Below, in pieces: positions 1 to 64,000 of a stretch of DNA of 64,000 nt. Location: positions 1-64,000 of the forward strand of contig NZ_BMVG01000001.1 in assembly GCF_014650595.1 (NCBI RefSeq). The letters are read 5' to 3'. This DNA is from Streptomyces alanosinicus (lineage in GTDB: Bacteria; Actinomycetota; Actinomycetes; Streptomycetales; Streptomycetaceae). The notes under the pieces are model-generated. The model ran no database searches. It had not been told where the DNA came from and worked only from the letters and a program-made list of their open reading frames with translations. The stretch's first letter is position 1; the number at the start of each line of letters is the position of its first letter. Position numbers and translations under genes: made by a program.

Positions 1-300
1 ACCGGACTGGGACCCCTCCTCGTCATGCCCCGGCTTCGAGCCCTGCTGCTCATGGCCCGGTTTCGACCCCTCTTGATCGTCACCGGACTGGGACCCCTCC
101 TCGTCATGCCCCGGCTTCGAGCCCTGCTGCTCATGGCCCGGTTTCGACCCCTCTTGATCGTCCCCGGACTGGGACCCCTGCTCGTCATGCCCAGGTTTGG
201 TGCCCTCCTGCTCATGGCCCGGCTTGGAGCCCTCCTGCTCATGGCCGGGCTTGGTGCCCTCCTCGTCGTGGCCCGGCTTCGCCCCCTCCTGCTCATGGCC
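1..300. repeat. 27-bp tandem repeats with 81-bp higher-order unit
   Basis: Positions 1-81 and 82-162 are identical. Further 27-bp units, increasingly diverged, run on to about 300. The period is a multiple of three, so copy-number change keeps the reading frame of the minus-strand secreted protein. The repeat array probably continues outside the window. Confidence 0.9.
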
Positions 301-453
301 CACCACGACCACGGCGTTGGCCTGCGAGGAAGCCACCGCGGTGATCGGGTGCTGACCGTCGTTGTCGTCGTCCGCGAAGCCGACGCCGACGCCGTAGGAG
401 GACAGCCCCGCGACCACTGCGGCCACGAGTGCGGCGCGCTGGAACTTGCGCAT
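1..453 (-). CDS. Repeat-rich secreted protein, 3' end outside window
   Basis: The reading frame is open from the ATG at 453 to the window edge, so at least 151 codons are present and the C-terminus is missing. Residues 1-27 look like a Sec signal peptide: MRKFQR, a hydrophobic stretch, then a GVGFA-type cleavage region. After about residue 50 the protein is built of 9-residue units such as GHEQEGSKP, GHDEEGTKP and GDDQEGSQS, rich in Gly, His, Asp, Glu and Gln. In the DNA the last two blocks are a perfect 81-bp tandem repeat (1-81 and 82-162), which is three 27-bp units. An AAAGG Shine-Dalgarno-like stretch precedes the ATG. The function is unknown; acidic His-rich repeats could bind metal or act as a wall spacer, but that is a guess. 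The repeats suggest length variation between strains. Confidence 0.75.
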   Translation of the reverse strand, partial: MRKFQRAALVAAVVAGLSSYGVGVGFADDDNDGQHPITAVASSQANAVVVVGHEQEGAKPGHDEEGTKPGHEQEGSKPGHEQEGTKPGHDEQGSQSGDDQEGSKPGHEQQGSKPGHDEEGSQSGDDQEGSKPGHEQQGSKPGHDEEGSQSG

Positions 454-542
454 GGTTTGAACCTTTCTCACCTGAGCGTGAAGACTGGCTGGCTACTCAG
501 AGTGAGAGTAGACGCACGGATCGTAGGAATGTGCGATCTACG

Positions 543-585
543 GCCGGGCGCGCGCCGTGTCGGCCGTGAGGCCGGCGCGCCCGGC
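543..585 (-). terminator. GC-rich hairpin downstream of the Ro60-like gene
   Basis: An 11-bp perfect stem (543-553 with 575-585) lies just past the stop codon of the TROVE gene. The loop itself holds GGCC repeats. There is no T-tract, as is common for Streptomyces terminators. Confidence 0.55.
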
Positions 586-597
586 ACCGGATGCCGC

Positions 598-2181
598 TCA
601 GGCCTGCCACGGCCACCGGGTGTCGCGGGCCGCCTCCAGCAGCGGCACCATCCGGAAAGCGGCGTCGGTCAGGCCCCCGAAGGTGTGCCGGTTCCCGCTT
701 CCGGACGGTCCGTGGCCCGCCCGGTAGCCTTCCAGGTTCCAGGTGTAGACGGGCACGTGCGCCGGGATCTGGGCAGTCGGGTCGCCGTGCCGGTTCGGGG
801 CGTACTGCTCGTCGGTGACGATCAGCACCCGGTCGTGCTTCTTGTAGTGCCGGCGCACCGCGTCGGTGGTGTCGGTGCCGCCCAGGTCGCCGAAACGCTC
901 CAGGATTCTCAGCACCGACTCCCCCTTGCGGAACGGCACCTTGTTGCTGTTCGTGCCGAACTCGACGAGGTCGGCGTCGGCCGCCCGCAGCGCGAGCGCC
1001 GTGCCGAAGATCGCCGCCGCGTCGGCCCGGTTGAGCTGCGAGCGCTCCGCGACCTGCGACCAGAACATCGAGCCCGACCGGTCGACCAGGACCAGCGTCC
1101 GGCCGGGCAGCGCGGGCACATCGGCCAGCGAGTGGCCGAGCGCCTGCTCCAGCGGGTACGACCAGCGCAGCGAGGGCGCGTGCCGGTACGCGGCCAGGTA
1201 GCGGAACGGGAACTGCCGCGAGCGCGCCACCTGCTCCGGGTCGCTGATCTTCGCCGCGACCTGGGCGGCGACCTCGTCCGAGACGCCCGCCTCGTCGAAG
1301 TTGCGCAGGTTGCGGACCAGCGCCATCGCGCCCATGGAGGGGATCACGGCCTCCCAGGCCGCCTTGTCCATCGGGCCCTGGAGCCAGCCGGCCAGCGCCT
1401 CCCAGGTGATGCCGGCCGCCGCGAGCCGCTCGGCGCCGCCGGGTGCGGTGACGGCCGCCCGCCGCTCCGCCACCGGCAGCGCCATCAGCTCCCGGTGCGC
1501 GCAGAGCACCGGCAGCGATGCGGGCGGTACGGCGGTGTCGGGGTTGTGCCGCCGGTCGAGCGCGTACCGGAACAGCTCGCCCTGCCACGGCTTGTCCGGG
1601 TCCGGTGCCGCGTGCACGAGGTTGAGGATGTCGCCGAAGCGGTAACCCTTGGACGCGGTGTCGTACTTCAGCAGCGACCTGGCGTGGTAGAGCCGTCGTA
1701 CGGCGTCGGCGACCCCGCGCTTGACGGGCTTGGGGACGGCGCGGCCGTGGACGGAGGTCCAGTACCCGAGCAACTCGCCGGGCTCGTCCGGGCGCTGGAG
1801 AACGGAGTCGACGACCTGCCGGTTCGACGGGCCGTCGGTGGCGCCGGCCGCCAGCCGGGCGTGCACGTACTCGGCGGCGCCCACGATCGACGCCGTCCGC
1901 AGCTGCCCCTCACCACGCAGCCAGCCGAGCAGTCCGGCCGTCCAGTCCGGGTCGCTGACGGCGAGATCGCGCACGAGCCGGGCGAACCGCTCGTCGCGAT
2001 CGGTGCCGGACTCGTAAAAGGTGTTCTGTGTGACGAGGTTGGAGACCGCGAGCAGGAAGAGCTCGGAACGCGACTCGCGCTCCTGGCCCGGGCCGCCCTC
2101 GTACGTCCGCAGGGTGCGGCCGGTGGTGGTGACGGGCGAGGCCGCCTGGGCCTTCGTGGCACGCGTGTTGAACCGCGCCAT
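598..2181 (-). CDS. rsr: Ro60-like TROVE domain / vWA RNA-binding protein (Rsr)
   Basis: This 527-residue protein is the bacterial relative of the Ro60 autoantigen, a ring of HEAT-like repeats that binds Y RNAs and misfolded or structured RNA. The N-terminal two thirds is TROVE-like (LFLLAVSNLVTQNTFYESG, then helical repeats with VRDLAVSDPDW and GAAEYVHARL). The C-terminal third is a von Willebrand A domain with an intact MIDAS motif, LVLVDRSGSM, near residue 365. Length is normal for the family. The ATG at 2181 has only a weak ribosome binding site, GGGGGAATTCACC. Directly upstream on the same strand lies a structured element that looks like a Y RNA (2215-2394), so the two probably form one Ro RNP locus. 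Known roles of bacterial Ro are rRNA maturation under stress and RNA decay with PNPase; here that is inference from the family. Confidence 0.93.
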   Translation of the reverse strand: MARFNTRATKAQAASPVTTTGRTLRTYEGGPGQERESRSELFLLAVSNLVTQNTFYESGTDRDERFARLVRDLAVSDPDWTAGLLGWLRGEGQLRTASIVGAAEYVHARLAAGATDGPSNRQVVDSVLQRPDEPGELLGYWTSVHGRAVPKPVKRGVADAVRRLYHARSLLKYDTASKGYRFGDILNLVHAAPDPDKPWQGELFRYALDRRHNPDTAVPPASLPVLCAHRELMALPVAERRAAVTAPGGAERLAAAGITWEALAGWLQGPMDKAAWEAVIPSMGAMALVRNLRNFDEAGVSDEVAAQVAAKISDPEQVARSRQFPFRYLAAYRHAPSLRWSYPLEQALGHSLADVPALPGRTLVLVDRSGSMFWSQVAERSQLNRADAAAIFGTALALRAADADLVEFGTNSNKVPFRKGESVLRILERFGDLGGTDTTDAVRRHYKKHDRVLIVTDEQYAPNRHGDPTAQIPAHVPVYTWNLEGYRAGHGPSGSGNRHTFGGLTDAAFRMVPLLEAARDTRWPWQA

Positions 2182-2214
2182 GGTGAATTCCCCCGAATTC
2201 AGATGCGTTTCGGA

Positions 2215-2394
2215 GGGAGGCGCAGCAAAAGGAAGGTGTCCGAGGTCAGGGGTCGGCGACGGACTTTTGTCAGATGCTCTGCCCTTGAGCTACATCGACC
2301 CGAGGTCGATGACGGGATTCGAACCCGCAACCATCCGATCCGATGAAGTAACCGCTGCCTGCGCACCGGACACCCACCATGAGCTGCGCCTCCC
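2215..2394 (-). ncRNA. yrlA: Y RNA-like (YrlA-type) with circularly permuted tRNA-like domain
   Basis: The minus strand folds as a closed Y-type RNA. The ends pair perfectly over 12 bp (2383-2394 with 2215-2226). After an 8-by-8 internal loop, whose 3' side is pyrimidine-rich, comes a second 8-bp stem (2367-2374 with 2235-2242). The distal part holds tRNA modules in permuted order: a T arm with TTCGAAT loop (2312-2328), then the 3' and 5' acceptor strands joined by a short UCG cap (2293-2311), then U8-A9-like TA, a D arm GCTC-AAGGGCA-GAGC with the G18G19 pair, and a 3-bp hairpin GAC-AAAA-GTC where the anticodon arm would be. This is the organisation described for bacterial YrlA RNAs. It sits 34 bp upstream of the Ro60-like gene. 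The exact ends are inferred from the terminal stem. Confidence 0.85.
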
Positions 2395-2501
2395 GAGATC
2401 AAGTCGGCTGCGGCCGTTGTTTCGTTCCTGGAAAGGGAAGGAGCCGCTGCCATCGCACCGGGAGGTGCGTGACGTTGTGATCTCACTGTAGGAGGCGCAG
2501 C
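2345..2501 (-). repeat. Partial duplication of the Y RNA 5' region and a third stem arm
   Basis: A block inside the Y RNA (2345-2370) recurs 92 bp further upstream (2437-2462) with 21 of 26 positions the same; shared cores are CCGCTGCC and CGCACCGG on the plus strand. The stem-arm sequence GGAGGCGCAGC also occurs a third time at 2491-2501, in the orientation of the 3' arm. The Y RNA 5' arm could therefore pair with either 2215-2226 or 2491-2501. It could be a relic of a second Y RNA or an alternative fold of a longer precursor. Confidence 0.6.
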
Positions 2502-2523
2502 ATCGGCGATGCGAGCGAATTAG

Positions 2524-3975
2524 TTACCGCTTGTGCCGCTTCCACGGTCCCGTGATGGCCAGCATGATGCCGGGGGTCTGGATGTTCGCGAACAGGGTGC
2601 GGCCGTCCGGGGAGAAGGTGACACCGGTGAACTCACCGTACTCCGGGGCGTCCGCGGTACCGATGTTCAGCTCGTTGCGGGCGATCGGGTAGGTGCGGCC
2701 GCTCTCGGTGGCGCCGAACAGGTGCTGGACGCCCTCGCCGTCCTCGGCGATGACGAGGCCGCCGTAGGGGGAGACGGTGATGTTGTCCGGGCCGTCGAAG
2801 GCGCCGTCCTTCGACGGGTCGGGGTTCACGCCGAGCAGGACCTTCAACGTCAGCGTGCGGCGCGACGGGTCGTAGAACCAGACCTGGCCGTCGTGCTGGA
2901 CCGGGCTCTCCGCACGGGCGTAGGAGGAGACGATGTAGGCACCGCCGTCGCCCCACCACATGCCCTCCAGCTTGCGGGCCCGGGTGATCTGGCCGTCGGT
3001 GAACTGCTTGCGCACCGAGACGGTCCGCGCGTCGCGGTCGGGGACGTCCGCCCAGTCGACGCCGTAGACGGTGCCGATCCGCGTGGCGCGGGAGAGGTCG
3101 TCCACGAACGTGCCGCCGGAGTCGAAGCACCTGAAGGCCTGGAGCACGCCCGCGTCGTCGGCGAGGGTGCGCAGCCGGCCGCGGCCGTGCCGGAAGCCCT
3201 GCGGCGGGGTCCAGCGGTACAGCAGGCCGTTGGGGCCCGCCGCGTCCTCGGTGAGGTAGAGGTGGCCGCGCCTCGGGTCGACGACGACGGCCTCGTGGGC
3301 GTAGCGGCCGAGGGCCTTGACCGGCTTGGGGTCGCGGTTGGCGTGACGGTCCTCGGGGTCGACCTCGAAGACGTAGCCGTGATCCTTGGTGAAGCCGTTC
3401 TTGCCGGCCTTGTCCTCGGTCTCCTCGCAGGTCAGCCACGTGCCCCAGGGGGTGCTGCCGCCAGCGCAGTTGGTGGCGGTGCCGGCGATGCCCACCCACT
3501 CGGCGCTCTCGCCGCCGCGGCGGACCTCGACGACGGTGCAGCCGCCGGCCGCCGCCGGGTCGTAGACGAGGCCCTCGGTGAGCGGCACCGGGTGCGGCCA
3601 TTGGGCGCGGGCGCCGGCCAGCTCGTGGTTGTTGACGAGGAGGGTGGTGCCGCGGGGGCCCTCGAAGGCGGCGGTGCCGTCGTGGTGGGACGGCGTGAAC
3701 TCGCCGGACTCCAGTGTGGTCCTGCCGCTGTAGGTGATGATCTTGTAGGCGAAGCCCGCGGGCAGGGCGAGGATGCCGTCCGGGTCGGGGACCAGCGGGC
3801 CGTAGCCGACGCCGTGGTGGCCCCCGTGCGCCGACTCCGTCCCGGCGTTCTCGCTACCGTCCGTCGCGGCGAGGGCGTTCGGCGCGGAGGCGAGCGCGCC
3901 GACGCTGCCCGCCAGGGCGATCCCGGCACCGGTGATCGCGGATGTTCTGGCGAAGTCCCTGCGGGTGAGCGACAT
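2524..3975 (-). CDS. DUF839 / PhoX-family Tat-exported phosphatase-like protein
   Basis: The ATG at 3975 has a good ribosome binding site (AGGAGACACACC) and gives 483 residues. The N-terminus carries a Tat motif, RRDFARTS, a hydrophobic stretch and an ALA cleavage region, so the protein is exported folded. The mature part matches the DUF839/PhoX family of beta-propeller phosphatases (GTWLTCEETEDKAG, GRYAHEAVVVDP, EGMWWGDGGAYIVSSY, PDNITVSPYGGLVIAEDGEG). Family members bind Ca and Fe and release phosphate from organic esters. It is shorter than classic PhoX, so the activity is inferred. An 11-bp direct repeat resembling a PHO box lies 71 bp upstream, consistent with PhoP control under phosphate starvation. 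Confidence 0.85.
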   Translation of the reverse strand: MSLTRRDFARTSAITGAGIALAGSVGALASAPNALAATDGSENAGTESAHGGHHGVGYGPLVPDPDGILALPAGFAYKIITYSGRTTLESGEFTPSHHDGTAAFEGPRGTTLLVNNHELAGARAQWPHPVPLTEGLVYDPAAAGGCTVVEVRRGGESAEWVGIAGTATNCAGGSTPWGTWLTCEETEDKAGKNGFTKDHGYVFEVDPEDRHANRDPKPVKALGRYAHEAVVVDPRRGHLYLTEDAAGPNGLLYRWTPPQGFRHGRGRLRTLADDAGVLQAFRCFDSGGTFVDDLSRATRIGTVYGVDWADVPDRDARTVSVRKQFTDGQITRARKLEGMWWGDGGAYIVSSYARAESPVQHDGQVWFYDPSRRTLTLKVLLGVNPDPSKDGAFDGPDNITVSPYGGLVIAEDGEGVQHLFGATESGRTYPIARNELNIGTADAPEYGEFTGVTFSPDGRTLFANIQTPGIMLAITGPWKRHKR

Positions 3976-4045
3976 GGTGTGTCTCCTGAGACGGTGGGAG
4001 TGCCGTGGAGGGTGGCGGACCTCGTTCGGCGCACACACTCCCGCC

Positions 4046-4067
4046 GCGCCTTGAACGGGAGTTGAAC
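4046..4067 (-). promoter_or_regulatory. PHO box-like 11-bp direct repeats
   Basis: On the minus strand two 11-bp units, GTTCAACTCCC and GTTCAAGGCGC, lie head to tail. This fits the Streptomyces PhoP box, which is built of GTTCAnnnnnn direct repeat units. It is upstream of and in the same direction as the DUF839/PhoX gene. Confidence 0.7.
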
Positions 4068-4095
4068 GAGGGCCTACTTCAGAGGCCCTCATTCA
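4063..4095 (-). terminator. Hairpin between hypothetical gene and DUF839 gene
   Basis: An 8-bp perfect stem (GAGGGCCT with AGGCCCTC, 4068-4090) is extended past one mismatch by a 5-bp TTGAA/TTCAA pairing. It follows the stop codon at 4137 and overlaps the edge of the PHO-box-like repeat by a few bases. Confidence 0.5.
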
Positions 4096-4136
4096 AGAAT
4101 CCGTATGCACTGCCCCATGACCGGCTCAAGAGACGT

Positions 4137-5564
4137 TCAACCGCTGTGCTGGGAGCGGGCCTTGAAGGCCGCCTTCCGTGCCTCCTTGGCCACCTTCTTG
4201 TCCGGGTGCAGCCGGCCCATAGCCTCCAGCACATCGGCGGTGGCCGGGTGCTCCACCCGCCAGGCCGCCGAGAAGAACCCGCCGTGCTGCGCCGCCAGCC
4301 CCTCCACCAGGGCCTGGAGTTCCTCGGAGTTGCCCTCGGCGGCGAGCTGCGCGGCCACCGTGTCGATGGTCAGCCAGAAGACCAGCTCCTCGGACGGCGC
4401 CGGCACCCCGGCCGCGCCCCGCTCGGTCAGCCAGACCCGGGCCAGGCCGCCCAGTTCCGGATCGTCCAGCACCTCGCGCAGGGCGGGCTCGGCCTCCGCG
4501 CCGATCAGGGACAGGGCCTGCTGGCAGCGCAGCCGGCGCAGCGGCGCACCGGCGTCGGCGCCGCGCGCAGCGGCCAGCAACTCCCGTGCGGCATCGGGCG
4601 ATTCACGCCGGGCGAGCCACTGCTCGGTCTCGGCGTGCGCCGCCGCCTGCCCGAACCGCGCCGTGCCGTCGAGCAGCGCGTCCGCCCCCTTGTCGGCGAG
4701 TTCACCGACGGCCGGTGCCTCGAACCCGGCCTCCAGCAGCCGGGCCCGCAGTCCGTACACACCGAGCGGGGTGAGCCGGACCATGCCGTAGCGCGTGACG
4801 TCGGTGTCGTCGACCGGCGCCGCGGGCTCCTCGTCAGCGTCGGCCATCAACGCCTCGTCCACCGGCTGGTACTCCACCAGGCCGACCGGCTCCAGCATCC
4901 GGAACTGGTCGTCGAGGCGCATCATCGCGTCGGAGACCTGCTCCAGGACGTCGTTGGTGGGCTCGCCCATGTCGTCCGGGACGATCATGGAGGCGGCCAG
5001 GGCGGGCAGCGGGACCGGGCCCTCGCCGGCGCCGTCCTCACTCACCGTCAGCAGATAGAGGTTGCCGAGGACGCCGTCGAGGAAGTCGGCCTCGGCCTCC
5101 GGGTCCCAGTCGAGTGACGAGAAATCGATCTCTCCGCCCTCGTCCAGGGCGCCGACCAGATCATCCAGATCGGGGACGCCCGCGTCGGCGATGACGGTCT
5201 CCAGCGCGGCGAGCCACACGGCGAGCACCTCGGCCGGAGAGCCCCCGGTGAGCAGTTTCAGCTCCTCGCCCGCCCGGACGGTCCCGGCCTCCTCGTCCAC
5301 GATCTCGACCAGCCCGGCGTCGACGGCGACCCGCCAGGCCTCGGCGGCGTACGCGACGGCGTCGTCCCCGTCCAGTGCGAGCAGTTCGGCGGCGGCCGGA
5401 AGCTGCTCCTCGGCCAGTCCGCCGCCGGCGTCCACACGGGTGTCGGGTCCGGCCCAGCGGGCGAGGCGGGCGGCGCGGGAGAGCAGCGGCGTGGACAGCG
5501 CGGCGCGTGCCAGCTCCGCTTCGGGGTGCAGCCGTACGGGCGGCAGGGGGGAGCTGTCTGACAT
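4137..5564 (-). CDS. Conserved hypothetical protein, Streptomyces type
   Basis: The 475-residue product starts at an ATG with a strong GAGGAG site. It is acidic and rich in Ala, Glu, Leu and Asp, with no signal peptide or membrane segment that I can see. Stretches such as LARWAGPDTRVDAGG near the N-terminus and GRLHPDKKVAKEARKAAFKARSQ at the C-terminus look like repeated helices. I recognise it only as a conserved actinomycete hypothetical; no catalytic motif is visible. It is probably a single-gene unit ending at the hairpin at 4063-4095. Confidence 0.85.
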   Translation of the reverse strand: MSDSSPLPPVRLHPEAELARAALSTPLLSRAARLARWAGPDTRVDAGGGLAEEQLPAAAELLALDGDDAVAYAAEAWRVAVDAGLVEIVDEEAGTVRAGEELKLLTGGSPAEVLAVWLAALETVIADAGVPDLDDLVGALDEGGEIDFSSLDWDPEAEADFLDGVLGNLYLLTVSEDGAGEGPVPLPALAASMIVPDDMGEPTNDVLEQVSDAMMRLDDQFRMLEPVGLVEYQPVDEALMADADEEPAAPVDDTDVTRYGMVRLTPLGVYGLRARLLEAGFEAPAVGELADKGADALLDGTARFGQAAAHAETEQWLARRESPDAARELLAAARGADAGAPLRRLRCQQALSLIGAEAEPALREVLDDPELGGLARVWLTERGAAGVPAPSEELVFWLTIDTVAAQLAAEGNSEELQALVEGLAAQHGGFFSAAWRVEHPATADVLEAMGRLHPDKKVAKEARKAAFKARSQHSG

Positions 5565-5831
5565 CGGCTGGTTCTCCTCGGACCGTGAACGGGCTCAGCC
5601 GCTCAGCCTAGACGGATTTCCACCCATGCCGCCCGGTTCATCTCCCCGTCAGCCGCCGGACATGGCCGAAACCTTGACAACTCCCCTACACAAGCTGGAG
5701 ATTGACGCGCGTAGAAGTTGGGGGGACAACTGTTCACTCGGCTCTACGCGCATCACGGAGGGCGACGAGCCCTCCCGTGTTCCCGTTCCACCTCGTCCCG
5801 GCACTTTGTCATGTCCCTGGAGGGATCTCCC

Positions 5832-7658
5832 TTGCCGAGCAGGTCTTCCGCGCGTCTCGCCGCGCTCACCGTCGCCGCTGTCTGTTCCGCCGCGTCGGCT
5901 GTCGTCCTCACCTCGCCCGCGCACGCCGACGCGGTGCGCATCCACGACATCCAGGGCACGACCCGGATCTCGCCGTTCGCCGGGCAGCAGGTGACGGACG
6001 TGCCCGGCATCGTCACGGCCACCCGCGCATACGGCTCCTCCAAGGGCTTCTGGATCCAGGACCCGAACCCGGACGCCGACCCGCGCACCAGCGAGGGCGT
6101 GTTCGTCTTCACCGGCTCCGCGCCGAAGGCCGCGGTCGGCGACTCGGTGACGGTGACGGGCACGGTCTCCGAGTACGTCCCGGGCGGGACCTCCTCCGGC
6201 AACCAGTCGGTGACGGAGATCACCAAGCCGACGGTCACCACCGTCTCGACGGGCAACGCGGTCCCCGCGCCGGTCGTCGTGGACGAGGACGCGGTGCCGG
6301 ACGAGTACACCCCCTCCGGCGACACCGCCGCGAACGGCTCGATCAACGGCCTGACCCTCGACCCCTCGACGTACGCCCTGGACTACTACGAGTCCCTGGA
6401 GGGCATGAACGTCCAGGTCGCCGACGCCCGCGTGGTCACCGGCACCGACCCCTACAGCGAGCTGTGGGTGACGGTGAAGCCGCACGAGCACCGAAACCGC
6501 CGCGGCGGCACGGTCTACGGCTCCTACGACGCGCAGAACACCGGCCGGCTCCAGATACAGTCGCTCGGCCCGACCGCCGACTTCCCGAAGGCGAACGTCG
6601 GCGACACCCTGGCGGGCACCACCACCGGGCCGCTGGACTTCAACCAGTTCGGCGGCTACACGCTGGTCGCGAGCGAACTCGGCACGCTGAAGAGCGGCGG
6701 GCTGCAGCGGGAGACCACGCGCCGGCAGTCCGGCCGCGAGCTGGCGATGGCGACGTACAACGTCGAGAACCTCGACCCGTCGGACGCCACCTTCGACCAG
6801 CACGCCGCCGCGATCGTGCACAACCTGCAGTCGCCGGACATCGTGTCCCTGGAGGAGATCCAGGACAACAACGGTGCCACGGACGACGGCACGGTCGACG
6901 CGAGCGTGACCGTCAACAAGCTGATCGACGCGATCGTCGCGGCGGGCGGCCCGAAGTACGACTGGCGCTCCATCAACCCGGTCAACGACCAGGACGGCGG
7001 CCAGCCGGGCGGCAACATCCGCCAGGTGTTCCTCTTCAACCCCGAGCGGGTCTCCTTCGTGGACCGCGCGGGCGGCGACTCCACCACCGCGGTCGGTGTC
7101 ACCAAGGTGGCCGGCAAGGCCCAGCTGACGGCCTCGCCGGGCCGGATCGACCCGGCGAACTCGGCCTGGAAGGACAGCCGCAAGCCGCTGGCCGGCGAGT
7201 TCGTCTTCCGCGGCAAGACGGTCTTCGTGATCGCCAACCACCTGGTCTCCAAGGGCGGCGACCAGGGTCTGACCTCGCAGTACCAGCCGCCGACGCGCAG
7301 CTCGGAGATCCAGCGCCATGCGCAGGCGGCCGAGGTGAACGCGTTCGTCAAGGACATCCTGAAGGTCCAGAAGAACGCGAACGTCGTCGCGCTCGGCGAC
7401 ATGAACGACTTCGAGTTCTCCGGCACCGCCAAGACCCTCGAAGGGGACGGCGAGCTGTGGTCGGCGATCAAGTCGCTGCCGAGGAGCGAGCGTTACACCT
7501 ATGACTACCAGGGCAACGAGCAGGTCCTGGACCAGATCCTGATCAGCCCGGCGATCCGGTGCGCCGGCGACTTCGACTACGACAGCGTGCACGTCAACGC
7601 GGAGTTCAACGACCAGATCAGCGACCACGACCCGCAGGTGCTGCGCTTCCGCCCGTGA
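5832..7658 (+). CDS. Secreted ExeM/NucH-type endonuclease/exonuclease/phosphatase
   Basis: I place the start at TTG 5832 because GGAGGG (5819-5824) lies 7 nt before it; the in-frame ATG at 5811 has no such site. The result is 608 residues with a Sec signal peptide ending in AHA. The N-terminal half contains an OB-fold typical of ExeM/NucH nucleases (VTDVPGIVTATRAYGSSKGF). The C-terminal half, from about residue 305, is an endonuclease/exonuclease/phosphatase fold with MATYNVENL, SLEEIQDN, LGDMNDFEFS and a final SDHDPQ, covering the expected Asn, Glu, Asp and His catalytic residues. It should degrade extracellular DNA, freeing nucleotides or phosphate. It stands alone, diverging from the hypothetical gene before it. 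Confidence 0.9.
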   Translation: MPSRSSARLAALTVAAVCSAASAVVLTSPAHADAVRIHDIQGTTRISPFAGQQVTDVPGIVTATRAYGSSKGFWIQDPNPDADPRTSEGVFVFTGSAPKAAVGDSVTVTGTVSEYVPGGTSSGNQSVTEITKPTVTTVSTGNAVPAPVVVDEDAVPDEYTPSGDTAANGSINGLTLDPSTYALDYYESLEGMNVQVADARVVTGTDPYSELWVTVKPHEHRNRRGGTVYGSYDAQNTGRLQIQSLGPTADFPKANVGDTLAGTTTGPLDFNQFGGYTLVASELGTLKSGGLQRETTRRQSGRELAMATYNVENLDPSDATFDQHAAAIVHNLQSPDIVSLEEIQDNNGATDDGTVDASVTVNKLIDAIVAAGGPKYDWRSINPVNDQDGGQPGGNIRQVFLFNPERVSFVDRAGGDSTTAVGVTKVAGKAQLTASPGRIDPANSAWKDSRKPLAGEFVFRGKTVFVIANHLVSKGGDQGLTSQYQPPTRSSEIQRHAQAAEVNAFVKDILKVQKNANVVALGDMNDFEFSGTAKTLEGDGELWSAIKSLPRSERYTYDYQGNEQVLDQILISPAIRCAGDFDYDSVHVNAEFNDQISDHDPQVLRFRP

Positions 7659-7671
7659 GCATCGCCCCGCC

Positions 7672-8409
7672 TCAGGACCGGCTGAAGACCCCGTTCAGCC
7701 AGTCCTGCCAGGCGGCCTCGTTCGCCTCGGCGTCGGCGTCCGGCGCGAAGTCGTGGACGCTGATGCCGAGCGGGGCGCCCCAGTGGCCGCGCCCGAAGAA
7801 GCGGACGAGGGCGCTGCCGGTGCGCAGCCCGATGAAATACGGGTTGCGGTAGTCGAGTACGGCGTCCAGGGTCCGCCCGCCGGGCCCCTGGACGGCGACC
7901 TTCGTGCCGGCGGCCGCGTCGTCCGCCAGACCGAGGGCGTGGGCCGCGGCGGCGAGCGCCTCCTGGGTCGCCGAGACCGCGGGCCCGTTCAGCTGGGCGA
8001 AGGTGACCGGGCGGGGCGCGAAGTGCGTGAGGTACTCGCACAGGGTGTGCAGATAGAAGTTGGTGTGCTTGCTCGCGCCGTCGTACTGGTTGTTCCAGTC
8101 GTCGGTGAAGATGCCGCTGTGGACGTAGCGCACCCAGGAGCGGCGGCCCTCGTCGCGGGGCTCGATGGTGTAGTCGAGCTGGTTCAGGGACTGGATCGGG
8201 AAGCCGACGTCCTCGGAGCGGTTGGTGTAGCGGTGGGGCGGGTCCCAGGCGGTGACGGTGGATCCGAAGGGTCCCGAGCCGCCGACCCGAGGCTCGGGCG
8301 GCTCCATCGGCCACAGATAGCCACCGGTTCCGGTGGTGACGGCCTCCCAGACCTTCTCCGGCGGCGCGTCGACCTCAAACTCACGGACGATCTCGAATTC
8401 CTTGGACAT
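7672..8409 (-). CDS. SRPBCC / AHSA1-like domain protein
   Basis: The 245-residue protein has the START/AHSA1 fold signature near the N-terminus (VREFEVDAPPEKVWEAVT, then GGYLWPME). These proteins bind hydrophobic ligands; no enzymatic role can be assigned. I chose ATG 8409, which has AGGAG 6-10 nt upstream; a GTG at 8427 overlapping the previous stop as GTGA would add six residues. It follows directly on an ArsR-type regulator gene. ArsR/SRPBCC pairs of this sort are common in actinobacteria and are normally co-transcribed. Confidence 0.85.
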   Translation of the reverse strand: MSKEFEIVREFEVDAPPEKVWEAVTTGTGGYLWPMEPPEPRVGGSGPFGSTVTAWDPPHRYTNRSEDVGFPIQSLNQLDYTIEPRDEGRRSWVRYVHSGIFTDDWNNQYDGASKHTNFYLHTLCEYLTHFAPRPVTFAQLNGPAVSATQEALAAAAHALGLADDAAAGTKVAVQGPGGRTLDAVLDYRNPYFIGLRTGSALVRFFGRGHWGAPLGISVHDFAPDADAEANEAAWQDWLNGVFSRS

Positions 8410-8423
8410 GGTGGTGCTCCTGC

Positions 8424-9107
8424 TCACTGGGGCAATTCGGGGATGGGCCGGTCCTCGACAGCGGGGCCCTCGGCCGCGGGGCCCTCGGCCGCGGGGCCCT
8501 CGGCCGCGGGGGCCTTGACCGTGGGGGCCTTGACCGTGGGGTGCAGGGCGACGACGATCCGGTGATCGCGGCCGCCCTCGGCGCCTGGGGCGTCGTACTT
8601 GCGGATCAGCGCGCTCACGCCCGCCGTCAGCTCCTGCGCGAAGGCCGCGCGGTCGGCGGCGGAGGCGAAGCGGACCTGGCCGTCCAGGGCGTAGGTCGCC
8701 AGCCGCTTACGGGCCTTGGCGGCGCCGGTGATCAGCTCGCCGACATCCCGCACCAGGCGGGCGCCGAGCGCGAGCAGCCAGCGCGCGGAGAGCTGGTCGC
8801 GGAAGCGGTCCGGGTCCGGCTGTACGGCGGGCAGGGCGGCCGGCGAGATGACGTACGACGCGGCGGTCGCGCGCATCAGCCGCTCGGTGACATTGCCCTT
8901 GCGGCGCTCTCCGGCCAGCTCGATCAGGCCGTGCCGCTCCAGCGCCTTGAGGTGGTAGTTCACCTTCTGCCGGGGCAGTCCGACCTTGCCGGCCAGCATC
9001 GCCGCCGAGGCGGGTTCGGTGGCCAGCTCGGCGAGCAGCCGGGCCCTGATGGGGTCCAGCGACACGGCCGCGGCCTCGGGGTCCTCGATCACGGTGACGT
9101 CCAGCAT
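8424..9107 (-). CDS. ArsR-family winged-helix regulator with repeated C-terminal tail
   Basis: The protein has 227 residues. Residues 15-70 are a winged helix (DPIRARLLAELATEP, LPRQKVNYHLKALERHGLIEL). The remainder is a helical region and then a tail made of short Ala/Pro/Glu repeats, APTVK twice and AAEGP three times, encoded by 15-bp tandem repeats (about 8462-8538). The ATG has a GGGAGGGTGGG site just upstream. It probably controls itself and the downstream SRPBCC gene; the AT-rich run at 9126-9140, unusual in this genome, is the likely promoter or operator. Confidence 0.88.
   Translation of the reverse strand: MLDVTVIEDPEAAAVSLDPIRARLLAELATEPASAAMLAGKVGLPRQKVNYHLKALERHGLIELAGERRKGNVTERLMRATAASYVISPAALPAVQPDPDRFRDQLSARWLLALGARLVRDVGELITGAAKARKRLATYALDGQVRFASAADRAAFAQELTAGVSALIRKYDAPGAEGGRDHRIVVALHPTVKAPTVKAPAAEGPAAEGPAAEGPAVEDRPIPELPQ
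8462..8538. repeat. 15-bp tandem repeats in the ArsR C-terminal tail
   Basis: Three copies of GCGGGGCCCTCGGCC are followed by two copies of a related GGGGGCCTTGACCGT unit. They are in-frame and encode the APTVK and AAEGP repeats of the ArsR protein. Confidence 0.85.
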
Positions 9108-9149
9108 GCGCCCACCCTCCCACCGAAAACTTTTTTTGTCCAGACGGGC

Positions 9150-9275
9150 TCAGTTGTCGGTGAGGGCTGGCGGCGGACCGTGGACGGCCCTCCGGCCCGT
9201 CGGGCTCAGTGGTGTCCGCTGCCGCAGCTCGGCGGGGGACTTGGCGCCGGAGCGGTGCGGGATTCCGCGCGTCAT
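9150..9275 (-). CDS. Possible 41-residue basic protein
   Basis: A short reading frame with an AAGGAAAGG ribosome binding site about 11 nt before its ATG. The peptide begins MTRGIPHRSGAKSP and is basic and Pro-rich. I know no family. It fills the otherwise empty interval between the ArsR gene and the Cys-rich gene, on the same strand as both. Confidence 0.3.
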   Translation of the reverse strand: MTRGIPHRSGAKSPAELRQRTPLSPTGRRAVHGPPPALTDN

Positions 9276-9355
9276 GGGCGCGGCCTTTCCTTGCGGGCGG
9301 CTCAGCCCGAGGCTTTGAGGGGGGCGAGGCCTGGGCCTCAGCCCCGGCCCGGACC

Positions 9356-10051
9356 TCAGCCCTGCCCCGCTCCCCCGGTCCCGCGTTCCCCGAGGCGGGC
9401 GAGCCGGCTCTGGAACCAGTCGAGGCGCGCCTGCAACAGGGCTGCTTCCGCGACGAGTTCGGGCACCCCGAGTTCCGCTTCGCCCGGTTCCCCGGCGACC
9501 GGGAGCGACGTACCGCCGCCCTGCGCCCTCACCACCAAACCCTCCCCTGCCAGCCGGGCGAAGCCGGCGAGCGAGACGGCCGGACGGCCCCGCACACAAC
9601 CTGCGCACGAGGGGGCGAGGGCCCGCCAACCGGGCCTGCCCCAGCCGGCGTCGGCCAGCGCGACGGCGGTGGCGCCACAGGCGCACGGGCCGGCGGTGGC
9701 CGTGCGCACCCGCTGCCGGGCACAGCGGAAGCCGCGCTCGAAGCGGATGTAGGCGCCGAGGACGGAGACCTCCAGCAGGAGTGCCGTCCGGTGCTCGGCG
9801 GTGCACAGCATGGCCTCGGCGGCCGCGCGGTCATGGACACAGTGGAAGCCGCAGTCGCACAGGCGCGCGGGTGAGCGGTGCCGCCTGCCGTAGACACAGG
9901 CGGCGTCGTCGAGCACGCCGTACGGCAGCGCGCCGCCGAGTGACACACCGGTGAAGGCGGCCCGGATGCCGTCCTGGGACAGCACCGGGTGGGCGATCTT
10001 GTATCCGGTCGGCGGCTCCGTCGGGCGTTCCGCCGGGAGCCGCAGTCTCAT
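9356..10051 (-). CDS. Cys-rich conserved hypothetical protein
   Basis: The product has 231 residues, a conserved N-terminus (YKIAHPVLSQDGIRAAFTGVSLGG) and several Cys/His clusters: CDCGFHCVHD near residue 65, CACG, and a later SCAGC. These look like zinc-binding knuckles. The C-terminus is a helical coiled segment (ELVAEAALLQARLDWFQSRLARLG). I do not recognise a characterised family. Its ATG overlaps the stop of the small acidic gene upstream as ATGA, so the two are translated together. Confidence 0.75.
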   Translation of the reverse strand: MRLRLPAERPTEPPTGYKIAHPVLSQDGIRAAFTGVSLGGALPYGVLDDAACVYGRRHRSPARLCDCGFHCVHDRAAAEAMLCTAEHRTALLLEVSVLGAYIRFERGFRCARQRVRTATAGPCACGATAVALADAGWGRPGWRALAPSCAGCVRGRPAVSLAGFARLAGEGLVVRAQGGGTSLPVAGEPGEAELGVPELVAEAALLQARLDWFQSRLARLGERGTGGAGQG

Positions 10052-10218
10052 CGGGCGGCCGGAACCTCTTCGCGGGCGGGCTCGGCCGCCTCGACGCGGG
10101 CGGCCTCCTCGGCGAGCGGGGCCTGCTCTTCACGGACGGCCTCATCGCGGACGGTCTCTTCGCGGACGAGCGGCCGCTCCTCGGCGACTCCGGTGGCCAG
10201 TGCCTTGCCGAGCTTCAT
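10048..10218 (-). CDS. Small acidic protein, 56 residues
   Basis: ATG 10218 has GGGAGG 4-9 nt upstream. The N-terminus MKLGKALATGVAEE is followed by a very Glu/Ala-rich tail, probably one long charged helix. No signal peptide or known domain. It overlaps the Cys-rich gene by 4 bp, so the two are likely partners; function unknown. Confidence 0.65.
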   Translation of the reverse strand: MKLGKALATGVAEERPLVREETVRDEAVREEQAPLAEEAARVEAAEPAREEVPAAR

Positions 10219-10307
10219 GGCGCCTCCCATGACGGACGTCGGTGACCCTTGGGCCATAGTGACCCATGAGGGGGCCAGTTGGACACAGGGCCTTCGGTCG
10301 CCTCACA

Positions 10308-10351
10308 GAAATATCAGCAATGCTTAGCAATATCTCTTAGGAGAATTAAGT
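10308..10351. promoter_or_regulatory. AT-rich promoter/operator candidate upstream of dapA
   Basis: In this genome a run as AT-rich as 10308-10351 stands out. It contains AGCAATGCTTAGCAATAT, with AGCAAT repeated and a near-palindromic AGCAATGCT core. It could be a promoter or repressor site for the DapA-like gene; no known consensus fits. Confidence 0.35.
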
Positions 10352-10385
10352 AGAGCTTCATCGAGGCGTTGCCGAGACTACTCTC

Positions 10386-11285
10386 ATGAGTACACGCACC
10401 GCCGCCCGGCCCTTCGGCCGCACCCTCTGCGCGATGATCACGCCGTTCACCGAGGCGGGCGCCCTCGATCTGGACGGCGCCCGGAAGCTGGCCGCGTGGC
10501 TGGTCACCGAGGGCTGCGACGGCCTGGTGCTCAGCGGGACCACGGGCGAATCACCCACCACCTCGGACACCGAGAAGGCGGAGCTGATCGCGGCCGTACG
10601 GGAGGCGGTCGGCGACCGGGCGTCCCTGGTCGCGGGCGTGGGCACCGCCGACACCCGGCACACCGTCGAACTGGCCCGCGCGGCCGGGGCGGCGGGCGCC
10701 GACGGTGTGCTGGTCGTGACGCCGTACTACAGCAGGCCGCCGCAGGACGCGGTCGAGGCGCACTTCCGTGAGGTCGCCGACGCGAGCGGCCTGCCCGTGA
10801 TGCTCTACGACATCCCGGGCCGCACCGGCACCCGGATCGAGCCGGAGACGATGATCCGCCTCGCCGCGCACCCGGGGATCGTCGCCGTCAAGGACTGCTC
10901 CTACGATTTCCTCGGCACCCAGAAGGTGCTGGCACACACGGACCTGGCGTACTACGCGGGGTGCGACGAGCACGTACTGGCGCTGTACGCGGTCGGCGCG
11001 GCGGGCTGTATCAGCACGGTGGCCAACACCGTACCCGGCCGCATCGCCGCGATCCTCGACGCCTTCGACGCGGGCGACACCGCCCGTGCGACCGAACTCC
11101 AGCTGCGGGCCACGCCGTTGATCGAGGCGATGATGGGCGCGGGCCTGCCGGGCACGGTCACCGCCAAGACACTCCTCACCCGGCTGGGCCTGCCCGCAGG
11201 CCCGGTGCGCGCACCGCTGCTGCCCGCCGGCCAGGAGCCGGCCGAGGAACTGCTGGCCCGGTACGAGACGCTCATGGCGGCCTGA
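10386..11285 (+). CDS. dapA: DapA-family 4-hydroxy-tetrahydrodipicolinate synthase
   Basis: The 299-residue product is a full-length DHDPS/NAL-family TIM barrel. It has the LVLSGTTGESPT phosphate/carboxyl-binding loop, the VTPYYSRPP tyrosine region, LYDIPGRTG with the catalytic Tyr, and VKDCSYD with the Schiff-base Lys. It condenses pyruvate with aspartate semialdehyde in lysine and diaminopimelate synthesis, in the cytoplasm. A paralogue with another aldolase role is possible, since Streptomyces genomes carry several DapA-like genes. A later step of the same pathway, dapD, lies 0.6 kb away on the other strand. The 100 bp upstream is unusually AT-rich (10308-10351). Confidence 0.85.
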   Translation: MSTRTAARPFGRTLCAMITPFTEAGALDLDGARKLAAWLVTEGCDGLVLSGTTGESPTTSDTEKAELIAAVREAVGDRASLVAGVGTADTRHTVELARAAGAAGADGVLVVTPYYSRPPQDAVEAHFREVADASGLPVMLYDIPGRTGTRIEPETMIRLAAHPGIVAVKDCSYDFLGTQKVLAHTDLAYYAGCDEHVLALYAVGAAGCISTVANTVPGRIAAILDAFDAGDTARATELQLRATPLIEAMMGAGLPGTVTAKTLLTRLGLPAGPVRAPLLPAGQEPAEELLARYETLMAA

Positions 11286-11319
11286 TCGGCGGCCGTCCGC
11301 CCTGCCGTACGGTGTCCTT

Positions 11320-11826
11320 GTGAGCCGCCCCCTGCTGTTCCTGGACATCGACGGCCCCCTCAACCCGTACGCGGCCCAGGCGGAACGCCGGCCCGAGGGC
11401 TATACGACGATCCGGGTGCCCCTCGGCTACCGGCGTCCCCTGCAGGTCTGGCTGAACCCGGAGCACGGCCCGGCGCTGCTGCGGCTCGGCTACGAGCTGG
11501 TCTGGGCGACGAGCTGGATGGAGGAGGCGAACGTCTGGATCGCACCGGTCGTCGGCCTGCCCACCGACCTGCCCTACGTCGACTTCGGCAGCGGCCTGTT
11601 CGCCGAGCGCCCGGACGGCGTCCACTGGAAGACGGAGGCGATCGTGGCGTACGCCGAGGGCCGCCCGTTCGCCTGGGTGGACGACGAGCAGAGCCCGGCG
11701 GACACGCTCTATGTCCGGGCCCGTCATCCCGGGCCCGCCCTGCTCCACCACGTCGATCCGCGACTCGGCCTGCGCGCGGGCGACTTCGCTGCGCTGCGGG
11801 AGTTCGCCCGGGCCGCGCCCGTATGA
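11320..11826 (+). CDS. HAD-like protein (Swiss Army Knife RNA repair type)
   Basis: The protein has 168 residues and starts at GTG. It opens with an HAD nucleophile motif, FLDIDGPLNPY, and later has ATSWMEEANVW (motif II-like Thr/Ser) and FAWVDDEQ (motif IV Asp pair). This is the compact HAD type found in actinobacteria and in RNA-repair protein fusions. Substrate is unknown; phosphatase activity is the family expectation. It follows dapA by 34 bp and ends at a strong hairpin shared with the convergent dapD. Confidence 0.8.
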   Translation: MSRPLLFLDIDGPLNPYAAQAERRPEGYTTIRVPLGYRRPLQVWLNPEHGPALLRLGYELVWATSWMEEANVWIAPVVGLPTDLPYVDFGSGLFAERPDGVHWKTEAIVAYAEGRPFAWVDDEQSPADTLYVRARHPGPALLHHVDPRLGLRAGDFAALREFARAAPV

Positions 11827-11866
11827 CGAGAGTGCCCTCCACCAGACGGTGGAGGGCACTCTCGTC
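11825..11866. terminator. Bidirectional terminator, 19-bp perfect stem
   Basis: GACGAGAGTGCCCTCCACC (11825-11843) pairs perfectly with 11848-11866 across a 4-nt loop. It lies between the convergent HAD gene and dapD. Confidence 0.85.
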
Positions 11867-11878
11867 AGCTGCCGTGGG

Positions 11879-12865
11879 TCAGTTGTGGCTGTGCAGGATG
11901 TCGTTCAGGCCGCCCCAGACCGCGTTGTTCGGGCGGGCCTCGACCTTGCCGGTGACCGAGTTGCGGCGGAAGAGGATGTTGGAGGCGCCGTTCAGCTCGC
12001 GGGCCTTGACGATCTGGCCGTCGGGCATGGTGACCCGGGTGCCCGCGGTGATGTACAGGCCGGCCTCGACCACGCACTCGTCGCCGAGCGCGATGCCGAC
12101 GCCCGCCTCGGCGCCGATCAGGCAGCGCTCACCGATGGAGATGATGACGTTGCCGCCGCCGGACAGGGTGCCCATGGTGGAGGCGCCGCCGCCGATGTCG
12201 GAGCCGTTGCCGACCACGACACCCGCGGAGATGCGGCCCTCGACCATCGAGGTGCCGAGCGTGCCGGCGTTGAAGTTGACGAAGCCCTCGTGCATGACCG
12301 TGGTGCCCTCGGCGAGGTGCGCGCCGAGACGGACCCGGTCGGCGTCGGCGATGCGCACGCCCTTGGGGGCGACGTAGTCCGTCATCCGCGGGAACTTGTC
12401 GATCGAGGTGACCTGCAGATGCAGGCCGTCCGCGCGGGCGTTCAGCCGCACCTCCTCGATGTCGTCCACGGCGACCGGGCCGAGCGAGGTCCAGGCGACG
12501 TTGGCGAGCAGGCCGAAGACGCCGTCCAGGCTCTGGCCGTGCGGCTTGACCAGGCGGTGCGAGAGCAGGTGCAGACGCAGATAGGCGTCGTGCGCGTCGG
12601 CCGGCTTCTCCTCCAGCGAGGAGATGACCGTGCGGACCGCGACCACCTCGACACCGCGGCGGGGGTCCGGGCCGACCGCCTTGAGCGCGCCCTCACCCAG
12701 CAGCTCGGCCGCCTGCTCGGCGGTCAGCCGCTCGGTGCCGGCGGGGCCCGGCTCCCGGGCCAGCTCGGGGGCCGGGAACCAGGTGTCGAGAACGGTGCCG
12801 TCTTCGGTGAGGGTGGCGAGGCCGGCGGCGACGGCGCCGGTGGTGCGGGAAGCAGAGTCGGTCAT
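11879..12865 (-). CDS. dapD: 2,3,4,5-tetrahydropyridine-2,6-dicarboxylate N-succinyltransferase
   Basis: The 328-residue protein is the actinobacterial DapD. It uses succinyl-CoA to acylate tetrahydrodipicolinate on the way to diaminopimelate and lysine. The C-terminal half is a left-handed beta helix of hexapeptide repeats ([42 protein letters not shown] as segments), typical of the trimeric family; the helical N-terminal domain has the actinobacterial form. It is a single gene, convergent with the HAD gene. Confidence 0.95.
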
Positions 12866-12929
12866 GCGGGCAAACCTAACGTGGCCGGGGCGCTCGGGGC
12901 GAACCGCGTCTCATCTGCCGGGCGTGGGT

Positions 12930-13463
12930 TCAGGGGATCAGCCGAGCGAGCGCCACGCGCGCGTACTCCTCGTCGTACGAACCGCCCGTCAGCAGCACCT
13001 GCAGACAGATCCCGTCCATGAGCGCGAGCAGCGCGCGGGCCGTGACCGGGTCGGTGCGCCGGGCCAGCAGCGCCGCCGCGTCCTCGGTCCACTCGGCGGC
13101 GACGGGGCGCAGCGCGGGACGGCGCAGCGCCGCCAGATACAGCTCGTACTCCAGCTCCACACCGGTGCGCTCGCCGCCCAGCCACTCACCCAGCGCACGG
13201 GCGAGGTCCGCGGCGAGATCACCGCTGTCGTCCTCCGGCAGCCGCTCGGCCAGCACCCGGGCGAAGTTCTCGTTCGCCTGCCGCAGCGCGGCCACCATCA
13301 GCTCTTCCAGGGTGGCGAAGTGATAGGTGGTGGAGCCGAGCGGGACATCGGCCTCGGCGGCGACCGTACGGTGGCTCAGCCCGGCGATGCCGTCCCGGCC
13401 GACCACGCGGATCGCCGCGTCGATGAGGCGCCGGCGGCGGTCGGGGTCGTAGCGGCGGGGCAT
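12930..13463 (-). CDS. TetR-family repressor
   Basis: The protein has 177 residues. The N-terminal helix-turn-helix is clear: RRRLIDAAIRVVGRDGIAG, LSHRTVAAEADVPLGSTTYHF. The C-terminal ligand domain ends with DEEYARVALARLIP. Its ATG overlaps the stop of the SMR efflux gene by one base (TGATG), so it is the second gene of a two-gene unit. The twin palindromes at the SMR start codon are its probable binding sites. Confidence 0.9.
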   Translation of the reverse strand: MPRRYDPDRRRRLIDAAIRVVGRDGIAGLSHRTVAAEADVPLGSTTYHFATLEELMVAALRQANENFARVLAERLPEDDSGDLAADLARALGEWLGGERTGVELEYELYLAALRRPALRPVAAEWTEDAAALLARRTDPVTARALLALMDGICLQVLLTGGSYDEEYARVALARLIP

Positions 13464-13786
13464 CAGTGGCTCGCCCCGCCCAGGTTCAGCACGACCACTC
13501 CCCCGATGATCAACAGGATCCCGCCGACCTTGGCGGCGCTCAGCCCCTCCCCGAACAGCAGCAGCCCGAGGACGGCGATGGCCGCGGTGCCCACCCCGGA
13601 CCAGATCGCGTACGCCGTGCCGATCTGCACGGTCTTCAGCGTATGGGCGAGCAGCGCGAAGGAGACGAGGTAGCCGAGCGTGGTCACGACCGAGGGCCAG
13701 AGCCGGCTGAAGCCCTCGCTGTACTTCATCGCCGTCGTCGCGGCGACCTCGGCGGCTATGGCGCCGGCGAGCGTCAGGTATCCCAT
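13463..13786 (-). CDS. SMR-family multidrug efflux protein
   Basis: The 107-residue start at ATG 13786 gives the normal size of a small multidrug resistance protein. It has four membrane segments (LTLAGAIAAEVAATTAMK with the essential membrane Glu, then SVVTTLGYLVSFALLAHTL, GTAYAIWSGVGTAAIAVLGL, KVGGILLIIGGVVVLNLGG). It should export cationic drugs as a dimer by proton exchange. The start codon lies at the edge of a palindromic operator, and a TetR gene follows with stop/start overlap. Confidence 0.92.
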   Translation of the reverse strand: MGYLTLAGAIAAEVAATTAMKYSEGFSRLWPSVVTTLGYLVSFALLAHTLKTVQIGTAYAIWSGVGTAAIAVLGLLLFGEGLSAAKVGGILLIIGGVVVLNLGGASH

Positions 13787-13826
13787 GTGTACGAGGGTAC
13801 ACATCGTGTGTGTACGGGCGTACACA
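13786..13826. promoter_or_regulatory. Twin operators of the SMR/TetR unit
   Basis: Two copies of TGTGTAC-N4-GTACACA (13786-13803 and 13809-13826) have identical arms and centres 23 bp apart, about two helical turns. A further half site, GTACACC, lies at 13834-13840. The first copy overlaps the efflux start codon. This geometry fits TetR autorepression. Confidence 0.8.
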
Positions 13827-13866
13827 AACAGGCGTACACCAGGGGGCGTGCGCAGGTGCGCAGGCA

Positions 13867-13897
13867 AAAGGGCCACGGCAATCGGCCGTGGCCCTTT
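13867..13897 (-). terminator. Terminator of the suf operon
   Basis: A 13-bp stem (AAAGGGCCACGGC with its complement) with a 5-nt loop lies 13 bp past the stop codon of the last suf gene. On the minus strand the stem ends in CCCTTTT. Confidence 0.8.
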
Positions 13898-13910
13898 GGC
13901 AGGCTCTGTC

Positions 13911-14243
13911 TCAGACGTTGAACCCCAGCGCCCGAAGCTGCTCGCGGCCGTCGTCCGTGATCTTGTCGGGGCCCCACGGGGGCATCCAGACCCAGTTGAT
14001 GCGCAGTTCGTTGACGAGGCCGTCCGTGGCGGACTTGGCCTGGTCCTCGATGACGTCGGTCAGCGGACAGGCCGCCGAGGTCAGGGTCATGTCGATCGTC
14101 GCGATGTTCGCGTCGTCGATGTGGATGCCGTAGATCAGGCCGAGGTTGACGACGTCGATGCCCAGCTCGGGGTCCACGACGTCGTACAGGGCCTCGCGGA
14201 CTTCCTCCTCCGAGGCGGGCTTCATCTCAACGGTGTCGCTCAT
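13911..14243 (-). CDS. sufT: SufT-like DUF59/MIP18 iron-sulfur assembly factor
   Basis: The 110-residue protein is a MIP18/DUF59 domain protein: VVDPELGIDVVNLGLIYGI, then MTLTSAACPLTDVI with the conserved Cys. These proteins help load Fe-S clusters into target enzymes. It is the last gene of the suf operon, overlapping sufU by ATGA (14240-14243), and is followed by a strong terminator. The name PaaD-like is also used for this family; position here argues for the Suf role. Confidence 0.9.
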   Translation of the reverse strand: MSDTVEMKPASEEEVREALYDVVDPELGIDVVNLGLIYGIHIDDANIATIDMTLTSAACPLTDVIEDQAKSATDGLVNELRINWVWMPPWGPDKITDDGREQLRALGFNV

Positions 14244-14707
14244 GCGGTCTTCCTTTCGGCTTCGGCGCCACCCAGCGCCTGGGCCGTCGCGTCCTTCCAC
14301 GCCATCCAGCTCAGGAGGGCGCACTTGACCCGCGCGGGGTACTTGGAGACACCGGCGAACGCGACCGCGTCCTCCAGGATCTCCTCCATCGCGTCGTCCG
14401 GCTCGATCCTGCCCTTGGACTGCATCAGCTCCAGGAAGGTCTCCTGGATCTTCTGCGCGTCGGACACGTCCTTGCCGACCAGCAGTTCGTTGAGTACGGA
14501 AGCAGATGCCTGGCTGATCGAGCAGCCCTGGCCCTCGTACGAGACGTCCGCGATCTTCGTGCCGTCGTACTTCACACGGAGGGTGATCTCGTCGCCACAC
14601 GTCGGGTTCACATGGTGCACCTCGGCGTCGCCATCCCGAAGACCACGCCCGTGCGGGTTCTTGTAGTGGTCCAGGATGACTTCCTGGTACATCGAATCCA
14701 GCTTCAC
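14240..14707 (-). CDS. sufU: Fe-S cluster assembly sulfur acceptor SufU
   Basis: Starting at GTG 14707 (VKLDSMYQEVILDHYKNPHG) the protein has 155 residues, the usual size. The zinc/sulfur ligands are present: NPTCGDEI, GQGCSIS and RVKCALLSW. SufU accepts persulfide from SufS and passes it to the SufBCD complex. An ATG at 14692 is possible but would remove the conserved KLDS. It lies 16 bp after sufS. Confidence 0.93.
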   Translation of the reverse strand: MKLDSMYQEVILDHYKNPHGRGLRDGDAEVHHVNPTCGDEITLRVKYDGTKIADVSYEGQGCSISQASASVLNELLVGKDVSDAQKIQETFLELMQSKGRIEPDDAMEEILEDAVAFAGVSKYPARVKCALLSWMAWKDATAQALGGAEAERKTA

Positions 14708-14723
14708 CGTTTCAGCACGCCCC

Positions 14724-15980
14724 TCAGCCGAAGAAGTTCCGTACGTGCTCCAGGCCGTCGACCAGTGCGTCGATCTCGGCCGGCGTGGAGTACAGATAGA
14801 ACGACGCTCGCGTGGTCGCAGGAATTCCGTACCGCAGGCAGACGGGCCGCGCGCAGTGGTGGCCGACGCGGACCGCGATGCCCTGCTCGTCGAGTACCTG
14901 GCCCACGTCGTGCGGGTGGATGTCGCCCAGGGTGAAGGAGATCGCCGCCCCGCGGTCCTCGGCCGTGGTCGGGCCGATGATCCGCAGGTCGGGGACCTCG
15001 GCCAGGCGGCGGACCGCGTACTCGGTGAGCGCGTGCTCATGGGCGAGGATCTTGTCCATGCCGATCGCGTTGAGGTAGTCGATCGCCGCGCCCAGGCCGA
15101 CCGCCTGCGCGATCGGGGGCGTGCCCGCCTCGAACTTGTGCGGCGCCGGGGCGTACGTCGAGGAGTGCATCGAGACGGTCTCGATCATCTCGCCGCCGCC
15201 CAGGAAGGGCGGAAGGTCCTCCAGGAGTTCCTGGCGGCCCCAGAGGACGCCGATGCCGGTCGGGCCGCACATCTTGTGACCGGTGAAGGCCACGAAGTCG
15301 GCCTGCAGGGCCTGCACGTCCAGCGGCATGTGCGGGGCGGCCTGGGAGGCGTCGATGCAGACCAGCGCGCCGACCTCCTGGGCGCGGCGCACGATGGCCT
15401 CGACCGGGTTGACCGTGCCCAGGATGTTCGACACCAGCACGAAGGAGACGATCTTCGTCTTCTCGGTGATGACCTCGTCGATGTTGGACAGGTCCAGGCG
15501 GCCGTCGTCGGTGAGGCCGAACCACTTCAGCTTCGCGCCGGTGCGCTGCGCGAGCAGCTGCCACGGCACGATGTTGGAGTGGTGCTCCATCTCGGTGATG
15601 ACTATCTCGGTCTCATGGTCCACGCGGTAGGGCTCGTCGGCCCAGCCCAGCATGTTCGCCACGAGGTTCAGCGACTCGGAGGCGTTCTTGGTGAAGATCA
15701 CCTCGTCGCGGCTCGGCGCGTTGATGAACTCGGCGACCTTGTCGCGCGCGCCCTCGTACAGCGCCGTGGCCTCCTCGGCGAGCACATGCACACCGCGGTG
15801 GACGTTGGCGTTGTAGCGCTCGTAGTACTCGCTCAGGGCGTCCAGCACCTGGCGCGGCTTCTGCGAGGTCGCCGCGTTGTCCAGGTACACGAGCTTCTTG
15901 CCGTCGTGGACCTGTCGGTCCAGGACGGGGAAGTCCTTGCGGATCGCCTCGGTGTCGAGGAGGCCCGGCAGCTGTGTCAC
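14724..15980 (-). CDS. sufS: Cysteine desulfurase SufS
   Basis: The 418-residue product is a PLP-dependent group II cysteine desulfurase. It has YLDNAATSQKP and RGVHVLAEEAT near the N-terminus, FTGHKMCGPTGIGVLWG with the Schiff-base Lys, and RVGHHCARPVC with the catalytic Cys. It releases sulfur from cysteine for cluster assembly. The GTG start overlaps the sufC stop (GTGA). Confidence 0.95.
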   Translation of the reverse strand: MTQLPGLLDTEAIRKDFPVLDRQVHDGKKLVYLDNAATSQKPRQVLDALSEYYERYNANVHRGVHVLAEEATALYEGARDKVAEFINAPSRDEVIFTKNASESLNLVANMLGWADEPYRVDHETEIVITEMEHHSNIVPWQLLAQRTGAKLKWFGLTDDGRLDLSNIDEVITEKTKIVSFVLVSNILGTVNPVEAIVRRAQEVGALVCIDASQAAPHMPLDVQALQADFVAFTGHKMCGPTGIGVLWGRQELLEDLPPFLGGGEMIETVSMHSSTYAPAPHKFEAGTPPIAQAVGLGAAIDYLNAIGMDKILAHEHALTEYAVRRLAEVPDLRIIGPTTAEDRGAAISFTLGDIHPHDVGQVLDEQGIAVRVGHHCARPVCLRYGIPATTRASFYLYSTPAEIDALVDGLEHVRNFFG

Positions 15981-16741
15981 GCGGATACGCCACCCTTCGT
16001 GTACGCCTCGTAGCCCTCGTCCTCCAGCTTGTCGGCGAGCTCGGCACCGCCGGACTCGACGATCCGGCCGCCGGAGAAAACGTGGACGAAGTCGGGCTTG
16101 ATGTAGCGCAGGATGCGCGTGTAGTGCGTGATCAGCAGGGTGCCGACCTCGCCGGTCTCGCGGACGCGATTGACGCCCTCGGAGACGATGCGGAGCGCGT
16201 CGACGTCGAGACCCGAGTCGGTCTCGTCGAGGATCGCGACCTTCGGCTTGAGCAGTTCGAGCTGGAGGATCTCGTGGCGCTTCTTCTCACCGCCGGAGAA
16301 GCCCTCGTTCACATTGCGCTCGGCGAAGGACGGGTCCATGTTGAGACGCTCCATGGTCTCCTTGACCTCCTTCACCCAGGTGCGCAGCTTGGGGGCCTCG
16401 CCGCGGATCGCGGTGGCGGAGGTGCGCAGGAAGTTGGAGACCGAGACGCCGGGGACCTCGACCGGGTACTGCATCGCCAGGAACAGGCCCGCGCGGGCGC
16501 GCTCGTCGACGGACATCTCCAGGACGTCCTCGCCGTCGAGCAGCACGGTGCCGCCGGTGATCGTGTACTTCGGGTGACCCGCGAGGGAGTAGGCGAGGGT
16601 CGACTTGCCGGAGCCGTTGGGGCCCATGATGGCGTGCGTCTCGCCCTGCTTCACGGTGAGGTCGACGCCCTTGAGGATCTCCTTCGTGGCGTTGTCGGCC
16701 TCGACGGTGACGTGCAGGTCTCGGATTTCAAGCGTTGCCAT
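15977..16741 (-). CDS. sufC: Fe-S assembly ATPase SufC
   Basis: The 254-residue ABC-type ATPase has a Walker A GPNGSGKST, signature GFSGGEKKRHEIL and Walker B VAILDETDSGLD, with the SufC-specific signature variant. It powers the SufBCD scaffold. It follows the Rieske gene by 7 bp. Confidence 0.96.
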   Translation of the reverse strand: MATLEIRDLHVTVEADNATKEILKGVDLTVKQGETHAIMGPNGSGKSTLAYSLAGHPKYTITGGTVLLDGEDVLEMSVDERARAGLFLAMQYPVEVPGVSVSNFLRTSATAIRGEAPKLRTWVKEVKETMERLNMDPSFAERNVNEGFSGGEKKRHEILQLELLKPKVAILDETDSGLDVDALRIVSEGVNRVRETGEVGTLLITHYTRILRYIKPDFVHVFSGGRIVESGGAELADKLEDEGYEAYTKGGVSA

Positions 16742-16748
16742 GGGTGCC

Positions 16749-17069
16749 TCAGGACTCCTGGGTGAGGGAGACGAGCACGTCGTCCCCTTCGATCTTTACG
16801 GGGTATACAGGGACGGGGCGCGTGGCCGGGAGGCCGGACGGCTTGCCGGTGCGCAGGTCGAAGGCGGAGCCGTGCAGCCAGCACTCGATCTGGCAGTCCT
16901 CCACCTCGCCCTCGGAGAGGGAGACGTTCGCGTGGGAGCAGACGTCGTAGATCGCGAAGACCTCGCCCTCGGTCTTCACGACCGAGACCGGCGTGCCGTC
17001 GAGTTCCACCCGCTTCGGGGTGTCCTCGGCCAGCTCGCTCAGCCCACAGGCGCGTACGAAGGTGGTCAT
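16749..17069 (-). CDS. Rieske [2Fe-2S] ferredoxin-like protein in suf operon
   Basis: The 106-residue protein has both Rieske ligand pairs: CSHANVSL and CWLHGSAFD. It resembles the ferredoxin component of non-heme dioxygenases, but no oxygenase gene is present. It sits between sufD and sufC and overlaps sufD by 4 bp. It may supply electrons for assembly or be a client of the pathway; that is inference. The same insertion is usual in actinobacterial suf operons. Confidence 0.92.
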   Translation of the reverse strand: MTTFVRACGLSELAEDTPKRVELDGTPVSVVKTEGEVFAIYDVCSHANVSLSEGEVEDCQIECWLHGSAFDLRTGKPSGLPATRPVPVYPVKIEGDDVLVSLTQES

Positions 17070-18250
17070 GCGACCGACGCCTCCAGCTCCTCCTCGATCT
17101 TGGCGAGCAGGCGCTCCTCGATGTCGGTGACACCGATCTGCTGGACCAGCCCGGCGAAGAAGCCGCGGACCACCAGACGGCGGGCCTCGTGCTCCGGGAT
17201 GCCGCGGGCCATCAGGTAGAAGAGCTGCTCGTCGTCGAAGCGGCCGGTGGCGGAGGCGTGGCCGGCGCCGACGATCTCACCGGTCTCGATCTCCAGGTTC
17301 GGCACCGAGTCGACGCGCGCGCCGTCCGTGAGGACCAGGTTGCGGTTCATCTCGTAGGTGTCCGTGCCCTCGGCCTTGGCCTCGATGAGCACGTCGCCGA
17401 TCCAGACCGCGTGCGCGCTCTCGCCCTGCAGCGCGCCCTTGTACATGACGTTGGACTTGCAGTGCGGGGTGTTGTGGTCGACCAGGAGGCGGTGCTCCTG
17501 GTGCTGGCCGGAGTCCGTGAAGTACAGCCCGAACAGCTCGGCCTCGCCGCCGGTGCCGGCGTAGGCGACGCGCGGGTGCAGACGCACCAGGTCGCCGCCG
17601 AAGGTGACCACGAAGGACTTGAACGTGGCGTCCCGGCCGATCAGCGCGTTGTGCTGGGCCACGTGGACGGCCTTGTCGTCCCAGTCCTGGACGGAGATGA
17701 CGGTGAGCTTGGCCCCGTCGCCCAGGACGTAGTCGACGTTGGCGGCGAGTACGGCGTCACCGGTGTGGTCGATGACGACGACGGCCTCGGCGAAGGCTCC
17801 CAGCTCGACGACCTGGTGGCCGTAGGCGACCCCGCCCGCACCGTGCACGGCGATGCGGATCGGCTCGGTGAGCACCGTCTCCTTGGGGACGGTGACCACG
17901 CCGGCCTTCTCGAAGGCCGAGTACGCCTGGGCGGCGACGCGGTCCACCGGGGTGCCGGCCTTGCCGATCCGGGCGTCGTCGCGGCCGACGGTCTCGACGG
18001 TCACGCCCTCGGGCGCCTGGACGTCCACCTTCACGCCGTCGCCGGTCGCGACGGCGGTGCCGTCGTGCAGCCCGCGCAACCGCTCCAGCGGGGTGAACCG
18101 CCACTCCTCCTCGCGGCCGTGCGGAACCGGGAAGTCCGCCACGTCGAAGGACGGGGGCGCGCTCATGCGCGTGGCGACGGTCGACTCGGCGGCCACCGCG
18201 ATCTGGCCGGCGGTGGTGGAGCCCACCGGGATGTTCTGAGCCTCAGCCAT
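17066..18250 (-). CDS. sufD: Fe-S assembly scaffold protein SufD
   Basis: The 394-residue protein is the SufD subunit of SufBC2D. The N-terminal part has the FPVPHGREEEWRFTPLERL motif. The C-terminal beta-helix region has YKGALQGESAHAVWIGD and GHASATGRFDDEQLFYLMARG. It starts at ATG 18250, 58 bp downstream of sufB. Confidence 0.95.
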   Translation of the reverse strand: MAEAQNIPVGSTTAGQIAVAAESTVATRMSAPPSFDVADFPVPHGREEEWRFTPLERLRGLHDGTAVATGDGVKVDVQAPEGVTVETVGRDDARIGKAGTPVDRVAAQAYSAFEKAGVVTVPKETVLTEPIRIAVHGAGGVAYGHQVVELGAFAEAVVVIDHTGDAVLAANVDYVLGDGAKLTVISVQDWDDKAVHVAQHNALIGRDATFKSFVVTFGGDLVRLHPRVAYAGTGGEAELFGLYFTDSGQHQEHRLLVDHNTPHCKSNVMYKGALQGESAHAVWIGDVLIEAKAEGTDTYEMNRNLVLTDGARVDSVPNLEIETGEIVGAGHASATGRFDDEQLFYLMARGIPEHEARRLVVRGFFAGLVQQIGVTDIEERLLAKIEEELEASVA

Positions 18251-18308
18251 GGCTGTCGTCTTGCTCGCTTTCTCAGGTCAGTGGCTTGATGGGGAAGGCG
18301 GTGGGCGT

Positions 18309-19730
18309 TTAGCCGACCGCACCCTCCATCTGGAGCTCGATCAGCCGGTTGAGCTCAAGGGCGTACTCCATCGGCAGCTCCTTGGCGATGGGCTCGACGA
18401 AGCCGCGCACGATCATGGCCATCGCCTCGAACTCGCTCAGACCGCGGCTCATCAGGTAGAAGAGCTGGTCCTCGGAGACCTTGGAGACGGTCGCCTCGTG
18501 GCCCATGGACACGTCGTCCTCGCGGACGTCCACGTACGGGTACGTGTCGGAGCGGGAGATGGTGTCGACGAGCAGCGCGTCGCACAGCACGTTCGACTTG
18601 GATCCGGCGGCGCCCTCGCCGATCTCGACCAGACCGCGGTAGGACGTACGGCCGCCACCGCGCGCCACGGACTTGGAGACGATGTTGGACGACGTGTTCG
18701 GCGCCATGTGGACCATCTTGGAGCCGGCGTCCTGGTGCTGCCCCTCGCCCGCGAAGGCGATGGACAGGGTCTCGCCCTTGGCGTGCTCGCCCATGAGGTA
18801 GACGGCCGGGTACTTCATCGTCACCTTGGAGCCGATGTTGCCGTCGATCCACTCCATGGTCGCGCCCTCGTACGCCACGGCGCGCTTGGTGACCAGGTTG
18901 TAGACGTTGTTCGACCAGTTCTGGATGGTCGTGTAGCGGCAGCGGGCGCCCTTCTTCACGATGATCTCGACCACCGCGGAGTGCAGGGAGTCCGACTTGT
19001 AGATCGGGGCGGTACAGCCCTCGACGTAGTGGACGTAGGCGTCCTCGTCGACGATGATCAGGGTCCGCTCGAACTGGCCCATGTTCTCCGTGTTGATGCG
19101 GAAGTAGGCCTGGAGCGGGATCTCGACGTGCACGCCCTTCGGCACGTAGATGAAGGAGCCGCCCGACCACACAGCGGTGTTCAGGGCCGCGAACTTGTTG
19201 TCACCGGCGGGGATGACCGTGCCGAAGTACTCCTTGAAGAGCTCCGGGTGCTCCTTCAGGGCGGTGTCGGTGTCGAGGAAGATGACACCCTGCTCCTCCA
19301 GGTCCTCGCGGATCTGGTGGTAGACGACCTCCGACTCGTACTGGGCGGCGACGCCGGCGACCAGGCGCTGCTTCTCGGCCTCGGGGATGCCCAGCTTGTC
19401 GTAGGTGTTCTTGATGTCCTCGGGCAGGTCCTCCCAGGACTCCGCCTGCTTCTCCGTGGAGCGCACGAAGTACTTGATGTTGTCGAAGTCGATGCCCGAG
19501 AGGTCCGAGCCCCAGTTCGGCATGGGCTTCTTCTCGAAGAGCTTCAGGCCCTTGAGGCGCAGCTTGGTCATCCACTCCGGCTCGGACTTCTTGCCGGAGA
19601 TGTCGCGGACGACATCCTCGTTCAGGCCGCGCCTGGCGGAGGCACCGGCCACGTCGGAGTCGGCCCAGCCGTATTCGTACTTGCCCAGGCCCTCGAGCTC
19701 AGGGTGGGCAGTCTCCGTGGGGAGAGTCAT
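18309..19730 (-). CDS. sufB: Fe-S assembly scaffold protein SufB
   Basis: The 473-residue protein is the SufB scaffold on which the cluster is built with SufC and SufD. Family landmarks are [37 protein letters not shown] and [19 protein letters not shown]. The start overlaps the end of the sufR gene by 4 bp (19727-19730). Confidence 0.96.
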
Positions 19731-20461
19731 GCGGGGTTCCTCCCGGCCGTGTTTGCAGGTGCGTCAGTGGATGTCTTGGGAATGAACGTCGTGCAGACGC
19801 CGTCGCCGTGCGCGATGGTCGCCAGTCGCTGGACGTGCGTGCCCAGCAGCTCGGCGAAGATCTCCGTCTCCGCCTCGCACAGCTGCGGGAACTGCTCCGC
19901 GACATGGGCGACCGGGCAGTGGTGCTGGCAGAGCTGCTCGCCGACCGGTGCGCTGCGCGCCGTAGCAGCGTACCCGTCGACGCTCAAGGCCTTGGCCAGT
20001 GCTTCGGCGCGCTTGTCCGGGGTGACGGCCTCGACCGCCTTGCGGTAGGCGCTGGCCTGGGCGGCGATCCGGGCGCGGGCGAAGGCGAGGACCGCCTCGG
20101 GGCCGCCGCCCTGCTCGGAGATCCAGCGCAGCGCGTCCGCGGCCAGCTTGTCGTACGACTGGTCGAAGGCGTCGCGGCCGCAGTCGGTGAGCGCGAAGAC
20201 CTTCGCGGGACGGCCGCGCGTGCGCGTGCCGTACACGCGCTGCTCGCGCGCCTCCACGACGTCGTCGGCCACCAGGGCGTCCAGATGGCGCCGGACGGCG
20301 GCCTGGGTCAGTCCCAGCCGGCCGGCGAGTTCGGCGACGGTCGATGGGCCGTGGTCCAGGATGGAGCGCGCGACGCGGTTGCGCGTGGAGCGCTCACCGG
20401 TCGCGAGTTCCTCCTGCGGGGCCCCCAGGGGGGTCTCCCGAGCCTCGTCGACGTTTTTCAC
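19727..20461 (-). CDS. sufR: SufR-type Fe-S sensing repressor
   Basis: A winged helix fills the N-terminal third ([34 protein letters not shown]). The C-terminal half has the clustered Cys that ligate a cluster in Suf[16 protein letters not shown] and LCEAETE, plus DGVCTTF. It represses suf when Fe-S status is good. I use GTG 20461 ([11 protein letters not shown]), giving 244 residues; a TTG at 20497 would add 12 residues and neither has a good ribosome binding site. It heads the suf operon; a palindrome lies 73 bp upstream. Confidence 0.9.
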
Positions 20462-20533
20462 AACGCCATTGTTGCGTAATTCCTCGGAGCCTGACAAGCG
20501 CCGTCCGGATCATCGAGCGGTGCGCTGCGTCAC

Positions 20534-20547
20534 TTAGGCATACCTAA
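20534..20547. promoter_or_regulatory. 14-bp palindrome upstream of sufR
   Basis: TTAGGCATACCTAA is a perfect inverted repeat (5-bp TTAGG/CCTAA arms with a central CATA) in the divergent sufR/AAC(3) interval. It is the likely SufR operator. It also resembles the inner part of the DmdR/IdeR iron box, so iron control is an alternative. Confidence 0.65.
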
Positions 20548-20645
20548 TCTGACCTGCGGAAACGATCTTCTGATCGATCATCCGTCGGGGCTCTGAGCAG
20601 CAATTCGGTGGCGCCGCGAGGGTCCGTCCGGAAGACTTCCTGACC

Positions 20646-21461
20646 ATGCCCACACCCCCTCCGACCGGCCCTCTTGTCACCCGGGACACCGTGGCCGCAC
20701 AGCTACGCCTCTTGGGGGTCAGAACCGGCGAGATCCTCCTGGCGCACTCCTCGCTCAGCTCGCTCGGCTGGGTCAACGGCGCAGCGGTCGCCGTCGTCCA
20801 GGGTCTCCTCGACGCCCTCGGCCCGGACGGCACGCTCGTCGTCCCGAGCCAGACCGGCGACCTCTCCGATCCGGCGGTGTGGTCGAACCCGCCGGTGCCC
20901 GAGGAGTGGTGGGACCGGATCCGGGCCACCATGCCCGCCTACGACCCACTGCTCACCCCCACCCGCGGGGTCGGGGTGATCCCGGAGACCGTGCGGACCT
21001 GGCCCGGCGCGCTGCGCAGCGCCCACCCGCAGACCTCCTTCGCGGCCGTCGGCGCACGCGCGCGCGAGATCACCGACGGCCACGCCACCGACTGCCGGCT
21101 CGGTGAGCGCAGCCCGCTGGCCCGGCTGGAGAAGCTGGGCGCCCGGGTCCTGCTGCTGGGCGCGGGCTACGCCGCCTGCACCAGCTTCCACCTCGCGGAG
21201 TACCGGATACCCGGGCCGCTCGTGGCGGTCGGCCGCCCGGCGCCGGGCGGCGGCTGGGAGACGGTGACCGAGGTCGCGATCACCTCCGACCGGTTCGACG
21301 AGCTGGGCCACGACTTCGAGCGGGACCGGCCCGTCGTACGCGGCAAGGTCGGCGCGGCCGACGTACGGCTGTTCCCGGTGGCGGACGCGGTGGCCTACGC
21401 CGAGCGCTGGCTGCCCCTGCACCGTCCCCGTGAGGAGGAGTTCCTGCACCCGCCCGTCTGA
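20646..21461 (+). CDS. Aminoglycoside N(3)-acetyltransferase family protein
   Basis: The 271-residue product is an AAC(3)/Antibiotic_NAT protein. Conserved parts are ILLAHSSLSSLGWVNGA near residue 35, LVVPSQTGD, the YDPLLTPTRGVGVIPETVR motif, HPQTSFAAVG and LLLGAGYAACTSFHLAEY. The family transfers acetyl from acetyl-CoA to the 3-amino group of deoxystreptamine aminoglycosides. No aminoglycoside gene cluster is nearby, so it may be a resistance gene or a housekeeping acetyltransferase. It diverges from sufR. Confidence 0.9.
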   Translation: MPTPPPTGPLVTRDTVAAQLRLLGVRTGEILLAHSSLSSLGWVNGAAVAVVQGLLDALGPDGTLVVPSQTGDLSDPAVWSNPPVPEEWWDRIRATMPAYDPLLTPTRGVGVIPETVRTWPGALRSAHPQTSFAAVGARAREITDGHATDCRLGERSPLARLEKLGARVLLLGAGYAACTSFHLAEYRIPGPLVAVGRPAPGGGWETVTEVAITSDRFDELGHDFERDRPVVRGKVGAADVRLFPVADAVAYAERWLPLHRPREEEFLHPPV

Positions 21462-21478
21462 ACGGCAAGCGGTCTCCC

Positions 21479-21484
21479 TAGACT
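21479..21484 (+). promoter_or_regulatory. Candidate -10 element for a leaderless ABC transcript
   Basis: TAGACT ends 8 nt before the ATG of the ABC ATPase gene and matches the Streptomyces -10 consensus TAGRRT apart from one base. No ribosome binding site precedes the ATG, so the message may be leaderless. The -35 is not clear. Confidence 0.4.
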
Positions 21485-21492
21485 CTGGATCC

Positions 21493-22416
21493 ATGCGAAG
21501 TGAGCCTGTGGTCCAAGTCCAGGCCTTGGAGAAGCGGTACGGCACGAAGACCGCGGTGAACGGCCTCGACCTGGTGGCCGAGGCGGGCGTGACCGCGGTC
21601 CTCGGCCCCAACGGGGCGGGAAAGACGACCACGGTCGAGACCTGCGAGGGGTACCGGAGGCCGGATTCCGGCACGGTGCGCGTCCTGGGCCTCGACCCGG
21701 TACGCCAATCCGCCGAGCTGCGGCCCCGTATCGGTGTGATGCTCCAGTCCGGCGGTGTCTATTCCGGCGCCCGCGCCGACGAGATGCTGCGGCACGTGGC
21801 CAGGCTGCACGCGCATCCCCTCGACGTGGCCGCGCTGATCGAGCGGCTGGGGCTCGGCTCCTGCGGCCGTACCTCCTACCGTCGGCTCTCCGGCGGCCAG
21901 CAGCAGCGGCTCGCGCTCGCCATGGCCGTCGTCGGACGCCCGGAGCTGGTGTTCCTCGACGAGCCGACGGCCGGGCTCGACCCGCAGGCCCGCCGGGCCA
22001 CCTGGGACCTGGTGAAGGACCTGCGCGCCGACGGTGTCTCGGTGATCCTCACCACCCACTACATGGAAGAGGCCGAGCAGCTCGCCGACGACGTCGCGAT
22101 CATCGACGGCGGCCGGGTCATCGCCCAGGGCTCCCCGGAGGAGCTGTGCAAGGGCGGCGCCGAGAACACCCTGCGCTTCACCGGCCGCCCCGGCCTCGAC
22201 GTCGGCTCCCTGCTCAAGGCGCTGCCGTCCGACTGCACGGCCGCCGAGCTGACCCCGGGCAGCTACCGGGTCGTCGGCAAGGTCGACCCGCAGCTGCTGG
22301 CCACGGTCACCTCCTGGTGCGCCCAGCACGGAGTGATGCCGGACCGGATCTCGGTGGAACGGCACACCCTGGAGGACGTTTTTCTGGAGCTCACAGGCAA
22401 GGAGTTGCGCTCATGA
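21493..22416 (+). CDS. ABC transporter ATP-binding protein (DrrA type)
   Basis: The 307-residue ATPase has Walker A GPNGAGKTT, signature LSGGQQQRLALAMA, Walker B VFLDEPTAGLD and a switch His in ILTTHYMEEAEQL. The C-terminal extension (LRFTGRPGLDVGSLL onward) is typical of the DrrA/ABC-2 exporters. The gene ends LELTGKELRS and its stop overlaps an ATG (ATGA). That end of the gene is then repeated three times before the true permease start, so the two partner genes are 272 bp apart instead of overlapping. Confidence 0.93.
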   Translation: MRSEPVVQVQALEKRYGTKTAVNGLDLVAEAGVTAVLGPNGAGKTTTVETCEGYRRPDSGTVRVLGLDPVRQSAELRPRIGVMLQSGGVYSGARADEMLRHVARLHAHPLDVAALIERLGLGSCGRTSYRRLSGGQQQRLALAMAVVGRPELVFLDEPTAGLDPQARRATWDLVKDLRADGVSVILTTHYMEEAEQLADDVAIIDGGRVIAQGSPEELCKGGAENTLRFTGRPGLDVGSLLKALPSDCTAAELTPGSYRVVGKVDPQLLATVTSWCAQHGVMPDRISVERHTLEDVFLELTGKELRS

Positions 22417-22692
22417 TTCCGGCTCACACAGAGATCGGCCGGGGGTCCGGGGGTTGCCCCCCGGGAAAGCACAGCCTGGAGCTCACAGGCAAGGAGTTGC
22501 GCTCATGATTCCGGCTCACACGAAGATCGGCCGGGGGTCCGGGGGTTGCCCCCCGGGAAAGCACAGCCTGGAGCTCACAGGCAAGGAGTTGCGCTCATGA
22601 TTCCGGCTCACACAGAGATCGGCCGGGGGTCCGGGGGTTACCCCCCGGGAAAGCACAGCCTGGAGCTCACAGGCAAGGAGTTGCGCTCATGA
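22384..22692 (+). repeat. Three 92-bp tandem repeats creating overlapping minicistrons
   Basis: Units begin at 22384, 22476 and 22568, and a fourth partial copy at 22660 runs into the permease start. Each contains the last codons of the ATPase gene (LELTGKELRS), a stop/start ATGA, and a GC hairpin CCGGGGG-ttgc-CCCCCGG. Because 92 is 3n+2, every ATG opens a 31-codon frame (22413-22508, 22505-22600, 22597-22692) that ends in the same LELTGKELRS and overlaps the next ATG by ATGA. The last overlaps the permease ATG at 22689. The copies differ at a few bases (for example ACAGAG or ACGAAG, and TTGCC or TTACC), so they are not identical. Confidence 0.92.
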
Positions 22693-23462
22693 CCACCGCC
22701 ACGGGTACCTACTCCCCGAAGCCGGGCGCGGCGCCCCTGCCCCGCATGATCGCGGCGCAGGCGGCGCTGGAGACCAAGATGCTGCTGCGCAACGGCGAGC
22801 AGCTGCTGCTGACGGTCGTCATCCCGACCCTGCTGCTGGCGCTCTTCAGCTCCGTGGACATCGTCGACACCGGCAGGGGCAAGGCGGTGGACTTCCTCGC
22901 CCCGGGCATCCTGGCCCTCGCGGTGATGTCCACGGCGTTCACCGGGCAGGCCATCGCGACCGGCTTCGAGCGGCGCTACGGCGTGCTCAAGCGGCTCGCC
23001 TCCTCGCCGCTGCCGCGCTGGGGCCTGATGGCCGCGAAGACCGCGTCCGTGCTGGTCACCGAGGTTCTCCAGGTCATTCTGCTGACGGTGATCGCGTTCG
23101 CGCTGGGCTGGTCCCCGCATGGCGACCCCGCCGCCGTCCTGCTCCTCCTCGTCCTCGGCACGGCCGCCTTCTCCGGGCTCGGGCTGCTGATGGCGGGCAC
23201 GCTGAAGGCGGAGGCGACCCTGGCCGCCGCCAACCTGGTCTTCCTGCTGCTGCTCGTCGGCGGCGGGGTCATCGTGCCGCTGACGAAGTTCGGCCCGGCC
23301 GCGCAGCATGTGCTGGGCCTGCTGCCGATCTCGGCGCTCTCCGACGGCCTGCGGGACGTGCTCCAGCACGGGGCCGGGATGCCCTGGGGCGACCTGGGGA
23401 TCCTCGCGGTGTGGGCGGTCCTCGCACTGGCCGCGGCCGGGAAGTTCTTCCGCTGGGAGTGA
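22689..23462 (+). CDS. ABC-2 type transporter permease
   Basis: The 257-residue protein has about six membrane segments (QLLLTVVIPTLLLALF, FLAPGILALAVMSTAFTG, VLQVILLTVIAFALGW, AVLLLLVLGTAAFSGLGL, AANLVFLLLLVGGGVIVPL, LGILAVWAVLALAAAG) and the ABC-2 motif ERRYGVLKRLASSPLPR between segments 2 and 3. It partners the ATPase just upstream as a drug or lipid exporter; the substrate is unknown. Its ATG overlaps the stop of the last 31-codon minicistron. Confidence 0.92.
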   Translation: MTTATGTYSPKPGAAPLPRMIAAQAALETKMLLRNGEQLLLTVVIPTLLLALFSSVDIVDTGRGKAVDFLAPGILALAVMSTAFTGQAIATGFERRYGVLKRLASSPLPRWGLMAAKTASVLVTEVLQVILLTVIAFALGWSPHGDPAAVLLLLVLGTAAFSGLGLLMAGTLKAEATLAAANLVFLLLLVGGGVIVPLTKFGPAAQHVLGLLPISALSDGLRDVLQHGAGMPWGDLGILAVWAVLALAAAGKFFRWE

Positions 23463-23518
23463 GCCGCCGGGGGCGGACACGGGACCCTCGTGAACGCATG
23501 CACAAGCGGCGGCCTACG

Positions 23519-24529
23519 ATGGTGCGCGTGCCAAAGCTGAACGCCGCCGACGCCGCAGCGGCCCTGCGCAACCCGCTCGCCTTCATCGCCGACCGCTGGA
23601 CCCCGCGACCGGGGACCGTCCAGCGGGCGGCTCTCGCCGCGCTCGTGATGTCGGTGGTCATCGTCGTCACCGGCGGTGCCGTCCGGCTGACCGGCTCGGG
23701 CCTCGGCTGCCCGACCTGGCCCGAGTGCACCGACGGCTCGCTGACGCCGACGAACGCGCTGAGCTATCACAGCGCCATCGAGTTCGGCAATCGCATGCTG
23801 ACGTACGTGCTGTGCGCCGCGGTCGGCTGGGCGATCATCGCCGCCCGCGCCGAGAAGCCGTACCGGCGTGGCCTGACCCGGCTGGGCTGGGCACAGTTCT
23901 GGCTGGTGATGAGCAACGCCGTCCTGGGCGGCATCGTGGTGCTCGTCGGCCTCAACCCCTACACCGTCGCGGCGCACTTCCTGCTCGCGACCGCGCTGAT
24001 CACGGTCGCCGGGGTGATGTGGCAGCGCACCCGCGAGGGCGACGAAGCCCCCCGGCCGCTGGTCGGCAAGGCCGTGCAGCAGCTGGTGTGGGTCCTCGTC
24101 GTCGCCTCCCTCCTGCTGATCGCGGCCGGCACGGTCGTCACCGGCGCGGGCCCGCACGCGGGCGACTCCAGCGACGTCAAGCGCATCCCGATCGACTGGG
24201 AGACCGTCGCCAAGCTGCACGCCGTGCTCGCCTGGATCGTGGTGACACTGACGTTCGCGCTGTGGTTCGTCCTCAAGGCGGTAGACGCCCCCAAGGGCCC
24301 GCAGGACCGCACCCGGGACCTCTTCCTGATCCTGCTCGGTCAGGGTGTCATCGGCTATGTCCAGTACTTCACCCACCTGCCCGAGGCACTGGTCGCCCTG
24401 CACATGTTCGGCTCGTGTCTGGTGTGGATCGGCGCGCTGCGGGTCCTGCTGGCGCTCCGGGAACGCCCGGCGTCCGGGGTGGACCTGCCCGGTCCGGCGC
24501 CCGAGGTGACGGTGGGCACGCGCGCGTAG
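23519..24529 (+). CDS. ctaA: Heme A synthase, COX15/CtaA family
   Basis: The 336-residue protein has eight predicted membrane segments. The four heme-ligand His are visible in SYHSAIEFGNRM, YTVAAHFLLAT, KLHAVLAW and LVALHMFGSC, and the extracellular Cys pair in GSGLGCPTWPEC. It oxidises heme O to heme A for cytochrome aa3 oxidase. I use ATG 23519 (MVRVPKL); GTG 23527 is an alternative. There is no clear ribosome binding site. The heme O synthase gene ctaB is 1.7 kb away on the other strand. Confidence 0.94.
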   Translation: MVRVPKLNAADAAAALRNPLAFIADRWTPRPGTVQRAALAALVMSVVIVVTGGAVRLTGSGLGCPTWPECTDGSLTPTNALSYHSAIEFGNRMLTYVLCAAVGWAIIAARAEKPYRRGLTRLGWAQFWLVMSNAVLGGIVVLVGLNPYTVAAHFLLATALITVAGVMWQRTREGDEAPRPLVGKAVQQLVWVLVVASLLLIAAGTVVTGAGPHAGDSSDVKRIPIDWETVAKLHAVLAWIVVTLTFALWFVLKAVDAPKGPQDRTRDLFLILLGQGVIGYVQYFTHLPEALVALHMFGSCLVWIGALRVLLALRERPASGVDLPGPAPEVTVGTRA

Positions 24530-24583
24530 GCGCCGTCGGCTCACCGTCCGGGCCGTCGTCGCCGTCTGCCCGGTCCGGACAGC

Positions 24584-25690
24584 TCAGTCCAGCCCGTACA
24601 CCCTGCGTGCGTTGCCCGCCGCGACCATCCGGGCCACCCGCTGGCCGTCCTCCAGGGACCAGGCGCCCTCGGCGACCCAGGTGCCGAGGACCCGGCCGAG
24701 GGCCTCGCGGAACAGACGCGCGCCGACGACGTGCAGCTCGGGCAGGCCGTGGGCGCCGGTGGAGAAGAGGATCTTGCCGAAGGGGGCCAGCTCCAGGATC
24801 TCGGCGAGGACGGTGGCCGCGCGGGCACCGGTGCGCACGAGCGCGGCACCGGAGTCGGTGTAGACGTGCGGGAAGACGCCGGCCAGGTGGGCGGCGTGGC
24901 GGTGGTACGGGTAGCCGTGCAGCAGGATCAGATCGGTGCCGAGGCCGGCCGTGGCCCGTACGAAGTCGGTGAGCAGCACGGGGTCGGTGCGGTCGATGCG
25001 GGAGCCCGGCTCGCCGAGCCCGGCGTGCAGTTGCAGGGGCAGGCCCGAGGCGACGGCGTTCCACAGCAGGTGTCGCAGCAGCACCGGGTCCGAGAGCGTC
25101 CCGCCGACCCGCCGGCCGGCCAGCCAGCGGCCCGCCGCGCCGCGCACCTCCCCCGGCCCCGGCGGCTCGGGCGCGAGGGCGAGCCCGTGTCTGAGACCCG
25201 CGACAGAGGTGAAGGCGACCGCGTTCGCGGCGGCGCCGTGCACGGACTCGGCGAGGTTGGCGAGGAAGGACTCGACGGTGCCGGAGGTGTCGGCGACCTG
25301 TTCCGCGAGCAGTTCGAGCCGGATGATCTCACGCGCCTCGGCCTCGCCGGTGGAGGCCATCTCGGTAGGGCCGGTGAGGTCGCCGGGCAGGCCGGTGTCG
25401 ACGAGGTAGGTGGTGATGCCGCTGCCCCGGAGAAGCCGGCGGCCCGTTTCAAGGACGCCCAGTTCGCGGCGCCGGGCCAGATAGCGGGCGGGCGCGCAGT
25501 GCGGTTCCAGGCCGAGCAGGGGCGGGCACCAGCGCCGTACGGCGAATCCCGTCTGGGTGTCGAAGAGCGTCGTGCCGGGCGCCGGTGGGCCCTCGGTGCG
25601 GGCGAGCTGGGCCTCGAAGGTGCCGAGGCCCAGTTCCGTGCGCAGCACGCCGTGGCAGTACTGGTCCACGAGGGACGGCGTTTCGATCAT
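24584..25690 (-). CDS. Amidohydrolase family protein (FluG N-terminal-like)
   Basis: The 368-residue product resembles the Amidohydrolase_2/FluG N-terminal family. Metal-site-like His occur in LVDQYCHGV near the N-terminus, LPLQLHAGLGE, and ILLHGYPYHRHAAHLAG, and a late IDRTDPVLL segment and STGAHGLPE follow. The substrate is unknown. It converges with ctaA; the ends are 54 bp apart. Confidence 0.85.
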   Translation of the reverse strand: MIETPSLVDQYCHGVLRTELGLGTFEAQLARTEGPPAPGTTLFDTQTGFAVRRWCPPLLGLEPHCAPARYLARRRELGVLETGRRLLRGSGITTYLVDTGLPGDLTGPTEMASTGEAEAREIIRLELLAEQVADTSGTVESFLANLAESVHGAAANAVAFTSVAGLRHGLALAPEPPGPGEVRGAAGRWLAGRRVGGTLSDPVLLRHLLWNAVASGLPLQLHAGLGEPGSRIDRTDPVLLTDFVRATAGLGTDLILLHGYPYHRHAAHLAGVFPHVYTDSGAALVRTGARAATVLAEILELAPFGKILFSTGAHGLPELHVVGARLFREALGRVLGTWVAEGAWSLEDGQRVARMVAAGNARRVYGLD

Positions 25691-25813
25691 CCGGGCTCCC
25701 CGCCTCCCCGCGTGCGCTGGCTTGACCGGCCTAACGGGTGAACGGGGTCGAAGGTCGCGGGTCAGTTCGGGACTGCACGTGGATACGGCCCCGCGCCCCT
25801 TCAGGTCGGCTGG

Positions 25814-26134
25814 TCAGCCGCCTACCTGGATGCCGGCCATGCGCTTCCACTCGTACGGGCCCGTCTTGACCTTCGCCGCGAACTCGCCGTCGAAGGACTC
25901 GTGGACGGTGATGCCGGACTTCTCGACGGCCTTCTCGGCGATCTCCGTGCTGGGCGCCACCAGGTCGCCCCAGCCGCCGTCCTCGCCCACGAGGACGATG
26001 CGGGCGCCGCGCTCGCCGATGTGGGCCACCTGGCCCTCGGCGCCGCCGTGGGCCTTGGCGAAGGCGCTGATCTGGTGGGCGAGCCGGGACACCTTGCGCT
26101 CGGCCCGCGCGTCAACCTGCTGCGTGTCTGCCAT
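25814..26134 (-). CDS. Conserved hypothetical protein, 106 residues
   Basis: The protein begins MADTQQVDARAERKVSRLAHQ and ends in a conserved GPYEWKRMAGIQVGG. It is soluble with no signal peptide or known motif. It lies 58 bp downstream of ctaB in the same direction and may be co-transcribed with it. I recognise it only as a conserved actinomycete protein of unknown function. Confidence 0.8.
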   Translation of the reverse strand: MADTQQVDARAERKVSRLAHQISAFAKAHGGAEGQVAHIGERGARIVLVGEDGGWGDLVAPSTEIAEKAVEKSGITVHESFDGEFAAKVKTGPYEWKRMAGIQVGG

Positions 26135-26192
26135 GACCAGGATGCTACTCACCGGTAGCCCGGCTGGCGAGGGCAGGGCCCTGTGACGTACG

Positions 26193-27164
26193 TCAGCGCA
26201 GGAACGGGTCCACCGCGACCGCGACGAAGAGGATCGACACATAGGTGATCGACCAGTGGAAGAGGCGCATCTCCTTCAGCTTCACGCCGGTCACCTCGGC
26301 CTTCGCCCGGTTCTGCAGACCGTGTGCCTCCCACAGCCAGTAGCCGCCGGCCGCGACGGCGACCACCGTGTAGAACCAGCCGGTGTAGCCGAGCGGGGTG
26401 GGGAGCAGCGAGACCAGGACCATCACCCAGCTGTAGATGACGATCTGCCGGGCGACGACCTTGTTGGAGGCGACGACCGGGAGCATCGGCACGCCCACGC
26501 GCGCGTAGTCCTCCTTGACCTTCATGGACAGCGGCCAGTAGTGCGCCGGCGTCCAGAAGAACATGACGAGGAAGAGGATGACCGGCGCCCAGGACATCGA
26601 GTTCGTGACCGAGGACCAGCCGATGAGGACCGGGAGGCAGCCGGCGATGCCGCCCCACACGATGTTCTGCGAGGTACGCCGCTTGAGGATCATCGTGTAG
26701 ACGACGACGTAGAAGAGGAGCGCACCGAGCGAGAGCCAGGCGCTCAGCCAGTTGACGGTGAGTCCGAACAGCAGCGTCGAGACGACCCCGAGGGTGATGC
26801 CGAAGGCCAGGCACTCGCGCGGGCTGACCATGCCGGTCACCAGCGGCCGTTGCGCGGTGCGGTCCATCAGGGCGTCGATGTCCCGGTCGATGTACATGTT
26901 CAGGGCGTTGGCGCCGCCCGCGGAGAGATAGCCGCCGACGCAGGTGAGGAGGACCAGCTTCAGGTCCGGCACACCCTGCTGCGCCAGGAACATCACCGGA
27001 ACGGTGGTGATGAGCAGCAGCTCGATGATCCGCGGCTTGGTCAGCGCCACGAACGCCTTGACACGGGCCCCGAACGGCCGGTGGACCGGGCCCTGGCTCG
27101 CACCACCCAGCACGCCCGCTGGACGTGATTCGACGGCCGTCACGCACACCCCTGACAGAGACAT
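26193..27164 (-). CDS. ctaB: Protoheme IX farnesyltransferase (heme O synthase)
   Basis: The 323-residue UbiA-type prenyltransferase has the Asp-rich [15 protein letters not shown] motif that binds farnesyl diphosphate through magnesium, and eight to nine membrane segments. It farnesylates heme B to heme O, the substrate of CtaA. I chose ATG 27164 because GGGAGG lies about 9 nt before it; a GTG at 27146 would remove only a few residues. It diverges from tkt across a 360-bp interval. Confidence 0.94.
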
Positions 27165-27526
27165 CCCAGCAAGCCTCCCCGTGTGAAGTACCGGTAAAGG
27201 CTCGCGCGTACCACGCCACTTTAGACGTTGCCCATACCCCGGCCTTCGCGGGGGTGGGGTCGTGTTGACCCACGTCCCATCCGAGGGCTGCCACCCCTCG
27301 TTTGAGCGGTCAGATGAGCGCATCCGTATTCATGTGCCGAATGCCGTGTCGGCCAGTCGGGAGGCGGATCTGACAGAGTCCCGGCAGTCTGGAACGAGGC
27401 GAAAAAACGCACGTGTTTACGGGGGTAGGCTCGACAGCGGCCGGTGGGCAGAAGCACGCCGGCGGCCGGGTGGGCGTATGCCCCGACGACCGGCGACCGA
27501 CATGTGGAGAGGAGCCCTGACCCAGG
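27165..27526. other. Divergent ctaB/tkt intergenic region
   Basis: No protein gene is convincing in these 362 bp. Toward tkt there is an A-rich stretch (27401-27407) and a TAGGCT at 27426-27431 that could be a -10 box, without a clear -35. A small GC hairpin lies at 27235-27256. Confidence 0.4.
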
Positions 27527-29632
27527 GTGAGCACCAAGCCGACCACCACAGACCTTGAGTGGACCGACCTGGACCAGCGGGCCGTGGACACCGCCCGCGT
27601 TCTGGCCGCCGACGCCGTACAGAAGGTCGGCAACGGCCATCCCGGTACGGCGATGAGCCTGGCTCCGGCCGCCTACACCCTCTTCCAGAAGGTGATGCGG
27701 CACGACCCCGCCGACCCCGAGTGGGTCGGGCGTGACCGCTTCGTGCTGTCCGCCGGCCACTCGTCCCTGACCCTCTACACCCAGCTCTACCTGGCCGGCT
27801 TCGGCCTGGAGCTGGAGGACCTGGAGTCCTTCCGCACCTGGGGCTCCAAGACCCCGGGCCACCCGGAGTACGGGCACACCAAGGGCGTCGAGACCACCAC
27901 CGGCCCGCTCGGCCAGGGTGTCGCCAACGCGGTGGGCATGGCGATGGCCGCCCGCTACGAGCGCGGACTGTTCGACCCGGAGGCGCCGCAGGGCGAGTCC
28001 CCCTTCGACCACTTCATCTACTGCATCGCCGGCGACGGCTGCCTCCAGGAGGGCATCTCCGCCGAGGCCTCCTCGCTCGCCGGCCACCAGAAGCTCGGCA
28101 ACCTGATCCTGCTGTGGGACGACAACCACATCTCGATCGAGGGTGACACCGAGACGGCCGTCTCCGAGGACACCGTCAAGCGGTACGAGGCCTACGGCTG
28201 GCATGTGCAGCGCGTCGAGGCCCAGGACAACGGCGACCTGGACCCGGCCGCCATCCACGACGCCGTCCAGAAGGCCAAGGCGGTCACGGACCGGCCGTCC
28301 TTCATCGCGATGCGCTCGATCATCGCCTGGCCGGCCCCGAGCGCCCAGAACACCGAGGCCGCGCACGGCTCGGCGCTCGGCGAGGAAGAGGTCGCGGCCA
28401 CCAAGCGCGTCCTCGGCTTCGACCCCGAGCAGAACTTCGCCGTCGAGGACGAGGTGATCACCCACACCCGCAAGGCCCTGGAGCGCGGCGCCCAGGCCAA
28501 GGCCGAGTGGGAGAAGTCCCTCCAGCTGTGGCGGGACGACAACCCGGAGCGTGCCGCCGAGTTCGACCGCATCAGCAAGGGCGAGCTGCCCACCGGCTGG
28601 GAGGAGAAGATCCCGGTCTTCGAGCCCGGCAAGGGCGTCGCCACGCGTGCCGCCTCCGGCAAGGTGCTGCAGGCGCTCGGCGCGGTCATCCCCGAGCTGT
28701 GGGGCGGCTCCGCCGACCTCGCCGGGTCGAACAACACGACCATCGACAAGGACAGCTCCTTCCTGCCGGCGGACAACCCGCTGCCGGAGGCCGACCCGTA
28801 CGGCCGCACGATCCACTTCGGCATCCGCGAGCACGCCATGGCCGCGGAGATGAACGGCATCACGCTGCACGGCCACACCCGTGTCTACGGCGGTACGTTC
28901 CTCGTCTTCTCCGACTACATGCGCAACGCGGTGCGGCTGTCGGCCCTGATGCACCTGCCCGTGACGTATGTGTGGACGCACGACTCCATCGGCCTCGGCG
29001 AGGACGGCCCCACCCACCAGCCGGTCGAGCACCTGGCCTCGCTGCGCGCGATCCCGGGCCTGAACGTCGTCCGCCCGGCGGACGCCAACGAGACCGCGAT
29101 CGCCTGGCGCGAGGTCCTCAAGCGCCACACCAAGGAGTTCGGCAAGGGCCAGCCGCACGGCTTCGCGCTCACCCGCCAGGGCGTGCCGGCCTACGAGCCC
29201 AACGAGGACGCGGCCAAGGGCGGCTATGTCCTGTTCGAGGCCGAGGGCGGCACGCCGCAGGTGATCCTGATCGCCACCGGTTCCGAGGTGCACGTGGCCG
29301 TCGAGGCGCGTGAGCAGCTGCAGGCCGAGGGCGTCGCGACGCGTGTCGTGTCGATGCCGTCGGTCGAGTGGTTCGAGGAGCAGGACCAGGGGTACCGGGA
29401 CGCCGTGCTCCCGCCGTCCGTCAAAGCCCGCGTGGCCGTGGAGGCGGGCATCGGGCTGACCTGGCACCGCTATGTGGGAGACGCCGGCCGCATCGTTTCC
29501 CTGGAGCACTTCGGTGCTTCCGCCGACGGCAAGGTGCTCTTCCGCGAGTTCGGCTTCACTGCCGAGAACGTGGCCGCCAAGGCCCGGGACTCGCTTGAAT
29601 TTGTTTCGGGGCTCGCCGCCGCCCAGCGCTGA
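27527..29632 (+). CDS. tkt: Transketolase
   Basis: The 701-residue thiamine-diphosphate enzyme moves two-carbon units between sugar phosphates in the pentose phosphate pathway. It has [15 protein letters not shown], the TPP motif [12 protein letters not shown], and [15 protein letters not shown] in the pyrimidine domain. The GTG start has GAGAGGAG upstream. It leads a tkt-tal-zwf-opcA-pgl operon. Confidence 0.96.
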
Positions 29633-29665
29633 CGCTCACATACGACACGTAGGAGATGTAATTCC

Positions 29666-30784
29666 ATGACAGACGCACTCAAGCGCCTCTCCGAGGAAGG
29701 CGTCGCGATCTGGCTGGACGACCTGTCGCGCAAGCGGATCACGTCCGGCAACCTCGCCGAGCTGATCGACCAGCAGCACGTCGTGGGCGTCACCACCAAC
29801 CCGACGATCTTCCAGAAGGCGATCAGCGGGGGTGACGGCTACCAGCAGCAGCTCGCCGACCTCGCCGCCCGCAAGGTCACCGTGGACGAGGCCATCCGCA
29901 TGATCACCACGGCGGACGTCCGCGACGCCGCCGACATCCTGCGCCCCGTCTTCGACGCCACCGGCGGTCAGGACGGCCGGGTCTCCATCGAGGTCGACCC
30001 GCGCCTCGCGCACAACACGGCGGCCACCGTCGCCGAGGCCAAGCAGCTGGCCTGGCTGGTCGACCGCCCCAACACGCTGATCAAGATCCCGGCGACCAAG
30101 GCGGGCCTGCCGGCGATCACCGAGGTCATCGGCCTCGGCATCAGCGTCAACGTCACGCTGATCTTCTCCCTGGAGCGCTACCGCGAGGTCATGGCCGCCT
30201 ACCTGGCCGGCCTGGAGAAGGCCAGGGAGCGCGGCCTGGACCTGTCGCTGATCCGCTCCGTGGCGTCGTTCTTCGTGTCCCGTGTGGACAGCGAGATCGA
30301 CAAGCGCCTGGGCGCGCTCGGCACCGACGAGGCCAAGGCGCTGCGCGGCAAGGCCGCCGTCGCCAACGCCCGTCTCGCCTACGAGGCGTACGAGGAGGTC
30401 TTCTCCTCCGACCGTTGGAACGCGCTGTCGGGCGCGGGCGCCAACAAGCAGCGTCCGCTGTGGGCGTCGACGGGTGTGAAGGACCCGGCGTACCCGGACA
30501 CGCTGTACGTCACCGAGCTGGTCGCGCCGAACACGGTCAACACCATGCCGGAGGCCACGCTGGAGGCCACCGAGGACCACGGCGAGGTCACCGGCGACAC
30601 GATCACCGGCACCTACGCGCAGGCCCGCGCCGACCTCGACGCCGTCGAGAAGCTCGGGATCTCGTACGACGACGTGGTGCAGGTGCTGGAGGACGAGGGC
30701 GTCGAGAAGTTCGAGGCGTCCTGGATCGATCTACTGAAGTCGACCGAGGCGGAGCTCAAGCGCCTCGCCCCCTCGGAGGGCTGA
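29666..30784 (+). CDS. tal: Transaldolase
   Basis: The 372-residue class I aldolase transfers a dihydroxyacetone unit between sugar phosphates. The Schiff-base Lys lies in [11 protein letters not shown] and the N-terminal [13 protein letters not shown] loop is intact. It follows tkt by 33 bp with an AGGAG site. The length is the actinobacterial long form. Confidence 0.95.
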
Positions 30785-30785
30785 G

Positions 30786-32324
30786 TTGTCACCCCTTTCC
30801 GGTTCCGGAGCGAACCCGCTTCGTGACCCGGCCGACCGACGGCTCCCGCGTATCGCGGGGCCGTCGGGTCTGGTCATCTTCGGTGTCACGGGCGACCTGT
30901 CCCGCAAGAAGCTGATGCCCGCGGTGTACGACCTCGCCAACCGGGGCCTGCTGCCGCCGGGCTTCTCGCTGGTGGGCTTCGCCCGCCGCGACTGGGAGCA
31001 CGAGGACTTCGCCGAGGTCGTGCACGACGCGGTCAAGGAGCACGCGCGCACGCCGTTCCGCGAGGAGGTCTGGCAGCAGCTCATCCAGGGGATGCGCTTC
31101 GTCCAGGGCACCTTCGACGACGACGAGGCCTTCGAGCGGCTGCGCGCCACCATCGAGGAGCTGGACAAGGCACAGGGCACGGGCGGCAACTTCGCCTTCT
31201 ACCTGTCGGTGCCGCCGCGCTCCTTCCCGGTGGTCATCCAGCAGCTGAAGAAGCACGGGCTGGCCGACCAGACCGGCGGCTCCTGGCGGCGCGCGGTCAT
31301 CGAGAAGCCCTTCGGCCACGATCTGAAGTCGGCCGAGGAGCTGAACAAGGTCGTGCACGAGGTGTTCGAGCCGGACCAGGTGTTCCGGATCGACCACTAC
31401 CTCGGCAAGGAGACCGTCCAGAACATCCTGGCGCTGCGCTTCGCCAACACGATGTTCGAGCCGATCTGGAACCGGTCCTTCGTGGACCACGTACAGATCA
31501 CCATGGCCGAGGACATCGGCATCGGCGGCCGCGCCGGCTACTACGACGGCATCGGCGCCGCCCGTGACGTCATCCAGAACCATCTGCTCCAGCTCATGGC
31601 CCTCACGGCCATGGAGGAGCCCGCCTCCTTCGGCGCGGACGCGCTGGCCGCGGAGAAGGAGAAGGTGCTCGGCGCCGTACGGCTGCCCAAGGACCTCGGC
31701 AGGTCGACCGTGCGCGGTCAGTACGCGGGCGGCTGGCAGGGCGGCGAGAAGGTCATCGGCTACCTCGAAGAGGACGGCATCGACCCGAAGTCGAAGACCG
31801 ACACCTACGCGGCGGTCAAGGTGGAGATCGACAACCGCCGCTGGGCGGGTGTCCCCTTCTATCTGCGCACCGGCAAGCGCCTCGGCCGGCGCGTGACGGA
31901 GATCGCGGTCGTCTTCCAGCGGGCCCCGCACTCCCCCTTCGACCACACGGCCACGGAGGAGCTGGGCCAGAACGCGATCGTGATCCGCGTCCAGCCGGAC
32001 GAGGGCATCACGGTCCGCTTCGGCTCCAAGGTGCCGGGCACCTCGATGGAGATCCGGGACGTCTCCATGGACTTCGCCTACGGCGAGTCCTTCACGGAGT
32101 CCAGCCCGGAGGCGTACGAGCGGCTCATCCTGGACGTGCTGCTGGGCGACGCCAACCTCTTCCCGCGCACGGAGGAGGTCGAGCTGTCCTGGAAGATCCT
32201 CGACCCGATCGAGGAGTACTGGGACAAGCACGGCAGGCCCGCGCAGTACCCGTCGGGCACCTGGGGTCCCGCCGAGGCGGACGAGATGCTCGCACGAGAC
32301 GGACGGAGCTGGCGCCGCCCATGA
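30786..32324 (+). CDS. zwf: Glucose-6-phosphate 1-dehydrogenase
   Basis: The 512-residue enzyme oxidises glucose 6-phosphate with NADP, the entry to the pentose phosphate pathway. It has the nucleotide motif FGVTGDLSRKKL and the active-site RIDHYLGKE with its His. I place the start at TTG 30786 because GGAGGG lies about 6 nt before it, only 1 nt after the tal stop. The stop overlaps opcA (ATGA). Confidence 0.95.
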   Translation: MSPLSGSGANPLRDPADRRLPRIAGPSGLVIFGVTGDLSRKKLMPAVYDLANRGLLPPGFSLVGFARRDWEHEDFAEVVHDAVKEHARTPFREEVWQQLIQGMRFVQGTFDDDEAFERLRATIEELDKAQGTGGNFAFYLSVPPRSFPVVIQQLKKHGLADQTGGSWRRAVIEKPFGHDLKSAEELNKVVHEVFEPDQVFRIDHYLGKETVQNILALRFANTMFEPIWNRSFVDHVQITMAEDIGIGGRAGYYDGIGAARDVIQNHLLQLMALTAMEEPASFGADALAAEKEKVLGAVRLPKDLGRSTVRGQYAGGWQGGEKVIGYLEEDGIDPKSKTDTYAAVKVEIDNRRWAGVPFYLRTGKRLGRRVTEIAVVFQRAPHSPFDHTATEELGQNAIVIRVQPDEGITVRFGSKVPGTSMEIRDVSMDFAYGESFTESSPEAYERLILDVLLGDANLFPRTEEVELSWKILDPIEEYWDKHGRPAQYPSGTWGPAEADEMLARDGRSWRRP

Positions 32325-33367
32325 AGATCGACCTGACCGGCACCACCGCCGGCGAGATCAACAAGGCACTCGTACGGGGCCGCCGCGCCATCGGCACGCC
32401 TGCCGTCGGCATGGTCCTCACCCTCGTCATCGTCACCGACGAGGAGAACGCCTATGACGCGCTGAAGGCCGCGGGCGACGCGTCGCGCGAGCACCCTTCG
32501 CGCACGCTGGTGGTCATCAAGCGGGTCTCGCGCTCCCCGCGTGACCGTACGGCGTCCCGGCTGGACGCCGAGGTGCGGGTGGGCGCGGACGCGGGCACCG
32601 GCGAGACGGTCGTCCTGCGGATGTACGGCGAGGTCGCCGACCACGCCGACTCCGTCGTGCTGCCGCTGCTGCTGCCGGACGCGCCCGTCGTCGTGTGGTG
32701 GCCGGTGAACGCCCCGCTGGACCCGGCGAAGGACCCGCTGGGCGCACTCGCCCAGCGCCGGGTCACCGACACCTACGCCGCCGAACAGCCGGTGCGGGAG
32801 CTGTCCGCCCGCGCCGAGACCTACACGCCCGGCGACACGGACCTGTCCTGGACCCGGATCACACCGTGGCGTTCGATGCTCGCGGCCGCCCTGGACCAGG
32901 TCACCTGCGAGGTGCGGGCCGTCGAGGTGGAGGGCGAGGAGTTCAACCCGAGCTGTGAGCTGCTGGCGATGTGGCTCGCGGAGCGGCTGGACGTCCCGGT
33001 CCGGCGCTCCCTGTCGTCCGGTCCCGGTCTCACGGCCGTCCGGATGAACACGAGCTGCGGCCCGATCGTGCTGGACCGTGCGGACGGTTCGCTGGCCACG
33101 CTGTCCATCGAGGGCCAGCCGGCCCGCGCGGTGGCGCTGAAGCGACGGGAGACCGCCGAGCTGATCGCGGAGGAGCTGCGCCGGCTCGACCCGGACGACA
33201 CCTACGCGTCGGCGCTGCGCTACGGCGTGGAGCGGCTGAACACGGTCCCGGAGCAGGAGCCGGCCCGCGCCGAGCCGGAACCGGCCGAGGACGCGGCGAA
33301 GGCGCCCGCGAAGAAGGCCGCGGCCAGGAGCGCGAAGAAGGCACCGGCGAGGAAGGCGGCGAAGTGA
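32321..33367 (+). CDS. opcA: Glucose-6-phosphate dehydrogenase assembly protein OpcA
   Basis: The 348-residue protein is the OpcA partner needed for full Zwf activity. Family features are VWWPVNAPLDPAKDPLGA and the RITPWRSMLAAALDQV segment. The C-terminus is an Ala/Lys-rich tail of about 35 residues (KAPAKKAAARSAKK), probably a flexible basic extension. It overlaps zwf by 4 bp and pgl by GTGA. Confidence 0.95.
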   Translation: MKIDLTGTTAGEINKALVRGRRAIGTPAVGMVLTLVIVTDEENAYDALKAAGDASREHPSRTLVVIKRVSRSPRDRTASRLDAEVRVGADAGTGETVVLRMYGEVADHADSVVLPLLLPDAPVVVWWPVNAPLDPAKDPLGALAQRRVTDTYAAEQPVRELSARAETYTPGDTDLSWTRITPWRSMLAAALDQVTCEVRAVEVEGEEFNPSCELLAMWLAERLDVPVRRSLSSGPGLTAVRMNTSCGPIVLDRADGSLATLSIEGQPARAVALKRRETAELIAEELRRLDPDDTYASALRYGVERLNTVPEQEPARAEPEPAEDAAKAPAKKAAARSAKKAPARKAAK

Positions 33368-34146
33368 GCACTCCGCAGCTGGTCGTCCACCACGACAAGG
33401 AGCTGATGGCGCAGGCCGCCGCGGCCCGCCTGATCACGAAGATCGTGGACGCGCAGGCCTCCCGGGGCGCCGCGTCCGTGGTCCTCACCGGCGGCCGCAA
33501 CGGCAACGGTCTGCTGGCCGCGCTGGCGGCGGCGCCCGCGCGGGACGCCATCGACTGGACCCGCCTCGACCTGTGGTGGGGCGACGAGCGCTATCTGCCC
33601 GAGGGTGACCCGGAGCGCAATGTCACCCAGGCCCGCGAGGCCCTGCTGGACTCCGTGCCGCTGGACCCGGAGCGGGTGCACGCCATGCCCGCCTCCGACG
33701 GCCCGTACGGCAAGGATGTCGACGCGGCCGCCGAGGCGTACGCGGCGGAGCTCGCGAAGGCGGCCGGGCCGGAGAACCATGGCCCGGTGCCCACCTTCGA
33801 CGTGCTCATGCTGGGCGTCGGCCCGGACACCCATGTGGCCTCGCTCTTCCCGGAGCTGCCGGCCGTGCGGGAGACCGAGCGCACGGTGGTCGGCGTGCAC
33901 GGCGCGCCCAAGCCGCCGCCGACCCGGATCAGCCTGACCCTGCCGGCGATCCGTTCGGCGCGCGAGGTGTGGCTGCTCGCGGCCGGCGCGGACAAGGCGG
34001 AGGCCGCGGCCATCGCCCTGTCGGGCGCGGGTGAGATCCAGGCACCGGCGGCGGGGGCGTACGGCCGCAGCCGGACCCTGTGGCTGCTGGACTCCGCGGC
34101 GGCCTCGCAGCTGCCGAGGTCGCTGTATCCGCCCGCGTCGCCGTGA
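33364..34146 (+). CDS. pgl: 6-phosphogluconolactonase (DevB type)
   Basis: The 260-residue protein hydrolyses 6-phosphogluconolactone, the Zwf product. It has the glucosamine-6-phosphate isomerase-like fold with LTGGRNGNGLLAALA, WWGDERYLPEGDPERN and LGVGPDTHVASLFPE. The GTG start overlaps the opcA stop. It is the last gene of the pentose phosphate operon; a strong terminator follows. Confidence 0.95.
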   Translation: MSTPQLVVHHDKELMAQAAAARLITKIVDAQASRGAASVVLTGGRNGNGLLAALAAAPARDAIDWTRLDLWWGDERYLPEGDPERNVTQAREALLDSVPLDPERVHAMPASDGPYGKDVDAAAEAYAAELAKAAGPENHGPVPTFDVLMLGVGPDTHVASLFPELPAVRETERTVVGVHGAPKPPPTRISLTLPAIRSAREVWLLAAGADKAEAAAIALSGAGEIQAPAAGAYGRSRTLWLLDSAAASQLPRSLYPPASP

Positions 34147-34161
34147 CACCCGACGGTGCGT

Positions 34162-34195
34162 AGCGGCGGCGGGGACTTCGGTTCCCGCCGCCGCT
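34162..34195. terminator. Bidirectional terminator with UUCG loop
   Basis: A 15-bp stem (AGCGGCGGCGGG with its complement, then a weaker GAC/GTT part) closes a TTCG loop. It separates pgl from the convergent sugar permease gene. Confidence 0.85.
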
Positions 34196-34196
34196 C

Positions 34197-35036
34197 TCAT
34201 TTCACCGACCCCGCCATCACGCCCTGTACAAAGTGCCGCTGGAAGGCGAAGAACACCGCCACCGGCACGATCAGGGACAGGAACGCGCCCGGCGCCAGCA
34301 CGTCGATGTTGCTGCCGAACTGCCGGATCTGGGACTGGAGTTCCACGGTGAGCGGCTGGGAGGAGCTGTCGGCGAAGAGCAGGGCGACGAGCATGTCGTT
34401 CCAGACCCACAGGAACTGGAAGATCGCGAGCGAGGCGATCGCCGGACGCCCGACCGGCAGGACCAGCCGGGTGAAGATGCGCCACTCGCCGCCGCCGTCC
34501 ATCCGCGCCGCCTCCAGCATCTCCTTCGGTATCTCCGCGAAGTAGTTGCGCAGCAGGAACACGGCGAAGGGCAGCCCGTAGGCCACGTGGAAGAGGACGA
34601 CGCCGGGGATCGTGCCGAACAGGCCGAGCGCGCCGAAGAGTTTGGCCACGGGCAGCAGACCGATCTGCACCGGCACCACCAACAGGGCCACCACCAGCAG
34701 GAAGAGCGGTTCGCGGAGCGGGAAGTCCAGCCAGGCGAAGGCGTATCCGGCGAGGGCGGCGATGACCACGACGAGGGTGGTCGCCGGCACCGAGATCAGG
34801 ACCGTGTTCCAGAAGGCCTGGGTCATGCCGGAGTTCTTCAGCAGTGCCGTGTAGTTGTCGAAGGACAGCTGACCGGGACCGGACAGCGCGGTCCACCAGC
34901 CGCCCTTCGCGGTGTCCTGGGCCGAGCGCAGGGAGGAGAGGAACAGGCCCGCCAGCGGGGTCAGCCAGACCAGGCCGATCACCACCAGGAAGGCCTGCAC
35001 CAGGCCGTTGCCCAGGCCCCGCCTGATCGCGTTCAT
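34197..35036 (-). CDS. Sugar ABC transporter permease (MalG/AglG type)
   Basis: The 279-residue protein has about six membrane segments and the EAA loop EAARMDGGGEWRIFTRLVLP that contacts the ATPase. The N-terminus (FLVVIGLVWLTPLAGLFLSSLR) and the end (FAFQRHFVQGVMAGSVK) are typical of the MalG group. It is last in the alpha-glucoside importer operon, 10 bp after the other permease. No ATPase gene is present; in Streptomyces the MsiK ATPase serves many sugar importers. Confidence 0.93.
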   Translation of the reverse strand: MNAIRRGLGNGLVQAFLVVIGLVWLTPLAGLFLSSLRSAQDTAKGGWWTALSGPGQLSFDNYTALLKNSGMTQAFWNTVLISVPATTLVVVIAALAGYAFAWLDFPLREPLFLLVVALLVVPVQIGLLPVAKLFGALGLFGTIPGVVLFHVAYGLPFAVFLLRNYFAEIPKEMLEAARMDGGGEWRIFTRLVLPVGRPAIASLAIFQFLWVWNDMLVALLFADSSSQPLTVELQSQIRQFGSNIDVLAPGAFLSLIVPVAVFFAFQRHFVQGVMAGSVK

Positions 35037-35046
35037 CGCTGACTCC

Positions 35047-36399
35047 TCATCGTTGGCTCTGCCGGAAGCGGCGGACGTTGAACACCATCGCGGGGACCAC
35101 CAGGAGCAGGAGCAGCACGCCGAGGGCGCTGCCGAGGCCCTGGTTGTTGCCGCCGCCGAAGGAGACCAGCCACATCTGGGTGGCGAGGACCGTGGCGTCC
35201 TCCTGCACGGGTCCGGGCGCGATGATGTAGACGAGGTCGAAGACCTTCATCACATTGATCACCAGGGTCACGAAGACCACGGTGAGCACGGGCGCGAGCA
35301 GCGGCACGGTGATCCTGCGGAAGATCTGCCACTCGTTCGCGCCGTCCATCCGCGCGGCCTCCAGCGCGTCCCGGGGCAGCGTGGACAGGCCCGCGCCGAT
35401 CAGGACCATCGCGAAGCCGGTCCAGATCCACAGGTAGGCGCCGATGATCGCCGGGGTGACGAGCGTCGGTCCGAGCCAGGAGATGCCCTGGTAGGGCGGG
35501 GCGAAGTTCGACTCCGGGAGCCTCACCGTGTACGAGCCCGCGTGCAGCCCGGAGAAGGTGAAGGAGCCGTCGGCCGCGGTCGTCGTGGTCGCGACGGTGC
35601 CGCCGTCCCGTACCGCCTCGACCTTCATGCCGGGCAGCCCGCTCTCCTTCGGGTCGACCTTGCCCTGCCGGCCGCCACCGCCGGGGGTGAAGTCCAGGTA
35701 GGCGACACCGCGCAGCTCACCGGGCGCGGCCTTGCGGCCGGCCGCCGGGTAGGCGGGCGAGGCGTTCTTGGGCAGGTCCGCCGGCAGCACGCCGACCATC
35801 GGGAGCATCACCGAGTGGCCGCTGGAGGCGGTCGTCCGGTACGAGCCGTCCCGGTCCTGGGTCAGCAGACCCTCGCGGCCCCGGGCGGTCGGGTACGAGG
35901 CCGTGCCCTGGAAGGCGTCGTGGACGGAGACCGCGGCCGCGTTCAGCACGCCCTTGTCCGGGTCCTGGTCGTAGGCGAGCCGGAAGATGATGCCGGCGGC
36001 GAGGAAGGACACCGCCATCGGCATGAAGAGCAGCAACTTGAAGGCGGTGGCCCAGCGGACCTTCTCCACCAGGACGGCCAGGATCAGGCCGAGGCCGGTG
36101 AGCAGGGCCGGGGCCACGACGACCCAGATGGTGGTGTTGCGGATGGCCTTGAGGGTGGCCGGGTCGCGGAACATCCCGGTGTAGTTGTCGCCGCCCACGA
36201 ACCGGGCGCCGGAGGCGTCGAAGAAGCTGCGGCCGACGGAGAACAGCACCGGGTAGACGACGAGCGCGCCGAGCAGGAGCAGCGCGGGGAGGACGAAGAG
36301 CAGGGCGATCAGCCGGGCGCGCCGCCGGCCGCGGCGCGTGGGCGCCGCACCGGCGGCCCGCGGGCCCGCCTGCTGTTTCACAACAGTGGTCGTGGTCAT
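35047..36399 (-). CDS. Sugar ABC transporter permease with CnaB-like insert (MalF/AglF type)
   Basis: The 450-residue permease is longer than the usual 290-330. Membrane segments lie near residues 29-50, 90-112, 120-143 and 311-338 onward, with the EAA loop at 346-365 (EAARMDGANEWQIFRRITVP). Between segments 3 and 4, on the outside, is an extra region of about 165 residues (146-310). Its second half (231-295) has the pattern of a CnaB/SdrD-like beta-sandwich: GVAYLDFTPG, GLPGMKVEAVRDG, TTTAADGSFTFSGL, GSYTVRLPE. The inserted domain may contact the binding protein or cell wall. It follows the binding-protein gene by 2 bp. Confidence 0.9.
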   Translation of the reverse strand: MTTTTVVKQQAGPRAAGAAPTRRGRRRARLIALLFVLPALLLLGALVVYPVLFSVGRSFFDASGARFVGGDNYTGMFRDPATLKAIRNTTIWVVVAPALLTGLGLILAVLVEKVRWATAFKLLLFMPMAVSFLAAGIIFRLAYDQDPDKGVLNAAAVSVHDAFQGTASYPTARGREGLLTQDRDGSYRTTASSGHSVMLPMVGVLPADLPKNASPAYPAAGRKAAPGELRGVAYLDFTPGGGGRQGKVDPKESGLPGMKVEAVRDGGTVATTTTAADGSFTFSGLHAGSYTVRLPESNFAPPYQGISWLGPTLVTPAIIGAYLWIWTGFAMVLIGAGLSTLPRDALEAARMDGANEWQIFRRITVPLLAPVLTVVFVTLVINVMKVFDLVYIIAPGPVQEDATVLATQMWLVSFGGGNNQGLGSALGVLLLLLVVPAMVFNVRRFRQSQR

Positions 36400-36401
36400 G
36401 C

Positions 36402-37727
36402 TCAGCCCTGGTAGGCCTTGGCGGCGGCGGACTCCAGCTGTGCCGCGGTGCCCTTCGGGTCCGAGGGGTCGCGCAGGAAGTCCTGCAGGAGCTTCCACTC
36501 CCCCGCGCCCTTGGTGCCGCCGAAGGCCGCCGGGGCCTGGTCGGACATGTCGAAGCGGACCGAATCCCCGGCGCCGACCAGGGACTTGGCGATGGCGCGG
36601 GAGACATCGTCGCCGTACGAGGCGGGGTCGAGCTTCTTGTTCGGGGAGAGGAAGCCGCCCGCCTTGGCCCAGACGGCGGCGGCCTCGGGGCTGGCCAGGT
36701 ACTCCAGGAGCTTCATACCGGCCGTGGCGTTCTTGCCGTCCTTGAGGACGACCGCCGCGTCACCGCCGCTGACCACCGGTGCGGTGCCGCCGTCGACCGC
36801 GGGGAACGGGAAGAAGTCCGCGTCCTTGCCGATGGTCCTGCCGAACTGGTCGTGCGCGACACCGGCCACGAAGTCGCCCTCGTAGACCATGCCGGCCTCG
36901 GGCTTGGGTCCGAACACCTTCTCCACCGAGCTGGGGAAGTCGGTGTTCAGGGCCTCCTGCCGGCCGCCCGCGATGAGCTGCTTGTCCTTGAACAGCTTGC
37001 CGAGGGTGGTGAGCGCCTTGACCACGCTCGGATCGGTCCACTTCAGCTTGTGCGCGGCGAGGGCGTCGTACTTCTGGGGTCCGGCCTGGGAGAGGTAGAT
37101 GTTCTCGAACCAGTCGGTGAGGGTCCAGCCGTCCTGGCCGGCGACGGCGAACGCGGCGAGCCCGGAGTCGGAGACGGTGTGGCCGGCCTTCAGCATCTCG
37201 TCGTACGTCTTCGGGGGCTTGACCCCGGCCTGGGCGAGGGCGTCGGGGCCGTACCAGACGGTCGACTTGTGGGCGGCCTTGAAGTACAGGCCGTACAGGG
37301 TGCCGTCGACGCTGCCGTACTTCTTCCACACGGGTGCGTAGTCGGCGCTGATGGTCTGCCGGGCGGTCGGTGAGAGCGGCTTGAGCCAGCCCTTCTCGGC
37401 GAACTGGTCGAGGACGCCGACCTGCGGGACCATCACGACGTCGGGCGCGTTGCCGCCCTCGATCTTGCTGCCGACGACGGTGGAGACATTGTCGCCGGTG
37501 GACACGAACTGGGTCTTGGCGCCGGTCTTGGCGGTGAAGGCGTCCAGCACCTTCTGGAAGTTCTTCTGTTCGCTGCCGGACCAGACGCCGGCCACGGTGA
37601 CGGTCTGGCCGCTCAGCGCCTTGTCGCCGCCGCCGGCCGAGACCGGTCCGCCGCCGCAGGCGGTGGCGCCGAGCGCGAGGGCGAGGGCGGTGCAGCTCGT
37701 GAGCAGGGTGGTGCGTCGTCTCATCAT
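36402..37727 (-). CDS. Extracellular sugar-binding lipoprotein of ABC importer (AglE type)
   Basis: The 441-residue protein is a family 1 solute-binding protein. The N-terminus MMRRRTTLLTSCTALALALG is a signal peptide ending in ATAC with Cys as the likely lipid anchor. The mature part has VWSGSEQKNFQKVLDAFTAKTG and NAPDVVMVPQVG. Two ATGs are adjacent (37727 and 37724). It captures the sugar for the two permeases downstream. It follows the alpha-glucosidase gene by 38 bp, suggesting an alpha-glucoside ligand. Confidence 0.93.
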   Translation of the reverse strand: MMRRRTTLLTSCTALALALGATACGGGPVSAGGGDKALSGQTVTVAGVWSGSEQKNFQKVLDAFTAKTGAKTQFVSTGDNVSTVVGSKIEGGNAPDVVMVPQVGVLDQFAEKGWLKPLSPTARQTISADYAPVWKKYGSVDGTLYGLYFKAAHKSTVWYGPDALAQAGVKPPKTYDEMLKAGHTVSDSGLAAFAVAGQDGWTLTDWFENIYLSQAGPQKYDALAAHKLKWTDPSVVKALTTLGKLFKDKQLIAGGRQEALNTDFPSSVEKVFGPKPEAGMVYEGDFVAGVAHDQFGRTIGKDADFFPFPAVDGGTAPVVSGGDAAVVLKDGKNATAGMKLLEYLASPEAAAVWAKAGGFLSPNKKLDPASYGDDVSRAIAKSLVGAGDSVRFDMSDQAPAAFGGTKGAGEWKLLQDFLRDPSDPKGTAAQLESAAAKAYQG

Positions 37728-37765
37728 CGTTGATGGCCCTTCGGAGAACGGGAGTTGACGGGGAA

Positions 37766-39382
37766 TCAGAGGCCGGTGTCGGCGAGCCACCAGCCCGCGG
37801 TGGCGGCGGGCAGGACGCCGGGCGGGCAGGGGCCGCTGGAGAGCAGCGGGGTGCCGGAGACCGGCGCGGGGGTGGGCGCCGTACCGAAGTTGACGGCGCA
37901 GACGAGGCCGTCGCCGCGGGTGAAGGCGAGGACGCCGGGCGGGGTGTCCAGCCAGCGGAGCGTTCCCTCGCCCAACTGGGGCAGCGAGGCGCGCAGTTGG
38001 AGTCCGTCGCGGTAGAGGTGCCAGAAGGAGCGGGTGTCGGCGAGGGCGCGGTCGGTGGCGTACTCGGCGAAGTACTCCGGCTGCGGCAGCCATGGCTTGG
38101 CGGACTCCGCGCCGGAGGTGAAGCCGAACGGGGAGGCCTGCCCGGACCAGGGCAGCGGCACCCGGCAGCCGTCGCGGATGCGGGCGCGGCTGCCGGTGCG
38201 GCGGAATATCGGGTCGGTGAGGACGTCGTCGGGCAGGTCGACGACCTCGGGAAGGCCCAGTTCCTCGCCCTGGTAGATGTACGCGGCTCCGGGCAGCGCC
38301 AGCATCAGCAGCGCGGCGGCACGGGCGCGGGCGGGGCCGAGGCCACTGCCTTCCGTGGCGGGTTCGCCGTAGCGGGTGACGGTGCGGACCTGGTCGTGGT
38401 TGTTGAGGACCCAGGTGACCGTGGAGCCCGTGCCGGCGATGTCCTCCATGGCCTCGGAGATGACCTTGCGGAAGGCGTCGGCCTCCCAGGGGGCGCCGAG
38501 CAGGTCGAAGAAGAAGGCCTGGTGGAGTTCGTCGGGGCGGACGTACAGGGCGTGTTCGCGGGCGGTGGGGACGGAGACCTCGCCGACGAGGAGCCGTTCG
38601 CGGCCGTCGCGGACGGTGTATTCCTCGCACACGGCGCGCCACCAGCGCCACACGTCGTGCACCTCGGGCTGGTTCCAGGCGAGCGGGTTGACCGAGTCGC
38701 GGGTGCGGGCGTCGGCCTCGGGGTCGTCGGAGTCGGGCAGTTCGGGGTGCTTGTAGAGGCCGGCCGCGACATCGATGCGGAAGCCGTCGACGCCCCGGTC
38801 GAGCCAGAAGCGCAGCACGCGGTCGAACTCGGCGGCGACCTCGGGATCGCGCCAGTTCCAGTCGGGCTGTTCGGGGGTGAACATGTGCAGGTACCACTGG
38901 CCGTCATCGGCCCTGGTCCAGGCCGGGCCGCCGAACATGGCGTGCCAGTTGTTGGGCGGCTCGCTGCCGTCCGGGCCGCGGCCGTCGGCGAAGTGGAAGC
39001 GTGCGCGGGCCGGGCTGCCGGGCTCCGCGGCGAGCGCCGCACGGAACCACGGGTGCTCGCTGGAGCAGTGGTTGGGGACGATGTCGAGCAGCACCCGGAT
39101 GCCGAGCCGCCGGGCGGCCGCCATCAGCAGGTCGAACTCGGCGAGGTCGCCGAAGAGCGGGTCGACCCCGCAGTAGTCGGCCACGTCGTAGCCGTGGTCG
39201 TGCTGCGGCGAGGGATAGAACGGGCTCAGCCAGATGCCGTCGACGCCGAGCTTCTTCAGGTACGGCAGACCGGCCCGGACACCGGCCAGATCGCCGATGC
39301 CGTCGCCGGTGCTGTCCAGGAAGCTGCGGACGTACACCTGGTAGATCACCGCGTCACGCCACCAGTGGTACTTACTCAACAT
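37766..39382 (-). CDS. Alpha-glucosidase, GH13 family
   Basis: The 538-residue enzyme has all GH13 signatures: DIVPNH, GFRIDVA with the nucleophile Asp, GEVSV with the acid Glu, and NNHDQ. The N-terminus WWRDAVIYQVYVRSF is typical of oligo-alpha-1,6- or alpha-glucosidases, and no signal peptide is seen, so it works on imported sugars in the cytoplasm. It should release glucose from maltose- or isomaltose-like sugars brought in by the downstream transporter. A perfect palindrome covers its start codon. Confidence 0.94.
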   Translation of the reverse strand: MLSKYHWWRDAVIYQVYVRSFLDSTGDGIGDLAGVRAGLPYLKKLGVDGIWLSPFYPSPQHDHGYDVADYCGVDPLFGDLAEFDLLMAAARRLGIRVLLDIVPNHCSSEHPWFRAALAAEPGSPARARFHFADGRGPDGSEPPNNWHAMFGGPAWTRADDGQWYLHMFTPEQPDWNWRDPEVAAEFDRVLRFWLDRGVDGFRIDVAAGLYKHPELPDSDDPEADARTRDSVNPLAWNQPEVHDVWRWWRAVCEEYTVRDGRERLLVGEVSVPTAREHALYVRPDELHQAFFFDLLGAPWEADAFRKVISEAMEDIAGTGSTVTWVLNNHDQVRTVTRYGEPATEGSGLGPARARAAALLMLALPGAAYIYQGEELGLPEVVDLPDDVLTDPIFRRTGSRARIRDGCRVPLPWSGQASPFGFTSGAESAKPWLPQPEYFAEYATDRALADTRSFWHLYRDGLQLRASLPQLGEGTLRWLDTPPGVLAFTRGDGLVCAVNFGTAPTPAPVSGTPLLSSGPCPPGVLPAATAGWWLADTGL

Positions 39383-39393
39383 GCATGCATGTT
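39378..39393. promoter_or_regulatory. 16-bp perfect palindrome at the alpha-glucosidase start
   Basis: AACATGCATGCATGTT spans the ATG of the glucosidase gene (39380-39382). It is probably a repressor operator; an adjacent TGTTAGGTA (39390-39398) recurs elsewhere in this region. Confidence 0.6.
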
Positions 39394-39503
39394 AGGTAGC
39401 CATGTCGCGAGGGTGTCAATGAAGAGAACAGAAGCTACCGAAGAGTTGGGGTGATAAATCAGGATCTAATCGGGCACACTTCAGTCAGATGAGATTTCCG
39501 CGT

Positions 39504-39512
39504 TACCTAACA
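39504..39512 (-). promoter_or_regulatory. TGTTAGGTA copy in SBP2/glucosidase interval
   Basis: The minus strand reads TGTTAGGTA here. The same 9-mer occurs at 39390-39398 and at 40857-40865, so all three intergenic gaps of the sugar region share it. The adjacent GTTAC/GTAAC arms (39502-39518) make this copy weakly symmetric. Confidence 0.4.
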
Positions 39513-39517
39513 AGTAA

Positions 39518-40789
39518 CTAGCGACCGGAGATGGCCGCCAGCTCCCGGGCCAGTCGCCGTACCGCCGCCGCGGGCGTCTCGCGCCCGGTCAGCGCGTCAT
39601 GCACGACCGCCTGCACCACCAGGCTGACCTGGTCATAGTGGGCGCTCTTGGGGCGCGGGGCGGCGCTGAGCACGGCGGTGCGCAGGGTCGGGAGGTAGGG
39701 GAACCGCCGCACCAGCGCGGGATCTTCGTACAGCGCGGCGCGTACGGGCGGCAGCGCACCCCGGGTGAGCACCTGGCGCTGGACGGGCGCGCTGGCGAGG
39801 TAGGCGATCAGACGCGCGGCCGAATCGGGGTGCCGGGCATGGGAGTTGACCGCGAGATCGGAGCCGCCGAGCACACTGGTCCCCGGCCCGCCGGGGCCGG
39901 GCAGCGGTACGGCGCCGATCTTCCCGGCGACCGCGGAGCCCTTGGCGGAGGCGACGGCGTAGGCGTAGGGCCAGTTGCGCAGGAAGAGCAGTCCGCCGTC
40001 CTGGAAGGCCTGCTTGGACTCCTCCTCCTTCCAGGTCAGCGCCGCCTTCGGGATCCAGCCCCGGCGGATGCCGCGGGCGAGGAAACCGATGCCCTCGCGG
40101 GCGGCGGCCGAGTCGACGGTGACGCGGGTGCCCTCGTCGCCGAGGATGCTGCCGCCCGCCGAGTAGACGGCTTCGGCGGCGTTCACGGTGAGGCCCTCGT
40201 AGGGCAGGAACTGGCCCGCGTAGCCGTCGAGCCCGTACTTCGGCGCGATGGTCCGCGCATCGCGCTCCAGCTCGGCCCAGGTGCGCGGCGGGGGCACGCC
40301 CTCCTTGTCGAGGATGTCCTTGCGATAGAGGAGCAGTCCGGCATTCGTGACATACGGGACGGCGTACAGGCGCCCTTCGTATGTGGCGGTGCCGACGACC
40401 GGCGGCAGGAAGGTGCCGAGGGGGAACCGTTGTCTCGGAAGGGGCCGTATCCAGCCCGCCGCGGCGAACTCCGAGGTCCAGTTGACGTCGATGTTGAGGA
40501 CGTCGAACCGGCCCCGGTCGCCGCCGCGCAGATCGGTGGTCATCTGCGCATGGGTCTCGTCCGCGGAGTCCGGCAGCTCGACCAGGGTGACCTTCTCGCC
40601 GGGGTGGGTGCGGTTCCAGCCCTGGAGCAGCGGGGCGAGATAGCCCGTGAGGTCGCCGGCGGTGGCCAGGGTGAGCGGGCCGCGGCCCGGGACACCGCCC
40701 TCGTCGGCCCGCGCACCGGAGGCCACGTACCCGGCCATGATCACGACCAGTACGAGGAGGCCCCTACCGGCGGCACGTATCCACCGCAT
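39518..40789 (-). CDS. Second extracellular solute-binding protein
   Basis: The 423-residue protein is another family 1 ABC binding protein (GPLTLATAGDLTGYLAPLLQGWNRTHPGEKV; DVLNIDVNWTSEFAAAGWI). The ATG at 40789 has AGGGAGG 5-11 nt upstream. Its N-terminus is a single hydrophobic helix (LLVLVVIMAGYVASGARA) with an ARA cleavage site and no Cys lipobox, so it may be released or stay anchored by an uncleaved helix. It resembles trehalose/maltose-binding ThuE proteins. It lies upstream of the glucosidase in the same direction, 135 bp apart, without permease genes of its own. Confidence 0.88.
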   Translation of the reverse strand: MRWIRAAGRGLLVLVVIMAGYVASGARADEGGVPGRGPLTLATAGDLTGYLAPLLQGWNRTHPGEKVTLVELPDSADETHAQMTTDLRGGDRGRFDVLNIDVNWTSEFAAAGWIRPLPRQRFPLGTFLPPVVGTATYEGRLYAVPYVTNAGLLLYRKDILDKEGVPPPRTWAELERDARTIAPKYGLDGYAGQFLPYEGLTVNAAEAVYSAGGSILGDEGTRVTVDSAAAREGIGFLARGIRRGWIPKAALTWKEEESKQAFQDGGLLFLRNWPYAYAVASAKGSAVAGKIGAVPLPGPGGPGTSVLGGSDLAVNSHARHPDSAARLIAYLASAPVQRQVLTRGALPPVRAALYEDPALVRRFPYLPTLRTAVLSAAPRPKSAHYDQVSLVVQAVVHDALTGRETPAAAVRRLARELAAISGR

Positions 40790-40851
40790 AGGTTCCTCCC
40801 TGAACACGTACACACGACTTCGGCATCCTCGCCGGGAGTCAGAGGCCATGT

Positions 40852-40866
40852 ATACCTGTTAGGTAT
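40852..40866. promoter_or_regulatory. PadR-type operator candidate
   Basis: ATACCT-gtt-AGGTAT is a perfect inverted repeat with 6-bp arms in the divergent interval between the second binding protein and the PadR gene. It also contains the 9-mer TGTTAGGTA. Confidence 0.65.
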
Positions 40867-40916
40867 GGGCGATACTAGGGCCTGGAGCACATTACGAGAA
40901 CAGGAGGACAGCACGC

Positions 40917-41423
40917 GTGCGCCTGCCCCTCCTGGCACTCCTCGCCCGCGGCCCGGCCCACGGCTACGAGCTGAAGCAGGACCTTGAGCAACTGCTGGGC
41001 TCCGCGTACCCTCAGCCCAACGTCGGCCAGATCTACGTCACCCTCGGCCGCCTCGAGAAGTCGGGACTGATCGAGGGCGAGGACGTCGAGCAGTCCAGCC
41101 GGCCCAACAAAAAGGTCTACCACCTCACCGACGCCGGGCGGGAGGCGCTGCACGCCTGGTTCGAGGAGACCGAGGACGAGCCGCGGGTGCGGGACGAGTT
41201 CTTCATGAAGCTCGCCCTCGCCCCGCAGACCGGTCTCGCCGAGCAGATCGCCCTCATCAACAGACAGCGGCGCCAGTACCTCACCACCATGCGCAATCTG
41301 TCGAAGCTGGCCGCGGCCGAGAACCGGGACAACCGCATCGCCCACCTGCTCATCGAGGGCGCGATGCTGCATCTGCAGGCCGACCTCGACTGGCTGGAGC
41401 GGTGCCAGGAGGAACTGGAATGA
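40917..41423 (+). CDS. PadR-family transcriptional regulator
   Basis: The 168-residue protein has the PadR winged helix at its start: LLALLARGPAHGYELKQDLE and NVGQIYVTLGRLEKSGLIEG. The C-terminal dimerisation part follows. The GTG start has AGGAGG 11-16 nt before it. Its stop overlaps the start of the ABC ATPase (ATGA), so it is transcribed with the ABC system that it likely represses. Confidence 0.92.
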   Translation: MRLPLLALLARGPAHGYELKQDLEQLLGSAYPQPNVGQIYVTLGRLEKSGLIEGEDVEQSSRPNKKVYHLTDAGREALHAWFEETEDEPRVRDEFFMKLALAPQTGLAEQIALINRQRRQYLTTMRNLSKLAAAENRDNRIAHLLIEGAMLHLQADLDWLERCQEELE

Positions 41424-42190
41424 GCGAGGACACCGCTCCGGCACCGGTGAGCACTGCGGTGCTGCGCGCCGAGGGCCTGGTGAAGACGCATCACGGCGAG
41501 GGCGCGCCGGCGCACGCCGTGCGCGGGGTCGACCTGTCCGTGGCACGGGGCGAGTTCGTGGCGATCACCGGCCCGTCGGGCGCCGGCAAGTCCACCCTGC
41601 TGCATCTGCTCGGTGGGCTGCAGCGCCCGGACGAGGGCAGCATCTGGCTCGACGGCCGCCGCACGGACGCCTTCAGCGAGGCGCGCTGGGCGGTGGAGCG
41701 CCGCAGGGCCATCGGCATCGTCTTCCAGTTCTTCAACCTGGTGTCGAACCTGTCCGTCGCCGACAACGTCGAGCTGCCCGCCCTGCTCGCCGGAGTCCCG
41801 CCGAAGAAGGCCCGCGCCGAACGCGCGACGCTCCTCGCCGAGCTGGGGCTGGAAGGCAAGGAGCGCAGCATGCCGGGCGAGCTGTCCGGCGGCGAGCAGC
41901 AGCGGGTCGCGCTCGCCCGCGCGCTGGTCAACCATCCCCCGCTGCTGCTGGCCGACGAGCCCGCCGGGAGCCTGGACAGCAAGGGCACGCGCGAGGTGAT
42001 GCGGCTGCTGTCCCGCTTCCACGGACGCGGGCAGAGCATCGTCCTCGTCACCCACGACGCCCGGCTGGCGAGCGCCGCCGACCGCGTGATCAGCTTCTTC
42101 GACGGGCGTATAGCCGACGACGCCACCCTGGACGGCGTGCCGGTGTCCCGGAGATCGGGGATCTCGGGTGTGCTGGAGCTGAGGGACTGA
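41420..42190 (+). CDS. MacB/LolD-type ABC transporter ATP-binding protein
   Basis: The 256-residue ATPase has Walker A GPSGAGKSTLLHLLGGLQRP, the LolD/MacB-type motif NLVSNLSVADNVELP, signature LSGGEQQRVALARAL and Walker B LLLADEPAGSLD. Paired with the FtsX-like permease that follows (stop/start TGATG), it forms a mechanotransmission or export complex of the MacB type. Function unknown; many such systems answer cell-envelope stress. Confidence 0.93.
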   Translation: MSEDTAPAPVSTAVLRAEGLVKTHHGEGAPAHAVRGVDLSVARGEFVAITGPSGAGKSTLLHLLGGLQRPDEGSIWLDGRRTDAFSEARWAVERRRAIGIVFQFFNLVSNLSVADNVELPALLAGVPPKKARAERATLLAELGLEGKERSMPGELSGGEQQRVALARALVNHPPLLLADEPAGSLDSKGTREVMRLLSRFHGRGQSIVLVTHDARLASAADRVISFFDGRIADDATLDGVPVSRRSGISGVLELRD

Positions 42191-44502
42191 TGGCGGCGGG
42201 GCCGCTGGGCAGGGGATCCGGCGTACGGGGCAGCCTGCGCTGGGCGCACTCCGATCTGCGGGCCCATCGCGGCGAGGTGCTGTTCCTGGTGCTCGCCACC
42301 GCCGGCATCGTCGCCTCGTTGTTGCTGGCCACCGCCCTGTTCGGGTACGCCACCAACCCCTGGCAGCGGATCTTCACCCAGGCTCGCGGGGCGCATGTGT
42401 GGATCCACACCGTGCCGTCCGCCGACGCGCGCGCGACGGCCCGGCTGGACGGCGTCGCGGCGGTGGCCGGCCCCTACCGCACCGAGTCCGCCACCGTCGC
42501 CGTACGCGGCACCCGCGCCTCCGTGGAGCTGCGCGGCACCCCCCGGCTGCCCTCCGTCGGCCGGCCGCTGCTCACCGCCGGGCACTGGCTGGACCCGGCC
42601 GAACCGGACGGCGTGGTGCTGGAGAGCAGTCTGGCCCGGGCCCTGCTGGCCGAGCCCGGGGACAACCTGACCCTGCCCGGCAGCGCCCGCACCCTGACCG
42701 TCGAGGGCATCGCGGACAGCGCCGAGCCCCACTACAGCCCAGACCAGCCCGGGCTGGTCTGGGCGCTGCCGTCCGCCGTGCGCTCTCCCGGCGGCCAGGT
42801 GATCGGACTGCGGCTGGCCGACCCGGCCGACACGGACTACGCGGTGCAGCGTGCCGTCACCGTGCTCGGCGCGGGCGCGGTCGGCGAGGTCTCCACCTGG
42901 CAGCAGGCGCGCTCCGCGGCCCAGGGCGACAACCGGCTGCTGGGACAGGTGCTCGGGCTGTTCGGTCTCGGCGCGCTGATCGCCGCGGGGTTCGCCGTGC
43001 ACGGGGCGATCGCCACCCGCATCCGGGGGCATCTGCGGGACCTGTCGGTGCTGAAGGCGATCGGCTTCACACCCGGCCAGGTCGTCCGGATCTTCCTTCT
43101 CCAGCACCTGGCGTACGCGCTGCTCGGCTCGATGGCCGCCGCGGCGCTCACCGAGGCGCTGGGCCGCCGGATCCCCGGCCGGCTCGGCGACGCCGTGGGC
43201 GTGTGGCAGGGGCTGCCGGGGCACACCGTGGCGCTGTCCGTGGTGCCCCTGGGCGCGGTGCTGTTCATCGGGCTGACCACGACTCTCGCGGCCTGGCGGG
43301 CCGGTCGGGTGCCACCGGTTCCGGTGCCGCGCCCGGCCGCACCGGTCGGCGGGCGGCTGACCGGAGCGGCCCGGCGGGCGCTCGGGCTGCGGCTGCCGGC
43401 CCCGCTGGTGCTCGGCGTCCACAAGGCATGCGCGGGACGCGGCCGGTCCCTGGCCACCGTGGCCCGGCTCACCCTGCCGCTGCTGCTGATCGTGGTGGCG
43501 CTCAGCGCCTGGACCACGATCGACCGTTTCCACAGCCACCCGGACCGCATGGGTCTGCCCACAGCTCTCACGGTCCGCTCCGACGGCGCGCTGGACGCAT
43601 CCGCCGTGGGGGCCCTGCTGGCCGGTGATCACCGGGTCGCCGCCGCCTATCCCGGGGTCGAGGTCGCCGCGCTGGTCCCCGGCCAGACCGGCACCATCGC
43701 GCTGCGCGGCATCGGCACCCGCGCCGAGCCCTACCCCTACGCCCTCGCCGAGGGCCGTGCCGCACGCGGACCGGACGAGGCGGTGGCCGGGCAGGGCCTG
43801 CTGGATCTGCTGGACGCCCGGGTCGGCGACTGGGTGCGGATGACCGTGGGCGACCGGCCGCAGATCCTGCACATCGTGGGCCGCAGCATCGAACCGCAGA
43901 ACGCCGGCCGGGTCGTGACCACCTCCCTGGACACCCTCCGCGCCAACGACCCCGAACTGACCGGCGCCTTCTACCAGTTGCGGCTGCGCCCCGGCGTCGA
44001 TCCACGGCAGGTGGCCGGCGCGCTGACCCGGGCCGGCCACGGCCATCTGGACGTGCACCGCATGACGAACCCCGCCGACGGCCTGTCCCCGCTGCGCGCG
44101 GTCGTCGCCGGACTGATCGCCGTACTGGCCCTGATCGGGCTCGTCGAACTGCTCACCGCCATCGGCGGCGGCGTCCGCGAGGGCGAGCGTGATGTGCTCG
44201 CGCTGAAGGCGATCGGCATGTCCCCGCGGCAGATCACCGCGATCACCGTCACGGCGACGAGCTGTACGGCCCTGGCCGCGGTGCTCGCCGGTACGGCGCT
44301 GGGGCTGCCGCTGGGCCGCCGGCTGATCGACGCCCAGGGCGGCTCCAGCGGCATCGGGGCCGGTATCGCGCAGTACCCGTCGCCGGTGCTGCTCCTGTCG
44401 GTCGGCCTGGCCGCGGTGCTGGGTGCCGCGCTGCTGTCCGCGCTGCCCGCGGGCCGCGCCGCCCGCGGACGGCTCGCGGACACACTCAGCGCGGTGGCCT
44501 GA
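42190..44502 (+). CDS. FtsX-like ABC permease, two FtsX domains
   Basis: The 770-residue protein has one membrane segment near the N-terminus (VLFLVLATAGIVASLLLATALFG), an extracytoplasmic domain, a first FtsX block with about three segments (GLFGLGALIAAGFAVHGAIATRIRG onward), a second extracytoplasmic domain, and a second FtsX block near the C-terminus (VVAGLIAVLALIGLVELLTAIG onward). It overlaps the ATPase gene by one base. No signal for a specific substrate. Confidence 0.93.
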   Translation: MAAGPLGRGSGVRGSLRWAHSDLRAHRGEVLFLVLATAGIVASLLLATALFGYATNPWQRIFTQARGAHVWIHTVPSADARATARLDGVAAVAGPYRTESATVAVRGTRASVELRGTPRLPSVGRPLLTAGHWLDPAEPDGVVLESSLARALLAEPGDNLTLPGSARTLTVEGIADSAEPHYSPDQPGLVWALPSAVRSPGGQVIGLRLADPADTDYAVQRAVTVLGAGAVGEVSTWQQARSAAQGDNRLLGQVLGLFGLGALIAAGFAVHGAIATRIRGHLRDLSVLKAIGFTPGQVVRIFLLQHLAYALLGSMAAAALTEALGRRIPGRLGDAVGVWQGLPGHTVALSVVPLGAVLFIGLTTTLAAWRAGRVPPVPVPRPAAPVGGRLTGAARRALGLRLPAPLVLGVHKACAGRGRSLATVARLTLPLLLIVVALSAWTTIDRFHSHPDRMGLPTALTVRSDGALDASAVGALLAGDHRVAAAYPGVEVAALVPGQTGTIALRGIGTRAEPYPYALAEGRAARGPDEAVAGQGLLDLLDARVGDWVRMTVGDRPQILHIVGRSIEPQNAGRVVTTSLDTLRANDPELTGAFYQLRLRPGVDPRQVAGALTRAGHGHLDVHRMTNPADGLSPLRAVVAGLIAVLALIGLVELLTAIGGGVREGERDVLALKAIGMSPRQITAITVTATSCTALAAVLAGTALGLPLGRRLIDAQGGSSGIGAGIAQYPSPVLLLSVGLAAVLGAALLSALPAGRAARGRLADTLSAVA

Positions 44503-44605
44503 CCGGCCTCCCGACCGGCCTCGACCGCAGGCCGCAGGGGGTGTACGGGGCACCGGACGGACACCGGACGGGCTCGCCTCGTCCGATGCCCCGCTCCCTT
44601 GGCGG

Positions 44606-46258
44606 TCAGCTCCGGCCGCGCAGCTTCCGGTACGTGCCGACCAGCGCCTGGGTCGAGGCATCCAGTCCGGGCACCTCCGCGCCCTCGGTCAGGGCGGGCT
44701 CCACGCGCTTGGCGAGGACCTTGCCGAGTTCGACGCCCCACTGGTCGAAGGAGTCGATGTTCCACACCGCGCCCTGCACGAACACCTTGTGTTCGTAGAG
44801 GGCGATCAGCTGGCCGAGGACGGACGGGGTCAGTTCCTTCGCCAGGACGGTCGTCGTCGGCCGGTTGCCCTGGAAGGTCTTGTGCGCGACCAGTTCCTCC
44901 GCCACCCCCTCCGCACGGACCTCCTCGGCGGTCTTGCCGAAGGCGAGCGCCTGGGTCTGGGCGAAGAAGTTGGCCATCAACAGGTCGTGCTGCGCCTTCA
45001 GTTCACCCCGCAGCTCGGCGACCGGCTCGGCGAAGCCGATGAAGTCCGCCGGGATCAGCTTGGTGCCCTGGTGGATCAACTGGTAGTAGGCGTGCTGCCC
45101 GTTGGTGCCCGGCGTGCCCCAGACGACCGGCCCGGTCTGCCAGTCGGCCTGCCTGCCGTCGCGCGCCACGTACTTGCCGTTGGACTCCATGTCCAGCTGC
45201 TGGAGATAGGCGGTGAACCGCGACAGATAGTGGCTGTACGGCAGGACGGCATGCGACTGGGCGTCATGGAAGTTGCCGTACCAGATGCCCAGCAGGCCCA
45301 GCAGCAACGGCGCGTTGGCCTCGGCGGGAGCGGTGCGGAAGTGGTCGTCGACCAGCCGGAAGCCGTCGAGCATCTCGCGGAACCGGTCGGGCCCGATCGC
45401 GATCATCAGGGACAGGCCGATCGCGGAGTCGTACGAGTACCGGCCGCCGACCCAGTCCCAGAACTCGAACATGTTGTCCGGGTCGATACCGAACTCGGCG
45501 ACCTTCTCGGCGTTGGTCGACAGGGCGACGAAGTGCCTGGCCACCGCCGAGTTGTCACCGAGGGCGTCCACCAGCCAGCTGCGGGCGGAGGTGGCGTTGG
45601 TGATCGTCTCGATGGTGGTGAAGGTCTTGGAGGCGATGACGAACAGCGTCTCGGCCGGGTCCAGGTCACGGGTGGCCTCGTGCAGATCGGCGCCGTCCAC
45701 ATTGGAGACGAAGCGGACCGTGAGGTCGCGGTCGGTGAAGCTGCGCAGCACCTCGTAGGCCATCGCGGGGCCGAGGTCGGAGCCGCCGATACCGATGTTG
45801 ATCACGTTCTTGATGCGCTTGCCGGTGTGGCCGGTCCAGGCGCCGGAGCGGACGCGGCCCGCGAAGTCGCTCATCTTGTCCAGCACGGCGTGGACCTTCG
45901 GGACGACGTTCTCGCCGTCGACCTCGATCACCGCGTCGCGCGGGGCGCGCAGCGCGGTGTGCAGGACCGCGCGGTTCTCGGTGACGTTGATCTTCTCGCC
46001 GCGGAACATGGCGTCCCTGAGCCCGAACACGTCCGTGGCGGCGGCCAGCTCGCGCAGCAGCCGCAGCGTCTCGTCGGTGACCAGGTGCTTCGAGTAGTCG
46101 ATGTACAGATCGCCGACCTGGAGGGTGTACCCCGCGCCGCGCCCGGGATCGGTGGCGAACAGCTCCCTCAGACGGGTGTCGGCCAGCTCCTCCCGATGCT
46201 TGGCGAGAGCGGTCCATTCGGGCGTCTGGTTGAGCCTGGTCCGGCCGTCTGCGTTCAT
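44606..46258 (-). CDS. pgi: Glucose-6-phosphate isomerase
   Basis: The 550-residue enzyme interconverts glucose and fructose 6-phosphate. It carries [31 protein letters not shown] and [20 protein letters not shown] with the catalytic His. I chose ATG 46258 ([15 protein letters not shown]), which has GGAAG upstream. It is convergent with the FtsX gene. Confidence 0.95.
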
Positions 46259-46310
46259 TTCCGACTTCCGCCTTCTTTCGTGCCTGTCCCAGCTGTTCCA
46301 ACCTAATTGA

Positions 46311-47296
46311 TCACCGGAGGACGGGAGCCGTCGTGGCGCCGTCCTCCGGGGCAACAACAGGTACGTCCGGCTTGCGCGCCGGTGTCAGCGAGGTGACCGC
46401 CAGGGCGAAGAGGGCGGCCGCGAACAACGCGGGGGCTTGGAGGCCGTACAGCCGGGCCGCGGCCCCGCCGAGGATCGCGCCGAGCGGAGCGCCGGAGGTC
46501 GAGGACGTACGGAAGGCGGCGGCGATCCGGCCCGTCATCGAGGCGGGGCTGCGTTGCTGCATCAGCGTGACCTGGTTGACGTTCCACACCATGTTCATCG
46601 CGCCGAGCAGGAGCATGCCGGTGATGAGCGCGGCCAGGTGCCGGACGGATCCGATGAGCAGCAGCGACCCCGTCTGCACGGTGCCGGCGACCAGCAGGGC
46701 CCGCACTCTCCCGGTGCGGCGCGCCAGCCGCTGGGCGACGAAGCCGCCGGTGATGCTGCCCGCCGAGTACGCCGTCATCGCGGCCGCGTATCCGGCGTCG
46801 CCCGCCCCGAGCCAGCGCGTCACATGCAGGGCCAGGGTGGCGATCAGGGCGCCCATCCCGATCTTGCACAGCAGCGTGGCCAGACAGGTCGCCCGCAGCG
46901 CCCGGTCGCCCCACAGCGCGCGCAGGCCCGCGCCGATCTCCGTCCTGAGGGTGCTGCCCGCGGGGCGTGGTCCGCGGAGATCTGCTGTCCGGTCACCAAT
47001 CGGGCGTTGGCGCCGCCGAGGTCCGCACGGTCCACCAGTGAGGGCAGCAGGGCCGTGGCGGCGTTGTCGAAGAGCGTCTGGAGCGTGGTCAGGGCGAAGG
47101 CGAGGGCGAGCAGCAGCGGGATCGATGCCTGGCCCAGCCCCACCAGCAGGGCGAACCCGGCCACGAGCAGGCCGCGCACCGTGTCCACGGCCCACATCGC
47201 CCGCCGCTGGTCGACCCGGTCGGCGGCGGTCCACAGCCGCCCGAATCCCCCGCGCCACGCAGGTGCGGTCCCGCTCTTCTCCCCCACCGCGGCCAT
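46311..47296 (-). pseudogene. Decayed MFS transporter with two internal deletions
   Basis: The gene begins normally at ATG 47296 (MAAVGEKSGTAPAWRG) but RLWTAA is joined directly to DRVDQRRAMWAVD. Compared with a normal MFS protein this lacks about the first two membrane segments, roughly 60 residues. A second break lies near 46970-46980: the frame ends in VTGQQISAD and the rest (AGSTLRTEIGAGLRALWGDR onward) continues in another frame to the stop at 46311. The C-terminal half with its membrane segments is well preserved. The size of the missing parts is estimated from typical MFS proteins. The gene is probably non-functional and the loss recent. Confidence 0.8.
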
Positions 47297-47420
47297 GGCT
47301 CCCCCTCACGGTTCTCGCCTTCACGAAAAACCGTAGAGGTCGCCACTGACAATCGGCCGGGCCCGCGGGCGGATACGGCTCCGGCCGGGCAGCTTCACAC
47401 GCCCGGCCGGTGTCAAGTCC

Positions 47421-47680
47421 TAGGGCCTGTCCGGCGGATCAGGTCGCGGGAAAGTGACGGTGCCTCATCGGCGCAGGTGAGCGGGGGCTGGTGCGTCCGG
47501 CTGCAAGGCGGAGGAATGAGTCGACGCGATGGGGGTGCCCCCGCGGTGGGGGTCCCCCCGCGCGAGCGAAGTCGAGCGTGGGGGAGCTGTCGAGCGTGGG
47601 GGAGTCGGCGAGTGACGACAACGCCGCAGATGCGCGCACCAGCCCCCGCGTCCGCGACAGGATCCGCAGGACAGGCCCTA
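47421..47680. mobile_element. 260-bp MITE with 29-bp terminal inverted repeats
   Basis: The left end TAGGGCCTGTCCGGCGGATC (47421-47440) and the complement of the right end (47661-47680) match at 19 of 20 positions. Over 29 bp there are three mismatches. TA (or CTAG) flanks both ends, as expected of an element inserting at TA or CTAG targets. No transposase is encoded. The centre holds GC-rich palindromes and two direct copies of GTCGAGCGTGGGGGAG (47571-47586 and 47589-47604). The right end supplies the stop codon of the RbpA-like gene. Confidence 0.82.
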
Positions 47681-48013
47681 GATCTCGCCCCGCAGTTTGG
47701 CGAGCGCCTCGGCGAGGATCGCCTCGCCGTCCGCGTCGCTGCGCCGCTCCCGCACATACGCGAGGTGCGTCTTGTACGGCTCGGTGCGCGGTGGGTCCGG
47801 CGGGTTGTCCCGGTCCTGGCCGGCTGGGAAGCCGCAGCGCGGGCAGTCCCAGGTCTCGGGCACCTGTGCGTCGCTGGCGAAGCTCGGCTGGGTCTCATGC
47901 CCGTTGGAGCACCAGAAGGAGATGCGCAGACGCGGCGCGGACTCGCCGCGCTCGGCCTCGCCCATCGGCCCCGCCCCGACCCGGCTTCCTCGGATCGCGT
48001 TGCCACTTGCCAC
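47678..48013 (-). CDS. RbpA-family RNA polymerase-binding protein (paralogue)
   Basis: The 111-residue protein resembles RbpA. It shares the N-terminal RGSRVGAG, the FWCSNGHE and CPRCGFP zinc-like Cys pairs, the PPRTEPYKTHLAYVRERR segment (the RbpA basic linker and sigma-interaction region) and the ILAEALAKLRGEI end. The main RbpA of Streptomyces is somewhat different, so this is likely a paralogue. The GTG start at 48013 has GGGAG about 9 nt before it. Its TAG stop uses the TA of a MITE insertion site. Confidence 0.85.
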   Translation of the reverse strand: MASGNAIRGSRVGAGPMGEAERGESAPRLRISFWCSNGHETQPSFASDAQVPETWDCPRCGFPAGQDRDNPPDPPRTEPYKTHLAYVRERRSDADGEAILAEALAKLRGEI

Positions 48014-48083
48014 GGTCGTAACTCCCTGCGTGATGGTGCCGCGAAGCGAGTCGGCGTTCCGCTTCGCTGCGAGCGCCTCAGTC

Positions 48084-48204
48084 TACGTAAGGCCCAACGC
48101 GCGTCCAGTCATTGGAGTTACAACCCCCACACCCAGACGCAAGCCCCATGATAGGCCGCGCTCAGGAGCACGTACCGAACATGGGGCCTTACGTACCGAA
48201 TATG
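48084..48204. promoter_or_regulatory. Inverted and direct repeats upstream of the RbpA-like gene
   Basis: TACGTAAGGCCC (48084-48095) is perfectly inverted at 48184-48195, 88 bp apart. ACGTACCGAA-(C/T)-ATG occurs twice (48170-48183 and 48191-48204), 21 bp apart. The rest of the 215-bp interval between this gene and secG shows no other feature. Confidence 0.45.
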
Positions 48205-48229
48205 CGTGATGTGTGTGCTGAACGGAGAA

Positions 48230-48466
48230 TCAGCTGTTCGTCTTCATCAGCATGCCGAGGACGATGATGCTCGCGAACCACAGCAGACCGACCACGATGG
48301 TGATGCGGTCGAGGTTGCGCTCGGCGACCGAGGAGCCGCCGACGGAGGACTGCATACCGCCGCCGAACATGTCGGAGAGGCCGCCGCCCTTCCCCTTGTG
48401 CATCAGCACCAGCAGCATCAGCAGCAGGCTGAAGACGATCAGGGCGATCGAGAACCCCAAAACCAC
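48230..48466 (-). CDS. secG: Preprotein translocase subunit SecG
   Basis: The 78-residue protein has two membrane helices (GFSIALIVFSLLLMLLVLM and ITIVVGLLWFASIIVLGML) joined by a cytoplasmic GKGGGLSDMFGGG loop typical of SecG. It stabilises SecYEG. I use GTG 48466 with GAGGAAG about 11 nt before. It is the gene nearest tpiA and in the same direction; its own 3' end abuts the repeat-rich interval. Confidence 0.9.
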   Translation of the reverse strand: MVLGFSIALIVFSLLLMLLVLMHKGKGGGLSDMFGGGMQSSVGGSSVAERNLDRITIVVGLLWFASIIVLGMLMKTNS

Positions 48467-48574
48467 GGCTGGACCAACTTCCTCGGATTCGGATGGACGA
48501 CAAGGGCACAGCACATCGGCTGTGCCCCCGCAAGGGTACGACGTATCGCCGCTACCGCCTACTCACAGCTCGTC

Positions 48575-49366
48575 CTACTGATCGCGGAATCGCACGATCT
48601 TGACGAACTCGTCGGCGTCCAGCGAGGCGCCGCCGACCAGGGCACCGTCGATGTCGGCCTGGGCCATGATCTCGGCGACGTTGCCCGACTTCACGGAGCC
48701 GCCGTACTGGATGCGGACCTTGTCGGCCACGTCCTGCGAGTACAGCTCGGCGATCTTGGCGCGGATGGCGGCGCAGACCTCCTGGGCGTCCTCGGAGCCG
48801 CAGACCTTGCCGGTGCCGATGGCCCACACGGGCTCGTAGGCGATCACGACGGTCTCGGCCTGCTCGGCGGACAGGTCCTTCAGACCGCCCTCCAGCTGGG
48901 CGAGGGTGTGGGTGACGTGGTTGCCCGCCTCGCGGACGTCCAACTCCTCGCCGACGCACAGGATCGGGGTGAGGCCGTGCTTGTAGGCGGCCTTGACCTT
49001 GGCGTTGACCAGTTCGTCGGTCTCGTTGTGGTACTGGCGGCGCTCGGAGTGGCCGATGGCCACGTACGTGCACTTCAGCTTGGCCAGCATGGGGCCGGAG
49101 ATCTCGCCGGTGTAGGCACCGGAGTCCTGCGCCGAGATGTCCTGGGCACCGTACTTGATCTTGAGCTTGTCGCCGTCGACCAGGGTCTGCACAGAGCGCA
49201 GGTCGGTGAAGGGCGGCAGGACGGCGACCTCGACGGCCTCGTAGTCCTTGTCGGCCAGGGCGAAGGCGAGCTTCTGGACGTGCGCGATGGCCTCAAGGTG
49301 GTTGAGGTTCATCTTCCAGTTGCCCGCCATCAGCGGCGTGCGCCCGGAAAGATTCGATGCTGCCAA
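48575..49366 (-). CDS. tpiA: Triosephosphate isomerase
   Basis: The 263-residue TIM barrel has NWKMN with the catalytic Lys, [19 protein letters not shown] with the catalytic Glu, and YGGSVK. The TTG start at 49366 has GGAGG 8 nt before it, embedded in the end of pgk. It interconverts glyceraldehyde 3-phosphate and dihydroxyacetone phosphate. Confidence 0.95.
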
Positions 49367-49369
49367 AGG

Positions 49370-50581
49370 TCAGTCCTCCAGTGCGGCGAGACCGGGGAGC
49401 GTCTTGCCCTCGAGGTATTCGAGGGAGGCGCCGCCACCGGTCGAGATGTGGCCGAATGCATTCTCGTCGAAGCCGAGCGTGCGCACGGCGGCGGCGGAGT
49501 CACCGCCGCCGACGACGCTGAACCCGTCCGAGTCGACGAGTGCCCGGGCGACCGCGCTGGTGCCCTCGGCGTAGTCGGGGTGCTCGAAGACGCCCATGGG
49601 ACCGTTCCAGAAGACGGTCGCGGCGTCGGCGAGCTTCGAGGCGTACAGCTCTCGGGTCTTCGGGCCGATGTCCAGGCCCTCCTGGTCGGCGGGGATCTTG
49701 TCCGCGTCGACCGTGGTGTGCTCGGTCGGCTTCTTGGCCTTCAGGTCCGGGAACTCCCGGGAGACCACGACGTCGACGGGGAGCACCAGTTCCACGCCCT
49801 GCTTCTCGGCGCGCTCCATGTACTCGGTGACGGTCGGAACCTGGTCCTCCTGCAGGAGGGAGATGCCGACCTCGTAGCCCTTGGCCTTGAGGAAGGTGTA
49901 GGCCATGCCGCCGCCGATGAGCAGGCGGTCGGCCTTGCCGAGCAGTTCGTCAATCACGGCGAGCTTGTCGGAGACCTTGGCGCCGCCGAGCGCGACGACG
50001 TAGGGGCGCTTGACGTCCTCGGTGAGCTTCTTCAGGACGCCGACCTCGGTGGCGATGAGGTAGCCGGCGTAGTGCGGCAGCCTCTTCGGCAGGTCGTAGA
50101 CGGAGGCGTGCCCCCGGTGCACCGCGCCGAAGCCGTCACCGACGTAGACGTCGGCGAGAGCGGCCAGCCGGTCGGCGAACTCGCCGCGCTCGGTGTCGTC
50201 CTTGGCGGTCTCGCCCGCGTTGAAGCGCAGGTTCTCGATGACCGCGACCTGGCCGGGCTGGAGGCCGTCGACGGCGTCGTGGGCGGCCGGGCCGACGGTG
50301 TCCTGGGCGAAGGCGACCGGGGCGCCGAGGAGTTCCCCGAGGCGCTCGGCGGCGGGCAGCAGCGAGAAGGCGGGGTCCGGGGCGCCCTTGGGGCGGCCCA
50401 GGTGTGAGGCGACGATCACCTTGGCGCCGGCGTCCGCGAGGGCCTTGACGGTGGGCAGGACGGCGCGGATCCGGCCGTCGTCGGTGATCGTGGTCCCGTC
50501 CAGCGGCACGTTGAGGTCGGCGCGGACGAAGACCCGCTTGCCGCTCACGCCGTCGGCGAGTAGTTCGTCGATCGTCTTCAT
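49370..50581 (-). CDS. pgk: Phosphoglycerate kinase
   Basis: The 403-residue enzyme makes ATP from 1,3-bisphosphoglycerate. It has RADLNVPLDG near the N-terminus, the VASHLGRPKG loop and the C-terminal GGGDSAAAV nucleotide-site segment. ATG 50581 follows AGGAG at a distance. Its stop is 3 bp before the tpiA start. Confidence 0.96.
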   Translation of the reverse strand: MKTIDELLADGVSGKRVFVRADLNVPLDGTTITDDGRIRAVLPTVKALADAGAKVIVASHLGRPKGAPDPAFSLLPAAERLGELLGAPVAFAQDTVGPAAHDAVDGLQPGQVAVIENLRFNAGETAKDDTERGEFADRLAALADVYVGDGFGAVHRGHASVYDLPKRLPHYAGYLIATEVGVLKKLTEDVKRPYVVALGGAKVSDKLAVIDELLGKADRLLIGGGMAYTFLKAKGYEVGISLLQEDQVPTVTEYMERAEKQGVELVLPVDVVVSREFPDLKAKKPTEHTTVDADKIPADQEGLDIGPKTRELYASKLADAATVFWNGPMGVFEHPDYAEGTSAVARALVDSDGFSVVGGGDSAAAVRTLGFDENAFGHISTGGGASLEYLEGKTLPGLAALED

Positions 50582-50644
50582 TGAGTGGACTCCATAGGAG
50601 GGCTCGTGGTGCACCTGATCGTATGAGGACGTGGTCCGGACGCG

Positions 50645-50692
50645 AGAGCAGGGCTCGGGCAACGCGACGGTGCGCTGCCCGAGCCCTGCTCT
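50645..50692. terminator. Terminator between gap and pgk
   Basis: A 17-bp perfect stem (AGAGCAGGGCTCGGGCA at 50645-50661 with 50676-50692) with a 14-nt loop lies past the gap stop. Confidence 0.8.
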
Positions 50693-50716
50693 CACTTCAA
50701 GGTCTTGCTGCGACGA

Positions 50717-51982
<1,266 letters not shown>

Positions 51983-52066
51983 TCAGGGCCCCTTTCATGC
52001 ACTGCTGAGAGGCCTCCCGCTCACCTGTTGGAACAAGGCGGGCGGGATCTGTCAACGTGACGGCCC

Positions 52067-55021
52067 TCACCGGCCGAGCGCCGCGAACGCCTTCCTCGCC
52101 AGGGCTGCCCGGTCCGCCGCCGACGGCACCTGCTCCAGACCGAAGCCCAGCAGCACGGTGTCGTCCGTGGTGACCGCGCCGTACGTCTGGAACAGCGTCC
52201 CCGAGCGCGCCCAGTCCTTCTGGACGGCGGGGCTGCCCGCGGGCGGCCCCGCCACGTGCCAGGCCCCGAGGGACGACTCGAATCCCTCGGTCTCCTTCGC
52301 CACGCCGCCGGCCACGAGCGAGGCGTCGTCGACGAGGACGCCGTGTCCGCCCGTGCCCGGGTCGGTGATGTAGCTGATCGACACCTCGACGGACTTGCCC
52401 GCGAAGGCGCTCAGATCGAAGGAGACCTGCCGCCAGCCGCCGGAGCTGCCGGTGAGGCTGTTGAAGGTGCCGCTCGTGCCGCTCGCGGTGCAGGCGTTGT
52501 CCGCGAGCGTCAGATAGTGCTTCAGCCAGGGGTGCTCCGCGATCAGGAACCCCTGCCCGCAGTCGGCCGGCACGGCGTTCTTCGTGGCCCCTGAGGCCTC
52601 CGGCAGGGTCGTCCAGTCGTCGGCGCCCACGGTGTGCGTCTCGATCACCGCGTGGTCGTACCCCGGTTCGGTGTCCCACAGCAGCCGGGCGCTCAGGGCC
52701 GGCTTGTCGGCGGCGCTGACACCGGTGAGGTCGATGGTGCGGGCAAGGCGCTTATAGGCGTCGTCGGTGTGCACGGCAGCGGCCATGTACGACCCCGAGT
52801 AGGGCCCGTACGGATTGACCGTCCCCGCGAACCGGCCCGCGCCCACGCTCTTGAACTGCGGATACGTGGCGGCCGGCAACGCGTCGGAGGTGACGCCGTA
52901 GGTGCCGGCCGCGTCCAGCGGATTGCCGGGCGTGTCGCTGAGGGCGCCGGAGTAGCCGTCGAGGGCTCCGGAGCCGGTGAAGCCGGTGGCGCCCTTGGTC
53001 GACGTACGGCTGTAGGCGCCCAGGTAGTACTGGCTGAAGTCGTCCGAGGGGGTCCCGTCGCCCAGGTCGACGCTGCCGCCGGCCCGCTCACCGGCCTCGA
53101 TCAGCCTGCCGCCCTCGTTCAGATAGGCGCGCAGTTGCAGCTGGGTGGCGTTGCCGGGGCCGTTCGCGCCGGAGTAGTGCATGACGGTCCGGAAGTGCTT
53201 CAGCACGCCGAGCGCGTCCGGCGCGCCCTGCGTGGCGACGTCCCACACGATCGCCTTGTGCCCGGCCGCCCCGGCAGCGTCCACGTACTTCTGCGCCTGC
53301 GTGGCCGCCGCGCCCTCCTCGGCGACGACGAGCGTGTCGGCCTCGGGCCGCTGGGCCACCGTGTAGGTGAAGTGCGAGCTGGAGACCTTCTTACCGCTCT
53401 CCGTCTCGCCGGTGAACCACACCTCGACCTTGTCGCCCGGCCGGCCGTCCCGCACCTCGGCCCGGTACGCGTCGAAGTACAGGTCGTCCTCGCCGCCGTA
53501 GGTCTCGCCGCCCCTCCAGTGCCGCAGCGCTTGGTCGAGGACGCGGCCGCCGTTGACGCGGTACTTCAGCTCCTTGTCACGGACCGCCTTGCGGACGACG
53601 ACGGAGACCTCCTGGTCCGCCCCCCGGGAGTACGACGTGGGGAACGCGGCCGGGGTGAAGTCGGCGGCGCTCAGCCCGACCGAGGAACGGGGCCGGTCGG
53701 GGTGTGCGGCGGTCTCGGCGACGGAGAGCGCGAACGGGATGTTCTTGGCGAACTCCTGCTGGATCAGCTTCTCGTCGTCGGGGAACTCGAACACCGACCG
53801 GCAGTCCTCGGGCCGCCACGCGTCGTTCGGGTCGACGTTCGCCGCGGTCGCGCAGGTCGACATCTCGGGCGTGAACATCGCGACGCCGTTGACGTTCGAC
53901 GCGTGTCCGTCCGCCTCGCCGTTGGTGGTGTACAGCTCCGAGGAGAGCTGTGAACGGTAGCCGGGGATGGCCGGGTTGTCCGGGGTGCCGGCGAGCGCCT
54001 TGTAGAGGACATCGTCCGGGGTGGGCGTGGCGACCTGCCAGCCGACGCCGTAGAGGAGCAGTTCGGCGGCCGAGTGGTAGTTGACGGCGTATCTGAACCC
54101 GATGCGTTTCTCGAAGCCGTCCAGCGCCTTGGTCTCGGGCTCGGACTCGGGGCTCGCGCCCCGGTAGGTCTCACTGGTGGGATTGGGGGACGAACCCTCG
54201 TCGTCGTAGCCCCACTTGTAGGGGAAGTTGCGATTGAGGTCGACGCCGTCGCCCGGGCCGATGACGCCGTCGCCGTTGACGTCGCGCAGGTTCTTGCGCC
54301 ACAGGCGGGTCCCGGAGTTCTTGAACGTGTAGTCGTAGCCGTCGGGGTTGGCCGAGATCACGAACCACAGTTCCGTCGAGTCGACGATCTTCCGGATCTG
54401 CCGGTCGGTGCGGTAGTGGTCCAGGTAGTAGTGCATCAGCCGCCGGGTCATCTCGGGCGTGATCCACTCGCGCGCGTGCTGGTTGGACAGGTACAGCACG
54501 GACGGCTTGGCGCCGTCCCTCGTCCGCGCCGCGTTCCTGGTCAGTTTGAGCGCGAGGATGTCCTGGCCGTCCACCGTCTTCCCGATGGACTCGACCTTGG
54601 TGAGGCCGGGGTTGGCCTGGGCGGTCCGGAGGATCTCCTCCTTGAGCCCGCCGCTGCCACCGTAGGGGCGGAACACGCCCTGGGACGCCTTCTCGACCCG
54701 TGCCAGCGCCTTGGCCGGGACGGTGTGCTCGGTGAGGTCGACGCCCTGTCCGCGGAGCTTGGCGGCCTGACGGTCGGTGAGATAGACCTCGACCTCGGAC
54801 CGTCCGCTTCCGGTGACCTGCTCGCCGAGTTCGTCACCGTCCTGACCGGCCTTGAGAAGCAGCGGGATCTGCTGCTTGGTGACATCGGCGCGGAAGACCT
54901 TGATCTGGTCCGGGTCGGACGTCACCGGACGTCCGCTCTGCGCCTGGGCCACGGGTGCGAGGCTCGCTCCGCCGATCAGGAGCGCGCCGACAGCGAGGAT
55001 CGATCTCGCTCTGTGTCTCAT
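52067..55021 (-). CDS. Secreted M14-family zinc carboxypeptidase, large form
   Basis: The 984-residue protein starts with a Sec signal peptide (ILAVGALLIGGASLAPVAQAQ). The M14 domain holds the zinc site NQHAREW, a later NYHSAAELLLYG His, the ANPDGYDYT segment and a catalytic Glu in FTPEMS. The C-terminal 500 residues carry beta-rich domains (a BIG/PKD-like stretch and a peptidase-associated YDHAVIETHTVG region), which probably bind substrate or the wall. It cleaves C-terminal residues from extracellular peptides and is diverged from the upstream whiA unit. Confidence 0.92.
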   Translation of the reverse strand: MRHRARSILAVGALLIGGASLAPVAQAQSGRPVTSDPDQIKVFRADVTKQQIPLLLKAGQDGDELGEQVTGSGRSEVEVYLTDRQAAKLRGQGVDLTEHTVPAKALARVEKASQGVFRPYGGSGGLKEEILRTAQANPGLTKVESIGKTVDGQDILALKLTRNAARTRDGAKPSVLYLSNQHAREWITPEMTRRLMHYYLDHYRTDRQIRKIVDSTELWFVISANPDGYDYTFKNSGTRLWRKNLRDVNGDGVIGPGDGVDLNRNFPYKWGYDDEGSSPNPTSETYRGASPESEPETKALDGFEKRIGFRYAVNYHSAAELLLYGVGWQVATPTPDDVLYKALAGTPDNPAIPGYRSQLSSELYTTNGEADGHASNVNGVAMFTPEMSTCATAANVDPNDAWRPEDCRSVFEFPDDEKLIQQEFAKNIPFALSVAETAAHPDRPRSSVGLSAADFTPAAFPTSYSRGADQEVSVVVRKAVRDKELKYRVNGGRVLDQALRHWRGGETYGGEDDLYFDAYRAEVRDGRPGDKVEVWFTGETESGKKVSSSHFTYTVAQRPEADTLVVAEEGAAATQAQKYVDAAGAAGHKAIVWDVATQGAPDALGVLKHFRTVMHYSGANGPGNATQLQLRAYLNEGGRLIEAGERAGGSVDLGDGTPSDDFSQYYLGAYSRTSTKGATGFTGSGALDGYSGALSDTPGNPLDAAGTYGVTSDALPAATYPQFKSVGAGRFAGTVNPYGPYSGSYMAAAVHTDDAYKRLARTIDLTGVSAADKPALSARLLWDTEPGYDHAVIETHTVGADDWTTLPEASGATKNAVPADCGQGFLIAEHPWLKHYLTLADNACTASGTSGTFNSLTGSSGGWRQVSFDLSAFAGKSVEVSISYITDPGTGGHGVLVDDASLVAGGVAKETEGFESSLGAWHVAGPPAGSPAVQKDWARSGTLFQTYGAVTTDDTVLLGFGLEQVPSAADRAALARKAFAALGR

Positions 55022-55140
55022 GAACCCCCCTAGCGGTGGTCCGCCACAGCGGCGAACAGGTTGCCAGGCTCATGTCAGTCCATGATCGAGTCAAGAGCGC
55101 CTGACAGCCACGCAAATGAAGAGGCGTCAGACACGCGAAG

Positions 55141-55177
55141 GCCTGTGCCGGAGCCCCGACTGGGCTCCGGCACAGGC
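55141..55177. terminator. Terminator of the whiA unit
   Basis: GCCTGTGCCGGAGCCC (55141-55156) pairs perfectly with 55162-55177 around 5 nt, just past the whiA stop. Confidence 0.8.
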
Positions 55178-55193
55178 TCGTCGACGTGGTGGG

Positions 55194-56183
55194 TCAGCCG
55201 ACGAGGTTGTCCGCCAGCTCCTCCGAGAGGTTCGCCTCCGTGCCCGGGATGCCCAGGTCGGCGGCGCGCTTGTCGGCCATCGCCAGCAGCCGGCGGATCC
55301 GACCCGCGACCGCGTCCTTGGTCAGCGGCGGGTCGGCGAGCGCGCCCAGCTCCTCCAGGGAGGCCTGCTTGTGCTCCATGCGCAGCCGGCCCGCGGCGGC
55401 GAGGTGCTCGGGCACCTCCTCGCCCAGGATCTCCAGGGCCCGCTGCACGCGGGCGCCCGCGGCGACGGCGGCACGGGCCGAACGGCGCAGGTTGGCGTCG
55501 TCGAAGTTGGCGAGCCGGTTGGCCGTCGCCCGCACCTCGCGGCGCATCCGGCGCTCCTCCCAGGCCAGCACCGACTCATGCGCACCGAGCCGGGTCAGCA
55601 GCGCGCCGATCGCGTCACCGTCCCGGACCACCACCCGGTCCACGCCCCGCACCTCACGGGCCTTCGCGGCGATCGACAGCCGGCGGGCGGCGCCGACCAG
55701 CGCGAGCGCGGCCTCCGGACCCGGGCAGGTCACTTCCAGGGAGGAGGAACGGCCCGGCTCGGTCAGCGAACCGTGCGCCAGGAAGGCCCCGCGCCAGGCC
55801 GCCTCGGCGTCGCACGTGGCCCCGGAGACCACCTGTGGGGGCAGGCCACGGATCGGACGCCCCCGGCCGTCCACGAGCCCCGTCTGGCGGGCCAGCTGGT
55901 CACCGCCCGCGACGACCCGGACGACATACCGCGAGCCGCGGCGCAGCCCGCCGGGAGCCATCACGATCAGCTCGGAACTGTGCCCGAAGATCTCCAGGAT
56001 GTCCCGCTTGAGCCGGCGGGCCGCCATCGCGGTGTCCAGCTCCGCCTCGATCACGATGCGCCCGCTCACCAGGTGAAGGCCGCCGGCGAACCGCAGAATG
56101 GCGGAGACCTCCGCCTTCCTGCAGCAGGTCCGGGTGACGGGGAGCCGAGAGATCTCGTCCTTCACCGCTGCCGTCATCGCCAT
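55194..56183 (-). CDS. whiA: Sporulation transcription factor WhiA
   Basis: The 329-residue protein is the streptomycete WhiA, which with WhiB drives aerial hyphal septation genes. The N-terminus has the LAGLIDADG-like fold ([36 protein letters not shown]) and the C-terminus a helix-turn-helix ([20 protein letters not shown]). The start overlaps the upstream gene by 10 bp. The chain whiA, yvcK, rapZ, uvrC is conserved in Firmicutes and actinobacteria. Confidence 0.96.
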
Positions 56184-57241
56184 GGGCCGATCCTTCCATG
56201 CATCCGAAAAATACGGTCGTACGCGGCGGCCAGCAGCTCCGGATCGTGCCGGGGTGATCCATCGGTCCGGGCCACCGGAGCCAGCTCGACCGCGGCTCCC
56301 AGCCTTTTGGCGGCCTCGGTGAGCAAGTCGCGGTCGGGCACGGCGGCCTCGTCGGCCAGCACCACGTCCAGGGCGAGTTTAGGGGCGTGTCGCCCCAAAA
56401 CCTCCAAATGACGCTGCGGGGAGAAGCCCTCGGTTTCTCCCGGCTGCGGGGCGAGGTTCAGGGACAGCACCTTGCGCGCCTTGGTCTCGGTCAGGGCGTC
56501 CAGCAGCTCGGGGACGAGCAGATGCGGGATGACCGAGGAGAACCAGGAGCCGGGACCGAGCACCACCCAGTCCGCGTCCAGGACCGCCGCCACGGCCTCC
56601 GGGACCGCCGGCGGGTCGTTCGGCACGAGATGCACCGACTGCACCTCGCCGGGCGTGAGCGCGACCGTCGCCTGCCCGCGCACCGTGTCCACCGCCTCCG
56701 GACGCTCCGGGTCATGCCCCTTGACCAGGGCCTGCAGCTCCAGCGGTACGGCAGACATGGGCAGCACGCGGCCGTGCGCGCCGAGCAGCCTGCCGACCAG
56801 GTCCAGGGCCTGCACATGGTCGCCGAGCTGCTCCCACAGGGCGACGATCAGCAGATTGCCGACCGCGTGCTCGTGCAGATCGCCCTGGGACTGGAAGCGG
56901 TGTTGGATGACCCGGGCCCAGGTCTGGCCCCAGTCGTCGTCGCCGCACAGCGCGGCCAACGCCTTGCGCAGGTCACCGGGCGGCAGCACGCCCAGCTCGT
57001 CACGCAGCCGGCCGCTGGAACCGCCGTCGTCGGCCACGGTGACGACGGCGGTGAGGTCGCCGGTGATCCGGCGCAGCGCGGCGAGCGAGGCGGACAGGCC
57101 CATGCCGCCGCCGAGTGCGACCACCTTGGGCTGCGCGCCGCGCCGGCGGGGCCGGCCGCCGCGGGCCTCGGCCGGGCGTCCGGCCCGGGCCTCGGGCACC
57201 ATGCGGCGCAGCCGGCTCAGCCGCGGTGTACGTTCCGTCAT
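56174..57241 (-). CDS. yvcK: YvcK/CofD-like gluconeogenesis factor
   Basis: The 355-residue protein is of the YvcK family ([43 protein letters not shown], with a UDP-sugar binding loop). Family members bind UDP-GlcNAc and link carbon source use to cell-wall synthesis. The N-terminal 35 residues are a basic extension. It overlaps whiA by 10 bp and rapZ by ATGA. Confidence 0.93.
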
Positions 57242-58257
57242 TCCCGTCCCATGTCCCGGTGTACAAGCACCGTCTCCACGCCCTCGGCCGCGAGGCGCGC
57301 GGCGAGCTTCTCCGACATCGCGACCGAGCGATGCTTGCCGCCGGTACAGCCGATGGCGATGGTCACATACCGCTTGCCCTCGCGCCGGTAGCCGGCCGCG
57401 ATCATCCGCAGCAGTTCGGCGTACCGGTCGAGGAACTCCTTCGCGCCCGGCTGGTTGAACACATAGTCGGAGACCTCCTCGTTCAGACCGGTGAAGGGCC
57501 GCAGCTCCGGGACCCAGTGCGGGTTGGGCAGGAAGCGCATGTCCGCGACCAGGTCGGCGTCTACCGGGAGGCCGTACTTGAAGCCGAAGGACATCACGGT
57601 GGCCCTCAGCTCGGGTTCCTCGTCGCCGGCGAACTGGGCGTCCATCTTGGCGCGCAGCTCGTGCACATTGAGGCTGGAGGTGTCGATCACCAGGTCGGCG
57701 TCGCCGCGCAGCTCACGCAGCAGCTCACGCTCGGCGGCGATGCCGTCGACGATACGGCCGTCGCCCTGCAGCGGGTGCGGGCGGCGCACCGACTCGAAGC
57801 GACGCACCAGGGCCTCGTCGGAGGACTCCAGGAAGACGATGCGCCGGGTGACGCCCCGGGTGTCCAGGTCGGCGAGGGACTCGCGCAGATTGTCGAAGAA
57901 GCGCCGGCCGCGTACGTCCACGACGACCGCGATCCGCGCCACATTGCCCTGTGAGCGGGCGCCCAGCTCCACCATGGTGGGGATGAGGGCGGGCGGGAGG
58001 TTGTCCACGACGAACCAGCCGAGGTCCTCCAGACACTTGGCCGCCGTCGACCGTCCCGCTCCGGACATACCGGAGATGATCACCAGCTCGGGGATGGCCG
58101 CTTCGGGTCCTCCGGCCGGCGTACCGTCCGTGCTCACCTGTGCTCCGTTTTCCTGGGCCGCGGGCTGCTCGCCGGCCGCGGCACGCGGCTGGTCCTGGCC
58201 CGCTTCCTCATGGGCCCGATCTCGCTCCGCTGTGGGCTGTTCCTTGTGCTCGGTCAT
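57238..58257 (-). CDS. rapZ: RapZ/YvcJ-type nucleotide-binding protein
   Basis: The 339-residue P-loop protein has [12 protein letters not shown] (Walker A) and DNLPPALIP, then [13 protein letters not shown] and [12 protein letters not shown] in the C-terminal RapZ domain. RapZ proteins bind nucleotide and, in enterobacteria, the sRNA GlmZ; in Bacillus YvcJ is a nucleotidase. The N-terminal 55 residues are a disordered Glu/Gln/Ala extension. It overlaps the uvrC stop by 4 bp. Confidence 0.93.
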
Positions 58258-60350
58258 GTCTCCTGCCCCCGTCGTTCGTCCGGAAGGCCCGCGGTTACGG
58301 GCTCCCCCGAGGAACCGCCCGTCGTGTCCGGTTCCTCGTCTTCAATGATCTCTCCGGTCGCCGTGTTCACGGCGGGTGCGGCCGGGGCCGCCTGGGCGAG
58401 GGCCACGGCGATGGTCTCGGCCGTCTTCCGGCCTATCCCGGGTACCTCCTGGATCTGTTCGATTGTGGCGGACCGCAGCTTCTTCACCGAGCCGAAATGC
58501 TTGATGAGCGCCTGTTTACGGGTCTCGCCGAGTCCGGGGACGTCGTCCAGGGGGCCGGCCCGGAAGCGCTTGGCGCGCTTGGCACGCTGGTAGGTGATCG
58601 CGAACCGGTGGGCCTCGTCCCGCACGCGCTGGAGCAGATACAGGCCTTCGCTGGTGCGGGGCAGGACCACCGGGTCGTCGTCGCCGGGCAGCCAGACCTC
58701 CTCCAGGCGCTTGGCGAGGCCGCAGACGGCGATGTCGTCGATGCCCAGCTCGTCGAGGGCGCGGCTCGCCGCGGCGACCTGGGGCTGTCCGCCGTCGACG
58801 ACGACCAGCTGGGGCGGGTAGGCGAATTTCTTGGGGCGGCCCTCGTCGTCCTTGAGGGAGTCTGTGATCACGTCCGTGCCGGTGAGCGCGCTGTCGCCGT
58901 CGGTGAGGGCGTCCTCGGTGCCGGGGTCCTCGGCCCACTCCCCCGTCCTCTCCTTCTCGGCGAGGTAGCGCTTGAAGCGGCGGGTGATCACCTCGTGCAT
59001 GGAGCGGACGTCGTCCTGGCCCGCGAAGCCCTTGATCTGGAAGCGGCGGTACTCGCTCTTGCGCTGGAGGCCGTCCTCGAAGACGACCATGGAGGCGACC
59101 ACGTCGTCGCCCTGGAGATGCGAGATGTCGTAGCACTCGATGCGCAGCGGGGCGCTGTCCAGGTCGAGGGCCTCGGAGATCTCCTCCAGGGCGCGCGAGC
59201 GCGTGGTCAGGTCGGAGGCACGCTTGGTCTTGTGCAGCACGAGGGCCTGCTGGGCGTTGCGCTCCACGGTCTCCATGAGTGCCCTCTTGTCGCCGCGCTG
59301 CGGGATGCGCAGCGAGACATTGGCCCCTCGGCGGCCGGTCAGCCACTCCTGGACGGGCAGGGCCGGCTCGGGCAGCGCCGGAACCAGGACCTCCTTGGGG
59401 ACCGCGTCCCCGCTCTCCTCGCCGTAGAGCTGCTGCAGGGCGTGCTCGACGAGCGCGCCGGTGGTGATCTCCTCGACCTTGTCGGTCACCCAGCCGCGCT
59501 GGCCGCGCACCCGGCCGCCCCGCACATGGAAGATCTGCACGGCCGCCTCCAGCTCGTCCTCGGCGACGGCGATGAGGTCGGCGTCGGTCGCGTCGGCGAG
59601 CACGACGGCGTTCTTCTCCATGGCCTTCTTCAGGGCCTCGATGTCGTCGCGCAGCCGGGCGGCCCGCTCGTACTCCATCTCCTCGGCCGCCTGGGTCATC
59701 TGCTTCTCCAGACGGCGGAGGTAGGTGCCGGTGCGGCCGGCCATGAAGTCGCAGAACTCCTCGGCCAGCTCCAGGTGGTCCTCGGGGGTGATCCTGCCGA
59801 CGCAGGGAGCGGAGCACTTGCCGATGTAGCCGAGCAGGCAGGGGCGGCCGGTGCGGGCGGCGTTCTTGAACACGCCGGCCGAGCAGGTGCGCACCGGGAA
59901 CACGCGCAGCAGCAGGTCGACGGTGTCCCGGATGGCCCACGCGTGCCCGTACGGCCCGAAGTACCGGACGCCTTTCTTCTTGTGACCGCGCATCACCTGC
60001 ACGCGCGGGAACTCCTCGCTCATCGTCACCGCGAGGTACGGGTAGCTCTTGTCGTCGCGGTACTTGACGTTGAACCGGGGGTCGTACTCCTTGATCCAGG
60101 AGTACTCCAGCTGGAGCGCCTCGACCTCCGTGGACACCACGGTCCATTCCACGGACGCGGCGGTGGTCACCATCGTCCGGGTGCGCGGGTGCAGGTTCGC
60201 CAGGTCCTGGAAGTAGTTCGCCAGGCGCTGGCGCAGGCTTTTCGCCTTTCCGACGTAGATCACCCGGCGGTGCTCGTCACGGAACCTGTACACCCCGGGA
60301 GAGTCCGGGATCTCGCCCGGCCTGGGGCGGTAGCTGGAGGGGTCGGCCAT
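58254..60350 (-). CDS. uvrC: Excinuclease ABC subunit C
   Basis: The 698-residue nucleotide-excision repair nuclease has the N-terminal GIY-YIG domain ([20 protein letters not shown]), Cys-rich and UvrB-binding regions, the RNase H-like C-terminal nuclease ([20 protein letters not shown]) and the final HhH pair ([13 protein letters not shown]). It makes both incisions at a UV lesion. It leads the uvrC-rapZ-yvcK-whiA chain. Confidence 0.95.
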
Positions 60351-60880
60351 GTCTCACACCCTACTGGCGAGCACCGACACCGCGTCGGGCCTGTGGACAA
60401 CCCCCACCCCCGTGCCGCTCACCCGTCCACGCGTCCTGCCGTGCCCACCAGCGGAAGGCCCCTACCGATCACGTGCCGGCCAGGTTTCGGGACGGCCCTC
60501 GGTGATCCGCCGCCGCAGGGCGATGACCACCTTCTCTCGGCCGTCACCGTCATGTGATCACCGGCGGATGTCCAGCTCTCCGTCACGGTCTCCGTCACGC
60601 GCCTGTCTTCCCTTCGGCGGCGCGGGCGGGGGGACGGCCCGTGCCGGACCGCTCCGGCACGACGTCGCAAGCCGGTCGGCTTCGGTCGTGGCGGGTTCGA
60701 GGTGTTGTCGGGGTCTGGTCAACACGCTTCAATGCGGGGGAACTCGGGGCCGGTGCACGCACGCGTACGGGGGCGGCGTGCGCGGGTACGGGCGTCAACG
60801 GCGCCCACGGGGGTGGCCCCGCACAGCAGCGCAGACGGTCTGACCAGCCGTAGCGACACTTCACAGAAAGGCGCCCCGGC
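60351..60880. other. Divergent uvrC/unknown-gene interval, 530 bp
   Basis: No convincing reading frame with Streptomyces codon use is present on either strand. The interval contains CTCCGTCACG repeated at 60587 and nearby, and several weak GC palindromes (for example around CGGTGATCCGCCG and TGATCACCGGCGG). It probably holds the promoters of uvrC and the gene at 60881, with nothing else I can name. Confidence 0.4.
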
Positions 60881-61828
60881 ATGCGGCATGCCACAGAGCA
60901 CGCGCATCTCCCCACCGCGGAACTGGATACGGCCCTGCGGGGCGGCCCCTTCCATGTGGCGCTGCGCGCCGCGATCGCCGCACGCGGGCTGCCGCTCCAG
61001 CGCGTCCAGCACCATCTGTCCCGGCACGGGGTCAAGGTCGGTGTCACCAGCCTGAGTTACTGGCAGCAGGGCGCCCGCCGCCCACAGCGCCCCGAGTCGC
61101 TGCGCGCCGTACGGGCACTGGAGGAGATCCTCCAGTTGCCGGACGAGTCGCTGATCCGGCTGCTCGCCGAGGTCGACGACCCTTCGGCGACCTGCCGCCC
61201 CGCAGGACGCTCCTACCGTTCTCTGATCGAGGCCTCGGACGTCCTGGACCGGCTCCGGACCGAGCTGGGCTCGTCCCTCGACGGCGGGCTGCACACCCTG
61301 GGCCACCACGAATGCGTATGCATCGGCGCCCGGCGCGAGCTGGCGACCCGCGAGGCCCACCACATCGTGCGGGCCCACCTCGACGGCGTCGACCGCTTCG
61401 TCGCCGTGCACCACGGCGACCCGGGCTGCCGGCCGCACGACATCAGAGTGCGGGCGCTGGAGAACTGCCGCACGGGACGCGTCCGCTGGGACCGGGAGAC
61501 CGGCGTGCTCGCGGCGGAGCTGCTCTTCGGCACCCGGCTGCGCTCCGGGGACACCTTCCTCTTCCGGTACGGCATCGAGGACGGCACCGCCGGGCCCTCC
61601 CGTGAGTACCTCCACCGCTTCGGCTCGCCAGGCGGCCAGTACGCACTCCAGGTGCGCTTCGACGCGGCCGCGCTGCCGGTCCGCTGCCATCGCTTCACCC
61701 AGCACTCGACGGCGGCCCCCCGCAGCGGCCGGCACGAACTGCCGGTCACCGGCCCGCACCGCTGCGTCCATGTGGTCGAGCCTCGGATACGTCCGGGCAT
61801 CGTCGGCATCGCATGGCAGTGGGAGTGA
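60881..61828 (+). CDS. Conserved hypothetical protein with helix-turn-helix-like N-terminus
   Basis: The 315-residue protein begins like a helix-turn-helix regulator: LRAAIAARGLPLQRVQHHLSR, then VGVTSLSYWQQGARRPQRPE, as in XRE domains. The rest is a beta-rich region with LHTLGHHECVCIGA and VAVHHGDPGCRPHDIRV. It ends in IRPGIVGIAWQWE. I know no characterised member; Streptomyces has related proteins. AAAGG precedes the ATG. It may be a DNA-binding sensor with an unusual C-terminal domain, but the ligand is not visible. Confidence 0.8.
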   Translation: MRHATEHAHLPTAELDTALRGGPFHVALRAAIAARGLPLQRVQHHLSRHGVKVGVTSLSYWQQGARRPQRPESLRAVRALEEILQLPDESLIRLLAEVDDPSATCRPAGRSYRSLIEASDVLDRLRTELGSSLDGGLHTLGHHECVCIGARRELATREAHHIVRAHLDGVDRFVAVHHGDPGCRPHDIRVRALENCRTGRVRWDRETGVLAAELLFGTRLRSGDTFLFRYGIEDGTAGPSREYLHRFGSPGGQYALQVRFDAAALPVRCHRFTQHSTAAPRSGRHELPVTGPHRCVHVVEPRIRPGIVGIAWQWE

Positions 61829-61942
61829 AGTCGCTGCTGTAGCAGCTCGGTTGAGGCATTCACGCGGACGCGTCGATGCGCGGGCACACGGCCGCCCGGT
61901 GGCACGGGGACGGGCGCGCAGCTGGTCCGCGGAGGCCGGCCG

Positions 61943-62371
61943 TCAGGCGCCCGGACCGGCGATGATCCTGCCGTTCGTGTTCTTCACCGGCAGCTCGGCC
62001 AGGGGCTCGGTGGCCGGTGCCTGGACCACCTTGCCCGTCACGGCGTCGAACTGACTGCCGTGGCAGGGACAGATCAGGATCGTGCCCTGCAGCTTGTTGA
62101 TGGGGCACCCCGCGTGCGTGCAGATCGTGCTGTACGCCTTCAGCTCGCCGCTCCCGTCGCGGCTGACCACCACATTGTGGTCCCGGTAGAGCTTGGCACC
62201 GCCCTTCGCCACCTCGCTGTCGGCGCCGAGGTCGACGGGCGCCGTCGGCGTGGCCGCGGCCGCGCCGCCCTGGCCCGGTGCCGAGCAGGCGGCCAGGCCG
62301 AGCCCGGCGACCGGGGTCACGGCGGCCCCTCGAAGGAGGGTACGACGGCTCGCGGAGGGTCGGGCAGGCAT
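61943..62371 (-). CDS. Tat-exported Rieske [2Fe-2S] lipoprotein
   Basis: The 142-residue protein has a twin-arginine motif SRRTLLRG and a lipobox LAAC, so it is exported folded and lipid-anchored. The Rieske ligands are CTHAGC and CPCHGS, and GSQFDAVTGKVVQAPA follows, as in soluble Rieske proteins. I use ATG 62371, which has GGAG 7 nt before; a GTG at 62383 would add four residues. It could pass electrons at the membrane; partner unknown. Confidence 0.9.
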   Translation of the reverse strand: MPARPSASRRTLLRGAAVTPVAGLGLAACSAPGQGGAAAATPTAPVDLGADSEVAKGGAKLYRDHNVVVSRDGSGELKAYSTICTHAGCPINKLQGTILICPCHGSQFDAVTGKVVQAPATEPLAELPVKNTNGRIIAGPGA

Positions 62372-62520
62372 CTGGAACTCCACTGCTCAAGGGGTGTGCG
62401 GAGCGACGATACCCGGGCAGAAGGGTCGGCCCCGGGCCGGGGTGCCGACCACGGTGCAGGGGTGCCGGGGAGCAGCAGCGTGGGGGCGAGGCGGTGCCGC
62501 TGGAAAGCTGTCGGGTGGAC

Positions 62521-62544
62521 GTAAACGCTTACGCAAACGTTTAC
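62521..62544. promoter_or_regulatory. Twin LacI-type operators
   Basis: Two 12-bp imperfect palindromes are abutted, GTAAACGCTTAC and GCAAACGTTTAC, about 70 bp before the start of the LacI gene. Both fit the GTAARCGYTTAC-like sites used by this family. Confidence 0.75.
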
Positions 62545-62614
62545 GCCGAGGCGGCCGATGGGATACCGTCCCGGCCGAAAGGCTGCGCTCGATCGGTTCC
62601 GGGAGGGAGTCACG

Positions 62615-63745
62615 ATGCCCACCATGGCCGATGTCGCGCGCAGCGCGGGGGTCTCCGTGGCGACCGTCTCCCATGTCCTGAACGGCACACGCCCGGTGTC
62701 GCCCCACACTCGCCAGGCGGTGCTGGATGCCGTCGACGCCCTCGGCTACACCCCCAACACCCTGGCCCGCTCCCTGGTGACCTCCCGCACCCGCTCCATC
62801 GGGCTGGCGGTGTCGGCGATCAGCAACCCCTACTTCACGGAGATCCTCCAGGGCGTCGAGGCCGCCGCTCTGCACGCCGGCTACAGCCTGCTCATCGCGG
62901 ACCCCCACGACGACCCCGGGCACGAACGCAAGGTCGTACAGCTCCTCCATGAACGACGGGTGGACGGCATGATCGTCGCGCCTTCCGCACACCCGCAGGA
63001 CCTGGTCGGCTATCTGCGCCGCCACGCCGTACCGACCGTGTTCCTGGACCGGGTGATCGATGCGGGCGTGAGGGACGGCACCGCGGCCGGTGGTCCGGCG
63101 GGCGCCGCCCCCGGCGAGGCCGTGCCCTGGTACGACCAGGTCTGCGCCGAGAGCGCCGGACCGACCGCCCGGCTCGTCACCCACCTCGCCGAGCTGGGCC
63201 ACCGCCGGATCGGTCTGGTCGCGGGTCTGCCGGGGCTCAGTACCACCGGTGAGCGGGTGGCCGGCTACCGGGACGGCCTGGCCATCGCCGGCCTGGCCCA
63301 CGACGAGCGGCTTCTGGTGTCGGGGCACTCCGAGTCCGCGGGTGCCGAGCAGGCCACGGCCGCCCTGCTCGCCCTGCAGGACCCGCCCACGGCACTGGTC
63401 ACCGCGAACAATGCGATGACCATCGGCGCCCTGCGCGCCCTGCGCCGGCACGGCCTGTCCGTTCCGAGCGACATCGCCCTGTGCTGCTTCGACGACTTCG
63501 CCTGGGCCGACCTGTTCTCCCCTCGGCTCACCGCGATCGCCCAGCCCAGCCGGGAACTCGGCGCGCAGGCCGTCCAGGTGCTCCTGGACCGCCTCGACGA
63601 GCCATGCCGGCCGACCCGGACGGTGCGGCTGCCCTGCGCGTTCGTCCATCGCACATCCTGCGGGTGCCCGGAAGAGCCGGGAGCGCCCGAGGAGCCCGAG
63701 AGCACCGCATCATCCACGCAGCCGCAGAAGGGAACCGCCTCGTGA
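62615..63745 (+). CDS. LacI-family transcriptional repressor
   Basis: The 376-residue protein has the LacI helix-turn-helix (MADVARSAGVSVATVSHVLN) and the YTPNTLARSLVTSRT hinge. The periplasmic-binding-like core includes AISNPYFTEILQGVE and FDDFAWADLFSPRLTAIAQP. ATG 62615 has GGGAGGGAG 5-13 nt upstream. It overlaps the kinase gene (GTGA), so it likely represses its own unit and responds to the sugar or its phosphate. Confidence 0.93.
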   Translation: MPTMADVARSAGVSVATVSHVLNGTRPVSPHTRQAVLDAVDALGYTPNTLARSLVTSRTRSIGLAVSAISNPYFTEILQGVEAAALHAGYSLLIADPHDDPGHERKVVQLLHERRVDGMIVAPSAHPQDLVGYLRRHAVPTVFLDRVIDAGVRDGTAAGGPAGAAPGEAVPWYDQVCAESAGPTARLVTHLAELGHRRIGLVAGLPGLSTTGERVAGYRDGLAIAGLAHDERLLVSGHSESAGAEQATAALLALQDPPTALVTANNAMTIGALRALRRHGLSVPSDIALCCFDDFAWADLFSPRLTAIAQPSRELGAQAVQVLLDRLDEPCRPTRTVRLPCAFVHRTSCGCPEEPGAPEEPESTASSTQPQKGTAS

Positions 63746-64000
63746 TCGTCGTCGCCGGTGAAGCACTGATCGATCTGGTACCGCAGCGCTCCGGCGCCCT
63801 CGCGGATCTGAAGCCGGCGCTCGGCGGCGGCCCGTACAACACCGCCGTGGCCCTCGGTCGGCTCGGCTCCCGCACCTCGTTCTGTTCCCGGACATCGCGC
63901 GACGCGTTCGGCGAGGCCCTGCTCGACGGGCTGCGACGAGCAGGGGTGGAGGTGTCCGGTGTGCAGCGCGGGACGGAGCCGACGACCCTGGCGGTGGCCA
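63742..64000 (+). CDS. PfkB-family sugar kinase, 3' end outside window
   Basis: The frame runs from the GTG at 63742 off the window end; 86 codons are present. It shows the N-terminal GEALIDLVP and GGGPYNTAVALGRLG segments of PfkB/ribokinase proteins. It overlaps the LacI stop, so it forms a unit with it. Likely a fructokinase or related sugar kinase; the catalytic GAGD part is outside the window. Confidence 0.85.
   Translation, partial: MIVVAGEALIDLVPQRSGALADLKPALGGGPYNTAVALGRLGSRTSFCSRTSRDAFGEALLDGLRRAGVEVSGVQRGTEPTTLAVA

Follow-up and report, generated by a model that had tools for sequence, protein, structure and literature searches.

A Ro60-type gene with two tandem predicted Y RNAs on a common frame in Streptomyces alanosinicus

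Bacterial Y RNAs are Ro60 tethers bearing a tRNA-like module. What, then, might be the use of two such modules in front of one Ro60-type gene, if they have the same frame and different heads? This question is raised by a locus in the window analyzed here, which comprises 64,000 nt of Streptomyces alanosinicus (GCF_014650595.1, NZ_BMVG01000001.1, positions 1-64,000; GTDB Actinomycetota; Streptomycetaceae). We consider, with a probability of about 60%, that the locus consists of a Ro60-type gene and two tandem predicted Y RNAs with a common frame and different heads, and that the exchangeable head recruits partners. The exchangeable head, the two tRNA shape classes and the bare version in tandem would be new relative to known Y RNAs. 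No published account of such arrays was found in the open-access literature, a scope outside which the main YrlA papers lie (Chen 2014, Wang 2018, Sim and Wolin 2018, Sim 2020).

The gene and its two upstream modules

The protein encoded next to the modules (Table 1) matched Pfam TROVE at 51 bits against a cut-off of 23, and its AlphaFold model (pLDDT 86.8) returned 13 PDB matches with E < 0.001, every one of them a Ro60/TROVE structure (TM 0.60-0.73). Human Ro60 is among these, as is D. radiodurans Rsr (2nvo), matched at E 1.8e-14. Based on the domain score and the predicted Ro60 ring plus vWA fold of the model, the Ro60-type gene proposed in the preliminary description is supported. With a score of 18.1 bits, the protein falls outside the NCBI equivalog 'RNA-binding protein Rsr', whose cut-off is 900.

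Table 1. Positions of the gene, the modules and their parts in the window
Feature	Position	Strand	Basis
TROVE/Ro60-type protein, 527 aa	598..2181	-	start codon at 2181; Pfam TROVE and AlphaFold/PDB matches
Predicted Y RNA module B: outer stem and Ro-binding-type frame, topped by a permuted tRNA-like head	2215..2394	-	YrlA 43.6 bits; R1 133.9 bits (window's row in R1); frame by R3 40.1 bits
Outer 12-bp stem, 5' strand	2383..2394	-	relatives' pairing; sequence
Outer 12-bp stem, 3' strand	2215..2226	-	relatives' pairing
Frame stem (8 bp), 5' strand GGUGUCCG	2367..2374	-	helix 1: both-side changes in 6/8 pairs
Frame stem (8 bp), 3' strand CGGACACC	2235..2242	-	helix 1 of relatives' alignment
Frame helix 2, 5' strand GGCAGCGG	2352..2359	-	both-side changes in 7/8 pairs
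Frame helix 2, 3' strand CCGUCGCC	2255..2262	-	helix 2 of relatives' alignment
UUACUUC motif	2345..2351	-	near-invariant with or without tRNA head (alignments A1, A2)
Anticodon-stem 3' strand UCGGA	2334..2338	-	alignment of class I modules
Anticodon-stem 5' strand UCUGA	2270..2274	-	alignment of class I modules
T arm, loop UUCGAAU	2312..2328	-	helix 4: 100% of cells paired
Acceptor strands, reversed order, CUCGG joint	2293..2311	-	helix 5: both-side changes in 6/7 pairs
D arm GCUC-AAGGGCA-GAGC, with A14 and G18G19	2276..2290	-	stem invariant in A1
Predicted Y RNA module M: B-type frame, small hairpin instead of tRNA head	2383..2468	-	leave-out model R3
-10-like TACAGT upstream of array	2485..2490	-	A4: TANAGT in 13/13 rows
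TAATTC upstream of array	2522-2517	-	A4: 11/13 rows, missing in L082, L086

Module B is located on the minus strand, with 33 bases between it and the TROVE start codon. Its fold had been described as a 12-bp stem, an 8-by-8 internal loop (2382-2375 / 2234-2227, minus strand), an 8-bp stem and a core, and both the sequence and its relatives bear this out. The minus strand folds better than 200/200 dinucleotide shuffles (z -5.2), and the opposite strand scores alike, so that folding energy alone cannot fix the strand of the module. The head corresponds to an acceptor-permuted tRNA, as had also been proposed: the T arm, the looped acceptor (strands 2311-2305 and 2299-2293, linker CTCGG) and the D arm follow one another, and relatives support both these arms and the terminal stem. 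Its closest tRNA is tRNA-Arg(ACG) of the same genome, with a score of 32 versus 26 for the next.

Module M, which the preliminary description overlooked along with the tandem arrays and the trading of tRNA-like heads among relatives, lies directly upstream of module B. Model R3, which was built without this window (R1 and R2 include the window's row), matched it at 80.1 bits (E 2.1e-15). The module is present in 83 of 89 loci of the genus, and its covariation is 0.133 versus 0.062. Positions 2394-2389 serve twice, in the 5' strand of the outer stem of module B and in the 3' strand of module M. On the plus strand, R3 weakly matches 2386-2471 in antisense as well (20.3 bits, E 0.025). A scan of the leader for a sigma-70 consensus and a terminator found none; the promoter-like element near 2490 probably drives transcription of the array.

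Conservation of the fold and kinship with YrlA

Alignment A1 contains 36 modules, including that of the window, which were hand-picked as intact from 58 A and B representatives. In this alignment 95.1% of 1293 cells pair and both-side changes occur in 25 of 37 pairs, figures that are raised by the choice of rows from intact modules. The covariation is 0.477, compared with 0.141 after shuffling, which ignores relatedness, and at most 0.120 after sliding. Among the covarying helices is the conserved 8-bp frame helix 2 (2359-2352 with 2262-2255), which was absent from the earlier fold; one of its pairs (A/C in the window) is non-standard in 20/36 rows. The stem of the D arm shows a double change, GCGC/GCGC, in L261 and L270. 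For the terminal stem, on whose covariation the preliminary description had staked its claim, all 12 pairs are complete in 47 of 70 loci. Across 34 distinct pairs, 388 of 408 cells pair, and shuffled partners gave 374.9 +/- 2.0 (0/1000 as high); the register had been chosen within +/-3 before this control was run.

One part of the earlier fold did not hold. The anticodon arm was said to be replaced by a 3-bp hairpin, which can form here. When 23 class I modules, that of the window among them, are aligned, this hairpin is complete in only 12, whereas a 5-bp anticodon stem, TCTGA/TCGGA, pairs at four or more of its five positions in 22 of the 23. One pair of this stem is non-standard in 10/36 rows of A1. 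The two structures have bases in common, and the hairpin was rejected as a conserved structure in favor of the better kept stem. The minimum-energy fold has a 5' hairpin, present in 2/23 modules, which was likewise rejected as less conserved than the anticodon stem.

The agreement with YrlA was examined with a covariance model search. On the one hand, the plan is the same: the Rfam YrlA model (RF02553) matches 2250-2358 of the minus strand (E 1.5e-8), there is a permuted tRNA-like domain with T arm, closed acceptor and D arm, and the element is linked to a Ro60 gene. In secondary accounts of YrlA from Salmonella and Mycobacterium smegmatis, a Ro60 gene likewise adjoins, the arms stand in the same order, and a stem leads to the Ro-binding domain. 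On the other hand, the 43.6 bits of this match stay under the Rfam gathering score of 69, an Rfam scan of the whole 64-kb window at gathering scores found no match, and the best YrlA score among the relatives scanned was 60.8 bits (L091). The loci studied here differ from YrlA, as modeled in Rfam and given in secondary descriptions, in their tandem modules, a module that has no tRNA head, Leu-like heads whose variable arm is long, and heads carrying an anticodon-like loop.

One to five modules in tandem on the common frame are found at most of the Ro60 loci examined, which come from actinobacteria and their viruses. Full-length R1 matches of at least 63 bits occurred in 23 of 25 genomes with TROVE and in 0 of 172 without it, and 14 of the 23 had contributed no row to R1. 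At E 0.001, R1 matched 105 of the 197 genomes of the class, and the weaker matches were mostly partial. One of them, G000:C1:668788-668872, spans two neighboring tRNA-Asn genes and was rejected as a Y module; low-scoring partial matches were therefore set aside. The animal Y_RNA model (RF00019) gave 0 matches in the 197 genomes, and was silent on controls as well.

Heads are exchanged in place between relatives

The common frame carries no head, a class I head (Arg-like here), a class II Leu-like head with a long variable arm, a Glu-like head or a Gln-like head. Among 80 named Streptomyces loci, 44 heads are class I, 34 are Leu-like and 2 are lost. Seven of the 80 were left unassigned by regex counts and were settled by eye, four as class I, one as Leu-like and two as lost. 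The TROVE tree requires at least 25 head switches, 12 of them forced, and the neighboring modules stay alike. When pairs with a TROVE identity of at least 0.88 differ in head, identity remains 0.93 for A, 0.88 for M and 0.94 for the 5' frame of B, whereas that of the insert is 0.62, compared with 0.91 in pairs of the same type. The 3' frame of B also drops in different-head pairs (0.71 versus 0.91), so the limits of the swapped stretch are not clean. The switching may partly come from transfer of entire loci. Since close Ro60 proteins are found with different heads, these loci offer natural experiments on the purpose of the tRNA-like domain; L257 (class I) and L281 (Leu-like), for instance, are sister loci.

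Which tRNAs do the heads resemble? For whole class I heads the nearest isotype was His in 46, Arg in 18 and Leu in 16 cases, with ten others, among 127 scored sites that include chance sites; the His calls mostly have small margins. As these calls are mixed, only D arms with clear margins were used. In 18 of 112 modules the D arms are Leu-like and score 15-19, where the next isotype reaches 7-9; this is a lead of 7-10. Such D arms are mostly accompanied by a class II-type variable arm; for 13 distinct modules, the scores of the best stems of this arm add up to 55, compared with 38.1 +/- 2.6 when shuffled (0/2000). Glu-like D arms reach 18 of 20 versus 12. Among viral heads, 61 of 95 have a generic class I D arm.

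What the heads may serve

In our main reading, both modules would be transcribed as one array from the promoter-like element, and the Ro60 ring would grip the outer stem or common frame of each predicted Y RNA. The tRNA-like head of module B may recruit tRNA-binding proteins, and a change of head would let the same ring work with other partners. By analogy with the Deinococcus Y RNA, PNPase would be the most likely partner. The Deinococcus Rsr/Y RNA/PNPase particle (RYPER) resembles the locus in its ring protein of Ro60 fold and its adjacent Y RNA; it differs in that the protein of the window lies outside the Rsr equivalog and the partner here would be a predicted one. In RYPER, according to PMC8394870 and PMC7790460, the Y RNA tethers PNPase. 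A wider reading, which we hold tentatively and at somewhat less than even odds, is that the Y RNA arrays at Ro60 loci of actinobacteria and phages display a repertoire of tRNA look-alikes, exchanged as specificity or decoy cassettes. The repertoire itself, namely Arg/class I, Leu with class II variable arm, Glu, Gln and some with an anticodon loop, is put forward just as cautiously. If the cassette reading is true, one protein ring is retargeted by trading RNA heads.

The strongest competitor holds that the heads are tRNA decoys titrating tRNA-cleaving nucleases or tRNA-targeting factors, with an arms race driving the exchange. The frequent in-place exchange would fit, as would heads like different isotypes within single arrays (L325, L365), the finding that phage tRNA clusters and viral contigs contain Ro60-type genes and Y modules, and the U33-type 7-base loop in 100 of 251 distinct head segments. 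PMC7790460 proposes YrlA as a possible competitive inhibitor of an anticodon nuclease. However, the head in the window has no U33-type loop, no nuclease that binds the heads is known here, and the exchange fits partner choice too; we consider decoys unlikely, at perhaps one chance in a few. A little less probable still is that the modules are ordinary YrlA relatives, in which one generic tRNA fold drifts and resembles given tRNAs by chance. The YrlA match of module B, the mostly generic class I D arms of the viral heads and the often small isotype margins point in this direction, but the lead of the Leu-like D arms with their variable arms, the margin of the Glu-like ones, and head switches that leave A, M and the 5' frame unswitched all argue against drift.

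It is also conceivable, though improbable, that the modules act in cis as a leader in the presumed TROVE 5' UTR, where Ro60 would bind and tune its own translation. This would be consistent with tandem modules that stop so close before the start codon, and with a GGGAGG common to two mutually exclusive helices; full-length modules, however, are also found on the downstream side of the Ro gene (Atuin, L227 4549-4698), and one of 93.6 bits (G095:C5) lies away from any TROVE match found. Such a leader would be compatible with partner recruitment by an exchangeable head. Some archaea and algae have permuted tRNA genes with the segments joined at the acceptor, whose transcripts are circularized to functional tRNAs. 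The same order here could suggest a gene of this kind, but this is very improbable, because the head in the window has no working anticodon loop, a short loop (CTCGG) closes its acceptor strands with no CCA end, and conserved outer helices hold it permanently.

The module had been expected to mislead tRNA finders. ARAGORN calls no tRNA in this window; elsewhere the expectation was right, as ARAGORN calls a tRNA-Arg inside a module of L217, and 'tRNA-Arg(tct)' of Gordonia phage VanLee and 'tRNA-Ser(gct)' of Streptomyces phage Alone3 overlap Y modules. Two or more of the 'tRNA genes' in phage annotations are thus parts of Y RNA modules. A further likeness concerns the nematode stem-bulge RNA ceN72-3_ceN74-2 (RF01656), which goes with a TROVE type that is more distant and is not found in the window: across the 197 genomes of the class, its sole match at E 0.001 is in G333, immediately ahead of a TROVE match, and a module of L034, which has UUAUC in common with it, scores 37.7 bits, just below the cut-off of 38.

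Module B and the leader of the TROVE gene

The novelty of this locus lies in a modular array of Y RNA modules with exchangeable tRNA-like heads. Module B (2215-2394, minus strand), in which a permuted tRNA-like head sits on a frame of stems common to the modules, is a real element and a Y RNA of the YrlA plan below Rfam's cut-off; its transcription and Ro60 binding are predicted. The geometry claimed for it in the preliminary description is present in the sequence, and this strand folded better than 200 of 200 shuffles. The YrlA identity held in part: it was the sole meaningful Rfam match in the region (43.6 bits, E 1.5e-8) but did not reach the gathering score of 69. A tRNA-Sec match in the same search (E 0.47) was at chance level.

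We aligned 36 intact class I modules including the window's (A1; hand-picked, 58 A and B representatives being listed). For a 37-pair structure, 95.1% of 1293 cells were paired and 25 of the 37 pairs showed changes on both sides; covariation scored 0.477, against 0.141 shuffled and 0.052-0.120 slid. Changes on both sides occurred in 6/8 pairs of the frame stem, 7/8 of the second frame helix, 4/5 of the anticodon stem, 2/5 of the T stem and 6/7 of the acceptor. The D stem did not vary in A1, and a double change (GCGC/GCGC) was found in L261 and L270. The weak points of A1 were one frame pair that is non-standard in 20/36 rows, one such anticodon pair in 10, and gaps at two anticodon pairs in 16-18 rows. 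The outer 12-bp stem of module B has separate support from relatives.

Features of the TROVE locus in minus-strand order
Feature	Position	Strand	Remark
PhoX-type gene	2524-3975	minus	first in order
Promoter-like TAATTC	2522-2517	minus	from alignment of relatives
Promoter-like TACAGT	2490-2485	minus	from alignment of relatives
Module M	2468-2383	minus	Y RNA module
Module B	2394-2215	minus	Y RNA module of the preliminary description
TROVE gene	2181-598	minus	Pfam TROVE

In an alignment of relatives with the window's own row, the promoter-like element reads TANAGT in 13/13 rows and TAATTC in 11/13. Module M, directly upstream of B, has B's frame with a short hairpin replacing the tRNA head. R3, a model trained on 36 relatives with the window left out, found M at 80.1 bits (E 2.1e-15) and the frame of B at 40.1 bits, and the pairs of M covary (0.133 vs 0.062). 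Since GGGAGG (2394-2389) belongs to both the 3' strand of M and the outer stem of B, these two helices are mutually exclusive, and the shared motif might serve as a folding switch; when the whole leader is folded at minimum energy, B's outer stem forms. The palindrome GAATTCGGGGGAATTC (2184-2199, minus) overlaps the TROVE ribosome-binding site, which it may mask, and recurs in nearly all printed Streptomyces leaders of the named-locus set. By eye, a reading frame whose product looks secreted and contains tandem GHEQEGSKPGHDEEG-type repeats (1-450, minus) seems to exit the window's start.

The encoded protein scored 51 bits with Pfam TROVE, above the cut-off of 23, and falls outside the NCBI Rsr equivalog by sequence (18.1 bits vs a cut-off of 900). 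Its AlphaFold model, made from a 23-row alignment (A7), had a pLDDT of 86.8, and all 13 PDB matches under E 0.001 were Ro60/TROVE structures, including Deinococcus Rsr and human Ro60. Among solved structures, its closest relatives by sequence were 9kop and 9l5y (E 3e-28), the latter titled as Ro60 from Thermus phage phiLo. From 296 relatives found, we kept 80 named ones, all Streptomyces, with identity up to 91%. A second TROVE type also occurs in Streptomyces (L100-L106 and L108-L110, 66-71% identical; plasmid locus L229, 72%), with an M-type module alone upstream within the stretch fetched.

Kinds of tRNA-like head

The tRNA of the head is opened at the anticodon loop, and the frame is joined at that point. 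The preliminary description had a 3-bp hairpin replacing the anticodon arm, a view that gives way to a UCUGA/UCGGA stem: in an alignment of 23 class I B modules, the window's among them, all 5 pairs form in 14 and at least 4 in 22, whereas the hairpin, which overlaps bases of this stem, is complete in 12.

Proximal heads in Streptomyces are of two main kinds, class I and Leu-like. Scored against reference tRNAs from the window's own genome, some class I heads were nearest tRNA-Arg(ACG) with both halves agreeing (L008, 41 of a possible 51 vs 28 for the next isotype; L003, 39 vs 28; the window, 32 vs 26), and many others were ambiguous. Leu-like D arms scored 15-19 to tRNA-Leu vs 7-9 for the next isotype in 18/112 modules, and that of L062 equals tRNA-Leu over 19 positions. 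Leu-like heads mostly bear a long variable arm whose stems vary in sequence yet pair, as in UUCCUG/CAGGAA, GAGGG/CCCUC and UCCGUA/UACGGG. Over 13 modules the best-stem sum was 55 vs 38.1 +/- 2.6 shuffled (0/2000 as high); three had at most two pairs (L006, L231, L288), and a 5-bp hairpin forms in L006 when the whole segment is folded. A Leu-type head at L070 (62-260) has its acceptor/D-strand segment duplicated in tandem.

Further D arms were Glu-like (L042, 16 vs 12; L316, 18 vs 12) or Gln-like (L040, L041 and phage Alone3, margins 1-4), and L325 and L365 each combine Glu-like, Gln-like and generic heads in a single array. The 95 tRNA-bearing modules parsed in viral loci comprised 61 generic, 7 Gln, 6 Glu, 1 Ser and 20 unclear. 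In 100/251 distinct segments, which are not independent by descent, there was a hairpin whose 3-bp stem closes a loop of 7 bases, U second and A or G last, vs 16.7 +/- 4.3 (maximum 29) in 200 shuffles. These hairpins sit just 5' of the variable loop, with stems such as CCA/UGG, CUC/GAG, CGA/UCG, CCU/AGG and CCG/CGG and loops mostly CUNNNAA. Heads carrying them look like entire permuted tRNAs, cut between the D arm and the anticodon arm; the window's own head is without this 7-base loop.

Arrays and head exchange among relatives

The genus set comprised 89 loci (the window, L003-L031 and L062-L120; the 300-base L061 excluded), of which 37 modules went into the search model, and counts were read from tables. 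Module M, at 76-87 nt, was present in 83/89 loci, a 40-41-nt remnant alone in three (L064, L066, L068), and no M module was found in L075, L083 and L119. At least one tRNA-bearing module reached 67 bits in 72/89; the other 17 include ten with a TROVE 66-71% identical to the window's, where M stands alone in the 1 kb fetched upstream. Among the 80 named loci, the distal module A occurred in 60, and M was intact in 68 by regular expression, plus L247 and L273 by eye.

TROVE was found in 25/197 class genomes. Full-length matches of at least 63 bits to R1, the model that includes the window's row, occurred in 23 of these 25 and 0 of the 172 others; the remaining two gave 49.8 (G159) and 53.1 (G312's locus), and the top full-length match listed among TROVE-negative genomes was 47.8 (G244). 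Four modules stand in a row in L040-L042, and a frame-pattern search found one to five modules in 75 of 80 viral loci and none in 5. In G162 (L218, 2610-4856), a TROVE gene, Y RNA modules and 16 ARAGORN tRNA genes share one contig stretch, one Y module standing inside the 16-gene array with tRNA genes on either side. Parts of Y RNA modules are annotated as tRNA-Arg(tct) (L226, 2204-2275) and tRNA-Ser(gct) (L225, 2274-2347) in phage records. Full-length Y-type matches also lie at L215 3562-3705 (G095:C5) and L216 3383-3546 (G323), where genome searches gave no TROVE match.

The named loci carried 44 class I heads, 34 Leu-like heads and two frames without insert (L239, L255), seven types being assigned by eye. 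On a quick-method TROVE tree (110 rows, 102 different, 107 labelled), head type must change at least 25 times, with well-supported branches forcing 12 of these changes, and is still clustered (shuffled mean 34.5, 0/500 as low). Seven sister pairs differ in head, three on forks supported below 80. The first 30 loci alone required 8 changes, 5 forced, with the label unclustered (144/500 shuffles as low).

Of 29 loci, 21 could be parsed and 8 could not; module identities were compared across the 210 pairs that the 21 loci form. At TROVE identity of at least 0.88, different-type pairs (n=16) kept A (0.93), M (0.88) and the B 5' frame (0.94), while the insert (0.62) and B 3' frame (0.71) diverged; same-type pairs (n=12) gave 0.91 for both. 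Therefore, the head was replaced in place, together with part of the 3' frame. Because Leu-like heads resemble each other, most switches are probably better accounted for by exchange between strains than by fresh capture from tRNA genes.

Possible roles of frame and head

Passages of earlier work report that bacterial Rsr grips the lower stem of its Y RNA (PMC4726728) and that Y RNA links Rsr to PNPase in Deinococcus (PMC7790460); part of a review credits the YrlA tRNA-like domain with PNPase tethering and describes this domain as modified by tRNA enzymes (PMC8394870). By analogy, Ro60 would hold the RNA by its frame, and the head would recruit a partner. A section of PMC7790460 raises the possibility that YrlA acts as a decoy for an anticodon nuclease; such a role fits head exchange as well as recruitment does. 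We rank it second to the recruiter role, because bare M coexists with headed modules and because PNPase tethering has been reported for related systems.

Bacterial Y RNAs are called non-homologous with vertebrate clades in a passage of PMC4726728. Two matches to nematode stem-bulge RNA (RF01656), both under the cut-off of 38, offer a lead that would run counter to this. One, the only match at E 0.001 in 197 genomes (G333:C1:520706-520769, 36.2 bits), lies just upstream of a TROVE match; the other (L034 2219-2327 of G179, 37.7 bits), which the stricter filters of that search missed, has the UUAUC motif and adjoins a TROVE gene.
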